Shown: in pieces, positions 1-64,000 of the stretch
Numbering within the stretch: position 1 is the first letter of the stretch
Layout of the letters: each line of letters opens with the position of its first letter
Origin: Candidatus Bathyarchaeota archaeon
Lineage (GTDB): Archaea > Thermoproteota > Bathyarchaeia > Bathyarchaeales > Bathycorpusculaceae
DNA: 64,000 bases
NCBI GenBank assembly: GCA_026014585.1
Contig: JAOZIA010000024.1
Span: 372,001-436,000 of the forward strand
Direction: 5' to 3'
The notes under the pieces: generated by a model
Told to the model about the DNA's origin: nothing
The model's database searches: none
Seen by the model: the letters and a program-made list of their open reading frames with translations, nothing else
Made by a program: the position numbers and the translations under genes

Positions 1-319
1 TATTTTTTGGAAAAGCAATCAAGAAATGCGCCAGCGATGAAAGAAGGGGAAATGATGCAACGATTACGCCGATATAGCCGAGGGTGAATGCGATTTGGGG
101 GTTTGGGGCTATGTCAAAGGTTGGTGGTGTTCCCGGGGTTATGGTGAATTTTAGGTAGAAAGTGTAGATGGAACGTTCCCAAGTGAGCAGAGTGCCCAGT
201 GACAGCATTAGTACGCCTTGGATAAGATGTAGAATGCCAGCACCAAGGTTGAAGCGTTTGAGGTAACTATAAGAGATGGGCGATTTTGCGATTATTTCCT
301 GTCTTTCTTTATAGTTCAA
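1..319 (-). CDS. Heliorhodopsin, N-terminal part (cut by window edge)
   Basis: Only the first 106 codons are inside the window (heliorhodopsins are about 250 residues). The reading frame starts at a TTG (317-319) and runs leftward without a stop. Residues ~20-40 read LKRFNLGAGILHLIQGVLML, which resembles helix A of heliorhodopsins (their 'NxxAGxxHxxQ' pattern), followed by an extracellular loop and a second helix ending in LSSLAHFLIAFPKN, like the 'LSALFHF' of helix B. Heliorhodopsins are retinal-binding, inverted-topology membrane photoreceptors of mostly unknown function. The retinal lysine of helix G lies outside the window, so chromophore binding cannot be checked. It sits downstream of katG on the same strand. 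The family call rests on pattern recall from the first two helices only. Confidence 0.7.
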   Translation of the reverse strand, partial: MNYKERQEIIAKSPISYSYLKRFNLGAGILHLIQGVLMLSLGTLLTWERSIYTFYLKFTITPGTPPTFDIAPNPQIAFTLGYIGVIVASFPLLSSLAHFLIAFPKN

Positions 320-490
320 TCCTGTCACATCACAGTGAAGTCACTTAATGTTTTCTAACACATAGTTTTAAGCACTAAATGGGTGCACAAAAAATATTTC
401 TATCAATTTTTATTAAAAAATATGTGATTGAACCACAACAACCACAATTTTTTAAATTAAAAAAGAAAAATGGCGATTATAGTCTTATGT

Positions 491-2683
<2,193 letters not shown>

Positions 2684-2686
2684 TCA

Positions 2687-2717
2687 AATAATCTTAAAAA
2701 AGTATTTAAGAATTATT
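2687..2717. promoter_or_regulatory. Palindromic operator between katG and perR-like gene
   Basis: An AT-rich inverted repeat, AATAATCTTAAA (2687-2698) and TTTAAGAATTATT (2705-2717), has arms that are complementary apart from one extra base and are separated by six bases. It sits between the divergent starts of katG (2662) and the regulator (2735), and TATA-like TTTAAG elements lie inside it about 25 bases before each start. Its AT-rich dyad character is like Fur/PerR boxes. Binding by the adjacent regulator is inferred. Confidence 0.55.
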
Positions 2718-2734
2718 ATTACCTAGTAAGGCAC

Positions 2735-3175
2735 ATGCAAAACTCACTGAAAAATGACTCTGCAATCATTGGGGCACTGCGCAGCAAAGGCTACAAAGCC
2801 ACACCCCAAAGAATCACCATCTGCAAAATCACACTGGGCAGCCGCGAACACCCCAACATCCAAAAAATCTACACAGAAACAAAAAAAGTCCACTCAACCG
2901 TTAGCCTAGCCACGGTTTATAGCACACTCAACATCCTAAAAGAAAGCGGGTTAATTCAGGAACTCAATTTTCCACAGGGACAAACCCGCTACGACCCATA
3001 CTTGGAACCTCACATTAATTTGGTGTGTTTAAACTGTGGCAAAATCCAAGACATAAACGAGCCCGCAGTAAAAGAAATAATCAAAACTGTTTCAACAAAA
3101 ACACAGTTTACTCCTACGACTCAACGTATTGATGTTTATGGTATTTGTCAACAGTGCTCTAAAAGTCAGAAGTAA
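2735..3175 (+). CDS. Fur-family transcription regulator, PerR-like
   Basis: A 146-residue winged-helix metalloregulator. The N-terminal half contains ATPQRITI and VSLATVYSTLNILKESGLI, the DNA-recognition helix region of Fur proteins; the C-terminal half holds two structural zinc CxxC pairs (CLNCGK and CQQC). The Asp right after CGKI (GKIQD) is a PerR-type regulatory-metal residue, and the order RYDPYLEPH..CLNCGKIQD resembles PerR more than Fur. I chose ATG 2735 rather than the longer frame from 2654 because the added residues are unlike the family and would cover the promoter; a TATA-like TTTAAG lies ~25 bases upstream, giving a nearly leaderless message. It is divergent from katG and probably represses it until peroxide oxidises the sensor. 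Confidence 0.82.
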   Translation: MQNSLKNDSAIIGALRSKGYKATPQRITICKITLGSREHPNIQKIYTETKKVHSTVSLATVYSTLNILKESGLIQELNFPQGQTRYDPYLEPHINLVCLNCGKIQDINEPAVKEIIKTVSTKTQFTPTTQRIDVYGICQQCSKSQK

Positions 3176-3314
3176 ATAGGATATTCCTTTTTTTGGAGTT
3201 GCTGGTTTTTGATTGGGGTTTAGTGTCGTTTTGTAAAATTTGTTTTTAGCTAACTATAAAAGCTACCGCTTCCATAATAAATTTGAGTTGACTACTTTTC
3301 AGGTTTGAGTTCTA

Positions 3315-4466
3315 ATGGAGAAAACGCAGTCTGCTCTGCAGATTTGTTCACGTTGCGTTCTGCCGAGTTCTTTTCCAAGGATAAACTTTGACGACAAGGG
3401 GGTTTGCTCGGTTTGCAGGGAATATGATAAGTCATGGGGTGATTGGAACACAGAAAAAAACCAAAAAAGCAAAATTCTTGAAAAAATCTGCAAAGACGCA
3501 AAAAACAAGCATAAAGAGTTTGATGCTCTGGTTCCTCTTTCAGGAGGAAAAGACAGCACTTACGTGTTATATGTTGCCCAAAAAAAACTTGGGTTAAACT
3601 GCCTTGCCTACACCTTAGACAACGGGTACCTATCACAACCCGCCAAAAACAACATTGAAAAAACCTGTAGAACCCTAGGCATTGAGCACCTATACTACGG
3701 TCTAGACCCAGACCTCACAAACAGGCTGTTTAACTTGTTCATTAAAAAAACGGGGTGGTTCTGCTCAGTTTGCATGCGCGCCATTCAAATGTCCACTTTC
3801 CGAATAGCAGACATGTACAAAATTCCCCTCATCATCAAAGGCAGTTCCATGCGTACAGAAATGCCGTTATCCCGAGAAATGTTTCAGGGAGGCGATCCCG
3901 CACATTTTCAAGCTGTTCTAGAAGGCGAACCAATTGCACGTGAATGTGGGCGCTTGTGTGATAGGGGTGCAAGTTTTCAGAGGTTGCTGGGTTACATGAT
4001 GTTTTTGCTCTCAGGACAGAAGAGACTGCGGTCTTATGCTTACTTTAACCTAGCAGGGTATGTAGATTGGGATTACAAAATAATTCAGGACACCATACAA
4101 AAAGAAGTCGAATGGACAGCCCCTGATGAAGCAGAACACATGGACTGCGCAATCCATCCCATACAAAAATACATTCATAACAGGCGATTTCCAACCCTAA
4201 AGATGAACAGGTTAACCTATGCAAGGCAAATCATGGCGGGAACAATGACTCGTCAAGAAGCAATGCAGAGGCTGGAAAAAGAAGAAAACACGCCCTGCCC
4301 TGAGAGCGTCATGAACATGTTTCTGGGCAATATTGACATGACACGCCAAGAGTTTGATGACTACATAGATATGGGTCCAAGGCATCTGCAGTATCATCCA
4401 GCCCCTAATCTTTCGTTGAGATTGGCAAAAAAGGTCTTTCCAATTCAAGATGCTGGTACGTACTAA
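3315..4466 (+). CDS. PP-loop ATPase, N-acetyl sugar amidotransferase-like
   Basis: A 383-residue member of the ATP-pyrophosphatase (PP-loop) family. Residues 11-34 hold four cysteines (CSRC...CSVC) of a small zinc site, residues 76-81 are the ATP loop SGGKDS, and a further CSVC pair lies near residue 150. This layout is that of the WbpG/PseA type N-acetyl sugar amidotransferases, which activate a sugar acetamido group with ATP so that ammonia can make an acetamidino sugar for surface glycans. Those enzymes work with a HisH-type glutaminase and a HisF-type channel protein; neither is next door, so the ammonia source is unknown. A different PP-loop thiolation or amidation role remains possible. 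Confidence 0.7.
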   Translation: MEKTQSALQICSRCVLPSSFPRINFDDKGVCSVCREYDKSWGDWNTEKNQKSKILEKICKDAKNKHKEFDALVPLSGGKDSTYVLYVAQKKLGLNCLAYTLDNGYLSQPAKNNIEKTCRTLGIEHLYYGLDPDLTNRLFNLFIKKTGWFCSVCMRAIQMSTFRIADMYKIPLIIKGSSMRTEMPLSREMFQGGDPAHFQAVLEGEPIARECGRLCDRGASFQRLLGYMMFLLSGQKRLRSYAYFNLAGYVDWDYKIIQDTIQKEVEWTAPDEAEHMDCAIHPIQKYIHNRRFPTLKMNRLTYARQIMAGTMTRQEAMQRLEKEENTPCPESVMNMFLGNIDMTRQEFDDYIDMGPRHLQYHPAPNLSLRLAKKVFPIQDAGTY

Positions 4467-4582
4467 ACGCTTACAACTAAGGCAAGCCTTTTCAAACGCT
4501 ATCTGCTCATGGTTTTGTTGCTGCAAAGAAAGCTATAGAAGCAGGAATAAACAGAATTGTGTAGCAAGGCAGGAAGCGTAGA

Positions 4583-5380
4583 TTGACCAGTATAGTTGCT
4601 TCAATAAAGCGTTTAGTAGCGTTTCTAATAGTGATTACAGTATCTGCTGTTGGCGCAATTTACATTTTCGACCTGTTTGTGGCTCAACCCATAAACCTTC
4701 CAACGTTGCTTCAGCAGTCATTTGACATAATCATAATCTTGGCGTTTTGGTTAACCGCAATCTTCCTGCTACTTAAACTAAAAAATCTCCTAACCCCGCA
4801 TGTGGGCACTCAGGTGGCAACAGCGCTTCAATTCGTAAGTCTCATAATATCCGTTATCATCATGAGCTTTGGCATTCTCGAAACGCTGGGGGTTTCCCCT
4901 CAGGCACTTTTGACTGGCGCGGGAATCATCAGCATCACCGTGGGCTTAATCATCTCCACTTTTGTGGGCGGCATCCTGTCTGGTGCATTAGTTTTCACAA
5001 CCTACAAATTCAAAGTAGGCGACGAAGTGCTCGTTAATAATGTCCCCGGAAAAATCAGTGACATGACTACGCTTGTAACCCGAATCCGCACAGACACAGG
5101 CATCATTAGCATCCCAAACAACGCCATCGCCTCAGGTGGTGTAATCATCACAGCAGTACAAAAACCACCCACAACACAAGAAACCAGACTACACTACACA
5201 GTAGATGACCGCGTAATTACCTCTTACAAATATGAGGAGGGCATAGTCAAAGAAATCACTGCATACCACACACGGGTTCTTTTGGATTCAGGAAAAGAAA
5301 TCATTTTCCTAAACAACAGCGTACTCTCAGGCGCCGTTCCAATAGCAAAAATAGCCTCTGCCTCAGAAGAGAGAAAATAG
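4583..5380 (+). CDS. Small mechanosensitive channel, MscS family
   Basis: A 265-residue membrane protein with four predicted helices (about 11-33, 48-66, 81-100 and 108-140). The last is Gly/Ala/Ser-rich and runs into the MscS beta domain: KVGDEVLVNNVPGKI, then IRTDTGIISIPNNAI (IPNN at 177-180), the hallmark of the family. MscS channels open under membrane tension and release solutes during osmotic downshock. The start is TTG at 4583 with a weak purine-rich site upstream; no ATG is suitably placed. The gene stands alone between the amidotransferase and the ABC exporter. Confidence 0.85.
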   Translation: MTSIVASIKRLVAFLIVITVSAVGAIYIFDLFVAQPINLPTLLQQSFDIIIILAFWLTAIFLLLKLKNLLTPHVGTQVATALQFVSLIISVIIMSFGILETLGVSPQALLTGAGIISITVGLIISTFVGGILSGALVFTTYKFKVGDEVLVNNVPGKISDMTTLVTRIRTDTGIISIPNNAIASGGVIITAVQKPPTTQETRLHYTVDDRVITSYKYEEGIVKEITAYHTRVLLDSGKEIIFLNNSVLSGAVPIAKIASASEERK

Positions 5381-5490
5381 CCCTTTTCTTAATCAGTACC
5401 CCTTAGCAGTACCAGTCCACCAAAAAATATTGACAAAGTCTTTAAATGCACTTTTAACCAACTAAGCGGTAAAAAGAGAGAGGGGTTATC

Positions 5491-6426
5491 ATGCGGAAGA
5501 CAGTTGTGGAAGTAAACGGCTTAGTTAAGCAGTACAAGGATGTACGGGCAGTTAACGAGATTTCCTTTGAGGTTTATGAAGGCGAAATTTTTGCTTTTTT
5601 GGGACCCAATGGTGCAGGAAAAACCACAACTGTCGAAATTTTAGAGTGTATACGCTCTTTAACAAGTGGTTCAGCCAAGGTTTTAGGGTACGACGTAACC
5701 AGTAGCGCGGAAGTTAAAGAAATCAAACGCAGAATCGGTGTACTCCCGCAAGAATACAGTGCCTTAGAAAAACTGACCGTGAAAGAAAACATTGAATTTA
5801 TCGGGGAAATGTACAAGACTCATCTGGACATTGACAATGTCATTGAACTTTTGGATTTACGAGACAAAACAAAAGCACGCTTTGAAAACCTCTCGGGTGG
5901 GCTCAAGCAAAGAGTTGGCGTGGCGGCGGCACTCATCAGTGACCCACAACTAATTTTTCTTGACGAACCCACAACAGGCTTAGACCCCAAAGCCAGAAGA
6001 GACGTTTGGAAAGTTATTGCTAATTTGAAAAAACTGGGTAAAACCGTGTTTTTAACCACTCACTACATGGAAGAAGCACAAACGCTTGCTGACCGAATCG
6101 CCCTTGTACAAAAAGGAAAAATAGCAGTCATCGGGTCACCCCAAGAACTCATAAGCAAATATGGCGGCTCAAAAACCCTAATCATAAAAGGCGGCACCAA
6201 AGAAATCACGCAGGAAATCAGCAAAAAACACCCCCACGTGAACATGAATGGCGACAGTGATGTTTTAATCAAAATTCCAAGCGCTGATGAGTTCTGGAAT
6301 GTTATGGCAACCTTAACTGAGATGAAACTGGACAAGGACATAGAAATCCAGACCCCAACTATTGAGGACGTGTTTCTCAAGATTACGGGTGGACGCATAA
6401 CTGATGAAGGAGAGCTCAAACAATGA
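5491..6426 (+). CDS. ABC exporter ATP-binding protein (CcmA/DrrA type)
   Basis: A 311-residue ABC ATPase with every key motif: Walker A GPNGAGKT (38-45), Q-loop VLPQEYS (about 84-90), signature LSGGLKQ (134-140), Walker B LIFLDEP (154-160) and the H-loop histidine (TTHYMEEA, His191). The C-terminal ~90 residues are the extension usual in DrrA-like drug or polysaccharide exporters. A ribosome-binding site GAGAGGGGTT precedes the ATG. The stop overlaps the start of the permease gene by four bases (ATGA), so the two are translationally coupled. The cargo cannot be told from sequence. Confidence 0.92.
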   Translation: MRKTVVEVNGLVKQYKDVRAVNEISFEVYEGEIFAFLGPNGAGKTTTVEILECIRSLTSGSAKVLGYDVTSSAEVKEIKRRIGVLPQEYSALEKLTVKENIEFIGEMYKTHLDIDNVIELLDLRDKTKARFENLSGGLKQRVGVAAALISDPQLIFLDEPTTGLDPKARRDVWKVIANLKKLGKTVFLTTHYMEEAQTLADRIALVQKGKIAVIGSPQELISKYGGSKTLIIKGGTKEITQEISKKHPHVNMNGDSDVLIKIPSADEFWNVMATLTEMKLDKDIEIQTPTIEDVFLKITGGRITDEGELKQ

Positions 6427-7688
6427 AATTCATAGCTGTCTTTAAAGCGGTTACCAAAAACTGGTTGCGGTCACGTTCAGGACTCTTCTTTAGCCTCATG
6501 TTCCCAATTTTGTTACTGCTGGTTTTTGGCGCAATCTTTGGCGGCATAGGCGGCGGTTCAACAAGCTACGGGCTTTACATACAAAACCTTGACACAACCA
6601 GTGATGGACAACCAACTGAAGTTTCAGACGCGTTCATTCAAGCGTTAAATAGCACTGAAACCTTCAGCATGACCCCTATTCCTGCAACCGCAAATGCTAC
6701 GGATTATGTTCGGGATTTGCTTGGACCTATGGGTGGAACCATGCGAATACTGGTAATTTCGGAGGGGTTCCAAGATGATTTAATTAATGGCACGCTTAAG
6801 GTTCGCTTGGGAATAATTCAAAGCACTCTAAACATGACCTACCAGTACTTCATACAGTACCTTAACAGTTCAGAGCAAGCCGCCTTGCAAGACGGATTAA
6901 ACCAGATGAACCAGTTTGACCAGTTATTCCCTGACACTAACGCCACCCTAACGATTATTCTGGACCCCTCAGACCAGTCAGGCGCCATAGTTCAAAACAT
7001 CATAACCAGCGTAGCAAACTCATTCAATTACCAAATGATAGGCGCAACTAATGTTATAACCTTCCAAGAAGAAGCAATCTCAACTACTCAATTCCGCACC
7101 GTAGACTTCTACATCCCAGGCATAACCGCAGCTTTCATCATGACCAACGGCATCATCGGCTTGACCTCTACTAACACGGAGTTTAAACGGCGTGGCGTAA
7201 TCAAACGGTTATCCATAACGCCTCTGACAAAGATGGATTGGGTAGTCGGCTGCATTCTTAGCCAGACATTGCTCAATGTTGTTTTGGCTTTTATCATGAT
7301 AGGGGTTGGCTGGGTAGTTTTCAGCGTGCAAGTTATTCCTGACCTCTACACGATACTGCTAATCTTTTTAGGTTCACTACTGTTTTCAGGCATAGGCATG
7401 ACCCTTGCAGGAGTAATAAAAGACATAGAAGCAGCCAATGCTATTGGAAACGCCATTGCTTTCCCAATGATGTTTCTTTCAGGAACCTTCTTCGCAATTG
7501 ACATGATGCCAAGCTACCTTCAAACCGTCTCCAAAGTATTGCCGTTGACGTACTTCTCTGAAGGACTCAAAGCCACAATGATAACCAAGTTCCCCGAAAC
7601 CATCTGGTTCAACATAATTATTGTGGGTGCATTGGCGGTTCTTTTTATCGTGATTGGCGCGTTGGTTACAAGATGGAAAGAGAAGTAA
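6423..7688 (+). CDS. ABC-2 type exporter permease
   Basis: A 421-residue membrane partner of the preceding ATPase. One helix near the N-terminus (about 20-40) is followed by a ~180-residue external domain and then five to six helices from about residue 225 to the end, with the stretch DFYIPGITAAFIMTNGIIGL opening the core. This is the ABC-2 membrane (YhgE/DrrB-like) arrangement with a large N-terminal loop. With the ATPase it would form a 2+2 exporter for a drug, lipid or glycan. No substrate gene lies nearby. Confidence 0.88.
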   Translation: MKFIAVFKAVTKNWLRSRSGLFFSLMFPILLLLVFGAIFGGIGGGSTSYGLYIQNLDTTSDGQPTEVSDAFIQALNSTETFSMTPIPATANATDYVRDLLGPMGGTMRILVISEGFQDDLINGTLKVRLGIIQSTLNMTYQYFIQYLNSSEQAALQDGLNQMNQFDQLFPDTNATLTIILDPSDQSGAIVQNIITSVANSFNYQMIGATNVITFQEEAISTTQFRTVDFYIPGITAAFIMTNGIIGLTSTNTEFKRRGVIKRLSITPLTKMDWVVGCILSQTLLNVVLAFIMIGVGWVVFSVQVIPDLYTILLIFLGSLLFSGIGMTLAGVIKDIEAANAIGNAIAFPMMFLSGTFFAIDMMPSYLQTVSKVLPLTYFSEGLKATMITKFPETIWFNIIIVGALAVLFIVIGALVTRWKEK

Positions 7689-7800
7689 ATCTTTTCTTTT
7701 TATTATCGAAAGTGCAGTCTCACTTCAGTAGGTGTTTCTGCTGGTTTAGACCAGCGAATTCTTGATTTTTAACATTTAATGTATGAAAACAAGCCATTAG

Positions 7801-7851
7801 GGCTCTACCCCTCTATAGTTTCTGCAAGGAATTTCTAATAGGAACCAAATA
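7801..7851 (-). repeat. 50-bp interspersed repeat, copy A
   Basis: On the minus strand it reads ATTTGGTTCCTATTAG, eight bases, then TGCAGAAACTATAGAGGGG and TAGAGCC. It differs from the copy at 60289-60340 in only about three positions. It lies in the 283-bp gap between the exporter permease and trpS; the rest of that gap shows no gene. Confidence 0.85.
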
Positions 7852-7971
7852 TGTTGGTTGATTATACGTAGTCGTTTGATTGATATGGAAATCAACTGCT
7901 TAACCATCTTATTCTTGGCGAAAAAGCATATATGAGAATTTGAGTCATTTTGTCTGACAAGTGAAATTGGC

Positions 7972-9105
7972 ATGGCTGAAGAAAATAACAACGGCGAAAT
8001 GGTAGTTACACCCTGGGAAGTCAAGGGCAAAGTAGACTATCAACGCTTAATCAAAGAATTCGGAACTCAACCCCTCACACCCCAACTGCTCTCTCGCGTA
8101 GAAAAACAAGCAGGCAAACTCCACCTGCAGCTGGAACGAGAAATTTTCTTCAGTCACCGAGACTTAGACACCGTGCTTGACCTCTACGATAAAGGCACCA
8201 AGTTTGTGCTCTATACGGGACGCGGGCCAAGTGGGCCAGTCCACATTGGACATCTTGTACCATGGATTTTCACGCTGCACATGCAGCAGAAATTCAAAAC
8301 ACGGCTTTACTTCCAAATTACTGATGATGAAAAATACCTAATCAACAACGACCGCGGTCTTAATGAAACTGAAAAGTGGAGCTACGAAAACGCACTGGAC
8401 CTTATCGCTTTGGGTTTCAAACCCGAGGATACCTTCATCATTTATGACACTAAAGACATCGACTTACTCTACGACATCACCTTAGAGGTAGCGCGCCGCA
8501 TCACCTACAGCACTGCCCGAAGCACGTTTGGCTTCCAAGACAGCACCAACATCGGTTGGGTGTTTTGGCCAGCAATCCAAGCAGCCCCTTGTTTTATTCA
8601 CAAAAAACTTACAGGAGAAAACGTACCAGCCCTAATCCCCGCAGCCATTGACCAAGATCCCTACTGGCGAGTAACCCGCGATATCGCCCAAAAACTGGGC
8701 TACTACAAACCCGCACAAATTCACTGCCGATTCCTCCCCGGCCTTGGCGCTGGCGGAAAAATGAGTGCGTCCATGCCTGAAACCAGCATCTTCACCTTGG
8801 ATGAGCCAGATGTTGTGAAAAAGAAGATTTGGAACGCTTTTACAGGCGGCAAAGGCACAGCGGCGGAACAAAGAAAAGAAGGCGCCAACCCAGAAGTATG
8901 CAGCATATTCCAGTATTACTATTATTTGTTTGAAGAAGACAGCAGCAAACTTGCCGAACGGGAACGTAAATGCCGAGAGGGTGAGATGCTTTGTGGTGAA
9001 TGTAAAAAAGACATTGCTGAAAAACTCAACAAGTTTCTTGAGGCACACAGGGACCGCCGAGAAAAAGCCAAAGATATCATCGAGCAGTTCCACATTAAAC
9101 GCTAA
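7972..9105 (+). CDS. trpS: Tryptophan--tRNA ligase
   Basis: A 377-residue class I aminoacyl-tRNA synthetase that charges tRNA-Trp, whose gene is also in this window (60.4 kb). The ATP-binding motifs are GPVHIGHLVP (HIGH at 91-94) and KMSAS (263-267). The N-terminal ~70 residues, including TPWEVKGKVDYQRLIKEFG, are the extension of archaeal/eukaryotic TrpRS, and the length fits that group rather than the shorter bacterial enzyme. The ATG start follows an AT-rich promoter region that carries repeat copy A about 120 bases upstream. Confidence 0.95.
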   Translation: MAEENNNGEMVVTPWEVKGKVDYQRLIKEFGTQPLTPQLLSRVEKQAGKLHLQLEREIFFSHRDLDTVLDLYDKGTKFVLYTGRGPSGPVHIGHLVPWIFTLHMQQKFKTRLYFQITDDEKYLINNDRGLNETEKWSYENALDLIALGFKPEDTFIIYDTKDIDLLYDITLEVARRITYSTARSTFGFQDSTNIGWVFWPAIQAAPCFIHKKLTGENVPALIPAAIDQDPYWRVTRDIAQKLGYYKPAQIHCRFLPGLGAGGKMSASMPETSIFTLDEPDVVKKKIWNAFTGGKGTAAEQRKEGANPEVCSIFQYYYYLFEEDSSKLAERERKCREGEMLCGECKKDIAEKLNKFLEAHRDRREKAKDIIEQFHIKR

Positions 9106-9211
9106 TTTTTTGTTTACATCATCATCTTGATTTGGTCAGTTGTGACTTTTACCTTTATATCGGTGCATACGTTGCTTGCTTAAAACATAAATTAAAAATT
9201 TAGGCATATTC

Positions 9212-10750
9212 ATGACCAACCTAACAAGCAACCGCAAGAACATAGCACTCATTGTCCTCTGCACTGTGCTATTTGTCATCGCAGTCGCAGACACAGTCCT
9301 AAACTTAGCGCTACCAAACATATCAGGCAACCTAAACGCCACAGCCAGCCAACTACTCTGGATAGTAGACATTTACCTTCTTATTGTTGCCACACTCCAA
9401 ATCGCTTTTGGCTCCATCGGAGACCACTTCGGACGAAAACGCCTCCTCCAAATCGGACTTGTAATTTTTGGTATCGGCTCGTTAGGTTCAGCATTTTCTA
9501 ACACAGCAATCTTGCTTGTCTTCTTCCGAGCCATCACAGGGTTAGGCGCAGCTATTATGATGCCCTCAACCTTGTCTATTTTGACGGATGTGTTTCGTGA
9601 ACCCAAAGAACGCGCTAAAGCAATAGCCACATGGTCTAGCGTGTTTAGCATCGGCGCAGGATTTGGTCCCATAATCGCAGGGTACTTGCTTGAAACATTC
9701 AATTGGACAGCAGTGTTTTACCTAAACATTCCCATAGTAATTGTAGGGTTAATTGGAAGCTACTTTTTCCTTCCAGAATCTCGAGGTACTCACGGCGCCA
9801 AACTCAACTATGCAAGCATCAGTCTCTCCGCAGCGGGCTTGGTTGCTTTTGTTTATGCCATCATCACGGGCGGGGAGTATGGGTGGCTTTCCTTGGATGT
9901 GATAGTTTCGTTTGCGATTTCAGTTGTAATGATTATTGGGTTTGTGCTCTGTGAAAAAATGTCTAAAAACAACATGGTCCCATTGGCTTTCTTTAGAAAC
10001 ATGTCCTTCACAGGCTCCATCATCTCGTTGACTATCTGCACATTTGCTATGATGGGCTCCTTTTACTTCTTTAGCCAATACTTCCAATCCATACAAGGCT
10101 TTAGCGCACTTGAAACGGGACTTGCTATGCTACCACTTAACGTTTTTGTTTTCATATTCACGTACATGTCTGTGCCTTTAGACCGCAAAATCGGCACCAA
10201 AGCCACAGTCAGCTTAGGCTTAATCGCTATGGGCTTGGGCTTGCTACTGTTTAGCTACACCGCCGAAGTCACAACCTCATACGCCATATCCTTTACTGTG
10301 CTGTTTCTCATTGCAGTTGGTCTTGGCTTTGTCATGAGTCCATCAACCAACGCCATCATGAACTCCATCCCCTCAACCCACGCAGGCATCGGCTCAGCCA
10401 TGAATGACACTACACGCCAAATCGGCGGTGCCTTGGGTATTGCAGTTTTAGGGTCACTGCTAAACTCAAGATATATCGCAACAATTGATTCCTCAGCAAC
10501 CATAAACAACCTATTTAGCGAAACAGCTGAACTAATCCGAAAAAGCCTACAAAGCGCGCTTATCACAGCAAACCAGTTACCCAGTGAAGCTGCCTCACAA
10601 GTTATTGATATTGCAAAAGGCGCATTTGTGGCAGGGTTACATGAAGCCGTGTTTATCGGAGCTATAATCATGTTCGTGTCAGCGGCTGTAGCGGTGGTTC
10701 TGATTCCTAAGCGAACCAAACGAGCAGTTGAACCAGAACCGGGTTATTAA
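9212..10750 (+). CDS. 14-TM major facilitator exporter (DHA2/EmrB-QacA type)
   Basis: A 512-residue transporter with about 14 hydrophobic helices. It has the MFS loop signature GDHFGRKRLL after helix 2, the Asp-bearing first helix region (VADTVLNLALPNI), and motif C-like GAGFGPIIAGYLLETFNW in helix 5, all typical of drug:H+ antiporters of the DHA2 group. The final helix is followed by a basic tail. Such proteins pump lipophilic compounds outward using the proton gradient. It is a single-gene unit; no regulator is adjacent. Confidence 0.88.
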   Translation: MTNLTSNRKNIALIVLCTVLFVIAVADTVLNLALPNISGNLNATASQLLWIVDIYLLIVATLQIAFGSIGDHFGRKRLLQIGLVIFGIGSLGSAFSNTAILLVFFRAITGLGAAIMMPSTLSILTDVFREPKERAKAIATWSSVFSIGAGFGPIIAGYLLETFNWTAVFYLNIPIVIVGLIGSYFFLPESRGTHGAKLNYASISLSAAGLVAFVYAIITGGEYGWLSLDVIVSFAISVVMIIGFVLCEKMSKNNMVPLAFFRNMSFTGSIISLTICTFAMMGSFYFFSQYFQSIQGFSALETGLAMLPLNVFVFIFTYMSVPLDRKIGTKATVSLGLIAMGLGLLLFSYTAEVTTSYAISFTVLFLIAVGLGFVMSPSTNAIMNSIPSTHAGIGSAMNDTTRQIGGALGIAVLGSLLNSRYIATIDSSATINNLFSETAELIRKSLQSALITANQLPSEAASQVIDIAKGAFVAGLHEAVFIGAIIMFVSAAVAVVLIPKRTKRAVEPEPGY

Positions 10751-10773
10751 ACAAAAACCAGTTTAGGTTAGAA

Positions 10774-11397
10774 TCATTTTTTCAGGTTTACGGGTACGTT
10801 GTTTGCTGAATGAGTGAATATTATTGGTGAAATGATAAAGCGTTTGTAATGTTTTCTTTTGCTTTTTGTTTCTCTTTTTTTGAAAGCAAACGTGGAAATG
10901 GCTTCCCACAGAAAAACCCAGCCGCCAATAGTAATGACTTCCAACGCCGTAACAAACACAACATTTTCCGCCACCCGAATCAAAGAGTAAGAAGCAAAAA
11001 GCAACAAGAAAGCTATCACCACATAAACTGCGCTTTTCTTGTAGGACTCAGTGATTTCCCGCGCAAGCTGCCGTTCAATGAAAGAAAAATATGTTTTTAA
11101 CCCAAAAATTATTCGTTCTTCCTTTTTGGGGTCAACTGACTCATTTAACACTGTAAACTGCAATATTGTACTGTATTTTAATGGGATATCAAAGGAGCAA
11201 TCTTCCAGGTAAATTAGGAGGTCAGGGTTGAGGTCTCTTTTCTTAAAGGGCGCTGGGTCTAACTCATTAAAGATGTCCGTGTACCGGTCAATAGCAACGG
11301 CAACAATGTAACTGCCTGTTTGGAGGTCGCGTTCATAGATTTTTTCCAACGAATTATCAGTGCCCAGCACGTTTTTTCCTTTCAGAAAAAAAGCCAC
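10774..11397 (-). CDS. Conserved hypothetical membrane protein
   Basis: I do not recognise a named family. The 207-residue protein has a soluble N-terminal ~120 residues, with acidic stretches (FNELDPAPFKKRDLNPDLLIYLEDC), followed by two predicted helices (about 122-143 and 146-168) and a very basic tail (KKRETKSKRKHYKRF), suggesting both ends face the cytoplasm. The gene converges with the MFS exporter and ends just past its stop; its start lies 12 bases after the stop of the upstream hydrolase gene, so it may be the last gene of the phosphoribosyltransferase-hydrolase transcript. Confidence 0.6.
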   Translation of the reverse strand: MAFFLKGKNVLGTDNSLEKIYERDLQTGSYIVAVAIDRYTDIFNELDPAPFKKRDLNPDLLIYLEDCSFDIPLKYSTILQFTVLNESVDPKKEERIIFGLKTYFSFIERQLAREITESYKKSAVYVVIAFLLLFASYSLIRVAENVVFVTALEVITIGGWVFLWEAISTFAFKKRETKSKRKHYKRFIISPIIFTHSANNVPVNLKK

Positions 11398-11409
11398 GCC
11401 CCAAGCAAC

Positions 11410-12072
11410 CTAAACCAGCCCCGTGAAATGAGCCAAAAACCAATCCGCTGACAACTCTGCAACCTGCTCCAACGCACCAGGTTCCTCAAACAAATGCGAC
11501 GCCCCCGACACAACCTCCAATTTACGCTCACCCCGTACCAACGCAAAAGCCTGCCGATTAAGCTCCAGCACCTCTAAATCGTTCCCGCCGACAATAAAAA
11601 GTGTAGGCACCCTGATTTTTGGCAGGTAATCCATTGCAAGGTCAGGTCTGCCACCTCGGGAAACCACCGCTTTAATCTCATCGGGAAAGTTTGTGGCTGC
11701 AATTATTGCGGCTGCCGCGCCTGTGCTTGCGCCAAAGTAGCCGATGGGGTACGTTTTGAGGTCTTGCCGCTGCTTTATCCAGTTGGTGACTTCAAGTAGC
11801 CTATTAGCAAGCAAGGTGATGTCAAAGCGGTATTGCCCCGTGGATACATCAATTTCTTCCTCAGACTGCGTGAGCAAATCAATCAGTAACGTTGCGATGT
11901 TTGCGTTGTTTAGGGTTTTTGCTACGGCTTGGTTTCTGGGGCTGAATCTACCGCTTCCGCTGCCGTGTGCAAACAGCACGATGCCAGTGGCGTTTGGAGG
12001 CTGAGATAGGTTGCCCTCAATTGTCTGGTTCAGTATGGGAATTTTTACGTATTCCTCAAAGATTTTTTCCAT
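11410..12072 (-). CDS. Alpha/beta hydrolase, dienelactone hydrolase-like
   Basis: A 220-residue alpha/beta hydrolase with a visible triad: nucleophile Ser116 in GYFGASTGA, Asp165 in VGGNDLEV and His193 in GASHLFEEP; AHGSGSG near residue 36 supplies the oxyanion region. I start at ATG 12070-12072, which overlaps the end of the phosphoribosyltransferase gene by 17 bases; a longer frame from 12156 exists but would overlap more and adds unrelated sequence. In many bacteria these two families are fused or adjacent, so the pair probably acts in one process, though its substrate is not established. Confidence 0.85.
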   Translation of the reverse strand: MEKIFEEYVKIPILNQTIEGNLSQPPNATGIVLFAHGSGSGRFSPRNQAVAKTLNNANIATLLIDLLTQSEEEIDVSTGQYRFDITLLANRLLEVTNWIKQRQDLKTYPIGYFGASTGAAAAIIAATNFPDEIKAVVSRGGRPDLAMDYLPKIRVPTLFIVGGNDLEVLELNRQAFALVRGERKLEVVSGASHLFEEPGALEQVAELSADWFLAHFTGLV

Positions 12073-12718
12073 GCTCAAAATCCTCTCTTGCTTTCTTGAG
12101 TAATGCTTTGACTTCTGCATCAGTTGTCTGGGTAAAATCAGTGTAGAACTCGCCAATTGCGTTAAAGACTCTGGGCTTATAGAGAAACACTACCTCATCA
12201 GCTATTTCTTCCAGTTCGACATCAGCTGAGAAGGGACCAACAGGAACAGCCACAATCAAACGTTTAGCACCGTTTTTTCGGGCAGAAGCCAACGCCGCCT
12301 TCATTGTAGAACCCGTAGCTATACCATCATCAACCAAGACAACATCGCGGTCTTCAAGGTTAAGTGGGGGCTGGTCGCCTCTGTAGGTTTTGAGTCTACG
12401 CTGAATCTCCAATCTTTGCCGCTCACTCTCCATCGTCACGTAAGCCTCAGAAACACCAAGGTACTCCATGAGTTTTTTGTCCAAAACAACTGTCCCGTCT
12501 TCAGCTATGGCGCCTATTGCGAGTTCGGGGTCACCGGGAGCACCAAGTTTTCTGGGAACAACCACATCCAATTCAGCGCCCAATTCACGTGCAACTTCAA
12601 AACCAACAACTACACCACCCCGTGGAATAGCCAAAACAATCACGTTTTTGTCCACTTTATCTTTTAATGCCTGAGCTAAAAGTTTCCCAGCAGCAATTCT
12701 GTCAGAAAAAAACGCCAT
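12056..12718 (-). CDS. Predicted phosphoribosyltransferase (COG1926-like)
   Basis: A 220-residue type I phosphoribosyltransferase. The PRPP-binding motif is VVLVDDGIATGST (126-138), with the pyrophosphate loop IPRGGVVVG near residue 31 and the flexible-loop region following PRKLGAPGDPELAIGA. It transfers phosphoribosyl groups from PRPP to an unknown base or acceptor. Its stop overlaps the downstream hydrolase start, giving a coupled two-gene unit that matches the known fusion of these families. The divergent promoter region (12719-12924) is AT-rich with no other gene. Confidence 0.85.
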   Translation of the reverse strand: MAFFSDRIAAGKLLAQALKDKVDKNVIVLAIPRGGVVVGFEVARELGAELDVVVPRKLGAPGDPELAIGAIAEDGTVVLDKKLMEYLGVSEAYVTMESERQRLEIQRRLKTYRGDQPPLNLEDRDVVLVDDGIATGSTMKAALASARKNGAKRLIVAVPVGPFSADVELEEIADEVVFLYKPRVFNAIGEFYTDFTQTTDAEVKALLKKAREDFEHGKNL

Positions 12719-12933
12719 AAAAATCGCCTGAACTACATTAATTATTAGGGTGTACCTGTTTTAAAAATCTTCAGATTTTAGCCCAATATTTTTGTAAATC
12801 CACAAAACAGGCTCTTTGAGATAATATTTTTGCTTCATCTATTGATTTTATGGGTTTTACCGACAAAGCATTTTCCTTGACTTTAGACAAAATTTAAAAA
12901 CAAACTCAAAACAAGGTGTATTAGTTGATTAAT

Positions 12934-14601
12934 ATGAACATGTTCAAAAGAACAGTAACGTGTAGCTTAATCCTTATTTTAACAATATCAATACTCTTTT
13001 CAGCCATTAACTTGGCATCATCATCCACGGGAGGAACCCAAGTTAGTGGTGTACTATCGTCCGACACCACATGGACCCAAGCAAACAGCCCATATAATCT
13101 AACGGACAACATTCTTGTTGACAGCGGTGTGATTCTTACACTTGAGCCGGGAGTTATTGTGAATCTGAAAAATTTCTACATAATGGTGAATGGAACTTTT
13201 CAGGCTATTGGAGCTGGAAGTAACCCTGTTGAACTTAATATGGATGCCAGTGGACAAATTATTTTTACTAAATTTAGTGTAGACTGGGATGAAGCAACAG
13301 ATGCGGGCTGCAAAATTGAAAACACTATAATAACTTCTGAAACAGATAATATCGTCATAGATATTTCCAATTCTCTAAAAATATCTGACAGCACAATTTA
13401 TGGCTCGATTAGAAGCCTGTCTGGTGCCGAGCCAACGATTTTGAACAATAACATTTTTGGACAGATTAATTTGATGTTAAATAGTTATGCTCCTAAAGCA
13501 GTCATCCAAAATAATGTGATATCGGCAGGCGGAGTTGATGTTTGGATAGCGTCAGGTGATTGTACGTTGCTGCTAATAGAAGATAACATAATTTTTGGAT
13601 GTTCGGGTTTAAAATTTTCAGGGGTTTTATGTCAGGGTACGGGTAACCCGATAATACGAAATAACTTGTTGTTAGACAACACAAATGGACTTACTTTGTC
13701 ATTGGACGCAATTACTGAGGAGTTGACATTAACCATTACTGACAATACAATAGCTGATAATTCTAACGGAATTATGTTTTATGGGGCTGGCATAGCTGCT
13801 GTAGCAGATATTCAATACAACAACATTTTTAACAACACAGATTACAATTTAAAATACGATGGGTCTCAAAACATTAACCTTCCAAATAATTGGTGGGGAA
13901 CTACTAACACAGCCATCATTGACCAATCAATCTATGATTTTTATGATGATTACAATATTGGCAAAGTTATTTATACACCATTTTTGGATGAAACTAATCC
14001 TCAATCACCAGTTATACCGTTTTTCACCATAGTGGCCACTGCGGGTAACAACGGTTCTATAACCCCAAATGGTTCAGTGTCTGTCAAACTGGGAAGCGAT
14101 CAAACTTTTACTTTGACTCCAAACTTTGGATACCACACAGATGATGTAATTATAGATGGAACAACACATCTAGGCGCAGTAGATTCATTCACCCTTGATA
14201 ATATCCTCGCTGATCACACTGTAGCCGCAAGCTTCGCAATTAACACATACAATATTACCGCTTCCGCTGGAGCTGGCGGCTCTATTAGTCCAAGCGGAAA
14301 CGTCAGCGTAACTCATGGAGAAAACCAGACGTTTACTGTAACTCCCGATACTGGCTATCAGATAGAAAGTGTCTTAATTGATGGCTCTCCAGCAACAGCA
14401 CCCTACACATTTACCAACGTCACCTCAGGGCACACAATCTCTGCAACATTCCAATCAACTTCTAGCGCTAGTCCATCCCCATCACCAACACCCACAATAC
14501 CAGAGTTTACCTTCCCAATAACAATCCTAATGCTCGCAATGATAACGCTGGTAACCATGGTTGTACTCAGGACAAAAAGCAAGACAACACTAAAACTGTA
14601 A
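12934..14601 (+). CDS. Surface protein: beta-helix, InlB-type repeats, C-terminal anchor
   Basis: A ~555-residue exported protein. An N-terminal signal peptide (hydrophobic LILILTISILFSAINLASSS) is followed by a right-handed beta-helix of the NosD/pectate-lyase type (about 30-350, Asn-rich turns such as LLDNTNGLTLS, ADNSNGIMF). Two copies of a ~75-residue InlB-like module follow, each with GSI.P.G.VSV..G..QTF..TP and a .SF or .TF ending (about 365-515). Then come a Ser/Pro linker, IPEF and one membrane helix. TTG 12925 and ATG 12940 are alternative starts. It is likely anchored in the membrane and exposed outside, binding carbohydrate or another cell; enzymatic residues are not obvious. Confidence 0.8.
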   Translation: MNMFKRTVTCSLILILTISILFSAINLASSSTGGTQVSGVLSSDTTWTQANSPYNLTDNILVDSGVILTLEPGVIVNLKNFYIMVNGTFQAIGAGSNPVELNMDASGQIIFTKFSVDWDEATDAGCKIENTIITSETDNIVIDISNSLKISDSTIYGSIRSLSGAEPTILNNNIFGQINLMLNSYAPKAVIQNNVISAGGVDVWIASGDCTLLLIEDNIIFGCSGLKFSGVLCQGTGNPIIRNNLLLDNTNGLTLSLDAITEELTLTITDNTIADNSNGIMFYGAGIAAVADIQYNNIFNNTDYNLKYDGSQNINLPNNWWGTTNTAIIDQSIYDFYDDYNIGKVIYTPFLDETNPQSPVIPFFTIVATAGNNGSITPNGSVSVKLGSDQTFTLTPNFGYHTDDVIIDGTTHLGAVDSFTLDNILADHTVAASFAINTYNITASAGAGGSISPSGNVSVTHGENQTFTVTPDTGYQIESVLIDGSPATAPYTFTNVTSGHTISATFQSTSSASPSPSPTPTIPEFTFPITILMLAMITLVTMVVLRTKSKTTLKL

Positions 14602-14697
14602 GCCATCCCCTTTTCTTTTTTTAATTAATTTTTTGTCATCATTATCTTATTGAGACAAAAGAAATAAGAGGGAAACACCTTTTCAAATGTGATTATT

Positions 14698-15252
14698 ATG
14701 TCTGTAAAAACTCAAGTCAACTTTTCCTCTGCATACAGGCTTCTACATCCCATGCACACGGTTTTAGTGTCTTGCGTGGGTAACGCTGGCAAACCCAACA
14801 TCACCACAGTAGCATGGGCAATGCCAACCAGCGTCAAACCAGCCCTTGTCGCCATAAGCCTAGCAGCCACCCGCCACTCGCACAAGCTGATTGAGGAGTC
14901 AGGCGAATTCATCATCAACATTCCCACCCTTGAAACCTTGCAAGCCGTCTACGCCTGCGGTAACCTGACAGGACGAAGCTTTGATAAATTCAAAAAAGCC
15001 AACCTAACCCCGATGCCAGCCAAAAAAGTCAAAGCCCCCGCAATCCAAGAATGCATCGCCCACATAGAATGCGAAGTTGCAGACCAATTCAAGACGGGTG
15101 ACCACACGGTGTTTGCAGGTAAAATCCTTGACGCCTACGCGGATATGGGAGCTTTTAGTGAACAAGGCTACGATAATAAGAGGGTGCATATGCTCTATCA
15201 TGCGGGCGGAAACAACTTTTTGGTTTTAGACCCCAAAATCTACAAAGCCTAA
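14698..15252 (+). CDS. Flavin reductase-like, FMN-binding split barrel protein
   Basis: A 184-residue protein of the flavin reductase-like family. Diagnostic stretches are MHTVLVSCVGNAGKPNITTVAWAMP near the start, SLAATRHSHKLIEESGEFIINIP in the middle (the FMN phosphate region), and the central FDKFKKANLTPMPAKKVKAP. Members bind FMN at a dimer interface and reduce flavins or act as flavin-dependent enzymes. GTG at 14689 is an alternative start three codons earlier. It stands alone, so a partner oxygenase or electron carrier is not indicated. Confidence 0.85.
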   Translation: MSVKTQVNFSSAYRLLHPMHTVLVSCVGNAGKPNITTVAWAMPTSVKPALVAISLAATRHSHKLIEESGEFIINIPTLETLQAVYACGNLTGRSFDKFKKANLTPMPAKKVKAPAIQECIAHIECEVADQFKTGDHTVFAGKILDAYADMGAFSEQGYDNKRVHMLYHAGGNNFLVLDPKIYKA

Positions 15253-15336
15253 CCCCCACTTTTTATCCAAACTGCTTAACGCTAACTAAATGGAAACCAG
15301 AAAAAAGTCAAGCTAAGCCCCACGTAGCACACCAAC

Positions 15337-15421
15337 CTATTTGGAGCCTAATAGTTAATCATTGCAGAAACCATAGAGGGGAGGTCGCTAATGACGCATT
15401 TCTAAACCAAAAACTGTTACT
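15337..15421 (+). repeat. 50-bp interspersed repeat, copy B (with 3' extension)
   Basis: The core (15337-15386) reads CTATTTGGAGCCTAATAG, eight bases, TGCAGAAACCATAGAGGGG, AGGTC. The next 35 bases (GCATTT...AACCAAAAACTGTT) match the bases following copy C at 47121. It lies in the 261-bp gap between the flavin reductase and glyA genes; otherwise that gap holds only AT-rich promoter-like sequence. Confidence 0.85.
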
Positions 15422-15513
15422 GCGAGAAAGTGTTTTCTTTTCTTTAAAGTTTGTTTTGGGTTTAGTAATGGCTAAATACTGCTAATCCTAATTTGCCATG
15501 TTAAATTTAGAGC

Positions 15514-16863
15514 GTGGGAAGAGAGAAATTGGAAAACATGAAAGATTTAGTGGCTCACCTTATTGAGGCAAGCAAAACTCATGAGCAGTACCGCGACCAA
15601 GAATGCATAAACATGATAGCATCCGAGGGCACCAAATCCCCAGCGGTTAAACAGATGCTGGACATGTCCCACGACCTATCCGTAAGGTACGCGGAAGGCG
15701 AAAACGACCTTGAAGGACACGTTAAAAAACGCTACTATCAAGGCCAAAAATACATGAGCCAAATCGAAGACACCACAACCGACATCATGAAAAGCCTGTT
15801 CCGCTGCGACTGGTCCGACGTGCGCTTAGTGTCTGGAACCCACGCAAACCTAGCAACATTCAAAGGCCTCTCCATGGCATCCAAAAACAACAAAATGGTC
15901 GTCACCCCGCTAAGCTGCGGCGCGCACATTAGCCATGACTACACGGGGCTTGCAGGTAACATTTTAGGTTTAGACAACATTAATCACGTTTATAACATTG
16001 ACGAGTTCAACATTGACCCCGACAAATCCGCCTACGTTATCCGCGCGGCAAAACCGGGCATCGTCACGTTTGGCGGCAGCCTGTTTTTGTTCCCTCATCC
16101 AATACAGGAACTCAAAGCAGTCTGCGATGAAGTAGGCGCATACGTAGCTTATGATGCCAGCCACGTTCTGGGTTTAATTGCGGGCGGTCAATTCCAAGAC
16201 CCTCTTCGTGAAGGCGCAGACTTTATTTCTTCTTCAACTCACAAAACCTTCCCAGGACCCCAAGGCGGCGTAGTCATGGGCAACAAAAACAGTCCTGCAC
16301 TCGAAAAGGCAGTCAAGAAAATCCAGTTCGCCATTTTCCCACTGAGTGCATCTAGCACACACCTTGGCAGACTCCCCGCACTCGGAATTGCAGCATTGGA
16401 GATGAAGGTTTTCGGTCAGCAACTCGCAGCCCAAATTGTCAAAAACGCCCAAACCGCAGGTCAATACCTGTGCGAGAACGGCATAAAAGTCATCGCCGAA
16501 CACAAAGGCTTCACAAGAAGCCACCAACTCGCCGTTGACATCCGCAGTTATGGCGGCGGAAACAAAATCGCACAAGACCTCGAAGACGCAAACATCATCC
16601 TAAACAAGAACCTACTGCCCTATGATAATCAGAGCGGCAAAGAAAACCCCTCAGGTTTACGCATTGGCTTCCAAGACGTAACCCGTCATGGCATGGGCGA
16701 AGGTGACATCAAACACCTCTGCGACTTAATGCTGGACGTAATTAAGGGCAAACGTACCCCAGCGCAGGTTAAGGTGGATGCGATGGCTCTTAAGAAAGAG
16801 TTCATCAACGTTAAGTATGGCTTTGAAAGCGTGGAAGAAGCCCTTAACTACGCTAAGGCTTAA
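15514..16863 (+). CDS. glyA: Serine hydroxymethyltransferase-like PLP enzyme
   Basis: A 449-residue fold-type I PLP enzyme resembling serine hydroxymethyltransferase, which interconverts serine and glycine with a pterin one-carbon carrier. Recognisable parts are NMIASEGTKSPAV and RYAEGENDLEGH near the N-terminus, SGTHANLATFKGL, and the PLP lysine Lys244 in SSSTHKTFPGPQGG. It is divergent from bacterial GlyA: an insertion (HVKKRYYQGQKYMSQIE) replaces the usual YYGG region. With the SerA-like gene 400 bases downstream it suggests serine/glycine synthesis from 3-phosphoglycerate. GTG 15514 is used here; TTG 15529 or ATG 15538 are possible starts. Confidence 0.8.
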   Translation: MGREKLENMKDLVAHLIEASKTHEQYRDQECINMIASEGTKSPAVKQMLDMSHDLSVRYAEGENDLEGHVKKRYYQGQKYMSQIEDTTTDIMKSLFRCDWSDVRLVSGTHANLATFKGLSMASKNNKMVVTPLSCGAHISHDYTGLAGNILGLDNINHVYNIDEFNIDPDKSAYVIRAAKPGIVTFGGSLFLFPHPIQELKAVCDEVGAYVAYDASHVLGLIAGGQFQDPLREGADFISSSTHKTFPGPQGGVVMGNKNSPALEKAVKKIQFAIFPLSASSTHLGRLPALGIAALEMKVFGQQLAAQIVKNAQTAGQYLCENGIKVIAEHKGFTRSHQLAVDIRSYGGGNKIAQDLEDANIILNKNLLPYDNQSGKENPSGLRIGFQDVTRHGMGEGDIKHLCDLMLDVIKGKRTPAQVKVDAMALKKEFINVKYGFESVEEALNYAKA

Positions 16864-16900
16864 GCCTATCTTTTTTCTTTTTTGCGCTAAACCTATATTA
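16864..16900 (+). terminator. T-rich terminator after glyA-like gene
   Basis: Directly after the stop the sequence is CTATCTTTTTTCTTTTTTG, an oligo-T run of the kind that ends archaeal transcription. No strong hairpin is seen. Confidence 0.4.
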
Positions 16901-16936
16901 GACCCCCAAGTTAATTGTTGGAGTTGAGGTAGGCTC

Positions 16937-17212
16937 TTGGACCTGTTTTACATTCTGGTTCCCGTCATCATGATTGGTTTTATAGTGCTCTTTATTCTGC
17001 TGCCCAGGTACGGTCCACACTACACATCAAGGCTAACCTGTCCCAAGTGTCGTAAACAGTTTAATTTTCACTGGATTCCCGGTGCATCCCTCACCTCGCT
17101 GATTAACCGAAACAACCGAACCCTAAAATGCCCCTACTGCCACGTTAAATCAACCTACAACATCATGAATACCCGCTACAAAACACCAAAAAAGGTTAAA
17201 CCAAAACCATAA
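16937..17212 (+). CDS. Small membrane protein with zinc ribbon
   Basis: A 91-residue protein with one N-terminal helix (about 4-24, FYILVPVIMIGFIVLFILLP), then a four-cysteine zinc ribbon (CPKC ... CPYC, about 37-40 and 64-67) and a basic tail. The start is TTG at 16937 with GAGGT about eight bases upstream. Its function is unknown; the layout, a tethered zinc ribbon, recurs in this window at 58343-58756. It sits between the GlyA- and SerA-like genes, but a link to serine metabolism is not evident. Confidence 0.7.
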   Translation: MDLFYILVPVIMIGFIVLFILLPRYGPHYTSRLTCPKCRKQFNFHWIPGASLTSLINRNNRTLKCPYCHVKSTYNIMNTRYKTPKKVKPKP

Positions 17213-17279
17213 GTTCGCCTTGTTTTGTCGGGAATACTTTATTATACAACATTAACCACTCATCGATTGTGGGATTACC

Positions 17280-18464
17280 ATGAAAGTATTGCTTAATGAT
17301 GGCTTAGAAAAGGAAGGCTTAGCACTCTTCCAAGAAGCAGGCATCGAAGCAGATGCCAAAAAACGAGACACAACCGCGCTAATTGCCGAAATCGGCGATT
17401 TTGACGCCTTAATTGTGCGTAGCGCAACCAAAGTTACCCGCGAGGTTCTGGAGGCAGGAGCCAAAGGAAAACTCAAAATCGTTGGACGCGCAGGCGTCGG
17501 CGTTGACAACATTGACATTCCAGCAGCTTCCGAGTTAGGCATTGTTGTAAAGTCCGCACCTTATGGTAGCACAAACGCTGTTGCAGAGTTAACCATCGCA
17601 TTAATGCTGGCTATTTCACGCAACACTCCTCAAGCACATCATTCACTGAAAAATGGTGTTTGGATTAAAAAGAAACTTCAAGGCAGAGAAGTAGCCTACA
17701 AAACATTAGGCTTAATTGGCTGTGGCAGAATAGGCCAAAAAGTGGCTCAAATTGCTAAACTGGGCTTTAATATGGACGTGATTGGCTATGACATTAGACC
17801 TTGCCCAGAGTCAGGTATCAAATTCTTAGCAACCAAAGAAGAGGTTCTGAAAAATGCTGATTACATCAGCGTTCACACAGGCGGCAAAGACATCATAATT
17901 GGCGAAAAAGAATTAGCCATCATGAAACCAACCGCTTTTATCATTAACACCAGCAGAGGCAACAACATTGACCAGCAAGCACTCTGCAATGCCCTAAACG
18001 AAGGCAAAATCGCAGGCTACGCCACCGACGTCTACAAAGAAGAACCCAAAGTAGAAGGCAACCCCTTCAGCGACAAACTATGCGAACTCAATAATGTCGT
18101 AATGAGCAGTCACCTTGGCGCATCAACAGTTGAGGGACAAAGAGAAACCGCAACAGAGATGGCACGTGTGGTAATTGCCTATTTGATGGGCGGCGACTTC
18201 ACCAATGCCATAAACGCTGGCGAAAGCATTGACGTGGAAGAAAAACCCGTATACACCCTATTCATACACCACAAAGACGTCCCCGGCGTATTCGCTAACA
18301 TTGACAAGGTACTAGCTGATAGCGAAATTAACATACGCGCTAACTACTCGCGTCAAATTAACAGCGGCTATGCAATCTCGGTGTATGTGCTGCATCAGAA
18401 AGCCACACCTGAGATTGCTGCTAAACTCAAAGCTGTCCCAAACGTTTGCAACGTAAAAATCTAA
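17280..18464 (+). CDS. serA: D-3-phosphoglycerate dehydrogenase-like, with ACT domain
   Basis: A 394-residue NAD-dependent 2-hydroxyacid dehydrogenase. The Rossmann nucleotide loop is [10 protein letters not shown] (about 144-153); catalytic residues include Arg226 (NTSRGN) and His278 (SSHLGAS), with the acidic residue in KEEPK. A C-terminal ACT domain (about 318-394, [20 protein letters not shown]) is the serine-sensing module of the short SerA type, so feedback control by an amino acid is likely. It catalyses the first step from 3-phosphoglycerate toward serine, which the upstream GlyA-like enzyme could convert to glycine. serC and serB are not in the window. Confidence 0.88.
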
Positions 18465-18500
18465 CTTGCCATTTCAACTGGCAGTTTCTTTTTCTTTTAA
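18464..18500 (+). terminator. Hairpin + T-tract terminator after serA
   Basis: TTGCCA (18467-18472) pairs with TGGCAG (18480-18485) around a short loop and is followed by TTTCTTTTTCTTTT. It lies between the converging serA-like and flavodoxin genes, so it could serve both strands. Confidence 0.55.
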
Positions 18501-18522
18501 TTTATAAGAAAAAGGATTTGAG

Positions 18523-19197
18523 TTATAGTTTTATGTCGATTTTGTCTTTTGTGCCCAGTTTTTCTGCTTCTTTCTTCCAGCGGCGATTTGCAATCAGCAG
18601 AAACAGCCATCGAGGAATCACCAGTTTTCCCATCAAATCTACTGCTTCCTTGGAGATTGCCCTGCCCTCAAGCAAATCTTTAGCGGCGATATCTAAGGAG
18701 CTTCGGGCGTTCTTAGCAGCCATCCCTGCCTTTTCAAGTGGTACCCCATGTATTGCTTCGCCGCCGCCATACATTAATCCGCCAGCCCACTGCATACCCG
18801 CCTCAGAGGCAAAGCAGCGGCAGATATCCACGACAGTGGTATTCTGGAAGGCTTCTGGAAAACCACTGTTAACAATCACTGCAAGCCGAGTCTGCTTTGG
18901 CGGGGCTGATTTCTGGTTTTCTTCCGCAATCATCTCTAAAGCGGGGATTAGCCGCGCGTGTAAACTGTCAATGTATAGTGGGAACGCAAAGATTATGATG
19001 TCGCTTTCACGGGTTTTCTGTAGTAGCGCTTTTTTTGTTGCCTCAGAACGCATTGCAGCCTGAACATGTAGTTTGCCTGTTTCAAAACCTGCTTCATGAA
19101 ACTTATCCAGAAGATAGGTTCCCATAGAGTTGGATGAACTTTTGAAACCGCGAGGACTGCCAACCAGAAGCAACGCCTGCTTGGTTGTGGTTCTCAA
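18523..19197 (-). CDS. Flavodoxin-like NAD(P)H-dependent oxidoreductase
   Basis: A 224-residue flavodoxin-fold protein. The FMN phosphate loop is GSPRGFKSSSNS (about 13-24), and the family's second motif is IIIFAFPLYIDSLHARLIPAL. The middle binds the flavin ring (VNSGFPEAFQNT), and the C-terminal ~70 residues are a helical extension of unknown role. It overlaps the upstream flavodoxin-like gene by four bases (ATGA), so the two are co-translated. Together they may be electron carriers that act on the same substrate. The gene converges with the serA-like gene. Confidence 0.78.
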   Translation of the reverse strand: MRTTTKQALLLVGSPRGFKSSSNSMGTYLLDKFHEAGFETGKLHVQAAMRSEATKKALLQKTRESDIIIFAFPLYIDSLHARLIPALEMIAEENQKSAPPKQTRLAVIVNSGFPEAFQNTTVVDICRCFASEAGMQWAGGLMYGGGEAIHGVPLEKAGMAAKNARSSLDIAAKDLLEGRAISKEAVDLMGKLVIPRWLFLLIANRRWKKEAEKLGTKDKIDIKL

Positions 19198-19766
19198 TTT
19201 ACTCCTGCCTCCGCGATGAGCCCTTTTATGGTTTCACGAATCTTCTCGGGGGAATCATCATTGTAGATTACTGCTACGGCGTAGGCGGGTGCATGAGCAT
19301 TTAGGGCGATGCGTCCTGCCAGAGTTTTAAAGATTCTCTCGTACTCAGGGTTAGGCTTTGGCAACACACCTACTGTGATTATGCGTGAGCATTTATCGTA
19401 GCGTGGAGGATGATGGATTTCACCGTTAAATTCTGCCAGAAAAGGCAACAGTTCGCTAAGGCCCTCGCGGTCTAGAATCTTTTTCAGTTCATAAGAGTAG
19501 CCGCCGAAAACCACTGGTGTCACAAAAATTCTAAGGTCTGATTTGATGATTTTGGGAGTTATTTCTTTTCCCGCATCATTGATTATGCACTGACCGGGTG
19601 TTTTAAGCCAACATGCAAAACAGCCCATGCAGTCAGCTATTTCCATGTCACGCATTTTATAGGCTGTAACATCTCCAAGTTGACTTAGCACTGACTGCAA
19701 GATGTCGCTTGTTTCATCCACCTTACTATCTTGCGGTCTTGCTCCATTAATCACAACAATATTCAT
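19194..19766 (-). CDS. Flavodoxin-family protein with cysteine cluster (Isf-like)
   Basis: A 190-residue NAD(P)H-dependent FMN reductase-like protein. It starts MNIVVINGARPQDSKVDET, the FMN loop, and carries cysteines 46, 49, 52 and 60 (CMGCFACW...C) as C-x2-C-x2-C-x7-C, the compact cluster-binding pattern seen in Isf-type iron-sulfur flavoproteins, though many related flavodoxins share it. ATG 19764-19766 is chosen; a longer frame from 19826 would cover the promoter. It is the first gene of a two-gene unit with another flavodoxin-like protein and is divergent from dph6 95 bases away. Confidence 0.75.
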   Translation of the reverse strand: MNIVVINGARPQDSKVDETSDILQSVLSQLGDVTAYKMRDMEIADCMGCFACWLKTPGQCIINDAGKEITPKIIKSDLRIFVTPVVFGGYSYELKKILDREGLSELLPFLAEFNGEIHHPPRYDKCSRIITVGVLPKPNPEYERIFKTLAGRIALNAHAPAYAVAVIYNDDSPEKIRETIKGLIAEAGVN

Positions 19767-19860
19767 GCTAAATTGACCCAAACGACTCTTTTGTAAGTAA
19801 CTGGTAAATAACATGATTCCCCTCACAATATATAAGACGCTTTTAAACTAAATAGTCACG

Positions 19861-20541
19861 ATGAAACTGGGAATACTATTTTCAGGCGGCAAGGATTCCA
19901 CGCTTGCAATGCACATAGCAGCCCAAAAAGAGCAAGTAACCTGCCTAATCACTGTGGCATCCAAAAACAAGGAATCCTTCATGTTCCACACCCCAAACAT
20001 CGACATCACCGCCCTTCAAGCTGAGGCGTTGGGATTACCGCTGGTTACGGTGGAAACAGAAGGCAAAAAAGAGGAAGAACTCGCCGACTTAGAAAAAGCA
20101 ATCCTGCAAGCTAAAGAGACGCTTGGCATTGAGGGCGTAGTGACGGGCGCGGTGGAATCCGTTTATCAGTCTGAGCGGGTGCAACGTATCTGTAGTCGGC
20201 TGGATTTGTGGTGTTTTAACCCGTTGTGGAAGCATGACCAACGCGAGTTGCTGGAGGAGCTTTTGGAGCGGGGCTTTGAGGTTTTGATTTCAGGGGTTTT
20301 TGCTTATCCATTGGATGAGTCGTGGCTGGGAAAACGTCTTGACCAAAAAATGATTACCCGATTAGTTGAGCTTCAAAATTCCATCGGGCTAAGTCCCACT
20401 GGTGAGGGCGGCGAAATAGAAACCACCGTTTTGGATGCGCCGTTGTTTAAGCAGAAAATCCAAATTCAACAATCCGAGACCGTGGCGCGGGGCAACAGCG
20501 GCGTATTTAGGATTCTAAAAGCGGGGTTTGTGGCAAAATGA
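19861..20541 (+). CDS. dph6: Diphthine--ammonia ligase (Dph6-like)
   Basis: A 226-residue PP-loop ATPase. The loop is SGGKDS (8-13), and the C-terminal half has the family's EGGEIET (182-188). Dph6 amidates diphthine to diphthamide on elongation factor 2; the target protein, with its diphthamide histidine, is encoded at 48494-50710. Length and motif order fit the archaeal COG2102 group. Its stop overlaps the next gene by four bases (ATGA), so it is coupled to a glutamine amidotransferase-like protein that might deliver ammonia, though this pairing is inference. Confidence 0.88.
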   Translation: MKLGILFSGGKDSTLAMHIAAQKEQVTCLITVASKNKESFMFHTPNIDITALQAEALGLPLVTVETEGKKEEELADLEKAILQAKETLGIEGVVTGAVESVYQSERVQRICSRLDLWCFNPLWKHDQRELLEELLERGFEVLISGVFAYPLDESWLGKRLDQKMITRLVELQNSIGLSPTGEGGEIETTVLDAPLFKQKIQIQQSETVARGNSGVFRILKAGFVAK

Positions 20542-21080
20542 TTTTGATTGTGGATTTGAATTGGAAGAAGGATTCGTTGGCACAGTACGAGTTCGTGTTG
20601 CCCATAGTGTCCGCTGCGGTGCCACGTGAAGAATGCAAGATAATTCATTACTCAGAGGTTGCCCAAAAAGAACTGGATCAATGTAGCAGGGTTATCCTGT
20701 CAGGCAACACTCTAAAAGACCAAACAGTTCCAACGCATCCTGAAAAATTCAGGTGGTTGCACGATTTTGATAAGCCCGTTTTGGGTATTTGCGCAGGAAT
20801 GCAGGCAATTTGTCTTGCTTTTGATGTGCCGCTGCTACCGTGCCTACAGATTGGCATGACACCAATCACAACCAACGAAACCAACCCGCTTTTTTCTGGT
20901 AGTTTTAAGGCGTATTGTCTGCATAACTTCACGGTTGCGGATAACGAAAATTTTGTAATTTTAGCCAAATCAGACAGATGTAGCCAAGCCATTAAGCACA
21001 AGCAAAAACCCCTCTATGGCGTCCTGTTTCATCCTGAGGTCAGAAATAGTGAAATCATCGAAAACTTCACCCAAATATAG
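20538..21080 (+). CDS. Class I glutamine amidotransferase-like protein
   Basis: A 180-residue GATase domain protein related to the glutaminase part of GMP synthase. The triad is visible: Cys85 in GICAGMQ, His165 and Glu167 in LFHPEVRN. Such domains release ammonia from glutamine for a synthetase partner. A GMP synthase catalytic subunit is not nearby; the four-base overlap with dph6, an ammonia-using ligase, makes Dph6 a reasonable candidate partner, although known Dph6 enzymes use free ammonium. It converges with rad50. Confidence 0.75.
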   Translation: MILIVDLNWKKDSLAQYEFVLPIVSAAVPREECKIIHYSEVAQKELDQCSRVILSGNTLKDQTVPTHPEKFRWLHDFDKPVLGICAGMQAICLAFDVPLLPCLQIGMTPITTNETNPLFSGSFKAYCLHNFTVADNENFVILAKSDRCSQAIKHKQKPLYGVLFHPEVRNSEIIENFTQI

Positions 21081-21086
21081 ACGCTG

Positions 21087-23171
21087 TTAGCGTTGTATTG
21101 AGATTTTGCTCACGCCATCCTCTTTCTCAAGGTTAATTGCGTGTTCGGCTTTGCTTGCAAAGGCTTCACTGTGAGTGACCGCTATGATTTGTTCGATTGC
21201 TTTGAATTTGCTGATGGCTTCCGCGAGGTGCTCGATGCTGCCGTCTTCACTACCCAAGTTCTCGGTTGGCTCATCAAGCAGCAGCATGCCCAAGCCGTGT
21301 CCCGTGCGTGACTGCATAATCAACTGCCCCAAGCCCAAACGATACGCAAAAGCCAAAAGTGTGCGTTCTCCGCCTGAGAGATTGCTGACTTCGCGGTTAG
21401 TTCCTGATTCGCTTTTGACGTATGGCGTGTAAGTTTCATCAATTGTGATGTTAAGCAACGCGGTTTCGCCTCCGACAAGGCTGTCAAGAACCTGCTGGAC
21501 AAAATTGCGTAGGACCTTGATGAATTCGCTTCGAAGTTTTGGTTGAATGCTTCGGTAGGAGTCACGGATGGCAGACAGGATTTCGATTGTTCTTCGAATC
21601 TTCTCAACGCGTTCCAGCTTTTCTTGCGCCACATTGATGCGTTCACGGATATCATCTAAGCGGGCAAACAGGTCCTTTTTACGGTTCTCCTTAGTTCGAA
21701 GCTCTGATTGGGTCGCGTAAAACTGCTTAAACGCGTTTTCCCGCTGCTCTTTTGCTGCGGAAAGCTCTGATAAATCAAAACGGACAATCTCCGCCACGGC
21801 CTGCTCATGCTGCAGTTGCGTTTCAAGCTGCAACCGTTGCTGCTCCTCTAAGTCACCCACAAGTTTTTTGAGACTGACTTCTTCTTCGCTTAATCGAACC
21901 TTCAAATCCGACGCTCTTGTACTGGCGGTTTGCAGGTTACCAATTGCTTCAGCCACGAGCAACTTGTTTTTCTGCAAACCCGCAATATCTATTTTCAGCT
22001 GGGCAAGTAGTTTGGTGCGTTCAGAATTTTCGTATTCAATCCGATTGAGTAAATCGGTCTTGTATTCTCCGTCTAACGGCTGAATGCACAGGGGGCACTT
22101 GGACTCTTTGGCTAATTCTATTGTGCGTTTTTGGTCTTGTTGCATGCTGCGCTGGGTTGCCTCATGCTCTGCTTTGAGATTGCCGATTTTTTCATCAAAC
22201 TCACTCAAGCACTCACCCAAATTTTCCAGTTGAACCGCAGATAATCCTGCCTGTTCTAGCTTGACTATGCATTGTTTGGTTTGGTTCTCAAATGAGGTTT
22301 GGCGGGATTGCAGGTTGTCAATTACGGTTTTTTTGTCTTGGATGTTCTGGGTTGCCCGCGCAAAAGCACTTTTAATGTTAGTTAAGTTAGCGTGTAGACG
22401 GGTTTCTTTGCGTTTGAGCTCCTCCAGCGCCAGCTTTTTCTGCTCCAGCATCCGAAGCTTCACATCAGCAGCATCTAAGCTTTTTTTTGCAAGAGCCAGT
22501 TTTTGAGCTGCGCCTTCCAATTCGATTTCAAGGTAGGCGTATTCTTCACTGGCTTTGCTGTATTCGCCACTGATTTTTTCTAAACTGTTAACGTCAGGGT
22601 CTTTTTCCAACACCCGCTTCTCAGTTTCGTAATCTCGCTGATACTGGGCAATGTTGCTCCATGCAGCTTCATAATCGGAGAGCCCAAACAATTCATCTAG
22701 GCGTCTTTGCCTGTCCCGTGGCGGCGCGTCGAGGAGTTCTTTGAGGTGTTCTTGGCGGAACCAGACGATTTCGCGGTATAAGTCCTTGTTTAAGCCTGTT
22801 ATCATTTTAATTTGCTCGGCGATGGCTTCGTTTTTTTGGCTGGCTATGAGTTTGTCTTCTTCGAATAGTTTGAGGTCGTCAAAGTCTTGGCTGATTCCTT
22901 TGCCACGACGCTTGAGTCCACGGATGATTTTGTAAGTGTTGCCATTCTGCGAAAAAACAACAGTTACCTTACAAGATTCCGCGCCTTCCCGAAGCAAATA
23001 CTCAAAACTTCGACCAACCGCATCACCAAACAAGGCAAAATCAACCGCGTAGAGCACACTGGATTTTCCACAGCCTAAGCCACCGACAAGGCAATTGAAG
23101 CCGCTTGTGAAAGGCACAGTGGATTTTGTGTGTGAGCGGATGTTTTCGAGCTGGACAATTTCGATTCTCAT
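21087..23171 (-). CDS. rad50: Rad50-like SMC family ATPase (short form)
   Basis: A 694-residue Rad50-type ATPase of the Mre11-Rad50 double-strand break processing complex. Walker A is GLGCGKSS (31-38), the zinc-hook cysteines are Cys359 and Cys362 (KCPLC) at the tip of two coiled coils (about 165-355 and 365-540), and the C-terminal lobe has NLSGGERTLLAFAYRLGLG and Walker B MLLLDEPTENL. Typical archaeal Rad50s are about 850-900 residues, so the coiled coils are short. It overlaps mre11 by four bases and follows it in the same operon. The herA/nurA genes that often accompany the pair are absent. Confidence 0.9.
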   Translation of the reverse strand: MRIEIVQLENIRSHTKSTVPFTSGFNCLVGGLGCGKSSVLYAVDFALFGDAVGRSFEYLLREGAESCKVTVVFSQNGNTYKIIRGLKRRGKGISQDFDDLKLFEEDKLIASQKNEAIAEQIKMITGLNKDLYREIVWFRQEHLKELLDAPPRDRQRRLDELFGLSDYEAAWSNIAQYQRDYETEKRVLEKDPDVNSLEKISGEYSKASEEYAYLEIELEGAAQKLALAKKSLDAADVKLRMLEQKKLALEELKRKETRLHANLTNIKSAFARATQNIQDKKTVIDNLQSRQTSFENQTKQCIVKLEQAGLSAVQLENLGECLSEFDEKIGNLKAEHEATQRSMQQDQKRTIELAKESKCPLCIQPLDGEYKTDLLNRIEYENSERTKLLAQLKIDIAGLQKNKLLVAEAIGNLQTASTRASDLKVRLSEEEVSLKKLVGDLEEQQRLQLETQLQHEQAVAEIVRFDLSELSAAKEQRENAFKQFYATQSELRTKENRKKDLFARLDDIRERINVAQEKLERVEKIRRTIEILSAIRDSYRSIQPKLRSEFIKVLRNFVQQVLDSLVGGETALLNITIDETYTPYVKSESGTNREVSNLSGGERTLLAFAYRLGLGQLIMQSRTGHGLGMLLLDEPTENLGSEDGSIEHLAEAISKFKAIEQIIAVTHSEAFASKAEHAINLEKEDGVSKISIQR

Positions 23172-24466
23172 TTTACCAGCTCCTCGATTTCTTGACGCAC
23201 TTTTTCTTCTTGACGCTTGTTTAAGGGTTCAATTAAGCCCAAGGCGCCATGAGCGATTTTTTCGGCTTCCTCTTTGCTGTAGCGTTCCTGAAAAATCTGC
23301 AAAAAATACTCAAACGCTTTGGTTTTGAGGTCTTTGAACTCGCCCTCAAAAATGCTCCGAACCACCTCATCAGAAACCACACTTTCTTTTAGCTGAACAA
23401 CTGGGTGAACCAGTAGGGCTTTTTCTGCTGCACTACGAATTTTTCCGATGTCCACTTCGGTTCGGCTGGCTTCCGCGGGCAATGTGCCTTTTAAGATTGG
23501 GATTAAGATGGCGTTTTCTTGGTCATAATTTTTGACCATTTGAACGGCGAGTTCGGTGATTTTAGAGGAGGACATGCCTGTGAAGTCTTGGTCATCAATA
23601 ACAATGAAACTTCGGGGAGACTCCAGCATCATAAATTCAGGTTTAATCTCACCCTTAGCGTTAACCTGCACATGATAGAAGCCCTTTTGCAGTTTGCCCT
23701 CGCGGTAATCCGCGGTTTCGGTGCAGCCACTGTAGGCTAAATATCCCGATTTGAAAGCACCCAAAAAATGCTCATGCACGTGCCCCGCTGCGTAATAAGC
23801 AAACCCGTCAGGCAACTGTTCAGGTGAAAGTTCCGCTTCAATATAGGGCGGCTTTACGCCTTGCAGGTCTACGGCGCCGTGGAATACGAAGATGTTGCAG
23901 AGGTCGGGGTCTGGGTTTGGCGGGTTTATGACTGTGAATTTGGGAAGTTCTTGAGCAGTTTTGTATTTGCTGCGATAGTTTGGGATGCCATAGACGTAGC
24001 AGCAGTCTGGTTTGGTCCAGCATGCGCCGCTGTGGCGGGGTAGGTGATGGATTAAACCTGCACTGTCCAGCGGGTGGAGAATTGTGCCTGTTATGCTGTT
24101 TGGGGCGCAGTCATGTGAGCCATCTACGGTTAGTACGGGGATGTTTGCGTCTTTTAGGCGTTTGAAGCTTTTAATTGTGCTTTCAAGGGTGACGTTTGTG
24201 GGTCTTGCTTGATGGAACAGGTCACCTGCAATTATCATAAAATCGGGTTTATGCTGGATTGTTTTATCCACCAGTTCAGAGAAGGCAGCGTCAAAATCTT
24301 GCCTGCGCACTTCTAACCCGTACTGAGCGTAACCTAAGTGTAAATCGGATGCGTGGATAAAACTAAACGGTTTCAAGCTTACCCCTTCTTTCTTCCCTTG
24401 ATACTTACCTTTCAGAATTGCAGGTTTTAAGGTTTTAGCTGAGGTGTTTACCCGTTTTATTGGCAA
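23168..24466 (-). CDS. mre11: Mre11-like DNA repair nuclease
   Basis: A metallophosphoesterase of the Mre11 family, partner of the downstream Rad50. Metal-binding motifs in order: SDLHLG (Asp41, His43), GDLFHQ (Asp82), GSHD (116-119), FHGAV, and GHVHEHF. The third motif has Ser in place of the usual Asn of GNHD, a metal-ligand position. The C-terminal half after residue 290 is the less conserved Rad50-binding part. The first 30 residues are Lys-rich and unlike the family; a TTG at 24374-24376 with AAGGGGT upstream would remove them and may be the true start. It is divergent from a small membrane protein gene. Confidence 0.88.
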   Translation of the reverse strand: MPIKRVNTSAKTLKPAILKGKYQGKKEGVSLKPFSFIHASDLHLGYAQYGLEVRRQDFDAAFSELVDKTIQHKPDFMIIAGDLFHQARPTNVTLESTIKSFKRLKDANIPVLTVDGSHDCAPNSITGTILHPLDSAGLIHHLPRHSGACWTKPDCCYVYGIPNYRSKYKTAQELPKFTVINPPNPDPDLCNIFVFHGAVDLQGVKPPYIEAELSPEQLPDGFAYYAAGHVHEHFLGAFKSGYLAYSGCTETADYREGKLQKGFYHVQVNAKGEIKPEFMMLESPRSFIVIDDQDFTGMSSSKITELAVQMVKNYDQENAILIPILKGTLPAEASRTEVDIGKIRSAAEKALLVHPVVQLKESVVSDEVVRSIFEGEFKDLKTKAFEYFLQIFQERYSKEEAEKIAHGALGLIEPLNKRQEEKVRQEIEELVK

Positions 24467-24503
24467 GTTATTAGTAATGTATGCAACATACGGGGTATGG
24501 GTG

Positions 24504-25019
24504 ATGTGTTTGCCGTTTACGCCGCTTCATTTGGGTCCAGCATTAGCCGTGGGGCTTCCTCTTCGAAGGCACCTGCATGTGCCAACATTCATCTTGGCCA
24601 ATGTTGTTTTGGATGTTGAACCGTTAGGGGTCATGATTTTTGGGCTGCACTATCCCTTACATGGATACGTTCACACGTTTCTTTCTGCAGTGGCTGTTGG
24701 TTTGCTTTTGGGCAGCGTTATGTTCCTAATTGAAGCGCCCCTACAACCAGTTTACAGAACAATAAAACTGGAAACCGACAAAACATTAAAACTCAAATCT
24801 TTTCTGATTGCAGGCGTCTTTGGCACTTCACTGCACGTCCTATTTGACGCATTAATCTACCCAGAAATACAGCCATTCTTCCCTTTATCGGCAAATCCGC
24901 TACTGGCGCTTGACGTGTCTATGTATAGTGTTTATTTGTGGTGTGTTTTGTTGGGCGTATTTGGGCTAATTTATTATGGTATATTATTTGTTCGCTCACC
25001 AGTTAAGGCAAATCGTTGA
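24504..25019 (+). CDS. Membrane protein, YdjM/DUF457 metal-dependent hydrolase-like
   Basis: About 171 residues with four to five helices. It opens with LPFTPLHLGPALAVGLPL and carries further His/Asp residues in NVVLDVEPL, GYVHTFLSAV and GTSLHVLFDALIYPE. The pattern 'F.P.H...' followed by spaced His and Asp in membrane segments is that of the YdjM/DUF457 membrane-bound hydrolase-like family, whose activity is poorly known. ATG 24504 is chosen because it starts the conserved segment; ATG 24477 or an earlier start would extend into the mre11 promoter. Confidence 0.65.
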   Translation: MCLPFTPLHLGPALAVGLPLRRHLHVPTFILANVVLDVEPLGVMIFGLHYPLHGYVHTFLSAVAVGLLLGSVMFLIEAPLQPVYRTIKLETDKTLKLKSFLIAGVFGTSLHVLFDALIYPEIQPFFPLSANPLLALDVSMYSVYLWCVLLGVFGLIYYGILFVRSPVKANR

Positions 25020-25115
25020 GAGATATAGAGGTTATTTTCAGGTTAAAACGGGGCATTTTGGGGAAAAATTTAAAGCATCAATATGTTCCTTACAAAGGGA
25101 AGGCGCAACTGACTC

Positions 25116-25934
25116 ATGAAATGCCAGAAATGTGGAACTGAAACCTTGATGCCTTTTCAATGTCCCTACTGCGGAGGACAATTCTGCAGTGCGCACAGGC
25201 TTCCAGAAAACCACGAATGCCCCAAAATTGGGCAAGCACAATCGCAAAGACGCGCGTCAGTAGGGGATAATTTTGCGACAAAACACAATTCATACCAGTA
25301 CTCGGTCACATTCGGCGGTCAACCGTTCAAGAAAAAAAGCCACATCCGCTTTAGCCAAAAAGAAGTCCAGCACATCGGAATCGCAGCGGCACTTGTTGTC
25401 GGCATAGGATTTTCTATTGCTTTTTATGGTTTTTCATGGTGGGGCTTGGATGCTATGGCAGTTTTTGCTACTTTACTAACTGTGACCTTTTTGACTCATG
25501 AATTTGCTCATAAAATTTTTGCGCAGAAAGCAGGAATGTGGGCAGAGTTTCGCCTGACAACATGGGGGGCATTGTTAACGTTTGCCTCGGTGTTTTTGCC
25601 TTTCAAAATGATTGCGCCAGGAGCCATGATGATTGGCGGGTCTATGCCTAACCCCAAAGACATGATGAAAATTTCTATAGGTGGAGTGATAACTAACATG
25701 ATCTATTCAGTTGCGTTTCTAGCTTTAGCATTTGTGTTGCCTATGAGTTTTCCATTCTTTGTTATGCTGCTATTTGCTTCGTACATTAACGCTTTCATGG
25801 CAGTCTTTAACATGATTCCATTTGGCGTTTTGGATGGCTTTAAAGTATTTAGTTTAAACAAGAAAGTTTGGGCAGCCACATTTATTCCTGCAGTAATTTT
25901 AACCATTTTCACATACTGGATACTCTTTGGTTAA
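25116..25934 (+). CDS. AN1 zinc finger fused to M50 site-2-type membrane protease
   Basis: A 272-residue fusion. Residues 3-35 carry C3, C6, C16, C19, C24, H27, H33 and C35 with the exact spacing of an AN1 zinc finger. After a linker come five to six membrane helices with the metalloprotease motif HEFAH (His128, Glu129, His132) and a second metal site NMIPFGVLDG near residue 230, the M50/site-2 protease hallmark. The enzyme would cut proteins inside the membrane, and the finger may recruit substrates or ubiquitin-like proteins. ATG 25116 follows AAGGGAAGG. Confidence 0.85.
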   Translation: MKCQKCGTETLMPFQCPYCGGQFCSAHRLPENHECPKIGQAQSQRRASVGDNFATKHNSYQYSVTFGGQPFKKKSHIRFSQKEVQHIGIAAALVVGIGFSIAFYGFSWWGLDAMAVFATLLTVTFLTHEFAHKIFAQKAGMWAEFRLTTWGALLTFASVFLPFKMIAPGAMMIGGSMPNPKDMMKISIGGVITNMIYSVAFLALAFVLPMSFPFFVMLLFASYINAFMAVFNMIPFGVLDGFKVFSLNKKVWAATFIPAVILTIFTYWILFG

Positions 25935-26023
25935 CTGCTGCCAATCAAAAGTATTTCTTTATACTTCTCCCTCTATAGCTTAGGCTACTAAATAAAAAAT
26001 AAACAAAAAAAAGTACTCAAAAA

Positions 26024-26332
26024 TTAGATGAGCTCAATTGTTACGTGAACTTCTTCTGGAACACGTATACGCATAATTCGACGCATAACACGCTCTTCTG
26101 AGTCAATGTCGATTAAGCGTTTGTGAATGCGCATGTCCCAGCGGTCCCATGTGGCTGTTCCTGAACCGGAAGGAGCCTTAAGGACTGGAACGCGTAAACG
26201 TTTGGTTGGCAGTGGAACTGGTCCATTGATTTTTACGCCTGTTTTCTGGGCGATATTTTTCAGTTCTCCACATACATCTTCCAGTTTTGTGTAATCTGTG
26301 CTTGTGAGGCGTATTCTTGCTTTTCTTACCAT
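26024..26332 (-). CDS. rps10: 30S ribosomal protein S10 (uS10)
   Basis: A 102-residue uS10 of archaeal type. [20 protein letters not shown] at the start, the loop [20 protein letters not shown], and RMRIHKRL-like [12 protein letters not shown] are family hallmarks. It binds the head of the small ribosomal subunit. In many archaea rps10 follows the gene for elongation factor 1A, but none is upstream here; the gene has its own promoter region (26333-26631 holds no other gene; TTTTTATT-type element on the minus strand). It is therefore a single-gene unit in this genome. Confidence 0.93.
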
Positions 26333-26631
26333 TTAGTTCAATCCGTTTTTTACGTTTACGATTTTTCGTAAGTGTTACTTTAGACACTTAAGAGGGAAAT
26401 AAAAACCTTACGACGAAGGACGCTATGGTTACAGCGTATATTCAACTATATCACAAACAAACAATTAACCCTGCTGGTTTAACCTCATACAATCACACTT
26501 TAAGCCAAAAACACTTTTTCAAAACCCACAAAAGACAACAAGCAAACCCTGCAGTTTTTTGTGCAGACTTAGGTTGTGGTTGAAAAAGTTTTAAACCCGT
26601 TTGTGGACAAGGTATATCATAAAGTGATTGA
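26333..26631. other. Intergenic region with divergent promoters of rps10 and egsA
   Basis: I see no gene here. The minus strand has a TATA-like TTTTTATTT near 26395-26405 for rps10. The plus strand has AGTTTTAAAC near 26587-26596 before egsA. A small hairpin CTGCA..TGCAG (about 26551-26568) is of unknown meaning. Confidence 0.4.
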
Positions 26632-27693
26632 ATGACTTCAGCTTATCATTACATGCAGCTTCCCCGAGAGGTCATTATTGGAAAAGGAGTTATAAGCAGA
26701 GTTACCGAAGTTGTTGAGCGCCTCAATCTCAAAGGTGGAGCACTTATTGTTTCAGGTTCAAGAAGTTACAAAATTGCGGGAAGTACCGTTTATGATTACC
26801 TTGAAGATGCAGGCTTAACAGTTGACGCTCGCCTTGTGGAGTCAATCACAACCAAGGACATTAAACTAATCGAAAAAGAAATAAAAATCCTAAAACCCCA
26901 AGTTGTCTTCGGCGTCGGCGGCGGAACCATCATCGATGCAGCAAAAGTCAGCGCCTCAAACCAGAACCTACCCTTCGTAAGCGTGCCAACCACGGTATCA
27001 CATGACGGCATCGCCAGCCCACTTGCCTCAATAAAAGGCTCAGATAAACCCTACTCAGTTATGGCTCAAGCACCCCTCTCAATTATTGCAGACACAGACA
27101 TTATATCTCAAGCACCTTGGCGTTCAGTAATTAGCGGTTGCGGAGACACCATCGCCAAATACACGGCAGTAAAAGATTGGAAACTTGCCCATTTAGAGCG
27201 AAAAGAGTACTATGGTGAGTATGCGGCAAGCCTTGCATTGATGAGTACCAAGCTGGTTATTGAAAATGCGCGCTTAATTAAGCCGGGAAACGAGGAGGGC
27301 CTGCGGATTTTGTTAGAAGCACTAATTAGCTGTGGGGTTGCGATGAGCATTGCAGGAAGCAGTCGCCCATGCAGCGGTTCAGAGCATCTATTTAGTCATG
27401 CACTTGACAGGATTAATTCTCATCACGCCATGCACGGCGAGCAAGTGGGTGTAGGTTCGATTTTGTCGGCTTTTCTTTATAGTTCTAATTGGCAAAAAAT
27501 CAGAAGCACCCTTAAACGGTTAGGTGCACCTACAACAGCGACGGAACTGGGCGTTAAAGATGAAGATGTCGTGAAAGCATTGGATATGGCAGCAAAAATT
27601 AGACCTGAACGCTACACTATCCTGCATAAGTTGAACCTGAGTTATGCAGCTTGCGCGTCGGCAGCTAAGGGCGCTGGAATAATTGGCAATTAA
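26632..27693 (+). CDS. egsA: Glycerol-1-phosphate dehydrogenase (NAD(P)+)
   Basis: A 353-residue archaeal enzyme that reduces dihydroxyacetone phosphate to sn-glycerol-1-phosphate, the backbone of archaeal ether lipids, and so a domain marker. The nucleotide-binding stretch is FGVGGGTIIDAAK (about 95-107); VPTTVSHDGIASP, GCGDTIAKYTAVKDW, SEHLFSHALD and HGEQVGVG contain the substrate and zinc ligands of the iron-alcohol-dehydrogenase-like fold. Length and order match G1PDH rather than glycerol dehydrogenase. It converges with a VOC gene, overlapping by four bases. Confidence 0.95.
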   Translation: MTSAYHYMQLPREVIIGKGVISRVTEVVERLNLKGGALIVSGSRSYKIAGSTVYDYLEDAGLTVDARLVESITTKDIKLIEKEIKILKPQVVFGVGGGTIIDAAKVSASNQNLPFVSVPTTVSHDGIASPLASIKGSDKPYSVMAQAPLSIIADTDIISQAPWRSVISGCGDTIAKYTAVKDWKLAHLERKEYYGEYAASLALMSTKLVIENARLIKPGNEEGLRILLEALISCGVAMSIAGSSRPCSGSEHLFSHALDRINSHHAMHGEQVGVGSILSAFLYSSNWQKIRSTLKRLGAPTTATELGVKDEDVVKALDMAAKIRPERYTILHKLNLSYAACASAAKGAGIIGN

Positions 27694-28073
27694 GGTTTTA
27701 GTGGTTCAAGCAGTGCAAACATGTTTCCTTCAGGGTCTTCAACTGTGGCTATCCATCCTACGTTTAAGACTTCTTGTTTTTCCTGCAGCACTTTTCCACC
27801 TGACTTCTTGATTTTTTCCAAGTAATTATTAATTGATTCAACCGCGAAGTAGTTTACTGGCTTGTTTTCTGCCGTCATTTTGTGGTACATTCCGCCGTTA
27901 ACCCCGGGTCTGTTGGGCATGCCATTTTCGTCTGTGGGTACGGTTTGGATTATCCAATACTCTATTGGGCCTTCTGCTTGGATGATTTTCCAGTTGAATA
28001 CTTCTTCGTAGAATTTTTTTAGTTTTTCAATGTTTTGTGCAGGAATTTCAAAGTGGACTATTGTGTGGTCCAT
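27690..28073 (-). CDS. VOC (glyoxalase/bleomycin resistance-like) protein
   Basis: A 127-residue protein with two beta-alpha-beta-beta-beta modules. It begins MDHTIVHFEIPAQNIEKLKK, has FYEEVFNWKI, and ends with TVEDPEGNMFALLEP, the classic VOC termini with a metal-type His near the start and Glu near the end. Members bind metals and act as glyoxalases, dioxygenases or antibiotic-binding proteins; the short single-domain form here is close to uncharacterised 'glyoxalase-like' proteins. It stands alone upstream, with the promoter in the 204-bp gap to the response regulator. Confidence 0.85.
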   Translation of the reverse strand: MDHTIVHFEIPAQNIEKLKKFYEEVFNWKIIQAEGPIEYWIIQTVPTDENGMPNRPGVNGGMYHKMTAENKPVNYFAVESINNYLEKIKKSGGKVLQEKQEVLNVGWIATVEDPEGNMFALLEPLKP

Positions 28074-28277
28074 ACTTTCACCTCCCTAACACTTCAAGTT
28101 CTCATTTGGATAAGAGAAGATTTACTAATAATTAGTGATGTTTGAGGATTTATCCTTTTTTAAATAACAAGCATTGCAAAAAGGGACTGGTTTCTTACTA
28201 TTTACTCTCAATCCACAAGACTATTAATTAGGAGATAAGTTAATTATTTAGCAAGATTCAATATAAAGTGAACAAGA

Positions 28278-28745
28278 ATGGGTGACCAAAAAAGAATATT
28301 AATTGTTGATGACGACGAAACCATACGCGAAACCCTTTCACTGCTTCTGGAAGAAGAAGGCTACATAGTAGACAAAGCTGAGACCGGACAAAGCGCAATT
28401 GCAAAATCCAACAGCAACTTCTACAACCTAGCAATAATCGACTGGCGATTGCCCGATATTGAAGGAACAAAACTTCTTGCAAGCCTAAAGGAAACCGTTC
28501 CGCCCATGGTTAAAATTATGCTCACAGGCTTTCCATCCATGCAAAACGCCATTGACTCAGTAAATGAAGGCGCTGACGCATTTGTCCTCAAACCTGTTGA
28601 AGGCGAAGTCTTACTAAACAAAGTCAAAGAACTACTCAAGCAGCAGGATGAATCACGCAAATTCAGTGAACAAAAAGTAGCTTCATTCATTGAGACAAGA
28701 GGAAAAGAACTGCTTCAATCTAAAAAGTCTGCTCGTTTTAAATGA
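28278..28745 (+). CDS. Response regulator receiver protein
   Basis: A 155-residue single-domain receiver. Acidic Asp11/Asp12 (LIVDDDE), phospho-acceptor Asp55 (LAIIDWRLPD), the Thr of MLTGF and Lys of VLKPVEGE are all present, so it should be phosphorylated by a histidine kinase; none lies in the window. The ~35 residues after the receiver form a polar helix without a DNA-binding domain. Its stop lies 19 bases before the next gene's start, so output is probably delivered through that NitrOD5-like partner. Confidence 0.88.
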   Translation: MGDQKRILIVDDDETIRETLSLLLEEEGYIVDKAETGQSAIAKSNSNFYNLAIIDWRLPDIEGTKLLASLKETVPPMVKIMLTGFPSMQNAIDSVNEGADAFVLKPVEGEVLLNKVKELLKQQDESRKFSEQKVASFIETRGKELLQSKKSARFK

Positions 28746-28764
28746 GCAGAAGAAGGAGTTGCAT

Positions 28765-29067
28765 TTGCCAAAAATAATTAGTGAGCAAGAGATTCTAAAA
28801 ATAATTGACATGGGGTTTAGCGCGCTTGGTGGGAGTGTTAAAGAATCCCTTTGGTTCTATCTTGCACAGAACTATGGGTACACTCGAGCAAACGCGGTTT
28901 CAAACCTTCAAGGCTTACAGGCAGCTCTAAAAAAATTCTTTGGGGCAGAAGGTTACAATTTTTTAAACAACCTTTTCTGCCAGAACCTCTCTGAAGTAAC
29001 TGGAGAAAAAATAGAGGCAACCACTGATTTTATCCAGTATGTTGATGAAATGCTGATTAAAGCATAA
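28765..29067 (+). CDS. NitrOD5-like output domain protein
   Basis: About 100 residues. The pattern IIDMGFSALGGSVKESLWFY followed by ..LQAALKKFFG and FLNNLFCQNLSEVTG resembles the helical NitrOD5 output domain that follows receivers in some Thermoproteota/Thaumarchaeota ('..alG.svkesi...L....F..al..iFG.ga..l...i...L'). I start at TTG 28765, six bases after AAGGAG; the frame is open further upstream inside the response-regulator gene. Co-transcription with the receiver suggests that the two domains are split here where other archaea fuse them. The family call is from memory and needs a profile search. Confidence 0.55.
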   Translation: MPKIISEQEILKIIDMGFSALGGSVKESLWFYLAQNYGYTRANAVSNLQGLQAALKKFFGAEGYNFLNNLFCQNLSEVTGEKIEATTDFIQYVDEMLIKA

Positions 29068-29077
29068 ATTTTATGGG

Positions 29078-29575
29078 TTACCATTTGTCCCGTTTACTTA
29101 ATGCTTCTTTCTTGGACTCTTTTGTCATCTCTGCATAAATTCCCTTTACATTAGGCAAAACAACACTTAACCCGTTGCCAGCAACGCTTTTAACAGTAGG
29201 AATCTTCACCAACCGAGCCGCCCTTGTCACAGGAACATACTGGATAAAAGTGTCTTTTTGGGTATGATTGAATTTTTCATTTTGCCAAGTTTCAAATATT
29301 TCCACTTTAATCAGATACTGCCCCTCAGCAATGCCTTTCATATCTAAAATGCTTGGAAACTCAAAGGTATCCGTGGCAAGCGCCCCTTGGGGAATGCTGA
29401 GTACTGGGGACGTTAGCAACTGGTTTTGGAAAAATAAGTCAAGATGTAGCTTTGAAAAATGAATCCTTGATGGATGCAAACTAAAGCACACGTTAATTTT
29501 TAACTCATCTTCTTTTATTGCAAAGCCAACTTCGTCGATGGTGATTGTTTTTTGGGGTTTTTGTGCTTCCTGCAC
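29078..29575 (-). CDS. Hypothetical beta-rich protein
   Basis: A 165-residue protein I do not recognise. Alternating hydrophobic pattern and Pro/Thr content suggest a beta sandwich (TITIDEVGFAIKEDELKINV, LDLFFQNQLLTSPVLSIPQ, GQYLIKVEIFETWQ). There is no signal peptide or membrane helix. It lies 106 bases downstream of the DUF2400/nuclease-like gene on the same strand and could be its partner in one transcript. Confidence 0.55.
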   Translation of the reverse strand: MQEAQKPQKTITIDEVGFAIKEDELKINVCFSLHPSRIHFSKLHLDLFFQNQLLTSPVLSIPQGALATDTFEFPSILDMKGIAEGQYLIKVEIFETWQNEKFNHTQKDTFIQYVPVTRAARLVKIPTVKSVAGNGLSVVLPNVKGIYAEMTKESKKEALSKRDKW

Positions 29576-29681
29576 AGGTGGTTTTGGGGTATATTGCTGC
29601 TCTAATGTAAACTGTTTAGACTACACAACATGTGCTTTCATTTTTTCTCTTTGAGTCTGATTTTTGGTTAATTTAGTCATG

Positions 29682-31079
29682 CTATGACCTACGGAAGGTT
29701 TCAAACTGGATTTTATAGGTGCTCTGTTTCCAGAGAAAATCAAAGGATTTATGCTCAGGGTCTAAAACCTCAATTATTTTAACGTAAGAATCAGGAACAA
29801 TAAGGATTAGGCAGAAAAACTCGCCGTAATGCTCTCTAAAACATGCCAGCTTAAAGAGGATTTCAGGGAGATTATTTTTTATGCCGTGAGGTTCAAGCAG
29901 CACTTTTCTGCCCTGAAAAGTGAACTGGGGGAGCAGAAAATCAGGCTTATACGTCAAAATGGGATTATCTTTGGAAAGAGAAAACTCCATAAACTCATAA
30001 TTAAAAATCACCTGCTGACTGCGCAGAAAATCATAAACGTCAAGCTCCAAAGCCGAAAAAGCGCCCGGTTCAATGCGTTCGCCGATTCTGTTGTAATGAT
30101 AAACCACCGTTAAGTACTGCATAAGCGGCTGTAGAAACTCTTGATGCTTTTTAATGAAGAAGCAAATTGATTTTTCAACAGAGTTAATTGTTAAATCCGA
30201 GTATTCCAGCCAACTGCCCAGAACATAGAAGGGAAAGTCAACCTTTGCAGGGTCGTGTGGGAAAAGGGTTTTGGCGAATTGGGCGAATTTTTCTGCGTCT
30301 GTATCAAACTCTTTTGTGCTGTCCCACCAGCTTTCCGGCCTGTTTTTTGCGTTAAGGTCAAAATGCAGGTTTTCTTTACTGCTTAAACCCAAGGCTACGT
30401 AAACTCTGAAGGTAGCAGTGGTGAGGGGCGCCATTAGGTCTTGGGGGCTGAACTGGAAAAGCCCAAGGTCAGGCGCGTAACGGGTCATCCAACGCAGATA
30501 CCGCCACGACTTGGATTTATGCTGCTTGTTCATTCGTCTAACACCATAGGAAAGTTGTTGAACGAAATCTTTGGGTTTAAGTCCCCGCTCATTTAATAGG
30601 CTCGTATAAGCCAAAAGGTCACCGTTGGCTTTTTGCGCAACAAACTTGTTTACTGAACATAAAACCTCTGGAATCTGCGCTTTTTCTAAGCCTAAGCGGT
30701 CAAGCATCTGAGTTTTTTCCTCAAACAACTGGATTTCCCGCTTAAAATCGGCGGTGGTTTTAGATTGGTAGAGTTTGCCACCAAGGGTTTCGTGTAGGTG
30801 ACTGAGTAACATTCGGATGTTTCTGGGGTTACCTGTTAGGCTGTAGTCGCTAATAGATGCTGCAAGCAAAAAATAGTGTGCAGCTTCCTTTTTTGTTTCG
30901 TAACTTTTTAGGGGCATGAACCATAGTTTGGGTTCACGGTTTGGGTCAAGCTCAAAGTCCACTATGTCACTGTAGGTATCTACAAATTTTATGAGTAAAT
31001 CTTTAAGATCGTGGGTTACTTCTTGGGTCATCAAAGGAAAAAAGGCATGGTGTCTTAATTGTTTTCTCCCAATTTCCAT
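29682..31079 (-). CDS. DUF2400-like DNA glycosylase fused to nuclease-like domain
   Basis: A ~465-residue protein that I read as a two-domain fusion. The N-terminal ~270 residues resemble DUF2400 (TIGR02757) HhH-glycosylase-like proteins: SWRYLRWMTRYAPDLGLF, then SPQDLMAPLTTATFRVYVALGL, and LFPHDPAKVDFPFYVLGS ('R.LRWMvR..DlGlw', 'PLD.H..rva..LGL', 'DP.kyDFaL.g.G'). The Asp of 'LD.H' is replaced (LTTA). The C-terminal ~100 residues carry YKPDFLLP (Asp380) and VLLEPHG (Glu396, His398), the D...ExK-type spacing of PD-(D/E)xK nucleases with His for Lys. Starts at 31142, 31079 and 31031 are possible; the first overlaps the divergent HAD gene. A DNA repair or defence role is inference. Confidence 0.55.
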   Translation of the reverse strand: MEIGRKQLRHHAFFPLMTQEVTHDLKDLLIKFVDTYSDIVDFELDPNREPKLWFMPLKSYETKKEAAHYFLLAASISDYSLTGNPRNIRMLLSHLHETLGGKLYQSKTTADFKREIQLFEEKTQMLDRLGLEKAQIPEVLCSVNKFVAQKANGDLLAYTSLLNERGLKPKDFVQQLSYGVRRMNKQHKSKSWRYLRWMTRYAPDLGLFQFSPQDLMAPLTTATFRVYVALGLSSKENLHFDLNAKNRPESWWDSTKEFDTDAEKFAQFAKTLFPHDPAKVDFPFYVLGSWLEYSDLTINSVEKSICFFIKKHQEFLQPLMQYLTVVYHYNRIGERIEPGAFSALELDVYDFLRSQQVIFNYEFMEFSLSKDNPILTYKPDFLLPQFTFQGRKVLLEPHGIKNNLPEILFKLACFREHYGEFFCLILIVPDSYVKIIEVLDPEHKSFDFLWKQSTYKIQFETFRRS

Positions 31080-31123
31080 GAAAGGGGCAAGAGTTAAAAT
31101 CCACAGAACAACACCATGTAGGC

Positions 31124-31807
31124 ATGGTGCAGATACGTGCAATCCTGTTTGATTTAGATAACACCTTAGCTGACTTTATCGCCATGAAACAGCAAACAGT
31201 CAAAGCAGCCGCCAACGCCATGGTCAATGCAGGATTACAGATGAACACAACGCAAGCATATGAGCAGCTTTTGAACGCTTACTTTGAGTTTGGAATAGAA
31301 TCTGACCGTGCATTCTCGGATTTCTTAAAAGACAACGGCAAATTTGACCACAAAATCTTAGCCGCTGCAATCAACGCCTACTTAGAAGCAAAAAAAGATG
31401 CACTAAAACCCTACCCAAACGTCCAAACAACACTAGAAACCTTGCAACAAAAAGGCATGTATCTCTCAATCGTAACAGACGCCCCAAAAACTAAAGCCTA
31501 CCAGCGACTCCTAAGCATGGGGCTTGAATCCTATTTCAAATTCGTAATTGGCTTTGAAGACACAGGCAGCAGCAAAACCACGGGTTTACCCATCCTGATG
31601 GCATTGTCAATGTTGCGAAAAGAAATGCCTAACCTGCCCAGTAGCGAAGTCTTGATGGTGGGGGACTCCATTGAAAAAGACATCAATCCAGCCAGAAACC
31701 TTGGCTTAAAAACTGCATTATCTAAATATGGGCAACAATTTCCTGAAAAAGGAAGCGCCGATTATGAACTGTACGAATTCATGGATATCTTACAAATTCT
31801 AAGTTGA
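31124..31807 (+). CDS. HAD-superfamily hydrolase
   Basis: A 227-residue phosphatase-like protein. Motif I is ILFDLDNTLADF (nucleophile Asp and acid Asp), motif II is the Thr of SIVTDAPK, and motif III/IV is MVGDSIEKDINPARNLG, with a four-helix cap between motifs I and II. It hydrolyses a phosphate monoester; phosphoglycolate- or haloacid-type substrates are typical but not decided by sequence. A TATA-like GTTAAAAT lies about 28 bases before the ATG, so the message is nearly leaderless. Confidence 0.85.
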   Translation: MVQIRAILFDLDNTLADFIAMKQQTVKAAANAMVNAGLQMNTTQAYEQLLNAYFEFGIESDRAFSDFLKDNGKFDHKILAAAINAYLEAKKDALKPYPNVQTTLETLQQKGMYLSIVTDAPKTKAYQRLLSMGLESYFKFVIGFEDTGSSKTTGLPILMALSMLRKEMPNLPSSEVLMVGDSIEKDINPARNLGLKTALSKYGQQFPEKGSADYELYEFMDILQILS

Positions 31808-31834
31808 GTTTTGCCTTTTTTATGGGCAATCTAT

Positions 31835-32941
31835 ATGAGGATAAGCACAGAAAAATTTAGTATTAACTGGTGGCTGTGTTTGCAGAAAAAAGGACCCCTA
31901 TACATTCTGCCTTGGCGATGCACTTTCCAATGCAACTTTGGCTGTGCACACTGCACTTCAGCATGTAGCGCCGCGGCTCAAAACGAAATGAGCACTAAAG
32001 AAGCCCTAAAACTGGTGGACCAAGCATACGAGTTTGGCGCAAGCTTTTTTGGAATAACCGGCGGAGAAGCACTGCTACGCAAAGACCTCTTTGAAGTGCT
32101 CACGTACGCCCATAAATTAGGCATGGGTACAAGCATAATTACGGATGGCAGGCTTTTAGATGAGAAAGCTCACGATTACATCGTTAAAAACGAAACAAAA
32201 GTTTCAATCAGCATAGACGGCGGCAAAGTAACCGATGATGCCGTGCGAGGCGTGGGCTCTTATGATGCATCCGTTAAAGCAATAGAGCGCCTATCCAAAG
32301 ATAACCTGCTCAACTGTCTCGTGTACACTTTGGTTAACACTGACAGCAAAGTCACCAACGTTAACGAAGCCGACTTCAGAGACGTGCTGGATTTAGCTGC
32401 AAAGTATGGGGCGCGCTGGGTAATTTATCACGGCATGATTCCCTACAGCAAAGAAAGCCTCAAAAATGTGCCTTCTCCCGAGCAGAATGAGTGGGCATGG
32501 AACAAACTCTACGATTTAACCATCGAGTACAAAGGAAAACCTGGGCTTAACGTGTATTATCCCTCATACGCGCGTGTTGCTAAGCAGCGGGGAATACCTG
32601 ATTGGGATAACTGGTATAATCACTTCTTTTTGGGCAGATGTTTCTTTGGCAAATTCATGAGCATCGCAGAAAACGGTGATGCTATCCCCTGTAGTTACAA
32701 TGATGTGCACCGCTTTGGAAATACCCAAAAACAGTCCATGCAAGAAATCTGGGACACACTGCAAAATAGTGAACTATTCACTCAAGCTAAAGACAAAAAC
32801 CTGCTCAAGGGTAAATGTGGTGTGTGCGAATTCAAAGACATCTGCGGCGGATGCAGAACCTCAGCGTACTTCTACACTGGAGACCTGCTGGGTCCTGACC
32901 TGCAATGCGCATATATCCCCAAAGCCTTAAGAGAAAAATAA
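31835..32941 (+). CDS. Radical SAM/SPASM protein
   Basis: A 368-residue radical SAM enzyme. The cluster motif CNFGCAHC (Cys33, 37, 40) is the CxxxCxxC that binds the SAM-reducing 4Fe-4S cluster; FGITGGEALLRKDLFEVL is the GGE SAM-binding motif. A C-terminal SPASM region has CSYN..., then CGVCEFKDICGGCR and a final LQCAY cysteine that would hold one or two auxiliary clusters. Proteins of this build mature peptides or heme-like cofactors (AdnB/PqqE/NirJ-like). No candidate precursor peptide is evident next door. ATG 31835 is preferred to TTG 31811. Confidence 0.85.
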   Translation: MRISTEKFSINWWLCLQKKGPLYILPWRCTFQCNFGCAHCTSACSAAAQNEMSTKEALKLVDQAYEFGASFFGITGGEALLRKDLFEVLTYAHKLGMGTSIITDGRLLDEKAHDYIVKNETKVSISIDGGKVTDDAVRGVGSYDASVKAIERLSKDNLLNCLVYTLVNTDSKVTNVNEADFRDVLDLAAKYGARWVIYHGMIPYSKESLKNVPSPEQNEWAWNKLYDLTIEYKGKPGLNVYYPSYARVAKQRGIPDWDNWYNHFFLGRCFFGKFMSIAENGDAIPCSYNDVHRFGNTQKQSMQEIWDTLQNSELFTQAKDKNLLKGKCGVCEFKDICGGCRTSAYFYTGDLLGPDLQCAYIPKALREK

Positions 32942-32958
32942 GGTAATTTTTTCCTTCT

Positions 32959-35900
32959 TTATCCTGTTGTGTAGTTGATTGTGACATCGTAGAGAACAGG
33001 CGTTACGGTGTTGTTGCTTGTGGATAGTGTGGCTTCGTATTGTATCCAACGGTTCTGGTTAACACTGAGTGCTGAGTTGCTTGTATCATAATATTGTGAC
33101 CATTCAGCAGATGATAGCTCGGCTTGTGAAGCGGCGGTTCTTACTCTGAACTGCACTGATGTTTCATTGGATGTTAATGCTGTCCATGAAATCATGTTCC
33201 AGTTAGTGTAGGCTGAGCCAGAATCAAAGGCGGATGAAACAAGCGTTCCAGAAGCGGCGTAGTAATAGGTGGGTTCGCTGACGGTTAGGCTGGTGACGTT
33301 AACCCAGTCAAAGCTTGCATTGCTGACGCCAAATGATTCAAAATTGATGAGTCCGCTTGAGTAGCTGTCATCGTTTACGTTGAATTTTAAGTCGTCGTCA
33401 TAGTAGCATTTGATGTTTGACCCGTTAAACTCCATCTTTACATTGTGCCAGTTGGTATCGGTTGTTAGAGAGGTTTGTCCAAGCAGAACTCCATATATGT
33501 CATTCCACGAACTGAATTTAAACAGGTAAGCCATGTTTGGACCACCTAATGCGGGGCATATCATCAATGAGTACCGTGAGCCTGTTGCAGGGTCGAGTCT
33601 TGCGCTAAGTTCGCCTGTGTACTCTCCGCTGATATAGCGTACTCTGGTTTCAACTGTATAGTCAGTCCATGAAGAGTTGCCCGCGTAGGTTAAAATCACG
33701 TTATCCGAAGAACCAACCATGTTATAGCAGCCATCGCTGACCGTCCATGAACCAGAAAGAACCGTCCATTGATTACTTGTCCATGTTGCATTGCTGAAAT
33801 CGTCCGAAAAGAGCACTGTCGGTGCGCCAGGGTCCTGCTGTAATGAAAGCATTAATTGCCCCGGAACCGATACTGCATCAAGACTGCTAAGTACACCTGC
33901 TTGAAAATCTTCTTGGCTTGTTTGAACCCAGTCAGCTGAGGTATCTATGCTGTATGTTATTGTGACGTCGTAGAGGATGGGGGTAACTTCAGTGTTGTTT
34001 GTTAGCAGTTCTGCTTGGTATTGTATCCATTGATTAGGACTGCTGGATATTGCGGTGTTGTTTGTGGTTATGTAGCTTGACCAGTCAGCTGAGGTTAAGC
34101 CTTCTTGTGTTGCTGCTGTTCGGGTTCTAAACTGCACTGCAGTACCCTCAGGCGTATTTGCGGTATAAGAAAAGTGGTTCCAGCTTGTATTGCTATTTTC
34201 TGAATCAAAAGCACAAGATGTCAATGTTCCCTGCGTGTGATAGACTGAGGGACCTGTTGGGAGGGTTGTAACGTTTACCCAGTCATAGCAGGCATTGCTG
34301 CTCCCGAAGGATTCAAAATTAATCATGCCCTCTGGTAAGCTGCTATCAGTCACGTTGAAAACCAATTCGTAATCATAGTAACATTTGATACTTGATCCGT
34401 TTAGCTCCATTTTCAGCAGATGCCAGTTGGTGTCTGTTGTAACTGAGGCTTGACCCAGCATTGTTCCAGTAATATCCGTCCATGAATTAAACTTTACAAG
34501 ATAAGCAACGTTTGGGCCATCAGTTTCAGGGTCTGGACAGGTGAAAAACGTGTAGCGGGCTCCCGTGTTGGGGTTGAAACGTGCTCCAATGGCGCCTGCA
34601 TATTCCCCGCTGATATAACGTTCACGGGCTTCAACAATGTAGTTGCTCCATGAAGCGTTGCCGCCATACGTTAAAAGCACTGTACTTGGGGCACCAGCCA
34701 TGTTGTAGAATCCATCGCTGACCGTCCATGAACCAGAGTAGACTGTCCAGTTGCTGCTTGTTGAAGTGGCATTGCTAAAGTCATCAGAAAAGAGAACAGA
34801 AGATTGACCTGTTTGAGACATTGCAAGGCTGAGTTGCCCTGGAACGCTAGTTGCATCAAGATTGTTTAGGGTGCCTGCTTGGAAGTCTGCTTGGCTTGTT
34901 TGAACCCATGTGCCACTGCTCTCTGAATCGATGGAGTAAAGAACTGTTACTGTAGAGGATTGACCTGACTGCACTTTAATTGTTTCACCAAAAAGGCGAT
35001 AATCTGAAGACGGAGATCCGTTTAAGAAAACCTGCAAGCTGCTTACAGATTCCAAGTCCACGGGCAAATTGACATCCAATGCAATGTCTGATGATGCCGC
35101 CCCCGTAACGGTTAAGGTTAGGTTGTATAGTCCATCTGATATTTCAGTGAACTGAGGCGTTATGGCGGCTTGCTGTCGGATTTGGTACCAATCACACAGT
35201 AGCGCGGGTGTAGCGTTCCACATGTAGGGTTTTGAGAGGCAAGACGTGATGAAAGTATAGGGCATGCCTGATTCTGAGGAACTGTGGCTATATGGACTAA
35301 CTAGTAAGCCTCTGTTGTAGTAGAAATCGACAAGATCAGGCATGTCGTTGGGTGCATAGTATGCTATTTCTTCCATGTTTTGGCAAATGTTCCCTGAACT
35401 GGTTATCCATCGTGAGAAAGGTATTTGCAGAAAGCCGTAGGTTTTATTTTCGGTCACCAACGAGAACCCAAACTGCGGGAAAGGTGCCGTTGTAAACTCG
35501 CCGGAACTGGAAATCCCCACGTCATCTATAACTTGGAAGCTTTCATCCCAGCACGCTTGTCCACCGGGAGAAACCCAAATGTCAGATCGACTTCCAACCC
35601 AGTTCTGCAAATCAACAAATGATAACACAATTGACTCATTAGCATAAGCCATACCATCGGTTAACCCCGTTGGAAAATTAGCTAAGCAATCATCTAAGGT
35701 CCAGTGGTAATACTCGTAATCGCCATATTGTACCTCTGGTTTCCATAGTGTGCAGTTTAATCCTCCATTATGAGACCCAACTTGAGCACCTAACTCGTAA
35801 GCCTGCTGAATGATACTGATTAAGGATGCATTATTCGGTGAATCCCTGACATCACCTGTAACAATGTAGTATTGAGCGGTTAATCCCAGATTTTTTTCTG

Positions 35901-36075
35901 TTTGAGCAGAGGAGAGCATCCAATTTACAGCATCAAAAGAGAAGTCCATGTCATGCCGTATGATAAAAGCAGAGTTGTACTGGTAGGGCCAAGGACTAAG
36001 TTTAACTAAGGGTACATTGAGGGTTTGGAAGGCCCATGAAATGGCTTGGCGGATAATTAGGTACTCGTAAACCAT
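32959..36075 (-). CDS. Surface deacetylase-like protein with two tandem lectin-type modules (downstream part)
   Basis: A 1038-residue frame with no signal peptide of its own; it is the in-frame continuation of the 36145-36861 gene, separated only by a TAG. It opens with a carbohydrate-deacetylase-like domain (about 1-300): NSAFIIRHDMDFSFDAVNW (Asp/His metal site) and AQVGSHNGGLN. Two tandem ~325-residue modules follow, each starting WVQTSQ.DFQAG and containing a concanavalin-like part (VLFSDDFSNAT...NW, WH..KMELNGS.IKCYYD) and a beta-sandwich ending PILYDVTI.Y. The modules are alike at DNA level too. Together they suggest an enzyme acting on a glycan in the cell envelope. Confidence 0.75.
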   Translation of the reverse strand: MVYEYLIIRQAISWAFQTLNVPLVKLSPWPYQYNSAFIIRHDMDFSFDAVNWMLSSAQTEKNLGLTAQYYIVTGDVRDSPNNASLISIIQQAYELGAQVGSHNGGLNCTLWKPEVQYGDYEYYHWTLDDCLANFPTGLTDGMAYANESIVLSFVDLQNWVGSRSDIWVSPGGQACWDESFQVIDDVGISSSGEFTTAPFPQFGFSLVTENKTYGFLQIPFSRWITSSGNICQNMEEIAYYAPNDMPDLVDFYYNRGLLVSPYSHSSSESGMPYTFITSCLSKPYMWNATPALLCDWYQIRQQAAITPQFTEISDGLYNLTLTVTGAASSDIALDVNLPVDLESVSSLQVFLNGSPSSDYRLFGETIKVQSGQSSTVTVLYSIDSESSGTWVQTSQADFQAGTLNNLDATSVPGQLSLAMSQTGQSSVLFSDDFSNATSTSSNWTVYSGSWTVSDGFYNMAGAPSTVLLTYGGNASWSNYIVEARERYISGEYAGAIGARFNPNTGARYTFFTCPDPETDGPNVAYLVKFNSWTDITGTMLGQASVTTDTNWHLLKMELNGSSIKCYYDYELVFNVTDSSLPEGMINFESFGSSNACYDWVNVTTLPTGPSVYHTQGTLTSCAFDSENSNTSWNHFSYTANTPEGTAVQFRTRTAATQEGLTSADWSSYITTNNTAISSSPNQWIQYQAELLTNNTEVTPILYDVTITYSIDTSADWVQTSQEDFQAGVLSSLDAVSVPGQLMLSLQQDPGAPTVLFSDDFSNATWTSNQWTVLSGSWTVSDGCYNMVGSSDNVILTYAGNSSWTDYTVETRVRYISGEYTGELSARLDPATGSRYSLMICPALGGPNMAYLFKFSSWNDIYGVLLGQTSLTTDTNWHNVKMEFNGSNIKCYYDDDLKFNVNDDSYSSGLINFESFGVSNASFDWVNVTSLTVSEPTYYYAASGTLVSSAFDSGSAYTNWNMISWTALTSNETSVQFRVRTAASQAELSSAEWSQYYDTSNSALSVNQNRWIQYEATLSTSNNTVTPVLYDVTINYTTG

Positions 36076-36144
36076 GGGGCTGTAGAGGCTATATGACGCT
36101 AAAGGAGCCAGTTCTGAATTGTAAATAAACCAGCCAGCATTATG

Positions 36145-36861
36145 CTACTTAATCGCAAACATGATTCCCCCGTCAATGGTCATTAGAACCTGTGCTGGAC
36201 TAACCTCCGTCACCGATGTCATCCAAGCATAATGTGGTTCAGCTTGGTAATCATCTAACTTCACCAGCGTATGGTCCTCCAAGGGCAACCGCCAATTCAG
36301 GTTAACGTTTGCAGGAACACAGTTTACCAGTTGATGGTCCGCTACTCTTCTTGCAGTTTGAACCGGGGCCCAATTGTTTGGCGGCAAATTGGCAGAGCTT
36401 AAGCCCATTTGAGCAGATAAAGCAAAGTCACTTCTTTGAGTGCCATCTTCATACCTTGTCCACGATGAGGCACTAGCGTAGAGGAATCCGCCTGCGCTAA
36501 CATAATTGTTTAGCTGGGTGGCTTCTTGGTCTGAGATGCATTCACAGGCTATACTGAAAAGTATCGGATATGTGGGTGTGCCTGAAGTCATCAGTTCTCC
36601 TGCTTCGATTTGGGCATCTGAGACTTCGACGAAGGGGGTTCCGTCGGATTTGAAGGCTTCTTTGAGCATGGTGTATAGTGCAAAGTAATTCCAGGAGGTA
36701 TATGTCCAATGTTCCTGTGTGTATTCTGAAACGTGTATGGCGACTATGGGTTTAGTTTGAGGGATTGGCTGCGCGTTTACTGTTTGGAAAATCAGTGTAC
36801 TGGTTAATAATGTGGGAATTAAAAAAATACAGATTATCAGATTATTTTTTTTATTCATCAA
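36145..36861 (-). CDS. Surface deacetylase-like protein, N-terminal part before in-frame TAG
   Basis: A 238-residue frame with signal peptide (NKKNNLIICIFLIPTLLTST..FQTVNA) and a domain containing PIVAIHVSEYTQEHWTY, PYPILFSIACE-type strands and a GATase/ThuA-like pattern (LNNYVSAGGFLYAS). It ends IMFAIK and then TAG (36145-36147), but the same frame goes on HNAGWFIYNSELAPLASYSLY into the 1038-residue frame at 36075. Homologous domains usually end 'K.G.G.fiY..el.PL', so the TAG stands inside one domain, at a position expected to be Tyr-like. Read as one gene, the product is about 1300 residues. Nonsense mutation, readthrough and base error are all possible. Confidence 0.75.
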   Translation of the reverse strand: MMNKKNNLIICIFLIPTLLTSTLIFQTVNAQPIPQTKPIVAIHVSEYTQEHWTYTSWNYFALYTMLKEAFKSDGTPFVEVSDAQIEAGELMTSGTPTYPILFSIACECISDQEATQLNNYVSAGGFLYASASSWTRYEDGTQRSDFALSAQMGLSSANLPPNNWAPVQTARRVADHQLVNCVPANVNLNWRLPLEDHTLVKLDDYQAEPHYAWMTSVTEVSPAQVLMTIDGGIMFAIK

Positions 36862-37215
36862 AACACCTCTAAAATGGAAACTATTTTTTCAACTTAACAG
36901 TTGCTTTTAAAAATTAGTTACCGTCCTACATGTTAAGGGGTACTGATATATTTAACTTGTTGATTACACAAGCGAGCAACAAACAGCTAAAAGGTATTAC
37001 AACAGCTGTCATGTCAAACAGATATACAACATTTTCAACACAAAACAGGTTAAAACAAAACCAAATTAACGCTAAATTAACGCCAACATAGCGCTTAACC
37101 TGCTCACTTGTAAAACAGTTAAATCAAACTCCATACCAAAAAGATATTTCGATTTTCGACATATATCAAAGATGGATAGCTCAATTAGAAGGTAGGCTAT
37201 CCAGAGGGAGTTTGA
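36862..37215. other. 354-bp intergenic region, divergent promoters
   Basis: There is no gene that I can support. It is very AT-rich, with a TATA-like TATATTTAAC near 36952-36961 and short repeated words (AACAGGTTAA/AACAGTTAAA, ACAACAGCTGTC). The last 45 bases hold a hairpin before the next gene. Confidence 0.4.
37174..37202 (+). promoter_or_regulatory. Leader hairpin before small-protein operon
   Basis: GGATAGC (37174-37180) and GCTATCC (37196-37202) pair perfectly around a 15-base loop. The ribosome-binding site GAGGGAG (37204-37210) follows at once, five bases before the ATG at 37216. A stem this close to the binding site could control its use. Confidence 0.45.
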
Positions 37216-37455
37216 ATGGCTAAAGAAGGTAAAAACCATCAAAAACCACTCGCACCACATCTGCAATGGCTCCAAACTTGGAAAGAGTCCGAACAAAACG
37301 TCTCAGAACTACCTAACTGGACACAAAAAATTATCCTCCAAAACCAAATAACAACAATGCAAAAAGCAAACCAAAAAAGCAAACATAAAAAAGTAAAAAT
37401 CACCCCCGGAGAGCACAAGCAAGATTTAGTTCAAAGTATTGAAGGTGAAAACTAA
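37216..37455 (+). CDS. Small hypothetical basic protein
   Basis: A 79-residue soluble, Lys/Gln-rich protein (HLQWLQTWKESEQNVSELPN in the middle, KKVKITPGEH near the end). No motif is recognised. It has a good ribosome-binding site (GAGGGAG) and a two-base gap to the next small gene, so it is probably translated. It and the next gene may form an operon; proximity to pilin-like and surface genes suggests an envelope role, but this is a guess. Confidence 0.6.
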   Translation: MAKEGKNHQKPLAPHLQWLQTWKESEQNVSELPNWTQKIILQNQITTMQKANQKSKHKKVKITPGEHKQDLVQSIEGEN

Positions 37456-37457
37456 AA

Positions 37458-37676
37458 ATGCAGAGTACAGTTGCAACCCTGCTTCTGGTTACCTCAGCAG
37501 TTATGTTATGCTGTTTTGTGGTTAACTACGCAATAACTGTATCTGAACAAACAATACAAACAGAAGATAATCCCCAACTGGATAGATTACGCACCCTTGA
37601 AGAACTACTGCTAAACCAAACCAGCCAATTGCTAAACCAAACCCAAATTGGAATACCAAACGGTGTATTGCCTTAA
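37458..37676 (+). CDS. Small membrane-anchored hypothetical protein
   Basis: A 72-residue protein with one N-terminal helix (about 4-26, VATLLLVTSAVMLCCFVVNYA) and a polar Leu/Asn/Gln-rich tail (EELLLNQTSQLLNQTQIG). No positive residues precede the helix, so the tail may be external and is rich in N-x-T glycosylation sites (three). It follows the 79-residue gene by two bases. The small size, hydrophobic start and Thr/Asn tail are like minor pilin or surface-assembly proteins, but no class III cleavage site is visible. Confidence 0.6.
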   Translation: MQSTVATLLLVTSAVMLCCFVVNYAITVSEQTIQTEDNPQLDRLRTLEELLLNQTSQLLNQTQIGIPNGVLP

Positions 37677-37763
37677 CTGAAGAAATTTGCCTTACATTTT
37701 GTGCCCATCTGAAACCACATACATTTAATTAGGCATTTTTCTTTTAGGAAATGGGCGAAGTTT

Positions 37764-37865
37764 ATGCATCACTACAAAAAATATTTAGCCGTAGCAGGAG
37801 TAGGTGCAGCGATAACTGCCGTGGGCGTTGGAATGTTTATAAAAACCAAAAAAGAAAAACACTGA
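37764..37865 (+). CDS. 33-residue membrane peptide
   Basis: ATG 37764 opens a short frame MHHYKKYLAVAGVG... with one Ala/Gly/Val helix (about 8-26) and a basic end KTKKEKH before TGA. A TTTAATTAGG TATA-like element lies about 30 bases upstream, and an AGGAAATGGG purine tract just before. It may be a real small membrane protein; length alone makes this uncertain. Confidence 0.4.
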   Translation: MHHYKKYLAVAGVGAAITAVGVGMFIKTKKEKH

Positions 37866-37986
37866 ACCATCACCTACACCCAATTTCTTTGAATAAAACA
37901 GGAACAAAGTCTGGAGTTTTAAGTTTTAGAATTTTCCTCAAACAGATTTGACCGTTAACCTTCGAGATGTTATCGCAGTCGAAACT

Positions 37987-38271
37987 TTATCCGAATTGTT
38001 CCAGCACTTGTCGTCCAAAATTAGTTATTTCCACTGCATAAAAATTGTAAGGCGGCAGATTTTTCAAAGCATCTGGCACGTTCACCAGCAAAGATTTTGC
38101 CAGAATCCTAACGGCATCATTTATGGTTATAGGAGTTAAACCTGTTTTTTTATGTATTAACTCACCCTTCACTAATTCGCCTTCACTGAATTCTGAGAGG
38201 GCAACGAGAACTTTTTTTGCATCCATATCAATCATGTTAAAATCTTCAAGGTCAAAATCAGATATAGTCAT
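37987..38271 (-). CDS. Small winged-helix-like protein
   Basis: A 94-residue protein whose order, KKVLVALSEFSEGELVKGEL, then IHKKTGLTPITINDAVRILAKSLLV and a wing-like YNFYAVEITNFGRQVLEQFG, is that of a compact winged-helix DNA-binding domain. The acidic N-terminus (DFDLEDFNMIDMD) precedes it. It could regulate the adjoining pilin-like or small genes. No family name is recognised. Confidence 0.6.
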   Translation of the reverse strand: MTISDFDLEDFNMIDMDAKKVLVALSEFSEGELVKGELIHKKTGLTPITINDAVRILAKSLLVNVPDALKNLPPYNFYAVEITNFGRQVLEQFG

Positions 38272-38354
38272 ACAAAAACCTCACTAGAAATAGTTGCAGG
38301 TTTCCAATAAAAACTATTTGAAAAAAGTAGCTGAACAGTTGAGCTGATGGGTTG

Positions 38355-39437
38355 TTATGTGTAGTTGGCTGTGACAGTTACATCAGTTGAGGGCACTGTG
38401 AATGTTGTTGCGGTTTTTGTTAGTCCATCACCGTTGGTCCAGCTTGAGAAGTGATATACAGCATTGTCCCACCCCTTTAGAGGCGAAGAAGCAACAACTG
38501 TGTGTGTTGAACCAATTGTCCAAGAAAACTTTGTGTTGGCTACGTCCCATCGGTCATAGTTAACACCATCAATAGTGAGAACGGTTATGCCACTATCAAG
38601 CGTGTTCAAACCTGAACTTCTAAAACTCACATAAACTGTTGACTGCACATAGTTTGCTGTAACTGTGACGGATTCGTCTGGAACAGTGAAGGTTCCTGAA
38701 GCATCAACTAAGCCGTTGCCGTTAGTCCAATTATAAAACACAAAACCCTTAGACGGAGTATCCCACGTGTAAGCTGGACTTAAAGCTTCAACAGTATGGG
38801 TATCTCCTGAAACCCAATTGAAAGTTAAATAATCTACCCATTTATGCGAAACCCCATCAATTACGATACCTTGACCATCAAAATGAGTTAAATTGGTTGC
38901 GAATCTTATGGTGACTGGTATTCCGGGAACTGGTGTTGCCGTTGGAGTGGGCGTCGCAGTTGGGGTTGGAGTGGGCAGTGCAGGAGTAGAAGTAGATGGA
39001 GTACCCGATGATGGAGAGGCAACAATGGAAGTGCTTATTTGATTACCGTCTGCAAAAATCACTTTTACGGTGTATGTTTGACCTACTGTCAAAGTTTGAC
39101 CTGCAATGCTAAGAAAGGCTACATTTTCAGATGGGATAGTGGGGGTCCACACGGCAGGGGGAGTTGTGTTGTTTGTGACAGTTACGCCTTGCACATAAAT
39201 TTTGTTAATAGTGATAGAATCCATTCCAGCGTTTCTAACGTATAACCGTATAGTTCCAGTCGTGGAATCTGCTGAGGCAAGATCAATTTGGGGCATGCCA
39301 ACGCCAGTCGAACCCAGCCAGCCTGTAACAAAAGCATAAAGCGCAACTCCGGAAACCACTACAATAACCACAAGTAACAAGGTGCCAATAATTGGTGAAA
39401 TAGCTCTTGTTTTCTTCCACAGGTTATACATAATCAT
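38355..39437 (-). CDS. Archaeal pilin-like protein with two InlB-type repeats
   Basis: A 360-residue protein starting with a class III signal: WKKTRA followed by ISPIIGTLLLVVIVVVSGVALYAFVTG, the archaeal type IV pilin N-terminus (DUF1628-like) cut by a prepilin peptidase. A first beta domain (about 45-140) is followed by a Thr/Pro linker (TPTPTATPTPTATPVP) and two ~85-residue repeats, each with YDRW/HKW.D...F.W..G.THTV and a ..F..WTNG.GL....TFTVP...VTVTANY end. The repeats are like those of the 12934-14601 protein. It would form a filament subunit with an exposed adhesive tip. Confidence 0.82.
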   Translation of the reverse strand: MIMYNLWKKTRAISPIIGTLLLVVIVVVSGVALYAFVTGWLGSTGVGMPQIDLASADSTTGTIRLYVRNAGMDSITINKIYVQGVTVTNNTTPPAVWTPTIPSENVAFLSIAGQTLTVGQTYTVKVIFADGNQISTSIVASPSSGTPSTSTPALPTPTPTATPTPTATPVPGIPVTIRFATNLTHFDGQGIVIDGVSHKWVDYLTFNWVSGDTHTVEALSPAYTWDTPSKGFVFYNWTNGNGLVDASGTFTVPDESVTVTANYVQSTVYVSFRSSGLNTLDSGITVLTIDGVNYDRWDVANTKFSWTIGSTHTVVASSPLKGWDNAVYHFSSWTNGDGLTKTATTFTVPSTDVTVTANYT

Positions 39438-39526
39438 TCCATGTCTATTATTGTAGTTAGGCTATTGAACTGCTTTAAGTCTTACGAATCACTAATCAAT
39501 ATCGGGGAAAACCTTATAAAAATTTA

Positions 39527-42500
39527 TCAAAACCGCATTCTTTTCTTATGCTTTTGTCTCAAAACAAGAACAGCAACCACTATAGCAACAATCACCACCA
39601 CACATATCAAGAGCCAGACAGGAATCGTTTGGCTCACAGGAGCACCAACAAAAACAATTGACACTTCATGCGTACTAAAATGCGTTACATACCAAACATA
39701 ATAGTTCTCTGCATCCTGAGTATAACCTTGGTCTGCACATAAAACGCCATCAACATAAACCTCTGGCGCGTCCCCGTTGGGTATAGCATTTTTAGGTATA
39801 GTAACGTTACCAAACCCAACCTCACCAGGTTCACCAGAAATCATAAAGGACACAGAAGTGGTAGCGGATGTTTGATTTGTAGTTATGACAACATTGCTCA
39901 TTTGAGAAACTGTGATGTTTCCAGATATTGTAAGATAAACAATTTGACCAGTATCTGTTGTAGCTTGAATTGTGCCCGTACTTTCAGTAGGGGTTGGTGT
40001 AGGAGTGACTATTGGGGATGCCGTTGGAGTAGGCGTACTAGGTCTAAAGCCTCCGCCACCCCCACCGCCGCCTCCGCCCCCACCTGAAGCGGAAGAAAGG
40101 GTGATTGTATCATTGTACGTGTTAGAAACTAGTCCAGCGTTATCCCTGACCTGATAGTAAACAGTTTTTTCACCAGCACCCGAAGTTAAAACCCAAGACT
40201 TCGTAGAAGAAGCAGTCTCCCAGGCACTCCAACTAGAATCATCATTGCTGTAGCGGGCTTGCCCAACCCCAGAGGTTGCATCAGAATATGTTAAAGTCAA
40301 AAGTACACTTGTAGACCCAGTGCTTAAATCATTAAAATTAATCACAACAGAACCAGTGGGACTAACAGTGTCCAAAACAATAGTGCCCAAAAAAGAATCA
40401 GACACAAAACCAACATTATCCCTAACTTGGAAATACACCGTCTTGACACCATCACCCAGAGCTAAAACCCATGCCTTGGCTGTTGCAAACGCTTCCCAGT
40501 TAGTCCATGTTGAACCGTCACTGCTAAAACGCATCTGGCTTACGCCTGAACCACTATCAGAAGCAGTCAAAGTTAAAGTGACATCAGTGGAAGTGACATA
40601 TTCATCACCTGAGTTGATAATAATTGACCCCAAAGGACCTGAAGTATCTAAAATTATTGTGCCACTGTACGTGCTTGAAATTAAGCCAGCAGCATCTTTG
40701 ATTTGATAATACACGGTTTTTGTGCCATCATCAGAAGTTAAAGTCCAATCCTTACTTGCAGATGTGCCTTCCCAACTGCTCCAAGAAAACCCATCATTGC
40801 TGAAACGCATTTGGCTAACCCCAGAGCCACTATCAGAGGCAGTTAAAGTTAACAAAACACTCGTAGAAGTTGTGTAGGCATCACCGCTGTTAATAACAAT
40901 AGAACCCGACGGGTTAGCAGTATCTAAAATGATGGTTGCAGAATATGAAATGGAAGTGAACCCTGCGTTATCCTTCACTTGATAATAAACGGTTTTTGTC
41001 CCATTACCATCGGAGAGCATCCAAGTTTTACTTGAAGCCACATTTTCCCAACTGCTCCATAACGTGCCGTCATTGCTAAAGCGCATTTGGCTCACTCCCG
41101 AACCCTCGTCAACCGCCGTTAAGGTTAATGTTACGTTTGCAGAAGTGGCATAAGCATCCCCATTGTTGATTATGATGGAACCGGTGGGAGCAGTGGTATC
41201 TAGCACAATTGATGCGGAGTAGGTATCTGATACAAATCCAACGTTATCTTTGACCTGATAGTACACTGTTTTTTCGCCATCACCTGCACTTAACACCCAA
41301 GATTTGTTGGTAACTGGGCTTTCCCAAGACTCTGTGTCCCAGACGTCATCATTGCTGAAGCGCACTTGGCTGACTCCTGAACTGCCATCAGCGTAGGTTA
41401 GTGTTAACGTGACGCTGGTTGAGGTTGTGTAGGCATCTCCATTATTGATGAGTATCGAGCCAGTTGGGGAAGTTGTATCTAAGAGTATAGTGTCTGAGTA
41501 TGTTGAAATTAAGCCTGCATTATCCTTTATTTGATAATAAACGGTTTTTGCACCATCACCAGATGGCAGGTCCCACGATTTAGTTGAAGCAGGAGTCTCC
41601 CATGCACTCCAGTTTGTTCCATCGTTGCTATACCGAACTAAACTAACTTCTGACCCCACATCTGAATAAGTCAAAGCTAAAGTTACAACAGGCGAGGTTG
41701 TGTATGTATCCCCATTATTAATGACAATAGAGCCCAAGGGCGGGATTGTATCATGAATTGAAAAGCTGATGTCCTTTGTTCTGGAATCCGAGAAGACAAC
41801 ATAAGGGTAGCATGTGCTGCTTGAAAAGTGATAGTTAACACTGAGCCCCGACCCTACCCAAGAGTCACTGACAACAATAGTAGGTCCCCAAGTTGTGGGC
41901 TGTGAGCTGTCTGATGCTTTGTATTCTGCAAATTGTCCCGCCTTGCAGATGGCATAAATTGAACCACTGTCACTACTAGTTAATGATACCGCTTTTTCAT
42001 CTTGTGAACTGGAGGCAAAAAGAGAGAGTCCTTTGGTCCAAGTGGATCCCTTATCGTTACTGTAAGAATAGCAAATGTTACTGTCACTTGCACTAAATTG
42101 ATACTGGAACGCAACCATAACAATATCATCGCTATGTGTTGCGGTAATTGAAGGAAATTGACAATCATTTGTTAAGCCATCAATATTGGTGAATTGGCTC
42201 CAAGTAGACCCAAAATCAGTTGACCTCTCGACCCTAATTTCGCCTGAACTATCAAAGTCCACTGTATATCGATAAGCAATGTAGAGGTAACCTTGAGCAT
42301 TTGTTAAGCTTGTTTGAGTATACACATTGCTGTCTGGCCAATTGCCATGTATTTTGCTATTTGTCCAAGTGGCGCCGTGATCTGTTGATTTAGCGAACAT
42401 CAAGTCGCGGTCGTCGTTATTGTAGACGCACTCATAAGAAATGTACTGACGATTGAAACCGCCATACTGATATTCGCTACTTATGGAAGGGAAACGGTAA

Positions 42501-44350
42501 TCTTGCCCAGAATCACTATCAACACATACCCAACTCCAAGAACTATCACAGTACCTTAAAACCCAGATTTGATGCTCGCTTGCAGAAACTTCGAGTTCCG
42601 CTGCAACATAGATGTCATTGTTGTAGGGGTCAATTGCTATTGTCGGATTCAGTAAATTGTTGTAATCAGAGTATCCTACAATTGAGGTTGACCAAGTTTG
42701 TCCAGTATCTGTTGATTTCTCAACAAAAATACCGGTATAGCCTGACAACTCATAGAAGTCCTGATAGGCAACATAGATGTTTCCTAAACTATCGGTTGCT
42801 GTGGCAATTTTTCCATCAATAGAATCTTGGTCTGTATTAACAGTTGCAGGGTTTGTCCATGTTGTTGTGAAAGGAGCCAAAACGATGTTTAAACATACGC
42901 TACTTCCCGCTGGGATTGCGCAGGGAGCATCTTGTGAGTTAGAAAGCTCCACTGAATATCGTGACAGCGTTGTTGAAGTGATTCCATAATTAGTAATTTT
43001 TAGAAAGAAGTTTTGGTTATCGACACTTGACACGTAATTTTTGAATTCAGTTATGTCAATAACAAATTGGTTATGGTTTAGTTGCTGGGTGCCACCATTA
43101 ATGAAGGCTGTCAAATATTTCGTACATATAGGTGAACCAGGGGTTCCCATGCCTAACTCTATAACCAAATTACCCCTTCGTCCATCTGTTAAAGTAAATG
43201 ACTCAGCTAATTGGGGCGTGTAATCAATCACATCGTTATAGACATAACACGTTTTAACCCATTGCTTTGCCGCTTCATAGGAAATCCAGTAAAAACCATC
43301 AGGAACATGTTCACCAGTAAAACCTACGCCCCACGAATTTGCAACTTTAAATGCCCCATAATGTGTGACCCCATTTTCTGTGTATGCCAAGTTATCATCG
43401 TAACCTACGATTGTGTTTGCATGGTTTATGGTGGGAGAGTAATAGTTGTCAGTAGTCCACATGTCGTCGCTTGTCAGATACGTAAAGCGTCCTGCACCAA
43501 CCCCGATAGACGCCAAGTTTCCTGAGGCAATCCAATTCTTCAAAGCAGTGATTCCGTTATCGGTTGTGATGTCTATATATTGAAGACTTGAGGCAGCACC
43601 ACGGTATAATGTTGCTTCCGTCCATGCATCCCCCGAAGGCCAAGACGTGTAATCACTATCTGAATAAGGCATTTCTTCCCATGAACACAAACCAAGGTTA
43701 CAGACCAAATCAATAGCAAAAGAAACACTTGAACCAGAATCAACCCCTCCATTAATCAAATTGTACAGAAAAGCAGGACTCATTATTTTGCTCTGAAAAC
43801 TTGTGGTCTGCCATGCAGCATTAGAGACATCCCAGTTGTGCTCTTTGGCTTCTTGGAATGTTTTCATGTAATATGCAATTGACCAAGCCGTGCAGGAGCC
43901 CTGTTGACCTTGATTGCCTATTGGGGGAAACCAAATGGATGCTGATTGGTCAATCGAGGTGGGTGCGCTGAGCCCTGTATTTATTGTATCGATTAAAGTC
44001 AAGTTTTCGGCAATCAAGTCCCATTCTTGCTCGGTTGGAGGACAAAAACCGGTTCCGTAGCCATCAATTATCTGGCTATAGTTTTTTCCTTCTTCGTAAA
44101 CTCCAATTTCACTTTTAAGCTGGTTAATCTCTGAGGGGGTTGCTATATGTTTGCTGATGCTTACGCTTCCAGAGGAAGTGTACAGTTGTGTGTTCGTGTC
44201 TTCGCTAGGTACAGCCAAACTTGCTGAAGTATTTTTATCTGTTGTATTGGCACCTAAGGCTTCAGACTCTTGAACTATAGATACAAAGAGCAAACAACAG
44301 AAAAACAATGCTATTAGCAAATTCAATAGCGATTTTTTCAAGCAATTCAA
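39527..44350 (-). CDS. Giant surface protein: papain-like peptidase, Asp-box propeller, six Ig-like repeats
   Basis: A 1607-residue exported protein. Signal peptide 1-33; papain-like (C1A) domain with Cys153 (QGQQGSCTAWS), His310 (NHANTIVGYDD) and Asn of VANSWGVGF; a beta region; then a sialidase-type propeller with Asp-boxes (STDTGQTWS, STDHGATWT, STDFGSTWS, SNDKGSTWT) at about 535-770; six ~90-residue Ig-like repeats (about 872-1416), each starting GS(I/V)(V/I)IN.GD and ending YYQ(I/V)KD..G..S...; a run of 12 Gly; a Thr/Pro linker; a last beta domain; and a C-terminal membrane helix with basic tail. It likely sits on the cell surface, cutting proteins and binding sugars or neighbours. Confidence 0.85.
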   Translation of the reverse strand: MNCLKKSLLNLLIALFFCCLLFVSIVQESEALGANTTDKNTSASLAVPSEDTNTQLYTSSGSVSISKHIATPSEINQLKSEIGVYEEGKNYSQIIDGYGTGFCPPTEQEWDLIAENLTLIDTINTGLSAPTSIDQSASIWFPPIGNQGQQGSCTAWSIAYYMKTFQEAKEHNWDVSNAAWQTTSFQSKIMSPAFLYNLINGGVDSGSSVSFAIDLVCNLGLCSWEEMPYSDSDYTSWPSGDAWTEATLYRGAASSLQYIDITTDNGITALKNWIASGNLASIGVGAGRFTYLTSDDMWTTDNYYSPTINHANTIVGYDDNLAYTENGVTHYGAFKVANSWGVGFTGEHVPDGFYWISYEAAKQWVKTCYVYNDVIDYTPQLAESFTLTDGRRGNLVIELGMGTPGSPICTKYLTAFINGGTQQLNHNQFVIDITEFKNYVSSVDNQNFFLKITNYGITSTTLSRYSVELSNSQDAPCAIPAGSSVCLNIVLAPFTTTWTNPATVNTDQDSIDGKIATATDSLGNIYVAYQDFYELSGYTGIFVEKSTDTGQTWSTSIVGYSDYNNLLNPTIAIDPYNNDIYVAAELEVSASEHQIWVLRYCDSSWSWVCVDSDSGQDYRFPSISSEYQYGGFNRQYISYECVYNNDDRDLMFAKSTDHGATWTNSKIHGNWPDSNVYTQTSLTNAQGYLYIAYRYTVDFDSSGEIRVERSTDFGSTWSQFTNIDGLTNDCQFPSITATHSDDIVMVAFQYQFSASDSNICYSYSNDKGSTWTKGLSLFASSSQDEKAVSLTSSDSGSIYAICKAGQFAEYKASDSSQPTTWGPTIVVSDSWVGSGLSVNYHFSSSTCYPYVVFSDSRTKDISFSIHDTIPPLGSIVINNGDTYTTSPVVTLALTYSDVGSEVSLVRYSNDGTNWSAWETPASTKSWDLPSGDGAKTVYYQIKDNAGLISTYSDTILLDTTSPTGSILINNGDAYTTSTSVTLTLTYADGSSGVSQVRFSNDDVWDTESWESPVTNKSWVLSAGDGEKTVYYQVKDNVGFVSDTYSASIVLDTTAPTGSIIINNGDAYATSANVTLTLTAVDEGSGVSQMRFSNDGTLWSSWENVASSKTWMLSDGNGTKTVYYQVKDNAGFTSISYSATIILDTANPSGSIVINSGDAYTTSTSVLLTLTASDSGSGVSQMRFSNDGFSWSSWEGTSASKDWTLTSDDGTKTVYYQIKDAAGLISSTYSGTIILDTSGPLGSIIINSGDEYVTSTDVTLTLTASDSGSGVSQMRFSSDGSTWTNWEAFATAKAWVLALGDGVKTVYFQVRDNVGFVSDSFLGTIVLDTVSPTGSVVINFNDLSTGSTSVLLTLTYSDATSGVGQARYSNDDSSWSAWETASSTKSWVLTSGAGEKTVYYQVRDNAGLVSNTYNDTITLSSASGGGGGGGGGGGGFRPSTPTPTASPIVTPTPTPTESTGTIQATTDTGQIVYLTISGNITVSQMSNVVITTNQTSATTSVSFMISGEPGEVGFGNVTIPKNAIPNGDAPEVYVDGVLCADQGYTQDAENYYVWYVTHFSTHEVSIVFVGAPVSQTIPVWLLICVVVIVAIVVAVLVLRQKHKKRMRF
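40051..40085 (-). repeat. Poly-glycine GGN tract
   Basis: A GGN-triplet run codes for 12 glycines between the sixth Ig-like repeat and the Thr/Pro linker of the giant surface protein. Such tracts can change length by slippage. Confidence 0.7.
40095..41745 (-). repeat. Six tandem ~270-bp repeats inside the giant surface gene
   Basis: Each unit encodes one ~90-residue Ig-like repeat with the same opening (GS.(V/I)IN.GD.Y.TS), middle (SGVSQ.RFSNDG..WS.WE) and end (GTKTVYYQVKDNAG). Units 3-5 are most alike. The array is a likely site of copy-number change by recombination. Confidence 0.8.
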
Positions 44351-44489
44351 CTTCCTTAAGGAACTACTTTACAGGTATTCAAGTTCTATAGGGTTAACAG
44401 GCTCATTTTATGCAAAGGACACTTTATGAATCTTTCCAAAATCAAACTGAAAACGGGCATCTTTGCAAACAACTTAGCCTTGTTTGTTT

Positions 44490-45230
44490 CTAACTAATTT
44501 TCTTTATAGTCTTTAACTTTCTATAAATTAGCCATATCATAACGCCAACAACAATTAAAACTGTAACAAACAATTCAGCATAAATATATTGAGCCTCAAT
44601 AGCCGCTGAAGTTGGAGTTATTGTCTGATTATTTGTAGGTTCTGTAGATTGTGTTGGCTGTTGAGTAGTGGTTGGGCTTGATGGTATTGGTGTTGAATCT
44701 GAAACTGTAAAATCTGTTTCTTGGAAGGCAGCCCAATTAACTTGGTTAAATGACAGCATATTTCTTTCGTTTCTAGCCCAAACAACTAAGCTGTGAGAGC
44801 CATAAGTCAAATTTTCAATAGCTATACTGCCTTGATAATACCCCGCAATGTATGAAAGAGGTACTTTTATTGTTTTAGCTACTACTTCATCATTATATGT
44901 AGATTGCCAATAACTTGCCTGAGTCCATAGTGCATCCACAACTTTTTCCTTTGGATAATCAACTAAACAGCCAGCAAATATGTATTCTTCAAATAATGTT
45001 CCGCTCCAAACTACAGAGTATCCTGAAGGCGCTTGAATCTTAAAATTTAGTACAATTGTATTTTGGTCTAGTTGTTTTATAGAATTCAAGATTTCAATAT
45101 TATCATTTGTACCATAGACATCAGTTTCTTGTGCTGCAACAAAACCAATGAACCCCAAAGAAGAAACTAAAAGTACTGTCATTAGCAGCAGTACCATGCT
45201 TTTGCTAAGTTTCTTTTTTACTGTTTTCAC
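44490..45230 (-). CDS. Surface protein with C-terminal anchor
   Basis: A 246-residue exported protein: signal peptide (MVLLLMTVLLVSSLGFIGFVAA), a beta-rich domain (about 38-180, NIEILNSIKQLDQNTIVLNF ... SHSLVVWARNE), a Thr/Pro/Gln linker (about 185-212) and one membrane helix with a basic tail (FVTVLIVVGVMIWLIYRKLK). No catalytic motif is seen. It overlaps the upstream surface gene by 26 bases, and both share the same architecture, so the two are probably made together and may form one envelope complex with the giant protein downstream. Confidence 0.75.
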   Translation of the reverse strand: MKTVKKKLSKSMVLLLMTVLLVSSLGFIGFVAAQETDVYGTNDNIEILNSIKQLDQNTIVLNFKIQAPSGYSVVWSGTLFEEYIFAGCLVDYPKEKVVDALWTQASYWQSTYNDEVVAKTIKVPLSYIAGYYQGSIAIENLTYGSHSLVVWARNERNMLSFNQVNWAAFQETDFTVSDSTPIPSSPTTTQQPTQSTEPTNNQTITPTSAAIEAQYIYAELFVTVLIVVGVMIWLIYRKLKTIKKIS

Positions 45231-45810
45231 CTTCTACTCTCAATTTCAAACTATGCTTCCTATAAACAACCAACAAAGCAACAGCAACAATAACGGCTCC
45301 TGCAATACCGCCAGAAAGAAGTAGTGGTGTTCTTGAAAATGAAGTATTGGGTATTTGGGAAGTCTGGTTCGTTTGTGCTGCTATTACTTTGAAATTTACT
45401 TGAGCGTCAAAGGATTCATCAACTGGAATGGCATAATACATCCAACTGAGATGGACCGCACCAGTAATTTGAAGTGTATGTTCACCTTGCGCCAGATTGT
45501 TTAAGACTAATCCTCCGCCTGTAGGTAATGGCGCATTGTAAATTCTTGAAGGCTCATCACTTGAATAACTCTCAGGAATCTGTTGTTGAGAAATCAGTTG
45601 CCCATCTAAATAGTACTTAACGATTGTTGAATTGAGCAAAAACCAATCATCGGCATTTCTATAAGTTATAGAAAATTGAACTGGAATGTCGCTACCATAA
45701 ATAGAACCTTCAATAGGTGATTGAACCGTAAAAGTAGTAACCTTGTTTTCGCAGTTCACGTGAGGTACACAGCACATAAAAAGGGCAATGAAAAAACAAG
45801 AAAGAACCAA
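45205..45810 (-). CDS. Surface protein with C-terminal anchor
   Basis: A 201-residue exported protein: signal peptide (LSCFFIALFMCCVPHVNC), one Ig-like beta domain (about 25-150, FTVQSPIEGSIYGSDIPVQF ... AQGEHTLQITGAVHLSW) and a C-terminal helix with basic tail (LLSGGIAGAVIVAVALLVVYRK). Its beta domain ends in the phrase 'GEHTLQI', as the neighbour's does in 'GSHSLVV', suggesting related domains. It is the first gene of a two-gene unit on the minus strand, downstream of tRNA-Arg. Function is unknown. Confidence 0.75.
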   Translation of the reverse strand: MVLSCFFIALFMCCVPHVNCENKVTTFTVQSPIEGSIYGSDIPVQFSITYRNADDWFLLNSTIVKYYLDGQLISQQQIPESYSSDEPSRIYNAPLPTGGGLVLNNLAQGEHTLQITGAVHLSWMYYAIPVDESFDAQVNFKVIAAQTNQTSQIPNTSFSRTPLLLSGGIAGAVIVAVALLVVYRKHSLKLRVEGENSKKET

Positions 45811-46036
45811 ACAATCCTTACTAATTATCTTTGTTTTTCTTGGCAGTTAAAGCACCATATTTGGCTTTAACTTGTTTGAAATAAAAGGATTTTTGTCAAA
45901 GTTTCTTTACTTGGCTAAGTCAAACTTTCCTGACTAAACATTTCAACTACAAACAATGATAAGCAAACTCTCATCCTTGACTGTTATATTCATGTTTGCA
46001 TGTTCCAGCCTGCTCGCCACCCAAAGAGGATAAGTA

Positions 46037-46114
<78 letters not shown>

Positions 46115-46199
46115 AATGGGCTTGAATAGTTGATACATTCACATATAATTTTACCTATCGCTTAACCCAAAAAACAAACCATAATTAAAGAAAAAAATG

Positions 46200-47045
46200 T
46201 CAATCTTCAATGGTTGCCAGTTTTTGTCCACACTTGATACAGTACTGTGAAGCCAGCTGGTTTTGTGCGCCGCAACGATGACAATACTTAACCTCTACGG
46301 CGGGGGCGGGTGGCGTGTAGAGGGGTTCTGGTTCAGGTGGCGGAGGTACGATTCGGAAAAATGAAGCCGCCAGCAAACCCCAAACCACATACTGCAACAG
46401 CCCAACTAACCCAGTGACGATGGTGAAGTTGGTTTGGGAAAAGGAGGTGTTTAGCACAAGTATAGCAGCTACTATGTCGATTACGGCTATGGTTATTGCG
46501 CTTGCCAGTAGCACTTTGGCGGTTGTCTTAAAGAGGGCCACGCCTGATTTTTCTGCAAGCACATTTAGGGAACGTATGAAAAACACTGCAAACATTACAG
46601 TTGCTAAGCCTGCAATTACGGGTTCAGAAACTGAAAGCAACTCAGACGTGAAAGATGGCGTATCGGCAATTGAAACTACGCTAACTGGGTTAGGGGTTAA
46701 GTTAGGGTTTAATTCTGAGGCACTAAACAGTAAAGCTGTGATACCTATGATTACTCCAACAATTGCGGCTGTTGCGATAAAGGCTATAGCGCCATATAGG
46801 ATATTGTTGAATATGCCGTGTTCTTTGTAATCGCGTGATAGCCCAAACATGCTTACCAAAAAAAGAATTATTCCAACAAACCCTGCAAGACCAAGTAAAC
46901 CACCGAAAACACCTAACACTAACCAATTAATCGTGCCTACGGCGGAGGCCGCGTTGCCTGCAACAGTTAAAACTGACCCGGCACCACTTACAACCATCAA
47001 AAGCGAGCCAACCATCCCTAACATGCGATTTGACGCAACAGTCAC
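46200..47045 (-). CDS. DUF996-like membrane protein with zinc ribbon
   Basis: A ~281-residue protein with about seven helices and a C-terminal zinc ribbon (CHRCGAQNQLASQYCIKCGQ, four Cys) after a Pro-rich linker (PPPPEPEP). The opening ASNRMLGMVGSLLMVVSG and the stretch YKEHGIFNNILYGAIAF resemble archaeal DUF996 membrane proteins ('..LG.iG.iL...', '...y.d..iF.n.l...i'). I start at GTG 47043-47045, which gives a family-like N-terminus; TTG 47060 is possible. Function is unknown; a ribbon in the cytoplasm could bind protein or nucleic acid. Confidence 0.7.
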   Translation of the reverse strand: MTVASNRMLGMVGSLLMVVSGAGSVLTVAGNAASAVGTINWLVLGVFGGLLGLAGFVGIILFLVSMFGLSRDYKEHGIFNNILYGAIAFIATAAIVGVIIGITALLFSASELNPNLTPNPVSVVSIADTPSFTSELLSVSEPVIAGLATVMFAVFFIRSLNVLAEKSGVALFKTTAKVLLASAITIAVIDIVAAILVLNTSFSQTNFTIVTGLVGLLQYVVWGLLAASFFRIVPPPPEPEPLYTPPAPAVEVKYCHRCGAQNQLASQYCIKCGQKLATIED

Positions 47046-47120
47046 TTTAACCACCAACAACAGTAAGCAACGTTAAACGGATAAGCATTATGCCAAACAA
47101 AGCATCCACCTATTTGCCAT

Positions 47121-47205
47121 CTATTAGGCTCCAAATAGAAAGTCTATGCAGAAACTATAGAGGGGAGGTCAATAGTGCATTTTCCAACCAAAAACAGTTC
47201 CGCCC
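47121..47205 (+). repeat. 50-bp interspersed repeat, copy C (with 3' extension)
   Basis: The core 47121-47170 reads CTATTAGGCTCCAAATAG, eight bases, TGCAGAAACTATAGAGGGG, AGGTC; 47171-47205 continues as in copy B (GCATTTTCCAACCAAAAACAGTT). A second arm CTATTTG at 47110-47116 could pair with CAAATAG (47132-47138). It lies between the DUF996-like gene and afpA in the 170-bp gap. Confidence 0.85.
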
Positions 47206-47216
47206 TTAAAAGGGGG

Positions 47217-47801
47217 TTACTGGGGTTTTTGCAACCAATCCTCCAAAGCCTGACGCAGCTTCTCTGGATTTTCAAACACATGTGCGTCTTCGGTAGCTTC
47301 GAGTTTACGGGTTTGTTCAGCTTCTTCTTTACGTACGCGTAGTTTCATTTCTTTGCCATTTGGGAGTTTAGTGTAAATCACATTTTCCTTGTAATCAGTG
47401 GGCATAACGTAGAGGGGCACAAACGCTTTTAATCCCATGATTGCGGTGTTAGTGAGTAGGGTGTCGCCGATGCCGTTAACGATTTTAGCCACTGTATTTG
47501 AGCTTGCGGGGGCTATGAGGAATATGCCGTAGCGTTGGCTTTGCACCATCGCAGCAAGGAAAGGCGTGTTAGAGTTGACTTCAACCATGTATTTTGGGAA
47601 GGTTTCTTTGATGGTTTTTTCGAGGTTGTAGTATTTGAGCATGGTTTCGCCTGCTTTGGACGCGAACACTTCAATCGCTAAACTATCAGCGTATTTGGTT
47701 TTGATATCCTTCATTGTCTGCACGACTTCAGCGATTTTGTCTCCGCCACCGCTGATGCCCCATGCAATCTTGCGTTTCTTAACTTTAACTGGGCTTGACA
47801 T
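47217..47801 (-). CDS. afpA: Archaeoflavoprotein AfpA-like
   Basis: A 194-residue flavoprotein of the AfpA (DmrX-like) family. KIAWGISGGGDKIAEVVQTM opens the fold, and IAPASSNTVAKIVNGIGDTLL is the FMN-binding stretch shared with the phosphopantothenoylcysteine decarboxylase fold. In Archaeoglobus, AfpA receives electrons from the iron-sulfur flavoprotein Isf encoded beside it; here the Isf-like gene is immediately upstream, overlapping by 17 bases, so the pair should work as an electron-transfer module. ATG 47799-47801 is chosen over 47969, since that longer frame covers most of the isf gene. Confidence 0.82.
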   Translation of the reverse strand: MSSPVKVKKRKIAWGISGGGDKIAEVVQTMKDIKTKYADSLAIEVFASKAGETMLKYYNLEKTIKETFPKYMVEVNSNTPFLAAMVQSQRYGIFLIAPASSNTVAKIVNGIGDTLLTNTAIMGLKAFVPLYVMPTDYKENVIYTKLPNGKEMKLRVRKEEAEQTRKLEATEDAHVFENPEKLRQALEDWLQKPQ

Positions 47802-48390
47802 CTGTTTTTTCTCCATACCGTTCAATGAAAACTGTGAATCGTTTAACTGTTTTTTTGAGGCTTCTAAACCCTTCCTCATCCGCCTTAACACTATCCAACG
47901 TGTCCTTAGTCCAAAACGTCGCGCCAAGATTCGCGCCAAAAAAGCCGCCGCTAACAGGAATAGCCCCATTTAGGATTAGGAAAGTGTGAATTTGGGTTAA
48001 CGCCATTTCTTGTCCTCCAGCGCGGTCGCCGCCCAACGCGATGCCCATGCCGATTTTACCAAGGAAAAAGTCCTTGTCCGCTGCAACTGCCGCGCGGCAA
48101 CGGTCCATGACGATTTTTGTTTGCGCACTGAGCATGCCGTTGTAGGAGGGTGTGGCAAAGATTATGCCGTTAGCCTGCTTCATGAGCTCGATGAGTTCAG
48201 CCATGTCGTCTTTGATTGCGCATTGTTTGTTTTTTAGGCAAAAATCGCAGTGTCGGCATGCGGAGAGGTTTTTTCCTCGGACAGTCCAGAATTTGGTTTC
48301 GCAGCCTTTTTCATTGAGCATTTTGAGGGCTTCATGCAAGACATGCTCTGTTGCTTGCGCTCGTGGGCTTCCGCAAACTCCTAAAATCAT
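47785..48390 (-). CDS. Iron-sulfur flavoprotein (Isf-like)
   Basis: A 201-residue flavodoxin-fold protein with the compact Isf cluster motif: Cys45, 48, 51 and 57 (CRHCDFCLKNKQC, C-x2-C-x2-C-x5-C) for a 4Fe-4S centre, and FMN-binding GSPRAQATE (8-16) and ATPSYNGMLSAQ. In methanogens and Archaeoglobus Isf accepts electrons from ferredoxin and reduces O2 or H2O2, or passes electrons to AfpA. Both fit a cell that also keeps katG and perR genes. It overlaps afpA and is the first gene of the pair. Confidence 0.83.
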   Translation of the reverse strand: MILGVCGSPRAQATEHVLHEALKMLNEKGCETKFWTVRGKNLSACRHCDFCLKNKQCAIKDDMAELIELMKQANGIIFATPSYNGMLSAQTKIVMDRCRAAVAADKDFFLGKIGMGIALGGDRAGGQEMALTQIHTFLILNGAIPVSGGFFGANLGATFWTKDTLDSVKADEEGFRSLKKTVKRFTVFIERYGEKTDVKPS

Positions 48391-48493
48391 GATGACTCAA
48401 CAAGAAAGCAATGCCACGGCTAAGCTAAAAAGATTACCTAAACCAAAAAATAAAAATTTAAAAAGAAAAGTTGATAGCGGATTAAAAAACCGC

Positions 48494-50710
48494 TTATTCG
48501 TTTTCGAAGTATTCCTCTGGCTTTGGTGGAATCGGGTTTAGTCCTCTGCGTTCACGAATCTTCTTAACGGTTTCCGCTTGCATCTGAGCAGGAACTGGCG
48601 CCCACCTGCTGAACTGTGTAGCCCAGAAAGCTCTGCCTTGTGTGCTGCTGCGGAGTTCATCAGCAATACCGAAAGATTCGGAAACTGGCATTTCAGCTTT
48701 AACGGTAATCATGTCTTCTTCGCTGGGCATGTCACTGATTTTGCCGCGGCGCTTGTTAACCAGTGTGATGACGGCGCTGACGAAGTCGCTTGGGACTTTG
48801 CATTCAAAGCTAATGAGTGGTTCGAGTAGGATTGGGTCGCTAAGGAGGATTGCGCAGTAGATTGGTCTCCAAGTCATTGGGATTGCTTGTGCTGGACCTC
48901 TGTGAACTGGGTCTTCGTGCAGGGTAATGTCTTCGAGGTTAATTTTTAAGCCGTAAGCTGGTTCTTTTGCCATTGGGGAAGTGTGAACTGCTTCTCGGAA
49001 CCCTGATTTTATGTGGTCAATGATTTCTTCCACGTATTGGCGTCCTTTGATGCGGTTGCAGAGGATGTTGTTTTCTTCTACGGCAACTGCACCTTTGGCA
49101 TCGTCTGGGTCCCATCCGAGGCTACGCAGGACCTTTGTGCGCACATCTTTGTTTTGCATGTCAGTGATTTTTTCTGCTTTGATTGCGTCAATGACTTCTT
49201 GTGATATTTTCTCGATGGTTATCCAGAGTTTGTTGTGTTTGTTGGGGCTTTTACCCATGATTGCTGGACCCTTGTAGTCGTGGCTGATGGTTTCGCGGAA
49301 GATGACGATTGGCTTGCTGAGTTTGACTTTTAAGCCTGCCTCTTGCAGTCGGTACGCGGTGATTTCAAGGTGAAGCTCACCCATACCTGATAGTAGGAAC
49401 TCGCCAGATTCTTTGTTCATGGTGAAGTGAAGGTTAGGGTCTTCGGTTGTGATTTTGTGCATGACCTTGTCAAAGAGTGGTAGGTCTTTAACATCTTCAG
49501 GTTCAACAGCGACGGTTACGACTGGGTCAGAAACGTACTGTAAACCTTCAAAGGAGTGAATCTCAATTCCGGCTTCACCAATAGTTTCACCTACACGCAA
49601 TGCAGGTAAACCTGAAATGGCGCCAATGTTTCCTGCTGGAACACGGTCAACAAACACACGGTCAGTTGCCATGCTCATGAAGACTTGCTGGATAGTGCCT
49701 TTTTGATTGGCGCTGACAAGTTGGACTTCTTTGCCTTTAGTGACTGAACCGCTAAAGATACGCCCGATGGCAACAGTGCCGCTGTGTGGGTCAACTTCAA
49801 TGGTGGATATGCACATGAGTAAGGGTGCTTTGGGGTCAACTTTTGCCATGCCCTGTCCTACTGCACTGTCGAGTTCACCTGGCCAAATTTGTGGCTGACG
49901 ATAGGGTTGTGCTTGTAGTGGACTGGGTAGGTGGTAGCAAAACATGTCAAGGATTGGTTCTGGCAAGGGTGCTTTCTTGCTGAGTTCATCAACTTTTTTA
50001 CCAACATCTGTTGGGTCACCAGTGTATGCATCAATAATGTCTTGGAAGCTGATTTTCTTGAGCTTCATGTGGTCAAGGTTTAAGCCCCATTTGTGAAGGG
50101 CAGAACCAAAAGCCACACGGCTGTCTTCAATTTTAACTTGCCAGTCCTTTTTGTGCTCTGGAGGAGCATATTTCTCAATTAATGTGTTAACGCGGAGGAG
50201 AATCTTTGCGAATTTCTTTTGAATCTCCTGAGGTGTTAGTTTGATTTCTTTGATTAATCTGTCCACTTTGTTAATGAACAAGAGTGGTTTGACACGTTCA
50301 CGTAGAGCCTGCATGAGGACGGTTTCTGTTTGGGTCATGGGTCCTTCAACTGCATCAACCACGACGAGTGCACCGTCGACGGCTCTTAGGCTTCTTGTGA
50401 CTGCACCTGAAAAGTCAATGTGACCAGGTGTGTCGATGAGGTTAATGAGGTAATCTTTATTATTGTATGTGTGGACAAGGCTGACGTTTGAGGCGAAAAC
50501 GGTCATTTGACGTTTCTGTTCAAGGTCCCAGCTGTCAAGGAATAGTTTTTGTCCTGCGGTTTGGGTGCTGATGATACCTGCGTGTGCAAGAAGGCTGTCT
50601 GATAGGGTGGTTTTTCCGTGGTCTACGTGGGCGATGATGCTGGTGTTTCGGATGATAGTGGGGTTGTCCATTAGTTTTACAATTTCATCTGTTTGTCTAT
50701 AACGTGCCAT
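48494..50710 (-). CDS. fusA: Translation elongation factor 2 (aEF-2)
   Basis: A 738-residue GTPase that moves tRNAs and mRNA through the ribosome. GTP motifs: AHVDHGKT (27-34), DTPGH (G3), NKVD (G4). Domain IV holds the diphthamide histidine His603 in DPVHRGPAQ, the target of the Dph pathway represented here by dph6. The end YFENE and the length are those of archaeal EF-2. The 259 bases upstream (50711-50969) hold only AT-rich promoter-like sequence; a longer open frame there looks spurious. Confidence 0.96.
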   Translation of the reverse strand: MARYRQTDEIVKLMDNPTIIRNTSIIAHVDHGKTTLSDSLLAHAGIISTQTAGQKLFLDSWDLEQKRQMTVFASNVSLVHTYNNKDYLINLIDTPGHIDFSGAVTRSLRAVDGALVVVDAVEGPMTQTETVLMQALRERVKPLLFINKVDRLIKEIKLTPQEIQKKFAKILLRVNTLIEKYAPPEHKKDWQVKIEDSRVAFGSALHKWGLNLDHMKLKKISFQDIIDAYTGDPTDVGKKVDELSKKAPLPEPILDMFCYHLPSPLQAQPYRQPQIWPGELDSAVGQGMAKVDPKAPLLMCISTIEVDPHSGTVAIGRIFSGSVTKGKEVQLVSANQKGTIQQVFMSMATDRVFVDRVPAGNIGAISGLPALRVGETIGEAGIEIHSFEGLQYVSDPVVTVAVEPEDVKDLPLFDKVMHKITTEDPNLHFTMNKESGEFLLSGMGELHLEITAYRLQEAGLKVKLSKPIVIFRETISHDYKGPAIMGKSPNKHNKLWITIEKISQEVIDAIKAEKITDMQNKDVRTKVLRSLGWDPDDAKGAVAVEENNILCNRIKGRQYVEEIIDHIKSGFREAVHTSPMAKEPAYGLKINLEDITLHEDPVHRGPAQAIPMTWRPIYCAILLSDPILLEPLISFECKVPSDFVSAVITLVNKRRGKISDMPSEEDMITVKAEMPVSESFGIADELRSSTQGRAFWATQFSRWAPVPAQMQAETVKKIRERRGLNPIPPKPEEYFENE

Positions 50711-50969
50711 TATGCAATCTTCCTTTTGATTATATTTGTTACTTGAAATGCTTGTTTTTTAATTAATTGTAGCATTTTTATTTCGCTCATGAATTGATAA
50801 GCTACAGGGAAATTGAGTTTGTAGCCTATTAACCTTATGGCAAAAAATTTTAAAACAAAAGGAGCTTTTTTGCAGGTGTAGCTAGACAAGTTAACCCTAA
50901 TTTTTGAGTTTTTTGTCAAAAATAAAACAAAACTTGAAAAAAGAACAGTCATAGAAGAACAGTTTGGTT

Positions 50970-53900
50970 TTAGAACCTTATGACGATAGTTGAGTCAGGA
51001 TTGAATTTTTGGTTAAGCCACCGTTTAATGTCAGGTTTTTTGCGCCAAGCCGATTCTAAAAGCCAGCAGCCACTCGCGTCAATGATAACTTGGTCAGGCT
51101 GGTTTTTAAGAATTATATACACATCACCTATAACATGCGATTTCGCAATTACACGCTCAACAAGTTCTGTTGAAATAGTGTCATCATCTAGTGGACGGAT
51201 TAACTGTTTTTGTAGGCTGGTAAAATCGTCAATAGCTATAATTACAAAATTATTTTTCTGAACCTGCGCCCGCTCAATCTGCTCCTTGCTTAAATGAATC
51301 TTAGAAGCCACAACTGACTTAGCCAGCAACGAATACGCAAACATTTTCATTTCGCCATAATCGGTTACTTCTAAAATCGGCTGCTTCTTGGCATAAACAG
51401 GTTCAGGCGCAAACCTCAAAGAGGAATCCCTGATGATTTTTTTGACAATCAAAGAGAGGTTTCTGCCAACCACGTTATGCTCGTCAACTTCTTCTTCATT
51501 AATCAGATTCCTAACTTGGATTTGAGAATCAACTGTGATGTTTGGCACTGGATAAGAAACATACGCGGGTTCAGGCTCCACTTCTGGCTCAAGTTTTAAC
51601 TCAACCAAGTCGCCATCAGTTACCCGCTGCTCCTGTTTTGTTTCTATTTTCGGCTCAGGTGACACCTCTGGGTTAAAGCTCACATGCATTACTGAAACGG
51701 GCACCGCTGGTTTTTCTTCAGGCTCTGCTGGAGTGGGCTCTTTCTCAACTTCAATGGGTTCTGGAGCGCTCAACTGTATCGTGGGAACCTGCTCAGGTAA
51801 GTCTTGTTTAACCACAACTGTTGGAGCGGTCTTTTCTTCAGCTTTTTCTTCTGGGATACTGAGCTGTATTTTTGGGGCAGGCGCAACAGGTTCAACTTGT
51901 CTCTCTTCAACCATGATTGGGGCGGGTGACTCCTCAACTTTGGGCTCCAAAAGGGGTTGTTCAGTATCCAGCGCAGGTGCGGGTTCGGGTGTCTCCGCTA
52001 CGGCGACGAAGGGTTCTTGAATTTCAATGTTCTCGCTTTGACCGCCATCCAATTGTAAACTCACGGGCGCAACTGGTTCCTCGTTAACTTCTAAAGTTTT
52101 CGGCTCTACCTCTTCAACTTCCAAGGCAGATTCTTGAGCAAAATTAAGTTCTGCTTGGGGTTCAGGCGCTGATGCATCAGGGATTTCCAAAGGTTCCTCT
52201 TTAACCTCAACCAGTTCGCGGGTTACATCAGTTTTTTCAGGGACAATTACACCTCGCTCAACAGTTAACGGCAAAGGCAAAGTTGGAGTTGTTGCGGGCG
52301 TGATTGGTTTAATTTCAACAGACACCGCCAAAGGCGCTGGAACAGGAACTGGAGCGGGAACCTCAACAATTTTCTCCACAACCTTTTCAACCTCCACCAC
52401 CTTTTCCACGATTTTCTCTACTTCAACAGGAACTTCAACAATTTTTTCCACTTCAACGATTTTAGGAACCTCAACCACTTTTTCGACGATAACAGGTGGT
52501 GGCGGGGGGTCATTGCGTTTGGCAACTAACTGTTTAACCTCGCCTGTTTCAACTTCACCTGCTAATCCCACCAAGTCCGATGCGTAATCGCGCAGTTCAA
52601 GCTCGCTTTTGCCGCAACGCAGACTGTGCATTTTTATGGTTAAGTCAAGGCGGTCAAAGCCGAAATGAGGCAGCAGGTTCATTGCTAAATCGCGGTTCTC
52701 GGTTAGCATATTGTTGAATTGTTCTGTGCCGATTAATCCTTCAATGTTACCTCTGCTTGCAACCACCAAAAGGTTCCTTTCCGTGTCTTGGCTTGTTTTG
52801 ATTGGAACCCACACGTCCGTTTTCAGATTCGCCAACCAAACAACAGGTAATACTTCATGAGACTGCCCGCACGAACAAGTAACCAAAACACTCCGCTCTA
52901 AACTTGCATTCTCAGCAACATAGCTTGTGAAAAAATCAAAAAGCAGTCCTGCAGCTTCCTTGTCGCGGGAGATTTTTGCGGTTACCTCATTCCAGAGTGG
53001 CAACACGGTTACTGTTTGGTCTGGGGGGCAAAGGATTGTGTGTTCGCCATCGGAGATTATTTGGTTGCCAAACAGGATTGCCCGAAGCTTCTCTGGTGAC
53101 AATGTTACTTCTTGACATTTTTGGGGAACCTCAAAAATAAACGCTTCAAACCCACGCATAACATCAATGAGTTGGGTTTTCTTTGGTTCCTCAACATCTA
53201 AGTAGACGCTGTTAAGGATTTTGTTTTCAGGATAAATTGCCTCAAACTTTTCATTCACCGCGTTTGGCATCAGCAAGCTTTCAATGTGCAAATCCTCAAT
53301 GCGGGTCACGTCAAGGCTTTTTGTGACAACTGGGAAACCTGCCGACAGTCTACCATTTAGGATGCACCAGTGGAAAAGTTCAACCCAGCCAACAATCCGT
53401 TCCTCAGTTAAACTGGAAACCTGCGCGGGCAATGCAAGCGTTTCAGCAGAGAATAGTTGCTCTAAGAGCGTGTCAACTGTGAGGGTTTCTTTGATGTAGT
53501 CTTGAATTATTTTGAAGCCAGCAAAATTCTCGTGTACCAGTCCGCTGCGGATGGATTTGCCGATTTTAGCGTAAATGTCTTTGAGGTCAGAGGGTATGGG
53601 GTTTTGGGGGTCTTCAAGTACAAGTTGGAATTCGGCGCCTGTGCTTGCCATTTGCCTTTTTAAGGGTCCAACGATGTCTGTTTGGCTGGGCAGAAGGTAC
53701 TTGGCAAAATCCACAGGAATCAGCTGCGCAGCATAAAACGTGTCGATTAACCCAAAATAGTGCAAAAGCAACGTTTGTGAATCTGTTTGGAATTCGTGGG
53801 TTAACTCATCAAATGTGTGCAGGCTATTTTCATAAAATAGAACTTGAACGATTTCGTTTCGTAAATCCACAAAAGAGTAAACAGAAACCGCCTCAGGAAA

Positions 53901-55241
53901 AACCCGTTGCACCTGAGATGCAGCAGAAACCCAATTGACAAACTCAGCTTTTTCAGGTACAGCTTTGCCCATTTCAACCAAAAAAGCACAGAACGCATCA
54001 AAACTTGAATCGTCCATGTCTTTGTCGTCAAGTTGTCGGCTGGGGAAAGTTGTGGTGTTGATTGTTTTCATGCCAGCATTTGTTTTGATAAGTGGGAGGC
54101 TGGAGATGATTTTTTGTACGGTGGGGTACTGGAGGTTGTTGATGTGGCTGACGATTGGGTTTTGGTAAAGATAACTTTGAGTTTGCGCTGATGGATATGG
54201 AATGATGCGGTATAGTCGGGTTAACTCGCGGCTTTCTCTGAACTGAAAGAGACGCTCAAGCAACGTGACGTATAACTCAAAACCGCTGCTTAAAAGCTCA
54301 AAGTTTTTTTGTGTATTCTCTAAGGAATCCCCATATGAATTGGCTTCAAATGCTGGACTGCTTATGCAGAAGGGCAAACTTGCAAGTTCAGATACGCCAG
54401 TAAGGGGCATGCTTGCAAAGAGTGGTTGAGCTTTTGATGTTTCGCTTACTCCTTCGTCGTCACAGAGTAAGCCCACTTGGATTTGGGGTTTATCATCTGA
54501 TTTTATCAGGTAAATACGGGAATCATTCAGGGTAACTTTGCTTATGCCATTAGCTGTTTCAACCTTCTTTTTAACATAGGTTTGTGCGCCTACACTAATT
54601 TCCTCAATCGGGTTAAACGCCAACAGAAACTGTGCATTCTCAATAATCTGTGGAATACCTTCCGCGACGGCTTTGGCACCTAAATTATCCATCACCAGAT
54701 ATGCGTATTCAGTCCAGTATTCTTGACCCTGAGAAACCGCTTGTATATTGTCAAGCTGACTAAAGCAGGTTTGTATGGAGTTGGAGATTTCTTCGACGGT
54801 TTCGCCTGTTCGGTCAAGGTAGAACTGGAAAAAATAAACGCCCATGCCTTCCCGCAGAAAACCTCGCACCTTAGCTTTACGGCTAACCAGATGTGTCGCC
54901 AAAAAGTCCTTGCCGAATCCTTCTAAACTTTCAGAACGGGCATCATGAGAGGATACTTTGGTGCCATAAATGAGACCTTCCAGATTGTCAAAGGTGAAGT
55001 AGCCTGCATTGTGCCTAAACACGAAAACTTTGCCGTCATACTCAATCTCGATTTTAAGACCCTGCTTGCCCCTTGCCTTAGCAACATCTCCCGCGTTTTG
55101 CATCAAACAAAAAATCCACTGTTTAAACGATACTGGTCCGTTACCGTCTCGGATTTTTTCGATTGATGCCAAGATGTCTTGGGCTGCACGCCTCGCTACG
55201 AGTTCAACTGCTGAATCTTTGGCTTTCTCCCCTAAACGCAC
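50970..55241 (-). CDS. Giant HSP90/sacsin-like ATPase protein
   Basis: A 1423-residue cytoplasmic protein. The N-terminal ~180 residues look like the GHKL ATPase fold of HSP90, sacsin and NO VEIN: N-box FCLMQNAGD (Asn49), FRHNAGYFTFDNLEGLIYG (lid/G1 region) and LEGFGKDFLATHLV (G2, about 106-119). The Glu that normally precedes the N-box Asn by four is Cys45, so hydrolysis may be impaired. Residues ~180-900 are a helical, unrecognised body; ~915-1240 are Val/Glu/Pro-rich low complexity with VEVEKIVE-type repeats; ~1245-1423 form a C-terminal alpha/beta domain. There is no signal peptide. It may be a chaperone-like or defence protein; it stands alone with its own promoter. Confidence 0.6.
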   Translation of the reverse strand: MRLGEKAKDSAVELVARRAAQDILASIEKIRDGNGPVSFKQWIFCLMQNAGDVAKARGKQGLKIEIEYDGKVFVFRHNAGYFTFDNLEGLIYGTKVSSHDARSESLEGFGKDFLATHLVSRKAKVRGFLREGMGVYFFQFYLDRTGETVEEISNSIQTCFSQLDNIQAVSQGQEYWTEYAYLVMDNLGAKAVAEGIPQIIENAQFLLAFNPIEEISVGAQTYVKKKVETANGISKVTLNDSRIYLIKSDDKPQIQVGLLCDDEGVSETSKAQPLFASMPLTGVSELASLPFCISSPAFEANSYGDSLENTQKNFELLSSGFELYVTLLERLFQFRESRELTRLYRIIPYPSAQTQSYLYQNPIVSHINNLQYPTVQKIISSLPLIKTNAGMKTINTTTFPSRQLDDKDMDDSSFDAFCAFLVEMGKAVPEKAEFVNWVSAASQVQRVFPEAVSVYSFVDLRNEIVQVLFYENSLHTFDELTHEFQTDSQTLLLHYFGLIDTFYAAQLIPVDFAKYLLPSQTDIVGPLKRQMASTGAEFQLVLEDPQNPIPSDLKDIYAKIGKSIRSGLVHENFAGFKIIQDYIKETLTVDTLLEQLFSAETLALPAQVSSLTEERIVGWVELFHWCILNGRLSAGFPVVTKSLDVTRIEDLHIESLLMPNAVNEKFEAIYPENKILNSVYLDVEEPKKTQLIDVMRGFEAFIFEVPQKCQEVTLSPEKLRAILFGNQIISDGEHTILCPPDQTVTVLPLWNEVTAKISRDKEAAGLLFDFFTSYVAENASLERSVLVTCSCGQSHEVLPVVWLANLKTDVWVPIKTSQDTERNLLVVASRGNIEGLIGTEQFNNMLTENRDLAMNLLPHFGFDRLDLTIKMHSLRCGKSELELRDYASDLVGLAGEVETGEVKQLVAKRNDPPPPPVIVEKVVEVPKIVEVEKIVEVPVEVEKIVEKVVEVEKVVEKIVEVPAPVPVPAPLAVSVEIKPITPATTPTLPLPLTVERGVIVPEKTDVTRELVEVKEEPLEIPDASAPEPQAELNFAQESALEVEEVEPKTLEVNEEPVAPVSLQLDGGQSENIEIQEPFVAVAETPEPAPALDTEQPLLEPKVEESPAPIMVEERQVEPVAPAPKIQLSIPEEKAEEKTAPTVVVKQDLPEQVPTIQLSAPEPIEVEKEPTPAEPEEKPAVPVSVMHVSFNPEVSPEPKIETKQEQRVTDGDLVELKLEPEVEPEPAYVSYPVPNITVDSQIQVRNLINEEEVDEHNVVGRNLSLIVKKIIRDSSLRFAPEPVYAKKQPILEVTDYGEMKMFAYSLLAKSVVASKIHLSKEQIERAQVQKNNFVIIAIDDFTSLQKQLIRPLDDDTISTELVERVIAKSHVIGDVYIILKNQPDQVIIDASGCWLLESAWRKKPDIKRWLNQKFNPDSTIVIRF
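52290..52510 (-). repeat. VE(V/K)(V/I)-type low-complexity repeat in the giant ATPase gene
   Basis: On the minus strand the DNA encodes a run of VEKVVE/VEKIVE/VEVP units, giving a degenerate 12-24-bp tandem pattern. It is a charged, probably helical or extended spacer before Pro/Glu-rich sequence. Confidence 0.75.
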
Positions 55242-55385
55242 CTTTTCGCCCCCTCACCGTAACTAACGCTTGCTCGGTTAATGCATATTTAAATTAACCT
55301 TAAATAGATTGGGATAAAATCAAAAAAGAATAGCCTTTTAACTAGCAGGTATGCTGGAAAGGTCAGATTTTTGTTATCTTCCGTA

Positions 55386-56234
55386 TCAAACTTCAAAATT
55401 TAATTTGGTGCCTGCTGGGAAATCGTGGACTTTTTCTTGTCCAAATTTTTCCTTTAACTGACTGATTACTTTGTTGCCGGTGCAATGGCACAAATATAAT
55501 TCAGGCAGCCCATAAAGGTCTTTTAGGGTTTGTGCAACATGCTCCACATCTTGCAGTGAATATTCTGCCATGTGGGTACCGCCGATTATGGCGGATATGT
55601 TTCTTTTGAACAGTGTCGTGGCTTTTTTGCATACGTTTAGAATTCCAGCGTGACAGCAACCCATAATCAAAACCAACCCATCCTTTGCATTCAGCACCAA
55701 GGATAAATCATCAACCACAGCGTCCCAGCAGTATGCTCCATCCACTTTATGCAACACCCCAGTAGCAACCCCCTGCTTTTCTAATCGTTCGCTGAGTGGG
55801 ATTTCCCCTGTTGTGTAGAGGTTAGGCAAGACTTCCATTGGTTTGGCGCTTAATTGAAGTTGCATTTTTGCGGCTAAATCATTGGGGATTGGGGGTAGTC
55901 CTGCGGGGAATTGGGTGTTGTTCATTGTGGCTGCTTTTTCTTCAAGGATGTTGGGGTGCGCGATGATGGGGATTGGAGTGGCTCTTGCTTTAAGGAAGGC
56001 AGGTAATCCGCCTGTGTGGTCACTGTGCGCGTGTGAAAACACGATTTTGCTGATGTCCTCGGCGTTTAGGTTGAGTACTTGCAGGTTGTGCGGTAAGCAT
56101 TCGCCTTTGCAGCCTAAATCCATCAAAACCGCCTCGCCGCCCAAGGCTATGTAAACAGATAAGCCCCAACCAGTCTTAAGTCCACTGTTTGGCAGGGCTT
56201 TGTCACTGAAAACGTTTAGGATATGAGCTTTCAT
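55386..56234 (-). CDS. Metallo-beta-lactamase-fold hydrolase (COG1237-like)
   Basis: A 282-residue MBL-fold protein. The di-metal motif is FSHAHSDHTGGLPA (HxHxDH), with further ligands in MGCCHAGILN and GGTHMAEYS, and a last His in LYLCHCTGNK. This order is that of COG1237, related to the methanopterin-precursor enzyme that forms the ribofuranosylaminobenzene phosphate intermediate, and to other MBL 'metal-dependent hydrolases'. That link makes a C1-carrier cofactor role possible but not certain. The gene has no close co-directional partner. Confidence 0.8.
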   Translation of the reverse strand: MKAHILNVFSDKALPNSGLKTGWGLSVYIALGGEAVLMDLGCKGECLPHNLQVLNLNAEDISKIVFSHAHSDHTGGLPAFLKARATPIPIIAHPNILEEKAATMNNTQFPAGLPPIPNDLAAKMQLQLSAKPMEVLPNLYTTGEIPLSERLEKQGVATGVLHKVDGAYCWDAVVDDLSLVLNAKDGLVLIMGCCHAGILNVCKKATTLFKRNISAIIGGTHMAEYSLQDVEHVAQTLKDLYGLPELYLCHCTGNKVISQLKEKFGQEKVHDFPAGTKLNFEV

Positions 56235-56318
56235 CCAATCACACGGTTACTTCAACGGTTTGGATGGCTATAAAAATTTGTTATTGGTGAATAAAAAATT
56301 GAGAAGAATAGGGGCAGG

Positions 56319-56678
56319 TTATTCTTCGATTGCTTTTTTTATTGTGTCGACCTCTTTTGTGAGTGAGTCTATTTTTTGGTTTATTTCTTTCATTCCGTTT
56401 GAAAAGGTTGTTTCAAACGATTTTTCCTTTTCAGAAAGACCTGCATTCATGGGTAATCCAAAGGTTACAATCAAAGCAACTAAGATGAGCAAACCAATCG
56501 GCATGAATACCCCGAAAAATATGTCGCCTCCAAGGTACCCCCCGCCTAGCGCTACCCAAAGATATACTGAAGCGATTACAGCCACAGATATCCAGCAGCT
56601 TACAACTACAAGCACTCTATCGTTTATCGCTACCACCTCCTTGTTTTCTGAGAATTTCAGGCGAAACATGGATATCAA
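56319..56678 (-). CDS. Small two-helix membrane protein with coiled coil
   Basis: A 119-residue frame with two helices (about 22-44 and 52-74) and a C-terminal coiled coil (EKEKSFETTFSNGMKEINQKIDS..). The first ~20 residues overlap the end of the upstream regulator gene, so the true start may be a GTG near 56635 or 56613, after the AAGGAGGT site that lies inside the overlap (56632-56639 region). The regulator-membrane pair could be a transmembrane signalling or stress unit. No family is recognised. Confidence 0.6.
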   Translation of the reverse strand: MISMFRLKFSENKEVVAINDRVLVVVSCWISVAVIASVYLWVALGGGYLGGDIFFGVFMPIGLLILVALIVTFGLPMNAGLSEKEKSFETTFSNGMKEINQKIDSLTKEVDTIKKAIEE

Positions 56679-56925
56679 AATCGCCCAGAGTATAGTATCT
56701 TAGAGCTTTTGCTTCACCTTCAACTAGAACGACACGGCTTTTTACGATTCCACCGCGTTCAAGTTTTTTGAGATGTATCTTGGCTAAAGCCCGGTTTATT
56801 TTTAAACTGTTAGCTATCTGGTTCAGGTACATGTCCTCTCCTTGATTGGCCAGTAAAGTTGCTATGTTTAGCCTGATGGGATGGGCCAAAGCCTTCAACT
56901 TCTCTGCCATGTTTTCCACTAACAT
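56617..56925 (-). CDS. ArsR-like winged-helix regulator
   Basis: A 102-residue DNA-binding protein. MAEKLKALAHPIRLNIATLL is the ArsR opening helix pair, YLNQIANSLKINRALAKIHLKKLERGGIV is the helix-turn-helix, and VVLVEGEAKALRYYTLGDF is the wing. There are no metal-sensing cysteines. ATG 56925 or ATG 56910 (MAEKL) could be the start. It is translationally coupled to the small membrane protein downstream and probably regulates its own promoter, which contains an AT-rich ATTACATGTAAC-like dyad. Confidence 0.8.
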   Translation of the reverse strand: MLVENMAEKLKALAHPIRLNIATLLANQGEDMYLNQIANSLKINRALAKIHLKKLERGGIVKSRVVLVEGEAKALRYYTLGDFDIHVSPEILRKQGGGSDKR

Positions 56926-57033
56926 TTAAACAACAGATTACATGTAACAAAAATATTACATTTAAATTTTCTTGTCAACAATAATCCCCGTTAAACCAAA
57001 AAACAATTCCCCACAAGATTTTTGAAACAATGT

Positions 57034-57109
57034 TGGTAGCCCGGAAGAGACTCGAACTCTTGTCAAGGGCTCCAGAGGCCCCTATGCTTGGCCACTACAC
57101 CACCGGGCT
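57034..57109 (-). tRNA. tRNA-Gln (anticodon CTG)
   Basis: On the minus strand the acceptor is AGCCCGG (57103-57109) paired with CCGGGCT (57038-57044). The anticodon stem GGGGC/GCCCT encloses CTCTGGA, giving anticodon CTG (Gln). The T-arm is AAGAG-TTCGAGT-CTCTT. Discriminator A and an encoded CCA follow. The A1 start and sequence GTGGTGTAGTGG are typical of archaeal tRNA-Gln. Confidence 0.93.
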
Positions 57110-57243
57110 GCAACTCTTAGAAATTGCGCCTTCTCCATATTAACCTTAACGTTTCACACAACCAAAACTACAGAACATAGACATTGGAGACTCTGATTTT
57201 GGCTTACGTTCTAAGCCTTCCAAGTATTCTACCGTCAACATTT

Positions 57244-57294
57244 CTATTTGGTTCCTATTAGAAATTCTATGCAGTTTCTATAGAGGGGTAGATG
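57244..57294 (+). repeat. 50-bp interspersed repeat, copy D
   Basis: CTATTTGGTTCCTATTAG, eight bases, TGCAGTTTCTATAGAGGGG, TAGATG. The AAA of other copies is TTT here. The 325-bp gap 57110-57434 holds copies D and E and the map promoter (TTTTATAAG near 57397-57405); no gene is seen. Confidence 0.85.
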
Positions 57295-57305
57295 TGGCTG
57301 CAGTT

Positions 57306-57354
57306 CTATTAGGCTCCTAATAGCCAACCTATGCAGAAAAGATAGAGAGAGGTC
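57306..57354 (+). repeat. 50-bp interspersed repeat, copy E
   Basis: CTATTAGGCTCCTAATAG (perfect 8-bp arms around CT), eight bases, TGCAGAAAAGATAGAGAG, AGGTC. It lies 11 bp from copy D, in the same direction, and is the most divergent copy downstream of the hairpin. Confidence 0.8.
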
Positions 57355-57443
57355 ACTAATGGAAGCAACAGTGTTTTTGCTGATGTTCTTTTATACTTTT
57401 ATAAGTACCAGTTGTCCTTTGTTGGAAACGTGAAGTGAACGTT

Positions 57444-58346
57444 ATGCCTTATGACGCCGAAGAGATGGAAAAATTCAGGTTATCTGGCAGGATTTTGCGG
57501 GAAACACGCGAAGAGATGCGCAGTTTTGTCAAAGAAAACATGCCAATTATTGAGGTTTGCGAAAAAGTAGAACAAACCATACGTGACAAAGGCGGCAAAC
57601 CAGCCTTCCCATGCAACGTAAGCATAGACGAAATCGCAGCGCACTACACTTCCCCACCAGACGACACCTCAACCATTCCAGAAGGCACAACCGTAAAAGT
57701 TGACCTCGGCGTACAAATTGACGGCTACGTAACCGACACTGCATTTACCGTAGCATTCAACACCGAAGGCAAAAGCATGACCACCGCCGCGGAGCTTGCC
57801 CTAAAAACAGCAATTGAAAACATTCATGGTGACATGCAAGTGGGCAAAATCGGACAAATCATCGAAACCACCATAAAAAACCGCGGATACAAACCCATCT
57901 CAAACCTGACTGGGCACTCTGTTGGCAGATACCTGATTCATGCGGGAACAAGCATCCCAAATGTTGCAGCCACTACGCCAATTAAGGTGAAAACGGGGGA
58001 GGTTTATGCACTTGAACCCTTCGTCACCCAGCCAGATGCAGAAGCATACGTGGAAGATGGCAACATAACAACAATTTTTAGGCTGCTAAAAACTAAGGCA
58101 CCAAAAAATCCCTATTCCAAAAAACTCCTAAAACATATCGAAGTAAACTTTCACACGTTACCCTTCGCTGAGCGGTGGTTGATAGGCGTGGTTCCAGCGC
58201 AGCATCACGCGGCTGCGTTTAAGGAGTTGCTATCATCAAAATCAATTATGGGGTACCGAATTCTTGTTGAGGCAAGTACAAGACCTGTTGCTCAAGCAGA
58301 GCATACCTTGCTGATTAAAGAAGATGGGTGTGAAGTTTTAACCTAG
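57444..58346 (+). CDS. map: Methionine aminopeptidase, type II
   Basis: A 300-residue enzyme that removes N-terminal methionine from nascent proteins. The di-metal site residues are in VKVDLGVQIDGYVTDTAFT (two Asp), GHSVGRYLIHAG (His), EPFV (Glu) and AEHTLLI (Glu), and the insertion after the GHS segment marks the type II (archaeal/eukaryotic) form. ATG 57444 is chosen; GTG 57435 is three codons earlier. A TATA-like TTTTATAAG lies about 40 bases before the start. It overlaps a converging zinc-ribbon gene by four bases. Confidence 0.94.
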   Translation: MPYDAEEMEKFRLSGRILRETREEMRSFVKENMPIIEVCEKVEQTIRDKGGKPAFPCNVSIDEIAAHYTSPPDDTSTIPEGTTVKVDLGVQIDGYVTDTAFTVAFNTEGKSMTTAAELALKTAIENIHGDMQVGKIGQIIETTIKNRGYKPISNLTGHSVGRYLIHAGTSIPNVAATTPIKVKTGEVYALEPFVTQPDAEAYVEDGNITTIFRLLKTKAPKNPYSKKLLKHIEVNFHTLPFAERWLIGVVPAQHHAAAFKELLSSKSIMGYRILVEASTRPVAQAEHTLLIKEDGCEVLT

Positions 58347-58756
58347 ATATTGTAGGTTTTTTCTTTCTCTTTGACTTCTTTGTAGATTGCGGTTATCATT
58401 TCTTTGTTACCGCATTTTGGGCAAGCAACGCCTTCTTTGAACACATAGTCTCCACGTTGGTATTCGCGGACTGTTTTGCCGCATCTTCCACAATCAATGG
58501 TAGTCATGACTTTTGGAGTTTCGATTTTCATACTAATCGTCCTCTTTGATTGAAACAGGAAATACATAGATAAAGCCATCGCAACAAAACCCGTAAAACC
58601 CAAGAAAGCACCAACAGTAACATCACCGGTAAAAAACGCATTAAGCGACAAAGTAAGAGCAACAAAAGAAAGAGACAAAATAATCAAACAAATCAAAAGG
58701 AGATAGGTGGCGATTTTGTTGGCTACAGCAGTTTGGTTGTTGCTACGGTTGCTCAT
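58343..58756 (-). CDS. Two-helix membrane protein with zinc ribbon
   Basis: A 137-residue protein with two predicted helices (about 14-36 and 43-66, LLICLIILSLSFVALTLSLN and VGAFLGFTGFVAMALSMYFL) and a C-terminal zinc ribbon (CGRCGKTVREYQRGD ... CPKCGNKEMI). Function is unknown. It follows the DUF1512 gene by 11 bases on the same strand, so the two are probably one transcript and may form a membrane complex. Confidence 0.7.
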   Translation of the reverse strand: MSNRSNNQTAVANKIATYLLLICLIILSLSFVALTLSLNAFFTGDVTVGAFLGFTGFVAMALSMYFLFQSKRTISMKIETPKVMTTIDCGRCGKTVREYQRGDYVFKEGVACPKCGNKEMITAIYKEVKEKEKTYNI

Positions 58757-58767
58757 CGCTAAGGCTC

Positions 58768-59907
58768 CTATTGTCCAACGCCGATGGAGTTGCCCACACC
58801 GACGATTAGGACTTTGTCGCCTTCTTTGGTTCGTTCTTTGATGACTGCTTTGACACGTTCAATGGCTACGTCGACTGCATCGTTGATTTCTTTGCGCATT
58901 GGTGAAACTGCGTCGCCTACGTCTTCTTTGATTATGACGGCGTATAGTGGGAGCTTGTATTTGGTGACTTTCTCTTCAATCTTAAAGGCGTCAACGCCTG
59001 GTCCACCGATTGCTGCACCGATGCCTTCTGAGACTTCTCCGACTGCTTCACCTTCCAGTTTCAAACCAGCATCAATCATGATGACCATGCCGATTTTGCC
59101 CTCGTTTTCTTCGATGACGGTTTCGATTGCTTCGCCTGGTTTGCCTACGTTTCCGCCTGGACCTTCAGCTTTGAGGACTAATGCGGTGCGTCCTTCCAGT
59201 GGAACAGATGCGACTACGCAGTCTTTGGGTACCTTGCGGACTTCGTTACCGCGCATCAGTTTAGCGGCAATTAAGGGTCCAACGCTGTCTCCGATTGGTT
59301 GTCCATACGCGAAGGCTTTTAGCGCGCTTGAGTATGCTTCGGCTTCTTTCATAACCATTGGCAAGATCATTTGTAGCTGCATGATTACGTAGAGGCTTAG
59401 GGTCTTTTTGCCTTGGATGTAGTAGTGGCGTACGACTTTGAAGATGAAGTTAAGTGCCATGGCTGCTTCCAGCGTGTTTTCTAGGTTGTTGATTTGAACT
59501 TCATCGCTGGCTGGAGCCATCAGTCTGACTTCTTCTTTTAAGCGTTCATCTCGGATGTCAAGGATATGGTCTAGCTTGTAGACTATGCCTTGTGGGTCCA
59601 TGCTTTGTGGACTGATTGTGAAGTATTCTAGGTAACGGTCAACACGTGCGGACGGGTCAATTGTTGGCTTGCCAATTTCTTTTATGGCTTCAATGGCGGT
59701 TTTGCGTCCTTCTTCTTTTATGATTTTAAGTTTTTTGAGGCTGTTTTCTACTTCCCGCACCATGATGTACATTTGGATGCGTTGTCCGTAGAATATGAAA
59801 ATAATAAAGACACCGTAGAATGCCCAGCTTACTATCTGTGAAAGTAAATCTCCGCCATTTGATGGAAAGAACTGATTAGTGTAAATTGGTTGTGCCAACA
59901 TGTTCAT
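58768..59907 (-). CDS. DUF1512 archaeal membrane protein
   Basis: A 379-residue protein with one N-terminal helix (about 27-47, VSWAFYGVFIIFIFYGQRI) and a large cytoplasmic part rich in Gly/acidic loops (ALVLKAEGPGGNVGKPGEA, GIGAAIGGPGVDAFKIEE, GVGNSIGVGQ at the end). This matches my memory of DUF1512, a family restricted to archaea and of unknown function; long conserved Gly loops and length fit. It is an archaeal marker. It shares a unit with the zinc-ribbon membrane protein and lies upstream of it, next to the 5S rRNA gene. Confidence 0.82.
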   Translation of the reverse strand: MNMLAQPIYTNQFFPSNGGDLLSQIVSWAFYGVFIIFIFYGQRIQMYIMVREVENSLKKLKIIKEEGRKTAIEAIKEIGKPTIDPSARVDRYLEYFTISPQSMDPQGIVYKLDHILDIRDERLKEEVRLMAPASDEVQINNLENTLEAAMALNFIFKVVRHYYIQGKKTLSLYVIMQLQMILPMVMKEAEAYSSALKAFAYGQPIGDSVGPLIAAKLMRGNEVRKVPKDCVVASVPLEGRTALVLKAEGPGGNVGKPGEAIETVIEENEGKIGMVIMIDAGLKLEGEAVGEVSEGIGAAIGGPGVDAFKIEEKVTKYKLPLYAVIIKEDVGDAVSPMRKEINDAVDVAIERVKAVIKERTKEGDKVLIVGVGNSIGVGQ

Positions 59908-59998
59908 TTCTTCCTGTTTGTTCCAAAAACAACATCACAAATTTATAAAGCTATTCCAAATTGCTCGAGATTTCAAGGTTAAATTATTGTTAAAATGT

Positions 59999-60113
59999 TG
60001 CCAGCTTTCCCAAGTTCACGTGGCCTAAGACCACACTACCGTTGGGAACGGAACACGGTTTAACTTCTGAGTTCGGTATGGGATCAGGTGGAACCCGCGC
60101 CCTCTGGCCGGCA
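59999..60113 (-). rRNA. 5S ribosomal RNA (stand-alone)
   Basis: On the minus strand TTGCCGGC pairs with GCTGGCAA to close the molecule (ends are approximate by 1-2 bases). The loop A/B region CCTGATCCCATACCGAACTCAG and GGTAGTGTGGTCTTAGGCC are universal 5S segments. A TATA-like TTAATAAAGG lies about 27 bases upstream (60133-60142). No 16S or 23S gene is near, so the 5S gene is separate here, as in a number of archaea. Confidence 0.92.
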
Positions 60114-60288
60114 AACAAAATCCTAATGATAGGCTTTCCTTTATTAACCTTTAGTTTTTCAGAAGCCATTTTACGTGGAAAAACCCCACTTCCGCAAAGA
60201 TACAAAAATGGCAACGATGGAAGGCTTGCTGAATTTTCAAACCTGAGCAATAATTAAGCGTTTGTTTTTGGACTAAAATTTTGTTTAG

Positions 60289-60340
60289 GGACCTACCCCT
60301 CTATAGTTTCTGCAATGAATTTCTAATAGGAACCAAATAG
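60289..60340 (-). repeat. 50-bp interspersed repeat, copy F
   Basis: On the minus strand: CTATTTGGTTCCTATTAG, eight bases, TGCAGAAACTATAGAGGGG, TAGGTCC. It is nearly identical to copy A. It lies between the 5S rRNA and tRNA-Trp genes; 60114-60288 and 60341-60372 hold nothing else but the 5S promoter. Confidence 0.85.
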
Positions 60341-60372
60341 ACGGAAATATGAAAGCAAATGTGGCGGGTAAA

Positions 60373-60516
60373 TGGTGGGGCCGACCGGATTTGAACCGAT
60401 GACCTACGGGTATCTTCACCCAGCTCCAGAATTATATCATTCCCCCAAATTGGGAGTCATATTACCCGAAGCTATTTCTGGAGCCCGTCGTCTTAACCGT
60501 GCTGGACTACGACCCC
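60373..60516 (-). tRNA. tRNA-Trp (anticodon CCA) with 66-nt intron
   Basis: On the minus strand the acceptor GGGGTCG (60510-60516) pairs with CGGCCCC (60377-60383). The anticodon stem ACGGG/CCCGT encloses CTCCAG-intron-A, anticodon CCA (Trp). The intron is 60412-60477, after position 37 as usual for archaea. Its 3' part TTCTGGAGC can pair with exon/intron GCTCCAGAA over nine bases, including the anticodon, as in bulge-helix-bulge folding. Discriminator A and CCA are encoded. Archaeal tRNA-Trp introns often carry a box C/D guide; here only ATGATAT (box C-like) is visible and no canonical CTGA. Confidence 0.92.
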
Positions 60517-60699
60517 ACCCTAAACCCCAAAAATAAACAAACCAATATTAAAAGACTATGGAGACCACAACAAAGCACGCACCATGCCACACGCAGGGTA
60601 AAAAGATGCAGGCAGACACAACCCCATGTAAGAAACACCGAACCAGCAGCACAGCAGCTTTATAGCGTCTTACGATATACATATACGGCGCGATTCAAG

Positions 60700-61689
60700 A
60701 TGACAAACCAACAACACACCCAAACACTAAACAAATTAGAAGAACTAACAAGCAAAGCAGACCCCAAAATCCTAAACCTATTTCCAAGCCTCAACTCAAA
60801 CACCCCAAAAAGCCACAACGAAAAAGTCAAAGTTCTTTGGCGTTTGGCATTTTTGAAAACAATAGGCAAAAAAGGGAAAGCAACTTCAGCAGATTTACGC
60901 ACAGAGCTAAAACCCTCGCGTCCAAGAACAAGCAGAACCCTGACAGAACTATCAGCCCTGTCACTCATTAAAGCAGAAACAGACGAAAAAACATGCACAT
61001 ACACGCTTACAACCTCTGGGTTTGTTGCTTTAGTTGCCTTTGGAGAGTTTCAAGATTGGACAAAAATCAAATCAGCCTTAAGGGCACCTCAAAGAAAAAA
61101 CGACCCCTTAGCATACGCGCTTTTAGTGGCAGGATTCTGCGAAAATAAAGCTGACAGCATACATCAGACATTGTGCGGTTATGCAGCCCAAGGAAACATC
61201 ATAGAAAATACTCCAACAGATACCACAGCAGAGTCCATATTACTTTTCCACCGCCGAAAACTACAACTTAACAGCCCAGTTCCACCAACCTACTTGAGCG
61301 TGTTCAAAGAGTTTACGACAAAAGGTTTCCAAGAAGTCTTCCAAATGCTCATAGCCGCCATTAAACCAACGGCAGAGGACTATAATTGGCTTATAGAATT
61401 TTTCGCTGAGGTCTCTGAATTCTATTTTGACCCCGCCAGAGTAGCCTACGTTAATCTTCTACGGGAAAACCAGCCACTACAAGCAAACCTTGAAGCATTC
61501 AAAAAAGCCCAAGACCAACAAATCAAAAAACAAGACGGAAACTTGGAAGTTACCTTTACCATTCCCGGCGCGGGCATGTCAAAAATTGATTCAATGCCAC
61601 CTCACCTACGAGCGGTAGGTATGCGGCTTATACTTGAACCAGCTAAATTCATAAATAAAGAACTGGCCAACTTTTTCTGGATCAGCTAA
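60700..61689 (+). CDS. Winged-helix domain protein, hypothetical
   Basis: A 329-residue protein. Residues ~45-115 form a winged helix (KVLWRLAFLKTIGKKGKATS, ADLRTELKPSRPRTSRTLTEL, then the wing CTYTLTTSGFVALVA). The C-terminal 210 residues are helical without a recognised motif. I start at ATG 60700; the frame is open from 60499, but that region is the tRNA-Trp gene. A TATA-like TTTATAG is at 60660-60666. It converges on the DUF2589/trypco2-like operon, six bases away, and is a candidate regulator or partner of that system. Confidence 0.65.
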   Translation: MTNQQHTQTLNKLEELTSKADPKILNLFPSLNSNTPKSHNEKVKVLWRLAFLKTIGKKGKATSADLRTELKPSRPRTSRTLTELSALSLIKAETDEKTCTYTLTTSGFVALVAFGEFQDWTKIKSALRAPQRKNDPLAYALLVAGFCENKADSIHQTLCGYAAQGNIIENTPTDTTAESILLFHRRKLQLNSPVPPTYLSVFKEFTTKGFQEVFQMLIAAIKPTAEDYNWLIEFFAEVSEFYFDPARVAYVNLLRENQPLQANLEAFKKAQDQQIKKQDGNLEVTFTIPGAGMSKIDSMPPHLRAVGMRLILEPAKFINKELANFFWIS

Positions 61690-61695
61690 AAAAAA

Positions 61696-62208
61696 TTATT
61701 TTTTGGGATTGTCTGAGATTGATGAGTCTTTTGTTAGTGCTTTTATGGTGTTTAGCAATTCTTGAGAGGGTGGGGTAGGAACTACTGTTATTCGGATTGT
61801 GCTTGAGGTTTCAGTTTTGTAGGAGTACATGTTTTGGTATTTTGCGTCGATGGCGTTGGTTTTGAAGAGGTAGGGTGAGCGGTCACGGATGGTTTTTCCT
61901 TTGGTATCTGAAGCGGTTGGGTTGTTTGTGGCGGTTAGGGCGGTTTTGAGTTCAATTGTGCTGCTTTGGATGCTTAGCAGTGTTGGTAGTACACCAAAGG
62001 CTAAGGCGTTACCTTTGATTTCACGTTTTTCAGCTTTGCCACCGTTGTTTTTTGTGTAACCAATAGTTACATCTGTGTCGGCTAGTTCTTCAATGCCTGC
62101 AATGAAGGTCTTGTTTGCTTCGTTTTGGGAGTACACCATTGCCAAAAGCAAATCACGAACCATGTCTCCAAGAGTAACGTTTTCTAAAGCAGTTGACAGG
62201 GTTGTCAC
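61696..62208 (-). CDS. DUF2589-like protein 2
   Basis: A 170-residue protein, paralog of the first gene of this operon. Shared elements: VRDLLLAMVYSQNEANKTFI (amphipathic helix), NALAFGVLPTLLSIQSSTIE (hydrophobic strand pair) and a C-terminal NMYSYKTETSSTIRITVVPTPP. This order, helix with A.A.Q.., F.Y-type strand, 'LP.L.I....I', and a final strand with S.KY.I.V.A/P.P, resembles DUF2589, a bacterial family of unknown function. It starts with GTG directly after the stop of the upstream gene, so translation is coupled. Family assignment is from pattern recall. Confidence 0.55.
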   Translation of the reverse strand: MTTLSTALENVTLGDMVRDLLLAMVYSQNEANKTFIAGIEELADTDVTIGYTKNNGGKAEKREIKGNALAFGVLPTLLSIQSSTIELKTALTATNNPTASDTKGKTIRDRSPYLFKTNAIDAKYQNMYSYKTETSSTIRITVVPTPPSQELLNTIKALTKDSSISDNPKK

Positions 62209-62964
62209 CTAAGCGCGTGTTCTTTCTGTGATTATTTTAGCTGAATCGATCCAACGTTTAGTATTCTCAATTGACAGCTGATAGTTTTTGGGAACCTTGA
62301 CTTTGCCCGATTTTATTGCGTTATCCATTATTTTTGTAAGTTCCTCAGGAGAATACTGGGCAAGTTTTTCTTTGGAGTCTATCTTGCTTGCAACAAGTAA
62401 TTCTGCAACCTGTTCATCAACGCCTTCGACACCTGCAATGTCGCTTTTAACCATCAGTTTTGCCATGCTTATGAATTCAGCGGCTTTTGTTTGAGTCACA
62501 TTTGCCTTAGCTAATTGTTCTGCAGAAGCAAGAGCTAGATCACTTATCGTCTCAATACCTATGGCGCGTAGTCTTTCCCCGATAACTGTGCCTATGCCTT
62601 CGATTATTTCAACGGGTTTTCTATTGCTGGATGGTTTTACTTCTAACGGAATAGGTCGCAAAGTCAAGTTCACTGTGCTCATAAGGTTTGGGTCAAGTTC
62701 ACCCTGTTTTGTTGGCAGAGCAAGCAGGGTTTTTTCGCCTTCTTGGGTTACAACAGCTTTTAGTTGTATTGTAAAGTCGGCAAGCACAAAAGTTGTAGAG
62801 CGCTCCTGAGCCATTGCATAATCATGGACACGTAGCAGGTCTTTTTGAAGAGAGGTTATCAAGGTTGCGGAGTCTACTTTTGAAGTAAACACTTTGGGGT
62901 CTACTATTTTTTCGGCGGTTACGCTTGGATTGACAATTTTTTTAATATTTTCATTACCTGACAT
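62209..62964 (-). CDS. Trypco2-like domain fused to helix-hairpin-helix (DUF4332-like) domain
   Basis: A 251-residue protein. Residues ~30-110 are a helix followed by strands (LITSLQKDLLRVHDYAMAQE, TFVLADFTIQLKAVVT, STVNLTLRPIP), the order of trypco2 ('trypsin co-occurring') domains: helix, F.....I.L...V, then V.L.L.P. Residues ~118-210 hold two HhH-type units (IIEGIGTVIGERLRAIGIET, ISDLALASAEQLAKA, VEGVDEQVAELLVASKI) as in DUF4332. A ribosome-binding site AGGTG precedes the ATG. The HhH part could bind DNA or protein; trypco2 domains are known from NTP-dependent conflict systems. The function here is inferred. Confidence 0.55.
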   Translation of the reverse strand: MSGNENIKKIVNPSVTAEKIVDPKVFTSKVDSATLITSLQKDLLRVHDYAMAQERSTTFVLADFTIQLKAVVTQEGEKTLLALPTKQGELDPNLMSTVNLTLRPIPLEVKPSSNRKPVEIIEGIGTVIGERLRAIGIETISDLALASAEQLAKANVTQTKAAEFISMAKLMVKSDIAGVEGVDEQVAELLVASKIDSKEKLAQYSPEELTKIMDNAIKSGKVKVPKNYQLSIENTKRWIDSAKIITERTRA

Positions 62965-62972
62965 AACTTCAC

Positions 62973-63236
62973 CTAATTTTGTTTTGGTTTAAGTTTGAAT
63001 GTTAGTTTGATTGTGCTTTCCCCTTTTTTGCCAAAATAGTTGAGTGTTTGGGCGTCTGAGGAAACAATTTTTAATTCACTATCTTTGATGACAAAGCATT
63101 TTATATCCATTTCAATTTGGGGGATAACAAATTGGGAAGGCTGGTCTTTGCTGGCGTCCAATGCCTGATTTAAACCAACGTTTGCTTCGCTTATTACTCC
63201 AGAGATTAATGAAAAAAAAGAAAGAAAGGTGGTCAT
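62973..63236 (-). CDS. Small trypco2-like protein
   Basis: An 87-residue protein alike in order to the N-terminal domain of the next gene: helix (SGVISEANVGLNQALDASKD), strand QFVIPQIEMDIKCFVI, and end STIKLTFKLKPKQ versus STVNLTLRPIP in the neighbour. It is a stand-alone version of that domain. It begins five bases after the stop of the preceding DUF2589-like gene and ends eight bases before the fused protein, so all four genes form one operon. No catalytic residues are seen; it probably acts as a binding module. Confidence 0.55.
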   Translation of the reverse strand: MTTFLSFFSLISGVISEANVGLNQALDASKDQPSQFVIPQIEMDIKCFVIKDSELKIVSSDAQTLNYFGKKGESTIKLTFKLKPKQN

Positions 63237-63241
63237 GTTGA

Positions 63242-63760
63242 TTACGCTGGTGTTGCTGGTGTAGCTTCAGGTTGGGGTGTTGTGTCTTCGGTGATTTTTT
63301 CGATAGCTTTCATCAACGGGGCTGGTGGGGGGGCTGGCGCAACTTTTATTTCAAGAAAGCTGGAAGCTTCAACAGAGTATGAGTATTTGCTTGAGTATTT
63401 TGCGTCCACGGATGCTGAGAAGAAGGCCCAACCGCCTTTAGCATGCATCTTGACTTCTGCTTCTCTTGTTTTCTGCATTGTTATGACCATCTTGATTTGG
63501 ATGGTGCCGCTTTGGATTTGTAGCAGTGTGGGGAGAATTCCGAAGGCTAATGCGTTGCCGCTGATGGTTGTTTTTGTGCTGGATGAATCGCCTGCTTTTG
63601 TGTAGCTGAGGTTGATGGGGGTTTCAACTAGGTCTTGTACGCCGTTTATGAATGATGTGTTTGCGTCGTTTTGTGCTTCGACCATTGCTAATAGCAAGTT
63701 TCGTATCATCTGGTCAAATGGCACGCTTGCCAGTTCAGTTCCAATAGAAAGGGCTGACAT
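63242..63760 (-). CDS. DUF2589-like protein 1
   Basis: A 172-residue protein, first gene of the operon and paralog of the last one. IRNLLLAMVEAQNDANTSFI, a strand INLSYTKAG, the hydrophobic pair NALAFGILPTLLQIQSGTIQ and the end SSKYSYSVEASSFLEIKVAP are shared with the other copy and resemble DUF2589. The Pro/Ala/Thr-rich tail (PAPPPAPLMK.., PQPEATPATPA) differs between the two. A TATA-like CTTAAATAG lies ~40 bases upstream, at about 63797-63805. No signal peptide; a cytoplasmic assembly is likely. Confidence 0.55.
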   Translation of the reverse strand: MSALSIGTELASVPFDQMIRNLLLAMVEAQNDANTSFINGVQDLVETPINLSYTKAGDSSSTKTTISGNALAFGILPTLLQIQSGTIQIKMVITMQKTREAEVKMHAKGGWAFFSASVDAKYSSKYSYSVEASSFLEIKVAPAPPPAPLMKAIEKITEDTTPQPEATPATPA

Positions 63761-63794
63761 GATGTTTCCTCAATTTTCATAAGTCAACAGTCTT

Positions 63795-63806
63795 ACTATT
63801 TAAGAG
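63795..63806 (-). promoter_or_regulatory. TATA element of the four-gene operon
   Basis: On the minus strand CTCTTAAATAGT sits about 37-45 bases before the ATG at 63760, consistent with an archaeal TATA box and a short leader. The remaining 63807-64000 region is AT-rich and shows no gene. Confidence 0.5.
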
Positions 63807-64000
63807 TTGAGAAAATTGTCGCCAAAAGAACACTCGTAGAACAAACAGGCAGATACAGCACCCCAAACCACACACAAACAACAAAATTGAACCTAAAAAC
63901 AAACCATTACACAAACCTACCGCACAAAACCAATCAAAAAGCCAACTCTAATCAATAATTGAAACATTGAACAAAAACACGTAGAACAAAAAATATTTGA

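Follow-up and report, generated by a model that had tools for sequence, protein, structure and literature searches.

A four-gene Bathyarchaeota operon of DUF2589-like and Trypco2-like proteins and the multi-subunit assembly it may encode

A four-gene operon in the window analysed here, a stretch of 64,000 nucleotides from a Candidatus Bathyarchaeota genome, specifies proteins related to the DUF2589, Trypco2 and DUF4332 domains. Our leading, still tentative reading is that its products assemble in the cytoplasm into one non-enzymatic hetero-oligomer, a scaffold in which the third protein acts as adaptor. The operon may also represent a widespread and previously undescribed archaeal and bacterial multi-subunit assembly, built on a repeated DUF2589/Trypco2 domain, with repeated duplication inside the operon, exchangeable reader modules (helix-hairpin-helix, HhH, or PASTA) carried by a single subunit and a winged-helix regulator of its own in Bathyarchaeota; we hold this possibility with some reserve. 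To our knowledge no function has been assigned to the catalogued domains DUF2589, Trypco2 and DUF4332.

The operon and its protein families

The four genes follow one another head to tail, all in minus-strand orientation, from 63760 to 61696, with gaps of 5, 8 and 0 bases. Gene A (P0001; 63242–63760, ATG start) encodes a DUF2589-like protein of 172 residues, gene T (P0002; 62973–63236) a Trypco2-like protein of 87 residues, gene C (P0003; 62209–62964) a protein of 251 residues with a Trypco2-like N-terminus and a DUF4332/HhH C-terminus, and gene B (P0004; 61696–62208, GTG start) a second DUF2589-like protein of 170 residues. These open reading frames and gaps lie exactly where an earlier note on this DNA had placed them. 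Its description of two alternating paralogous pairs was not borne out, as the order A-T-C-B sets the DUF2589-like pair outside and the Trypco2-like pair inside. A TATA-like box, CTTAAATAG, occurs about 40 bases 5′ of the gene A ATG (63796–63804, minus strand), and a Shine-Dalgarno-like GAGG, identified from the sequence and an upstream alignment, at 63768–63771 (minus strand). Both elements have counterparts upstream of A in several Bathyarchaeota relatives.

Comparison with the orthologous operon of genome G023 gave dN and dS values of 0.05 and 1.0 for gene A (whose ortholog is 91% identical), 0.14 and 2.1 for T, 0.20 and 2.0 for C, and 0.31 and 1.3 for B. Judged by these rates, each gene is under purifying selection. 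Because the operon recurs in other Bathyarchaeota and dN is well below dS for every gene, the four reading frames are not chance occurrences; the kept gene order and the TATA-like box likewise speak for a real operon. Recent acquisition of the operon as foreign DNA was rejected on its GC content (0.42, against 0.44 for the window) and on codon usage that departs by about 1.3 SD or less from that of genes of like size. Translation-factor, ABC-transporter and DUF1512 genes are among its neighbors in the window.

The assignment of gene A to DUF2589 held in part. P0001 aligns with Pfam PF11655 from end to end (residues 14–157 to positions 1–152 of 154), but at 13.8 bits (E = 0.077) it does not reach the curated cut-off of 23, and P0004 had no match to this model. 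DUF2589 was matched by 5 of 56 relatives of A and of the short DUF2589 proteins (S), with a best E of 3.8e-5. The Trypco2 likeness of T is of the same kind: P0002 scored 12.7 bits against PF19631 (E = 0.15; curated cut-off 24.2, not reached), while 5 of 9 of its relatives matched, the best at E = 1.5e-4. No Trypco2 match at E≤0.001 was obtained in the window's own genome. The N-terminus of P0003 had no direct match to Trypco2 and is linked to it via T only. The C-terminal part of P0003, in contrast, gave a match well above its threshold, residues 123–243 scoring 54.3 bits against DUF4332 (PF14229; cut-off 23.2, E = 2e-14), in line with the HhH assignment of the earlier note. HHH_5 was also matched within this tandem HhH region, which spans residues 115–250 (62215–62622, minus strand). 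What distinguishes this DUF4332 protein is that the domain is joined to a Trypco2-like one within a DUF2589 operon.

P0001 and P0004 are paralogs (about 40% identity across ~160 residues, E ~1e-40). The second paralogous pair proposed in the note, P0002 and the N-terminus of P0003, is supported at the profile level only, and both proteins carry the S-T-(V/I)-x-L-T ending that it described (ESTIKLTFKLKP in P0002, MSTVNLTLRPIP in P0003). The domain concerned covers residues 30–107 of P0003 (62644–62877, minus strand). We compared profiles of T, of the N-terminal domain of C, and of short and full DUF2589 with hhalign, using 200 column shuffles. T matched the N-terminal domain of C (P = 8e-5) and short DUF2589 (3e-5), with 0 of 200 shuffles as good in either case, and the short and full DUF2589 profiles matched each other at 2e-22. 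The comparisons of T with full DUF2589, and of C with either DUF2589 profile, were not significant alone, and a common origin of the four proteins is therefore a transitive inference. By way of T and S, then, DUF2589, T and the N-terminal domain of C would form one helix-plus-strands superfamily.

In both AlphaFold2 models, viewed without superposition, a helix is followed by strands. In P0003 (mean pLDDT 75) a helix at residues 32–52 is followed by four strands at 58–105 and, from residue 125, by the helical HhH bundle; P0001 (mean pLDDT 68.8) has a long helix at 15–46 and then strands, with low confidence at residues 97–132. The P0001 model, which is only moderately confident, had no fold match in the PDB, and no solved structural relatives of A or T were found. 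Two unnamed entries of the viral library BFVD, A0A516MP19 and A0A516L4Y6, matched the P0001 model (E values of 1.1e-5 and 1e-3). PHROGs gave weak matches only for the operon proteins, the best on the HhH part of P0003.

Distribution and duplication of the gene set

Within the window's class, 11 of 257 genomes have a relative of A. In the class to which the Methanosarcinales genome G260 belongs the figure is 57 of 238 sampled genomes (34 of 375 in the phylum of G260), and in the Clostridial samples it is 1 of 291 genomes for the class and 2 of 398 for the phylum. A single plasmid among 72,556 carried such a relative, which speaks against a plasmid module, and a phage or viral origin was set aside since neither the phage collection nor the viral contigs held a relative. 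A core of A, at least one further S, T or A protein, and C on one strand was present in 39 of 41 homologous regions, which were picked by their A protein and, several being closely related, are not independent. Homologs are thus clustered. The core extends over Bathyarchaeota, Methanosarcinia, other Halobacteriota and Bacillota. Two regions depart from this core: one degenerate locus (L056/L011), and a betaproteobacterial Sphaerotilus plasmid on which two short proteins of 165 and 278 residues resemble T and C on visual inspection. The suggestion of an archaeal system was accordingly too narrow, the set being found also at the Bacillota loci L012 and L146.

The arrangement differs by lineage. 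Bathyarchaeota have A-T-C(-B), the winged-helix gene accompanying the four-gene form. The Methanosarcinia-type operon (A-S-C-D) keeps the same core order, with homologous A and C, but differs in that C carries a coiled coil before and PASTA repeats after its Trypco2-like domain, sometimes with DUF4332, its fourth gene (D) is not a second A, and the winged-helix gene is lacking. The Bacillota type comprises an HhH-S-PASTA protein, C, A1 and A2 together with TPR genes, and occurs also in three genomes of the archaeal class (G343, G344 and G346). Outside Bathyarchaeota, C is extended by coiled coils at its N-terminus and by PASTA repeats, which number from one to many; several of these homologous proteins bear PASTA repeats only and lack DUF4332. 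One genome of the window's class (G237) has a Methanosarcinia-type operon, which points to horizontal transfer.

Several features of individual loci were recorded alongside. The operon adjoins the ribosomal protein gene cluster in eight Methanosarcinia loci (L087, L088, L089, L090, L097, L099, L100 and L102), a fixed position in contrast to the scattered Bathyarchaeota sites. The D protein, of 80–93 residues, follows C in most Methanosarcinia operons (L087 5657–5920, L093 5290–5571, L101 and others), and its L087 copy had no Pfam match. L089 encodes a C-related protein of 1526 residues with many PASTA-like repeats (2081–6661), in an archaeon with no evident reason for peptidoglycan sensing. 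A metallophosphoesterase-like protein with repeated segments that look crystallin-like by eye directly follows A-T-C in L054 (5090–7069), and a protein with Metallophos and PG_binding domains is encoded at the Bacillota locus L012 (12116–14185). In L091, ORFs that by eye are transposase-like (8452–9662) break the operon between S and C.

In a tree of 41 A, B and S proteins, A and B of the window fell in one Bathyarchaeota clade (support 100/100), with B as a subclade. Because of this common clade, and because the Bathyarchaeota loci L053 and L054 have a single A in the arrangement A-T-C, the ancestral Bathyarchaeota operon was probably A-T-C, and B is probably a duplicate of A that arose within the operon and evolves at a higher rate. 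In the Bacillota-type operons A underwent a duplication of its own. A further separate duplication probably took place in the halo/Sphaerotilus-type operons, less certain as that pair is long-branched. At the degenerate locus (L011 7974–8484, equivalent to L056 8385–8816) a fusion that carries a one-base frameshift joins the N-terminus of A to the body of B; both T and C have been lost, and the winged-helix gene is kept. Either recombination between the A and B paralogs or misassembly seems the likely cause.

The winged-helix neighbor

The earlier note reported a winged-helix gene converging on the operon. It is present and convergent (P0005; 60700–61689, plus strand), but its start is most likely the ATG at 60700 and not the GTG at 60499, because the latter falls within a tRNA gene (60376–60516). 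Its matches to helix-turn-helix models are weak, and its dN and dS against G023 are 0.29 and 2.3. Eight Bathyarchaeota loci have the gene next to the operon, in six of them convergent and in two (L048 and L049) beside the operon start. Among 32 congeneric genomes it is present in the same four as the operon (4/4 against 0/28), a coincidence with a chance of 1/35960 if the genomes were independent, which they are not fully; one further congeneric genome has a marginal match of 78 residues. From this linkage we infer that the winged-helix protein may control transcription of the operon.

The tRNA gene, on the minus strand just past the winged-helix gene, appears to be interrupted by an intron; a 5S rRNA gene lies beyond it (59996–60115, minus strand). 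L056 likewise has a long tRNA match (7051–7187) beside its winged-helix gene. With a tRNA so placed at both loci, integration at a tRNA end was considered, but the 3′ end of the window tRNA points away from the operon.

What the operon may encode

The columns conserved at ≥80% in the A and S proteins (P14, Q30, G74, I87, E88, K90, M91, A120, Y122, Y126, S134 and P144) contain no obvious catalytic set and look structural, and no enzyme domain was found in the operon proteins. An enzyme need not show an obvious set of this kind. From these observations, and because the partners are mostly copies of the same domain, we favor a scaffold. The helix-plus-strands domain that A, T, C and B would share is proposed to associate with itself from protein to protein, and the repeated duplications within operons would mark a shift from homomers to heteromers. 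C, which varies by lineage in its coiled coil, PASTA repeats and/or DUF4332, could be the adaptor, or interchangeable reader, whose C-terminus would fix the assembly to a target through HhH in the window and PASTA repeats elsewhere.

A different role for C would be to bind DNA or RNA with its tandem HhH, leaving A, B and T as accessory subunits of a nucleic-acid-associated complex. We think this unlikely. The HhH parts of the P0003 model resemble the NusA C-terminus, the RadA N-domain and LigA, none at E≤0.001, likeness to DinB was seen as well, and the sequence has a canonical GIG hairpin; HhH folds, however, also serve in protein binding, and no repair or replication gene recurs near the operon in the 41 regions. 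Such a complex is a possible fit for the HhH-bearing variants; it would leave the C proteins with PASTA repeats only unexplained.

The earlier note had connected the operon with NTP-dependent conflict systems. Trypco2 is the trypsin-co-occurring domain 2 (PMC7159879) and is treated in papers on these systems (PMC7159879, PMC10907252). The operon could accordingly be an adaptor or sensor module of a VMAP-type system whose trypsin, MoxR and vWA partners were lost or separated, and the resemblance of T (and, weakly, of one C domain) to Trypco2, the patchy distribution within the window's class, and the gene exchange across distant lineages (G237, L084–L086) agree with this. Against it, partners of the NTPase, peptidase or vWA kind (trypsin, MoxR and STAND ATPases included) do not recur in the 41 regions, and no trypsin-like peptidase gene was found among the window neighbors scanned. 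The PADLOC defence models had no match to P0001–P0004, and where a Methanosarcinales C protein matched the PD-T4-6 models, the matches fall on its PASTA repeats and do not identify a known defence system. Moreover, the core of the gene set is DUF2589, which is absent from the conflict-system paper, and in several Methanosarcinia the operon keeps a constant place next to the ribosomal operon, in a housekeeping synteny. Since no such partner recurs and no defence profile matched, a conflict module is less likely than a scaffold, and we regard it as rather improbable. The proposed link to conflict systems was thus not supported, while the other suggestion of the note, a separate system without an attached trypsin, MoxR or STAND ATPase, agrees with what surrounds the homologous operons.

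Least probable, and in our view quite doubtful, is that DUF2589 subunits build a filament, sheath or particle in which C serves as tape or stalk, in a storage, cytoskeletal or secreted-particle role: the small beta-rich paralogous subunits, the coiled-coil, multi-PASTA C proteins of up to 1526 residues, the TPR partners at Bacillota-type loci and the two viral-database models that matched the model of P0001 (E 1e-5 and 1e-3) suit it, but genes for tails, sheaths or secretion do not recur in the 41 regions and the phage and viral-contig collections contain no relative.

No paper describing this gene system was found in the literature searched, where mention of DUF2589 was limited to a passing one, of a run of short DUF2589-related genes in Archaeoglobus fulgidus (AF0414–AF0417) that is up on lactate (PMC3949148); we liken it to the present operon by its published description.

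With DUF2589, Trypco2 and DUF4332 brought together as one conserved gene set, probably derived from one ancestral domain, they become a single testable system. With the operon present in 57 of the 238 genomes sampled from the class of G260, genetic work on it may be feasible in methanogens. For the conflict systems themselves, this grouping suggests that Trypco2 may be a borrowed structural adaptor and not a domain specific to defence.
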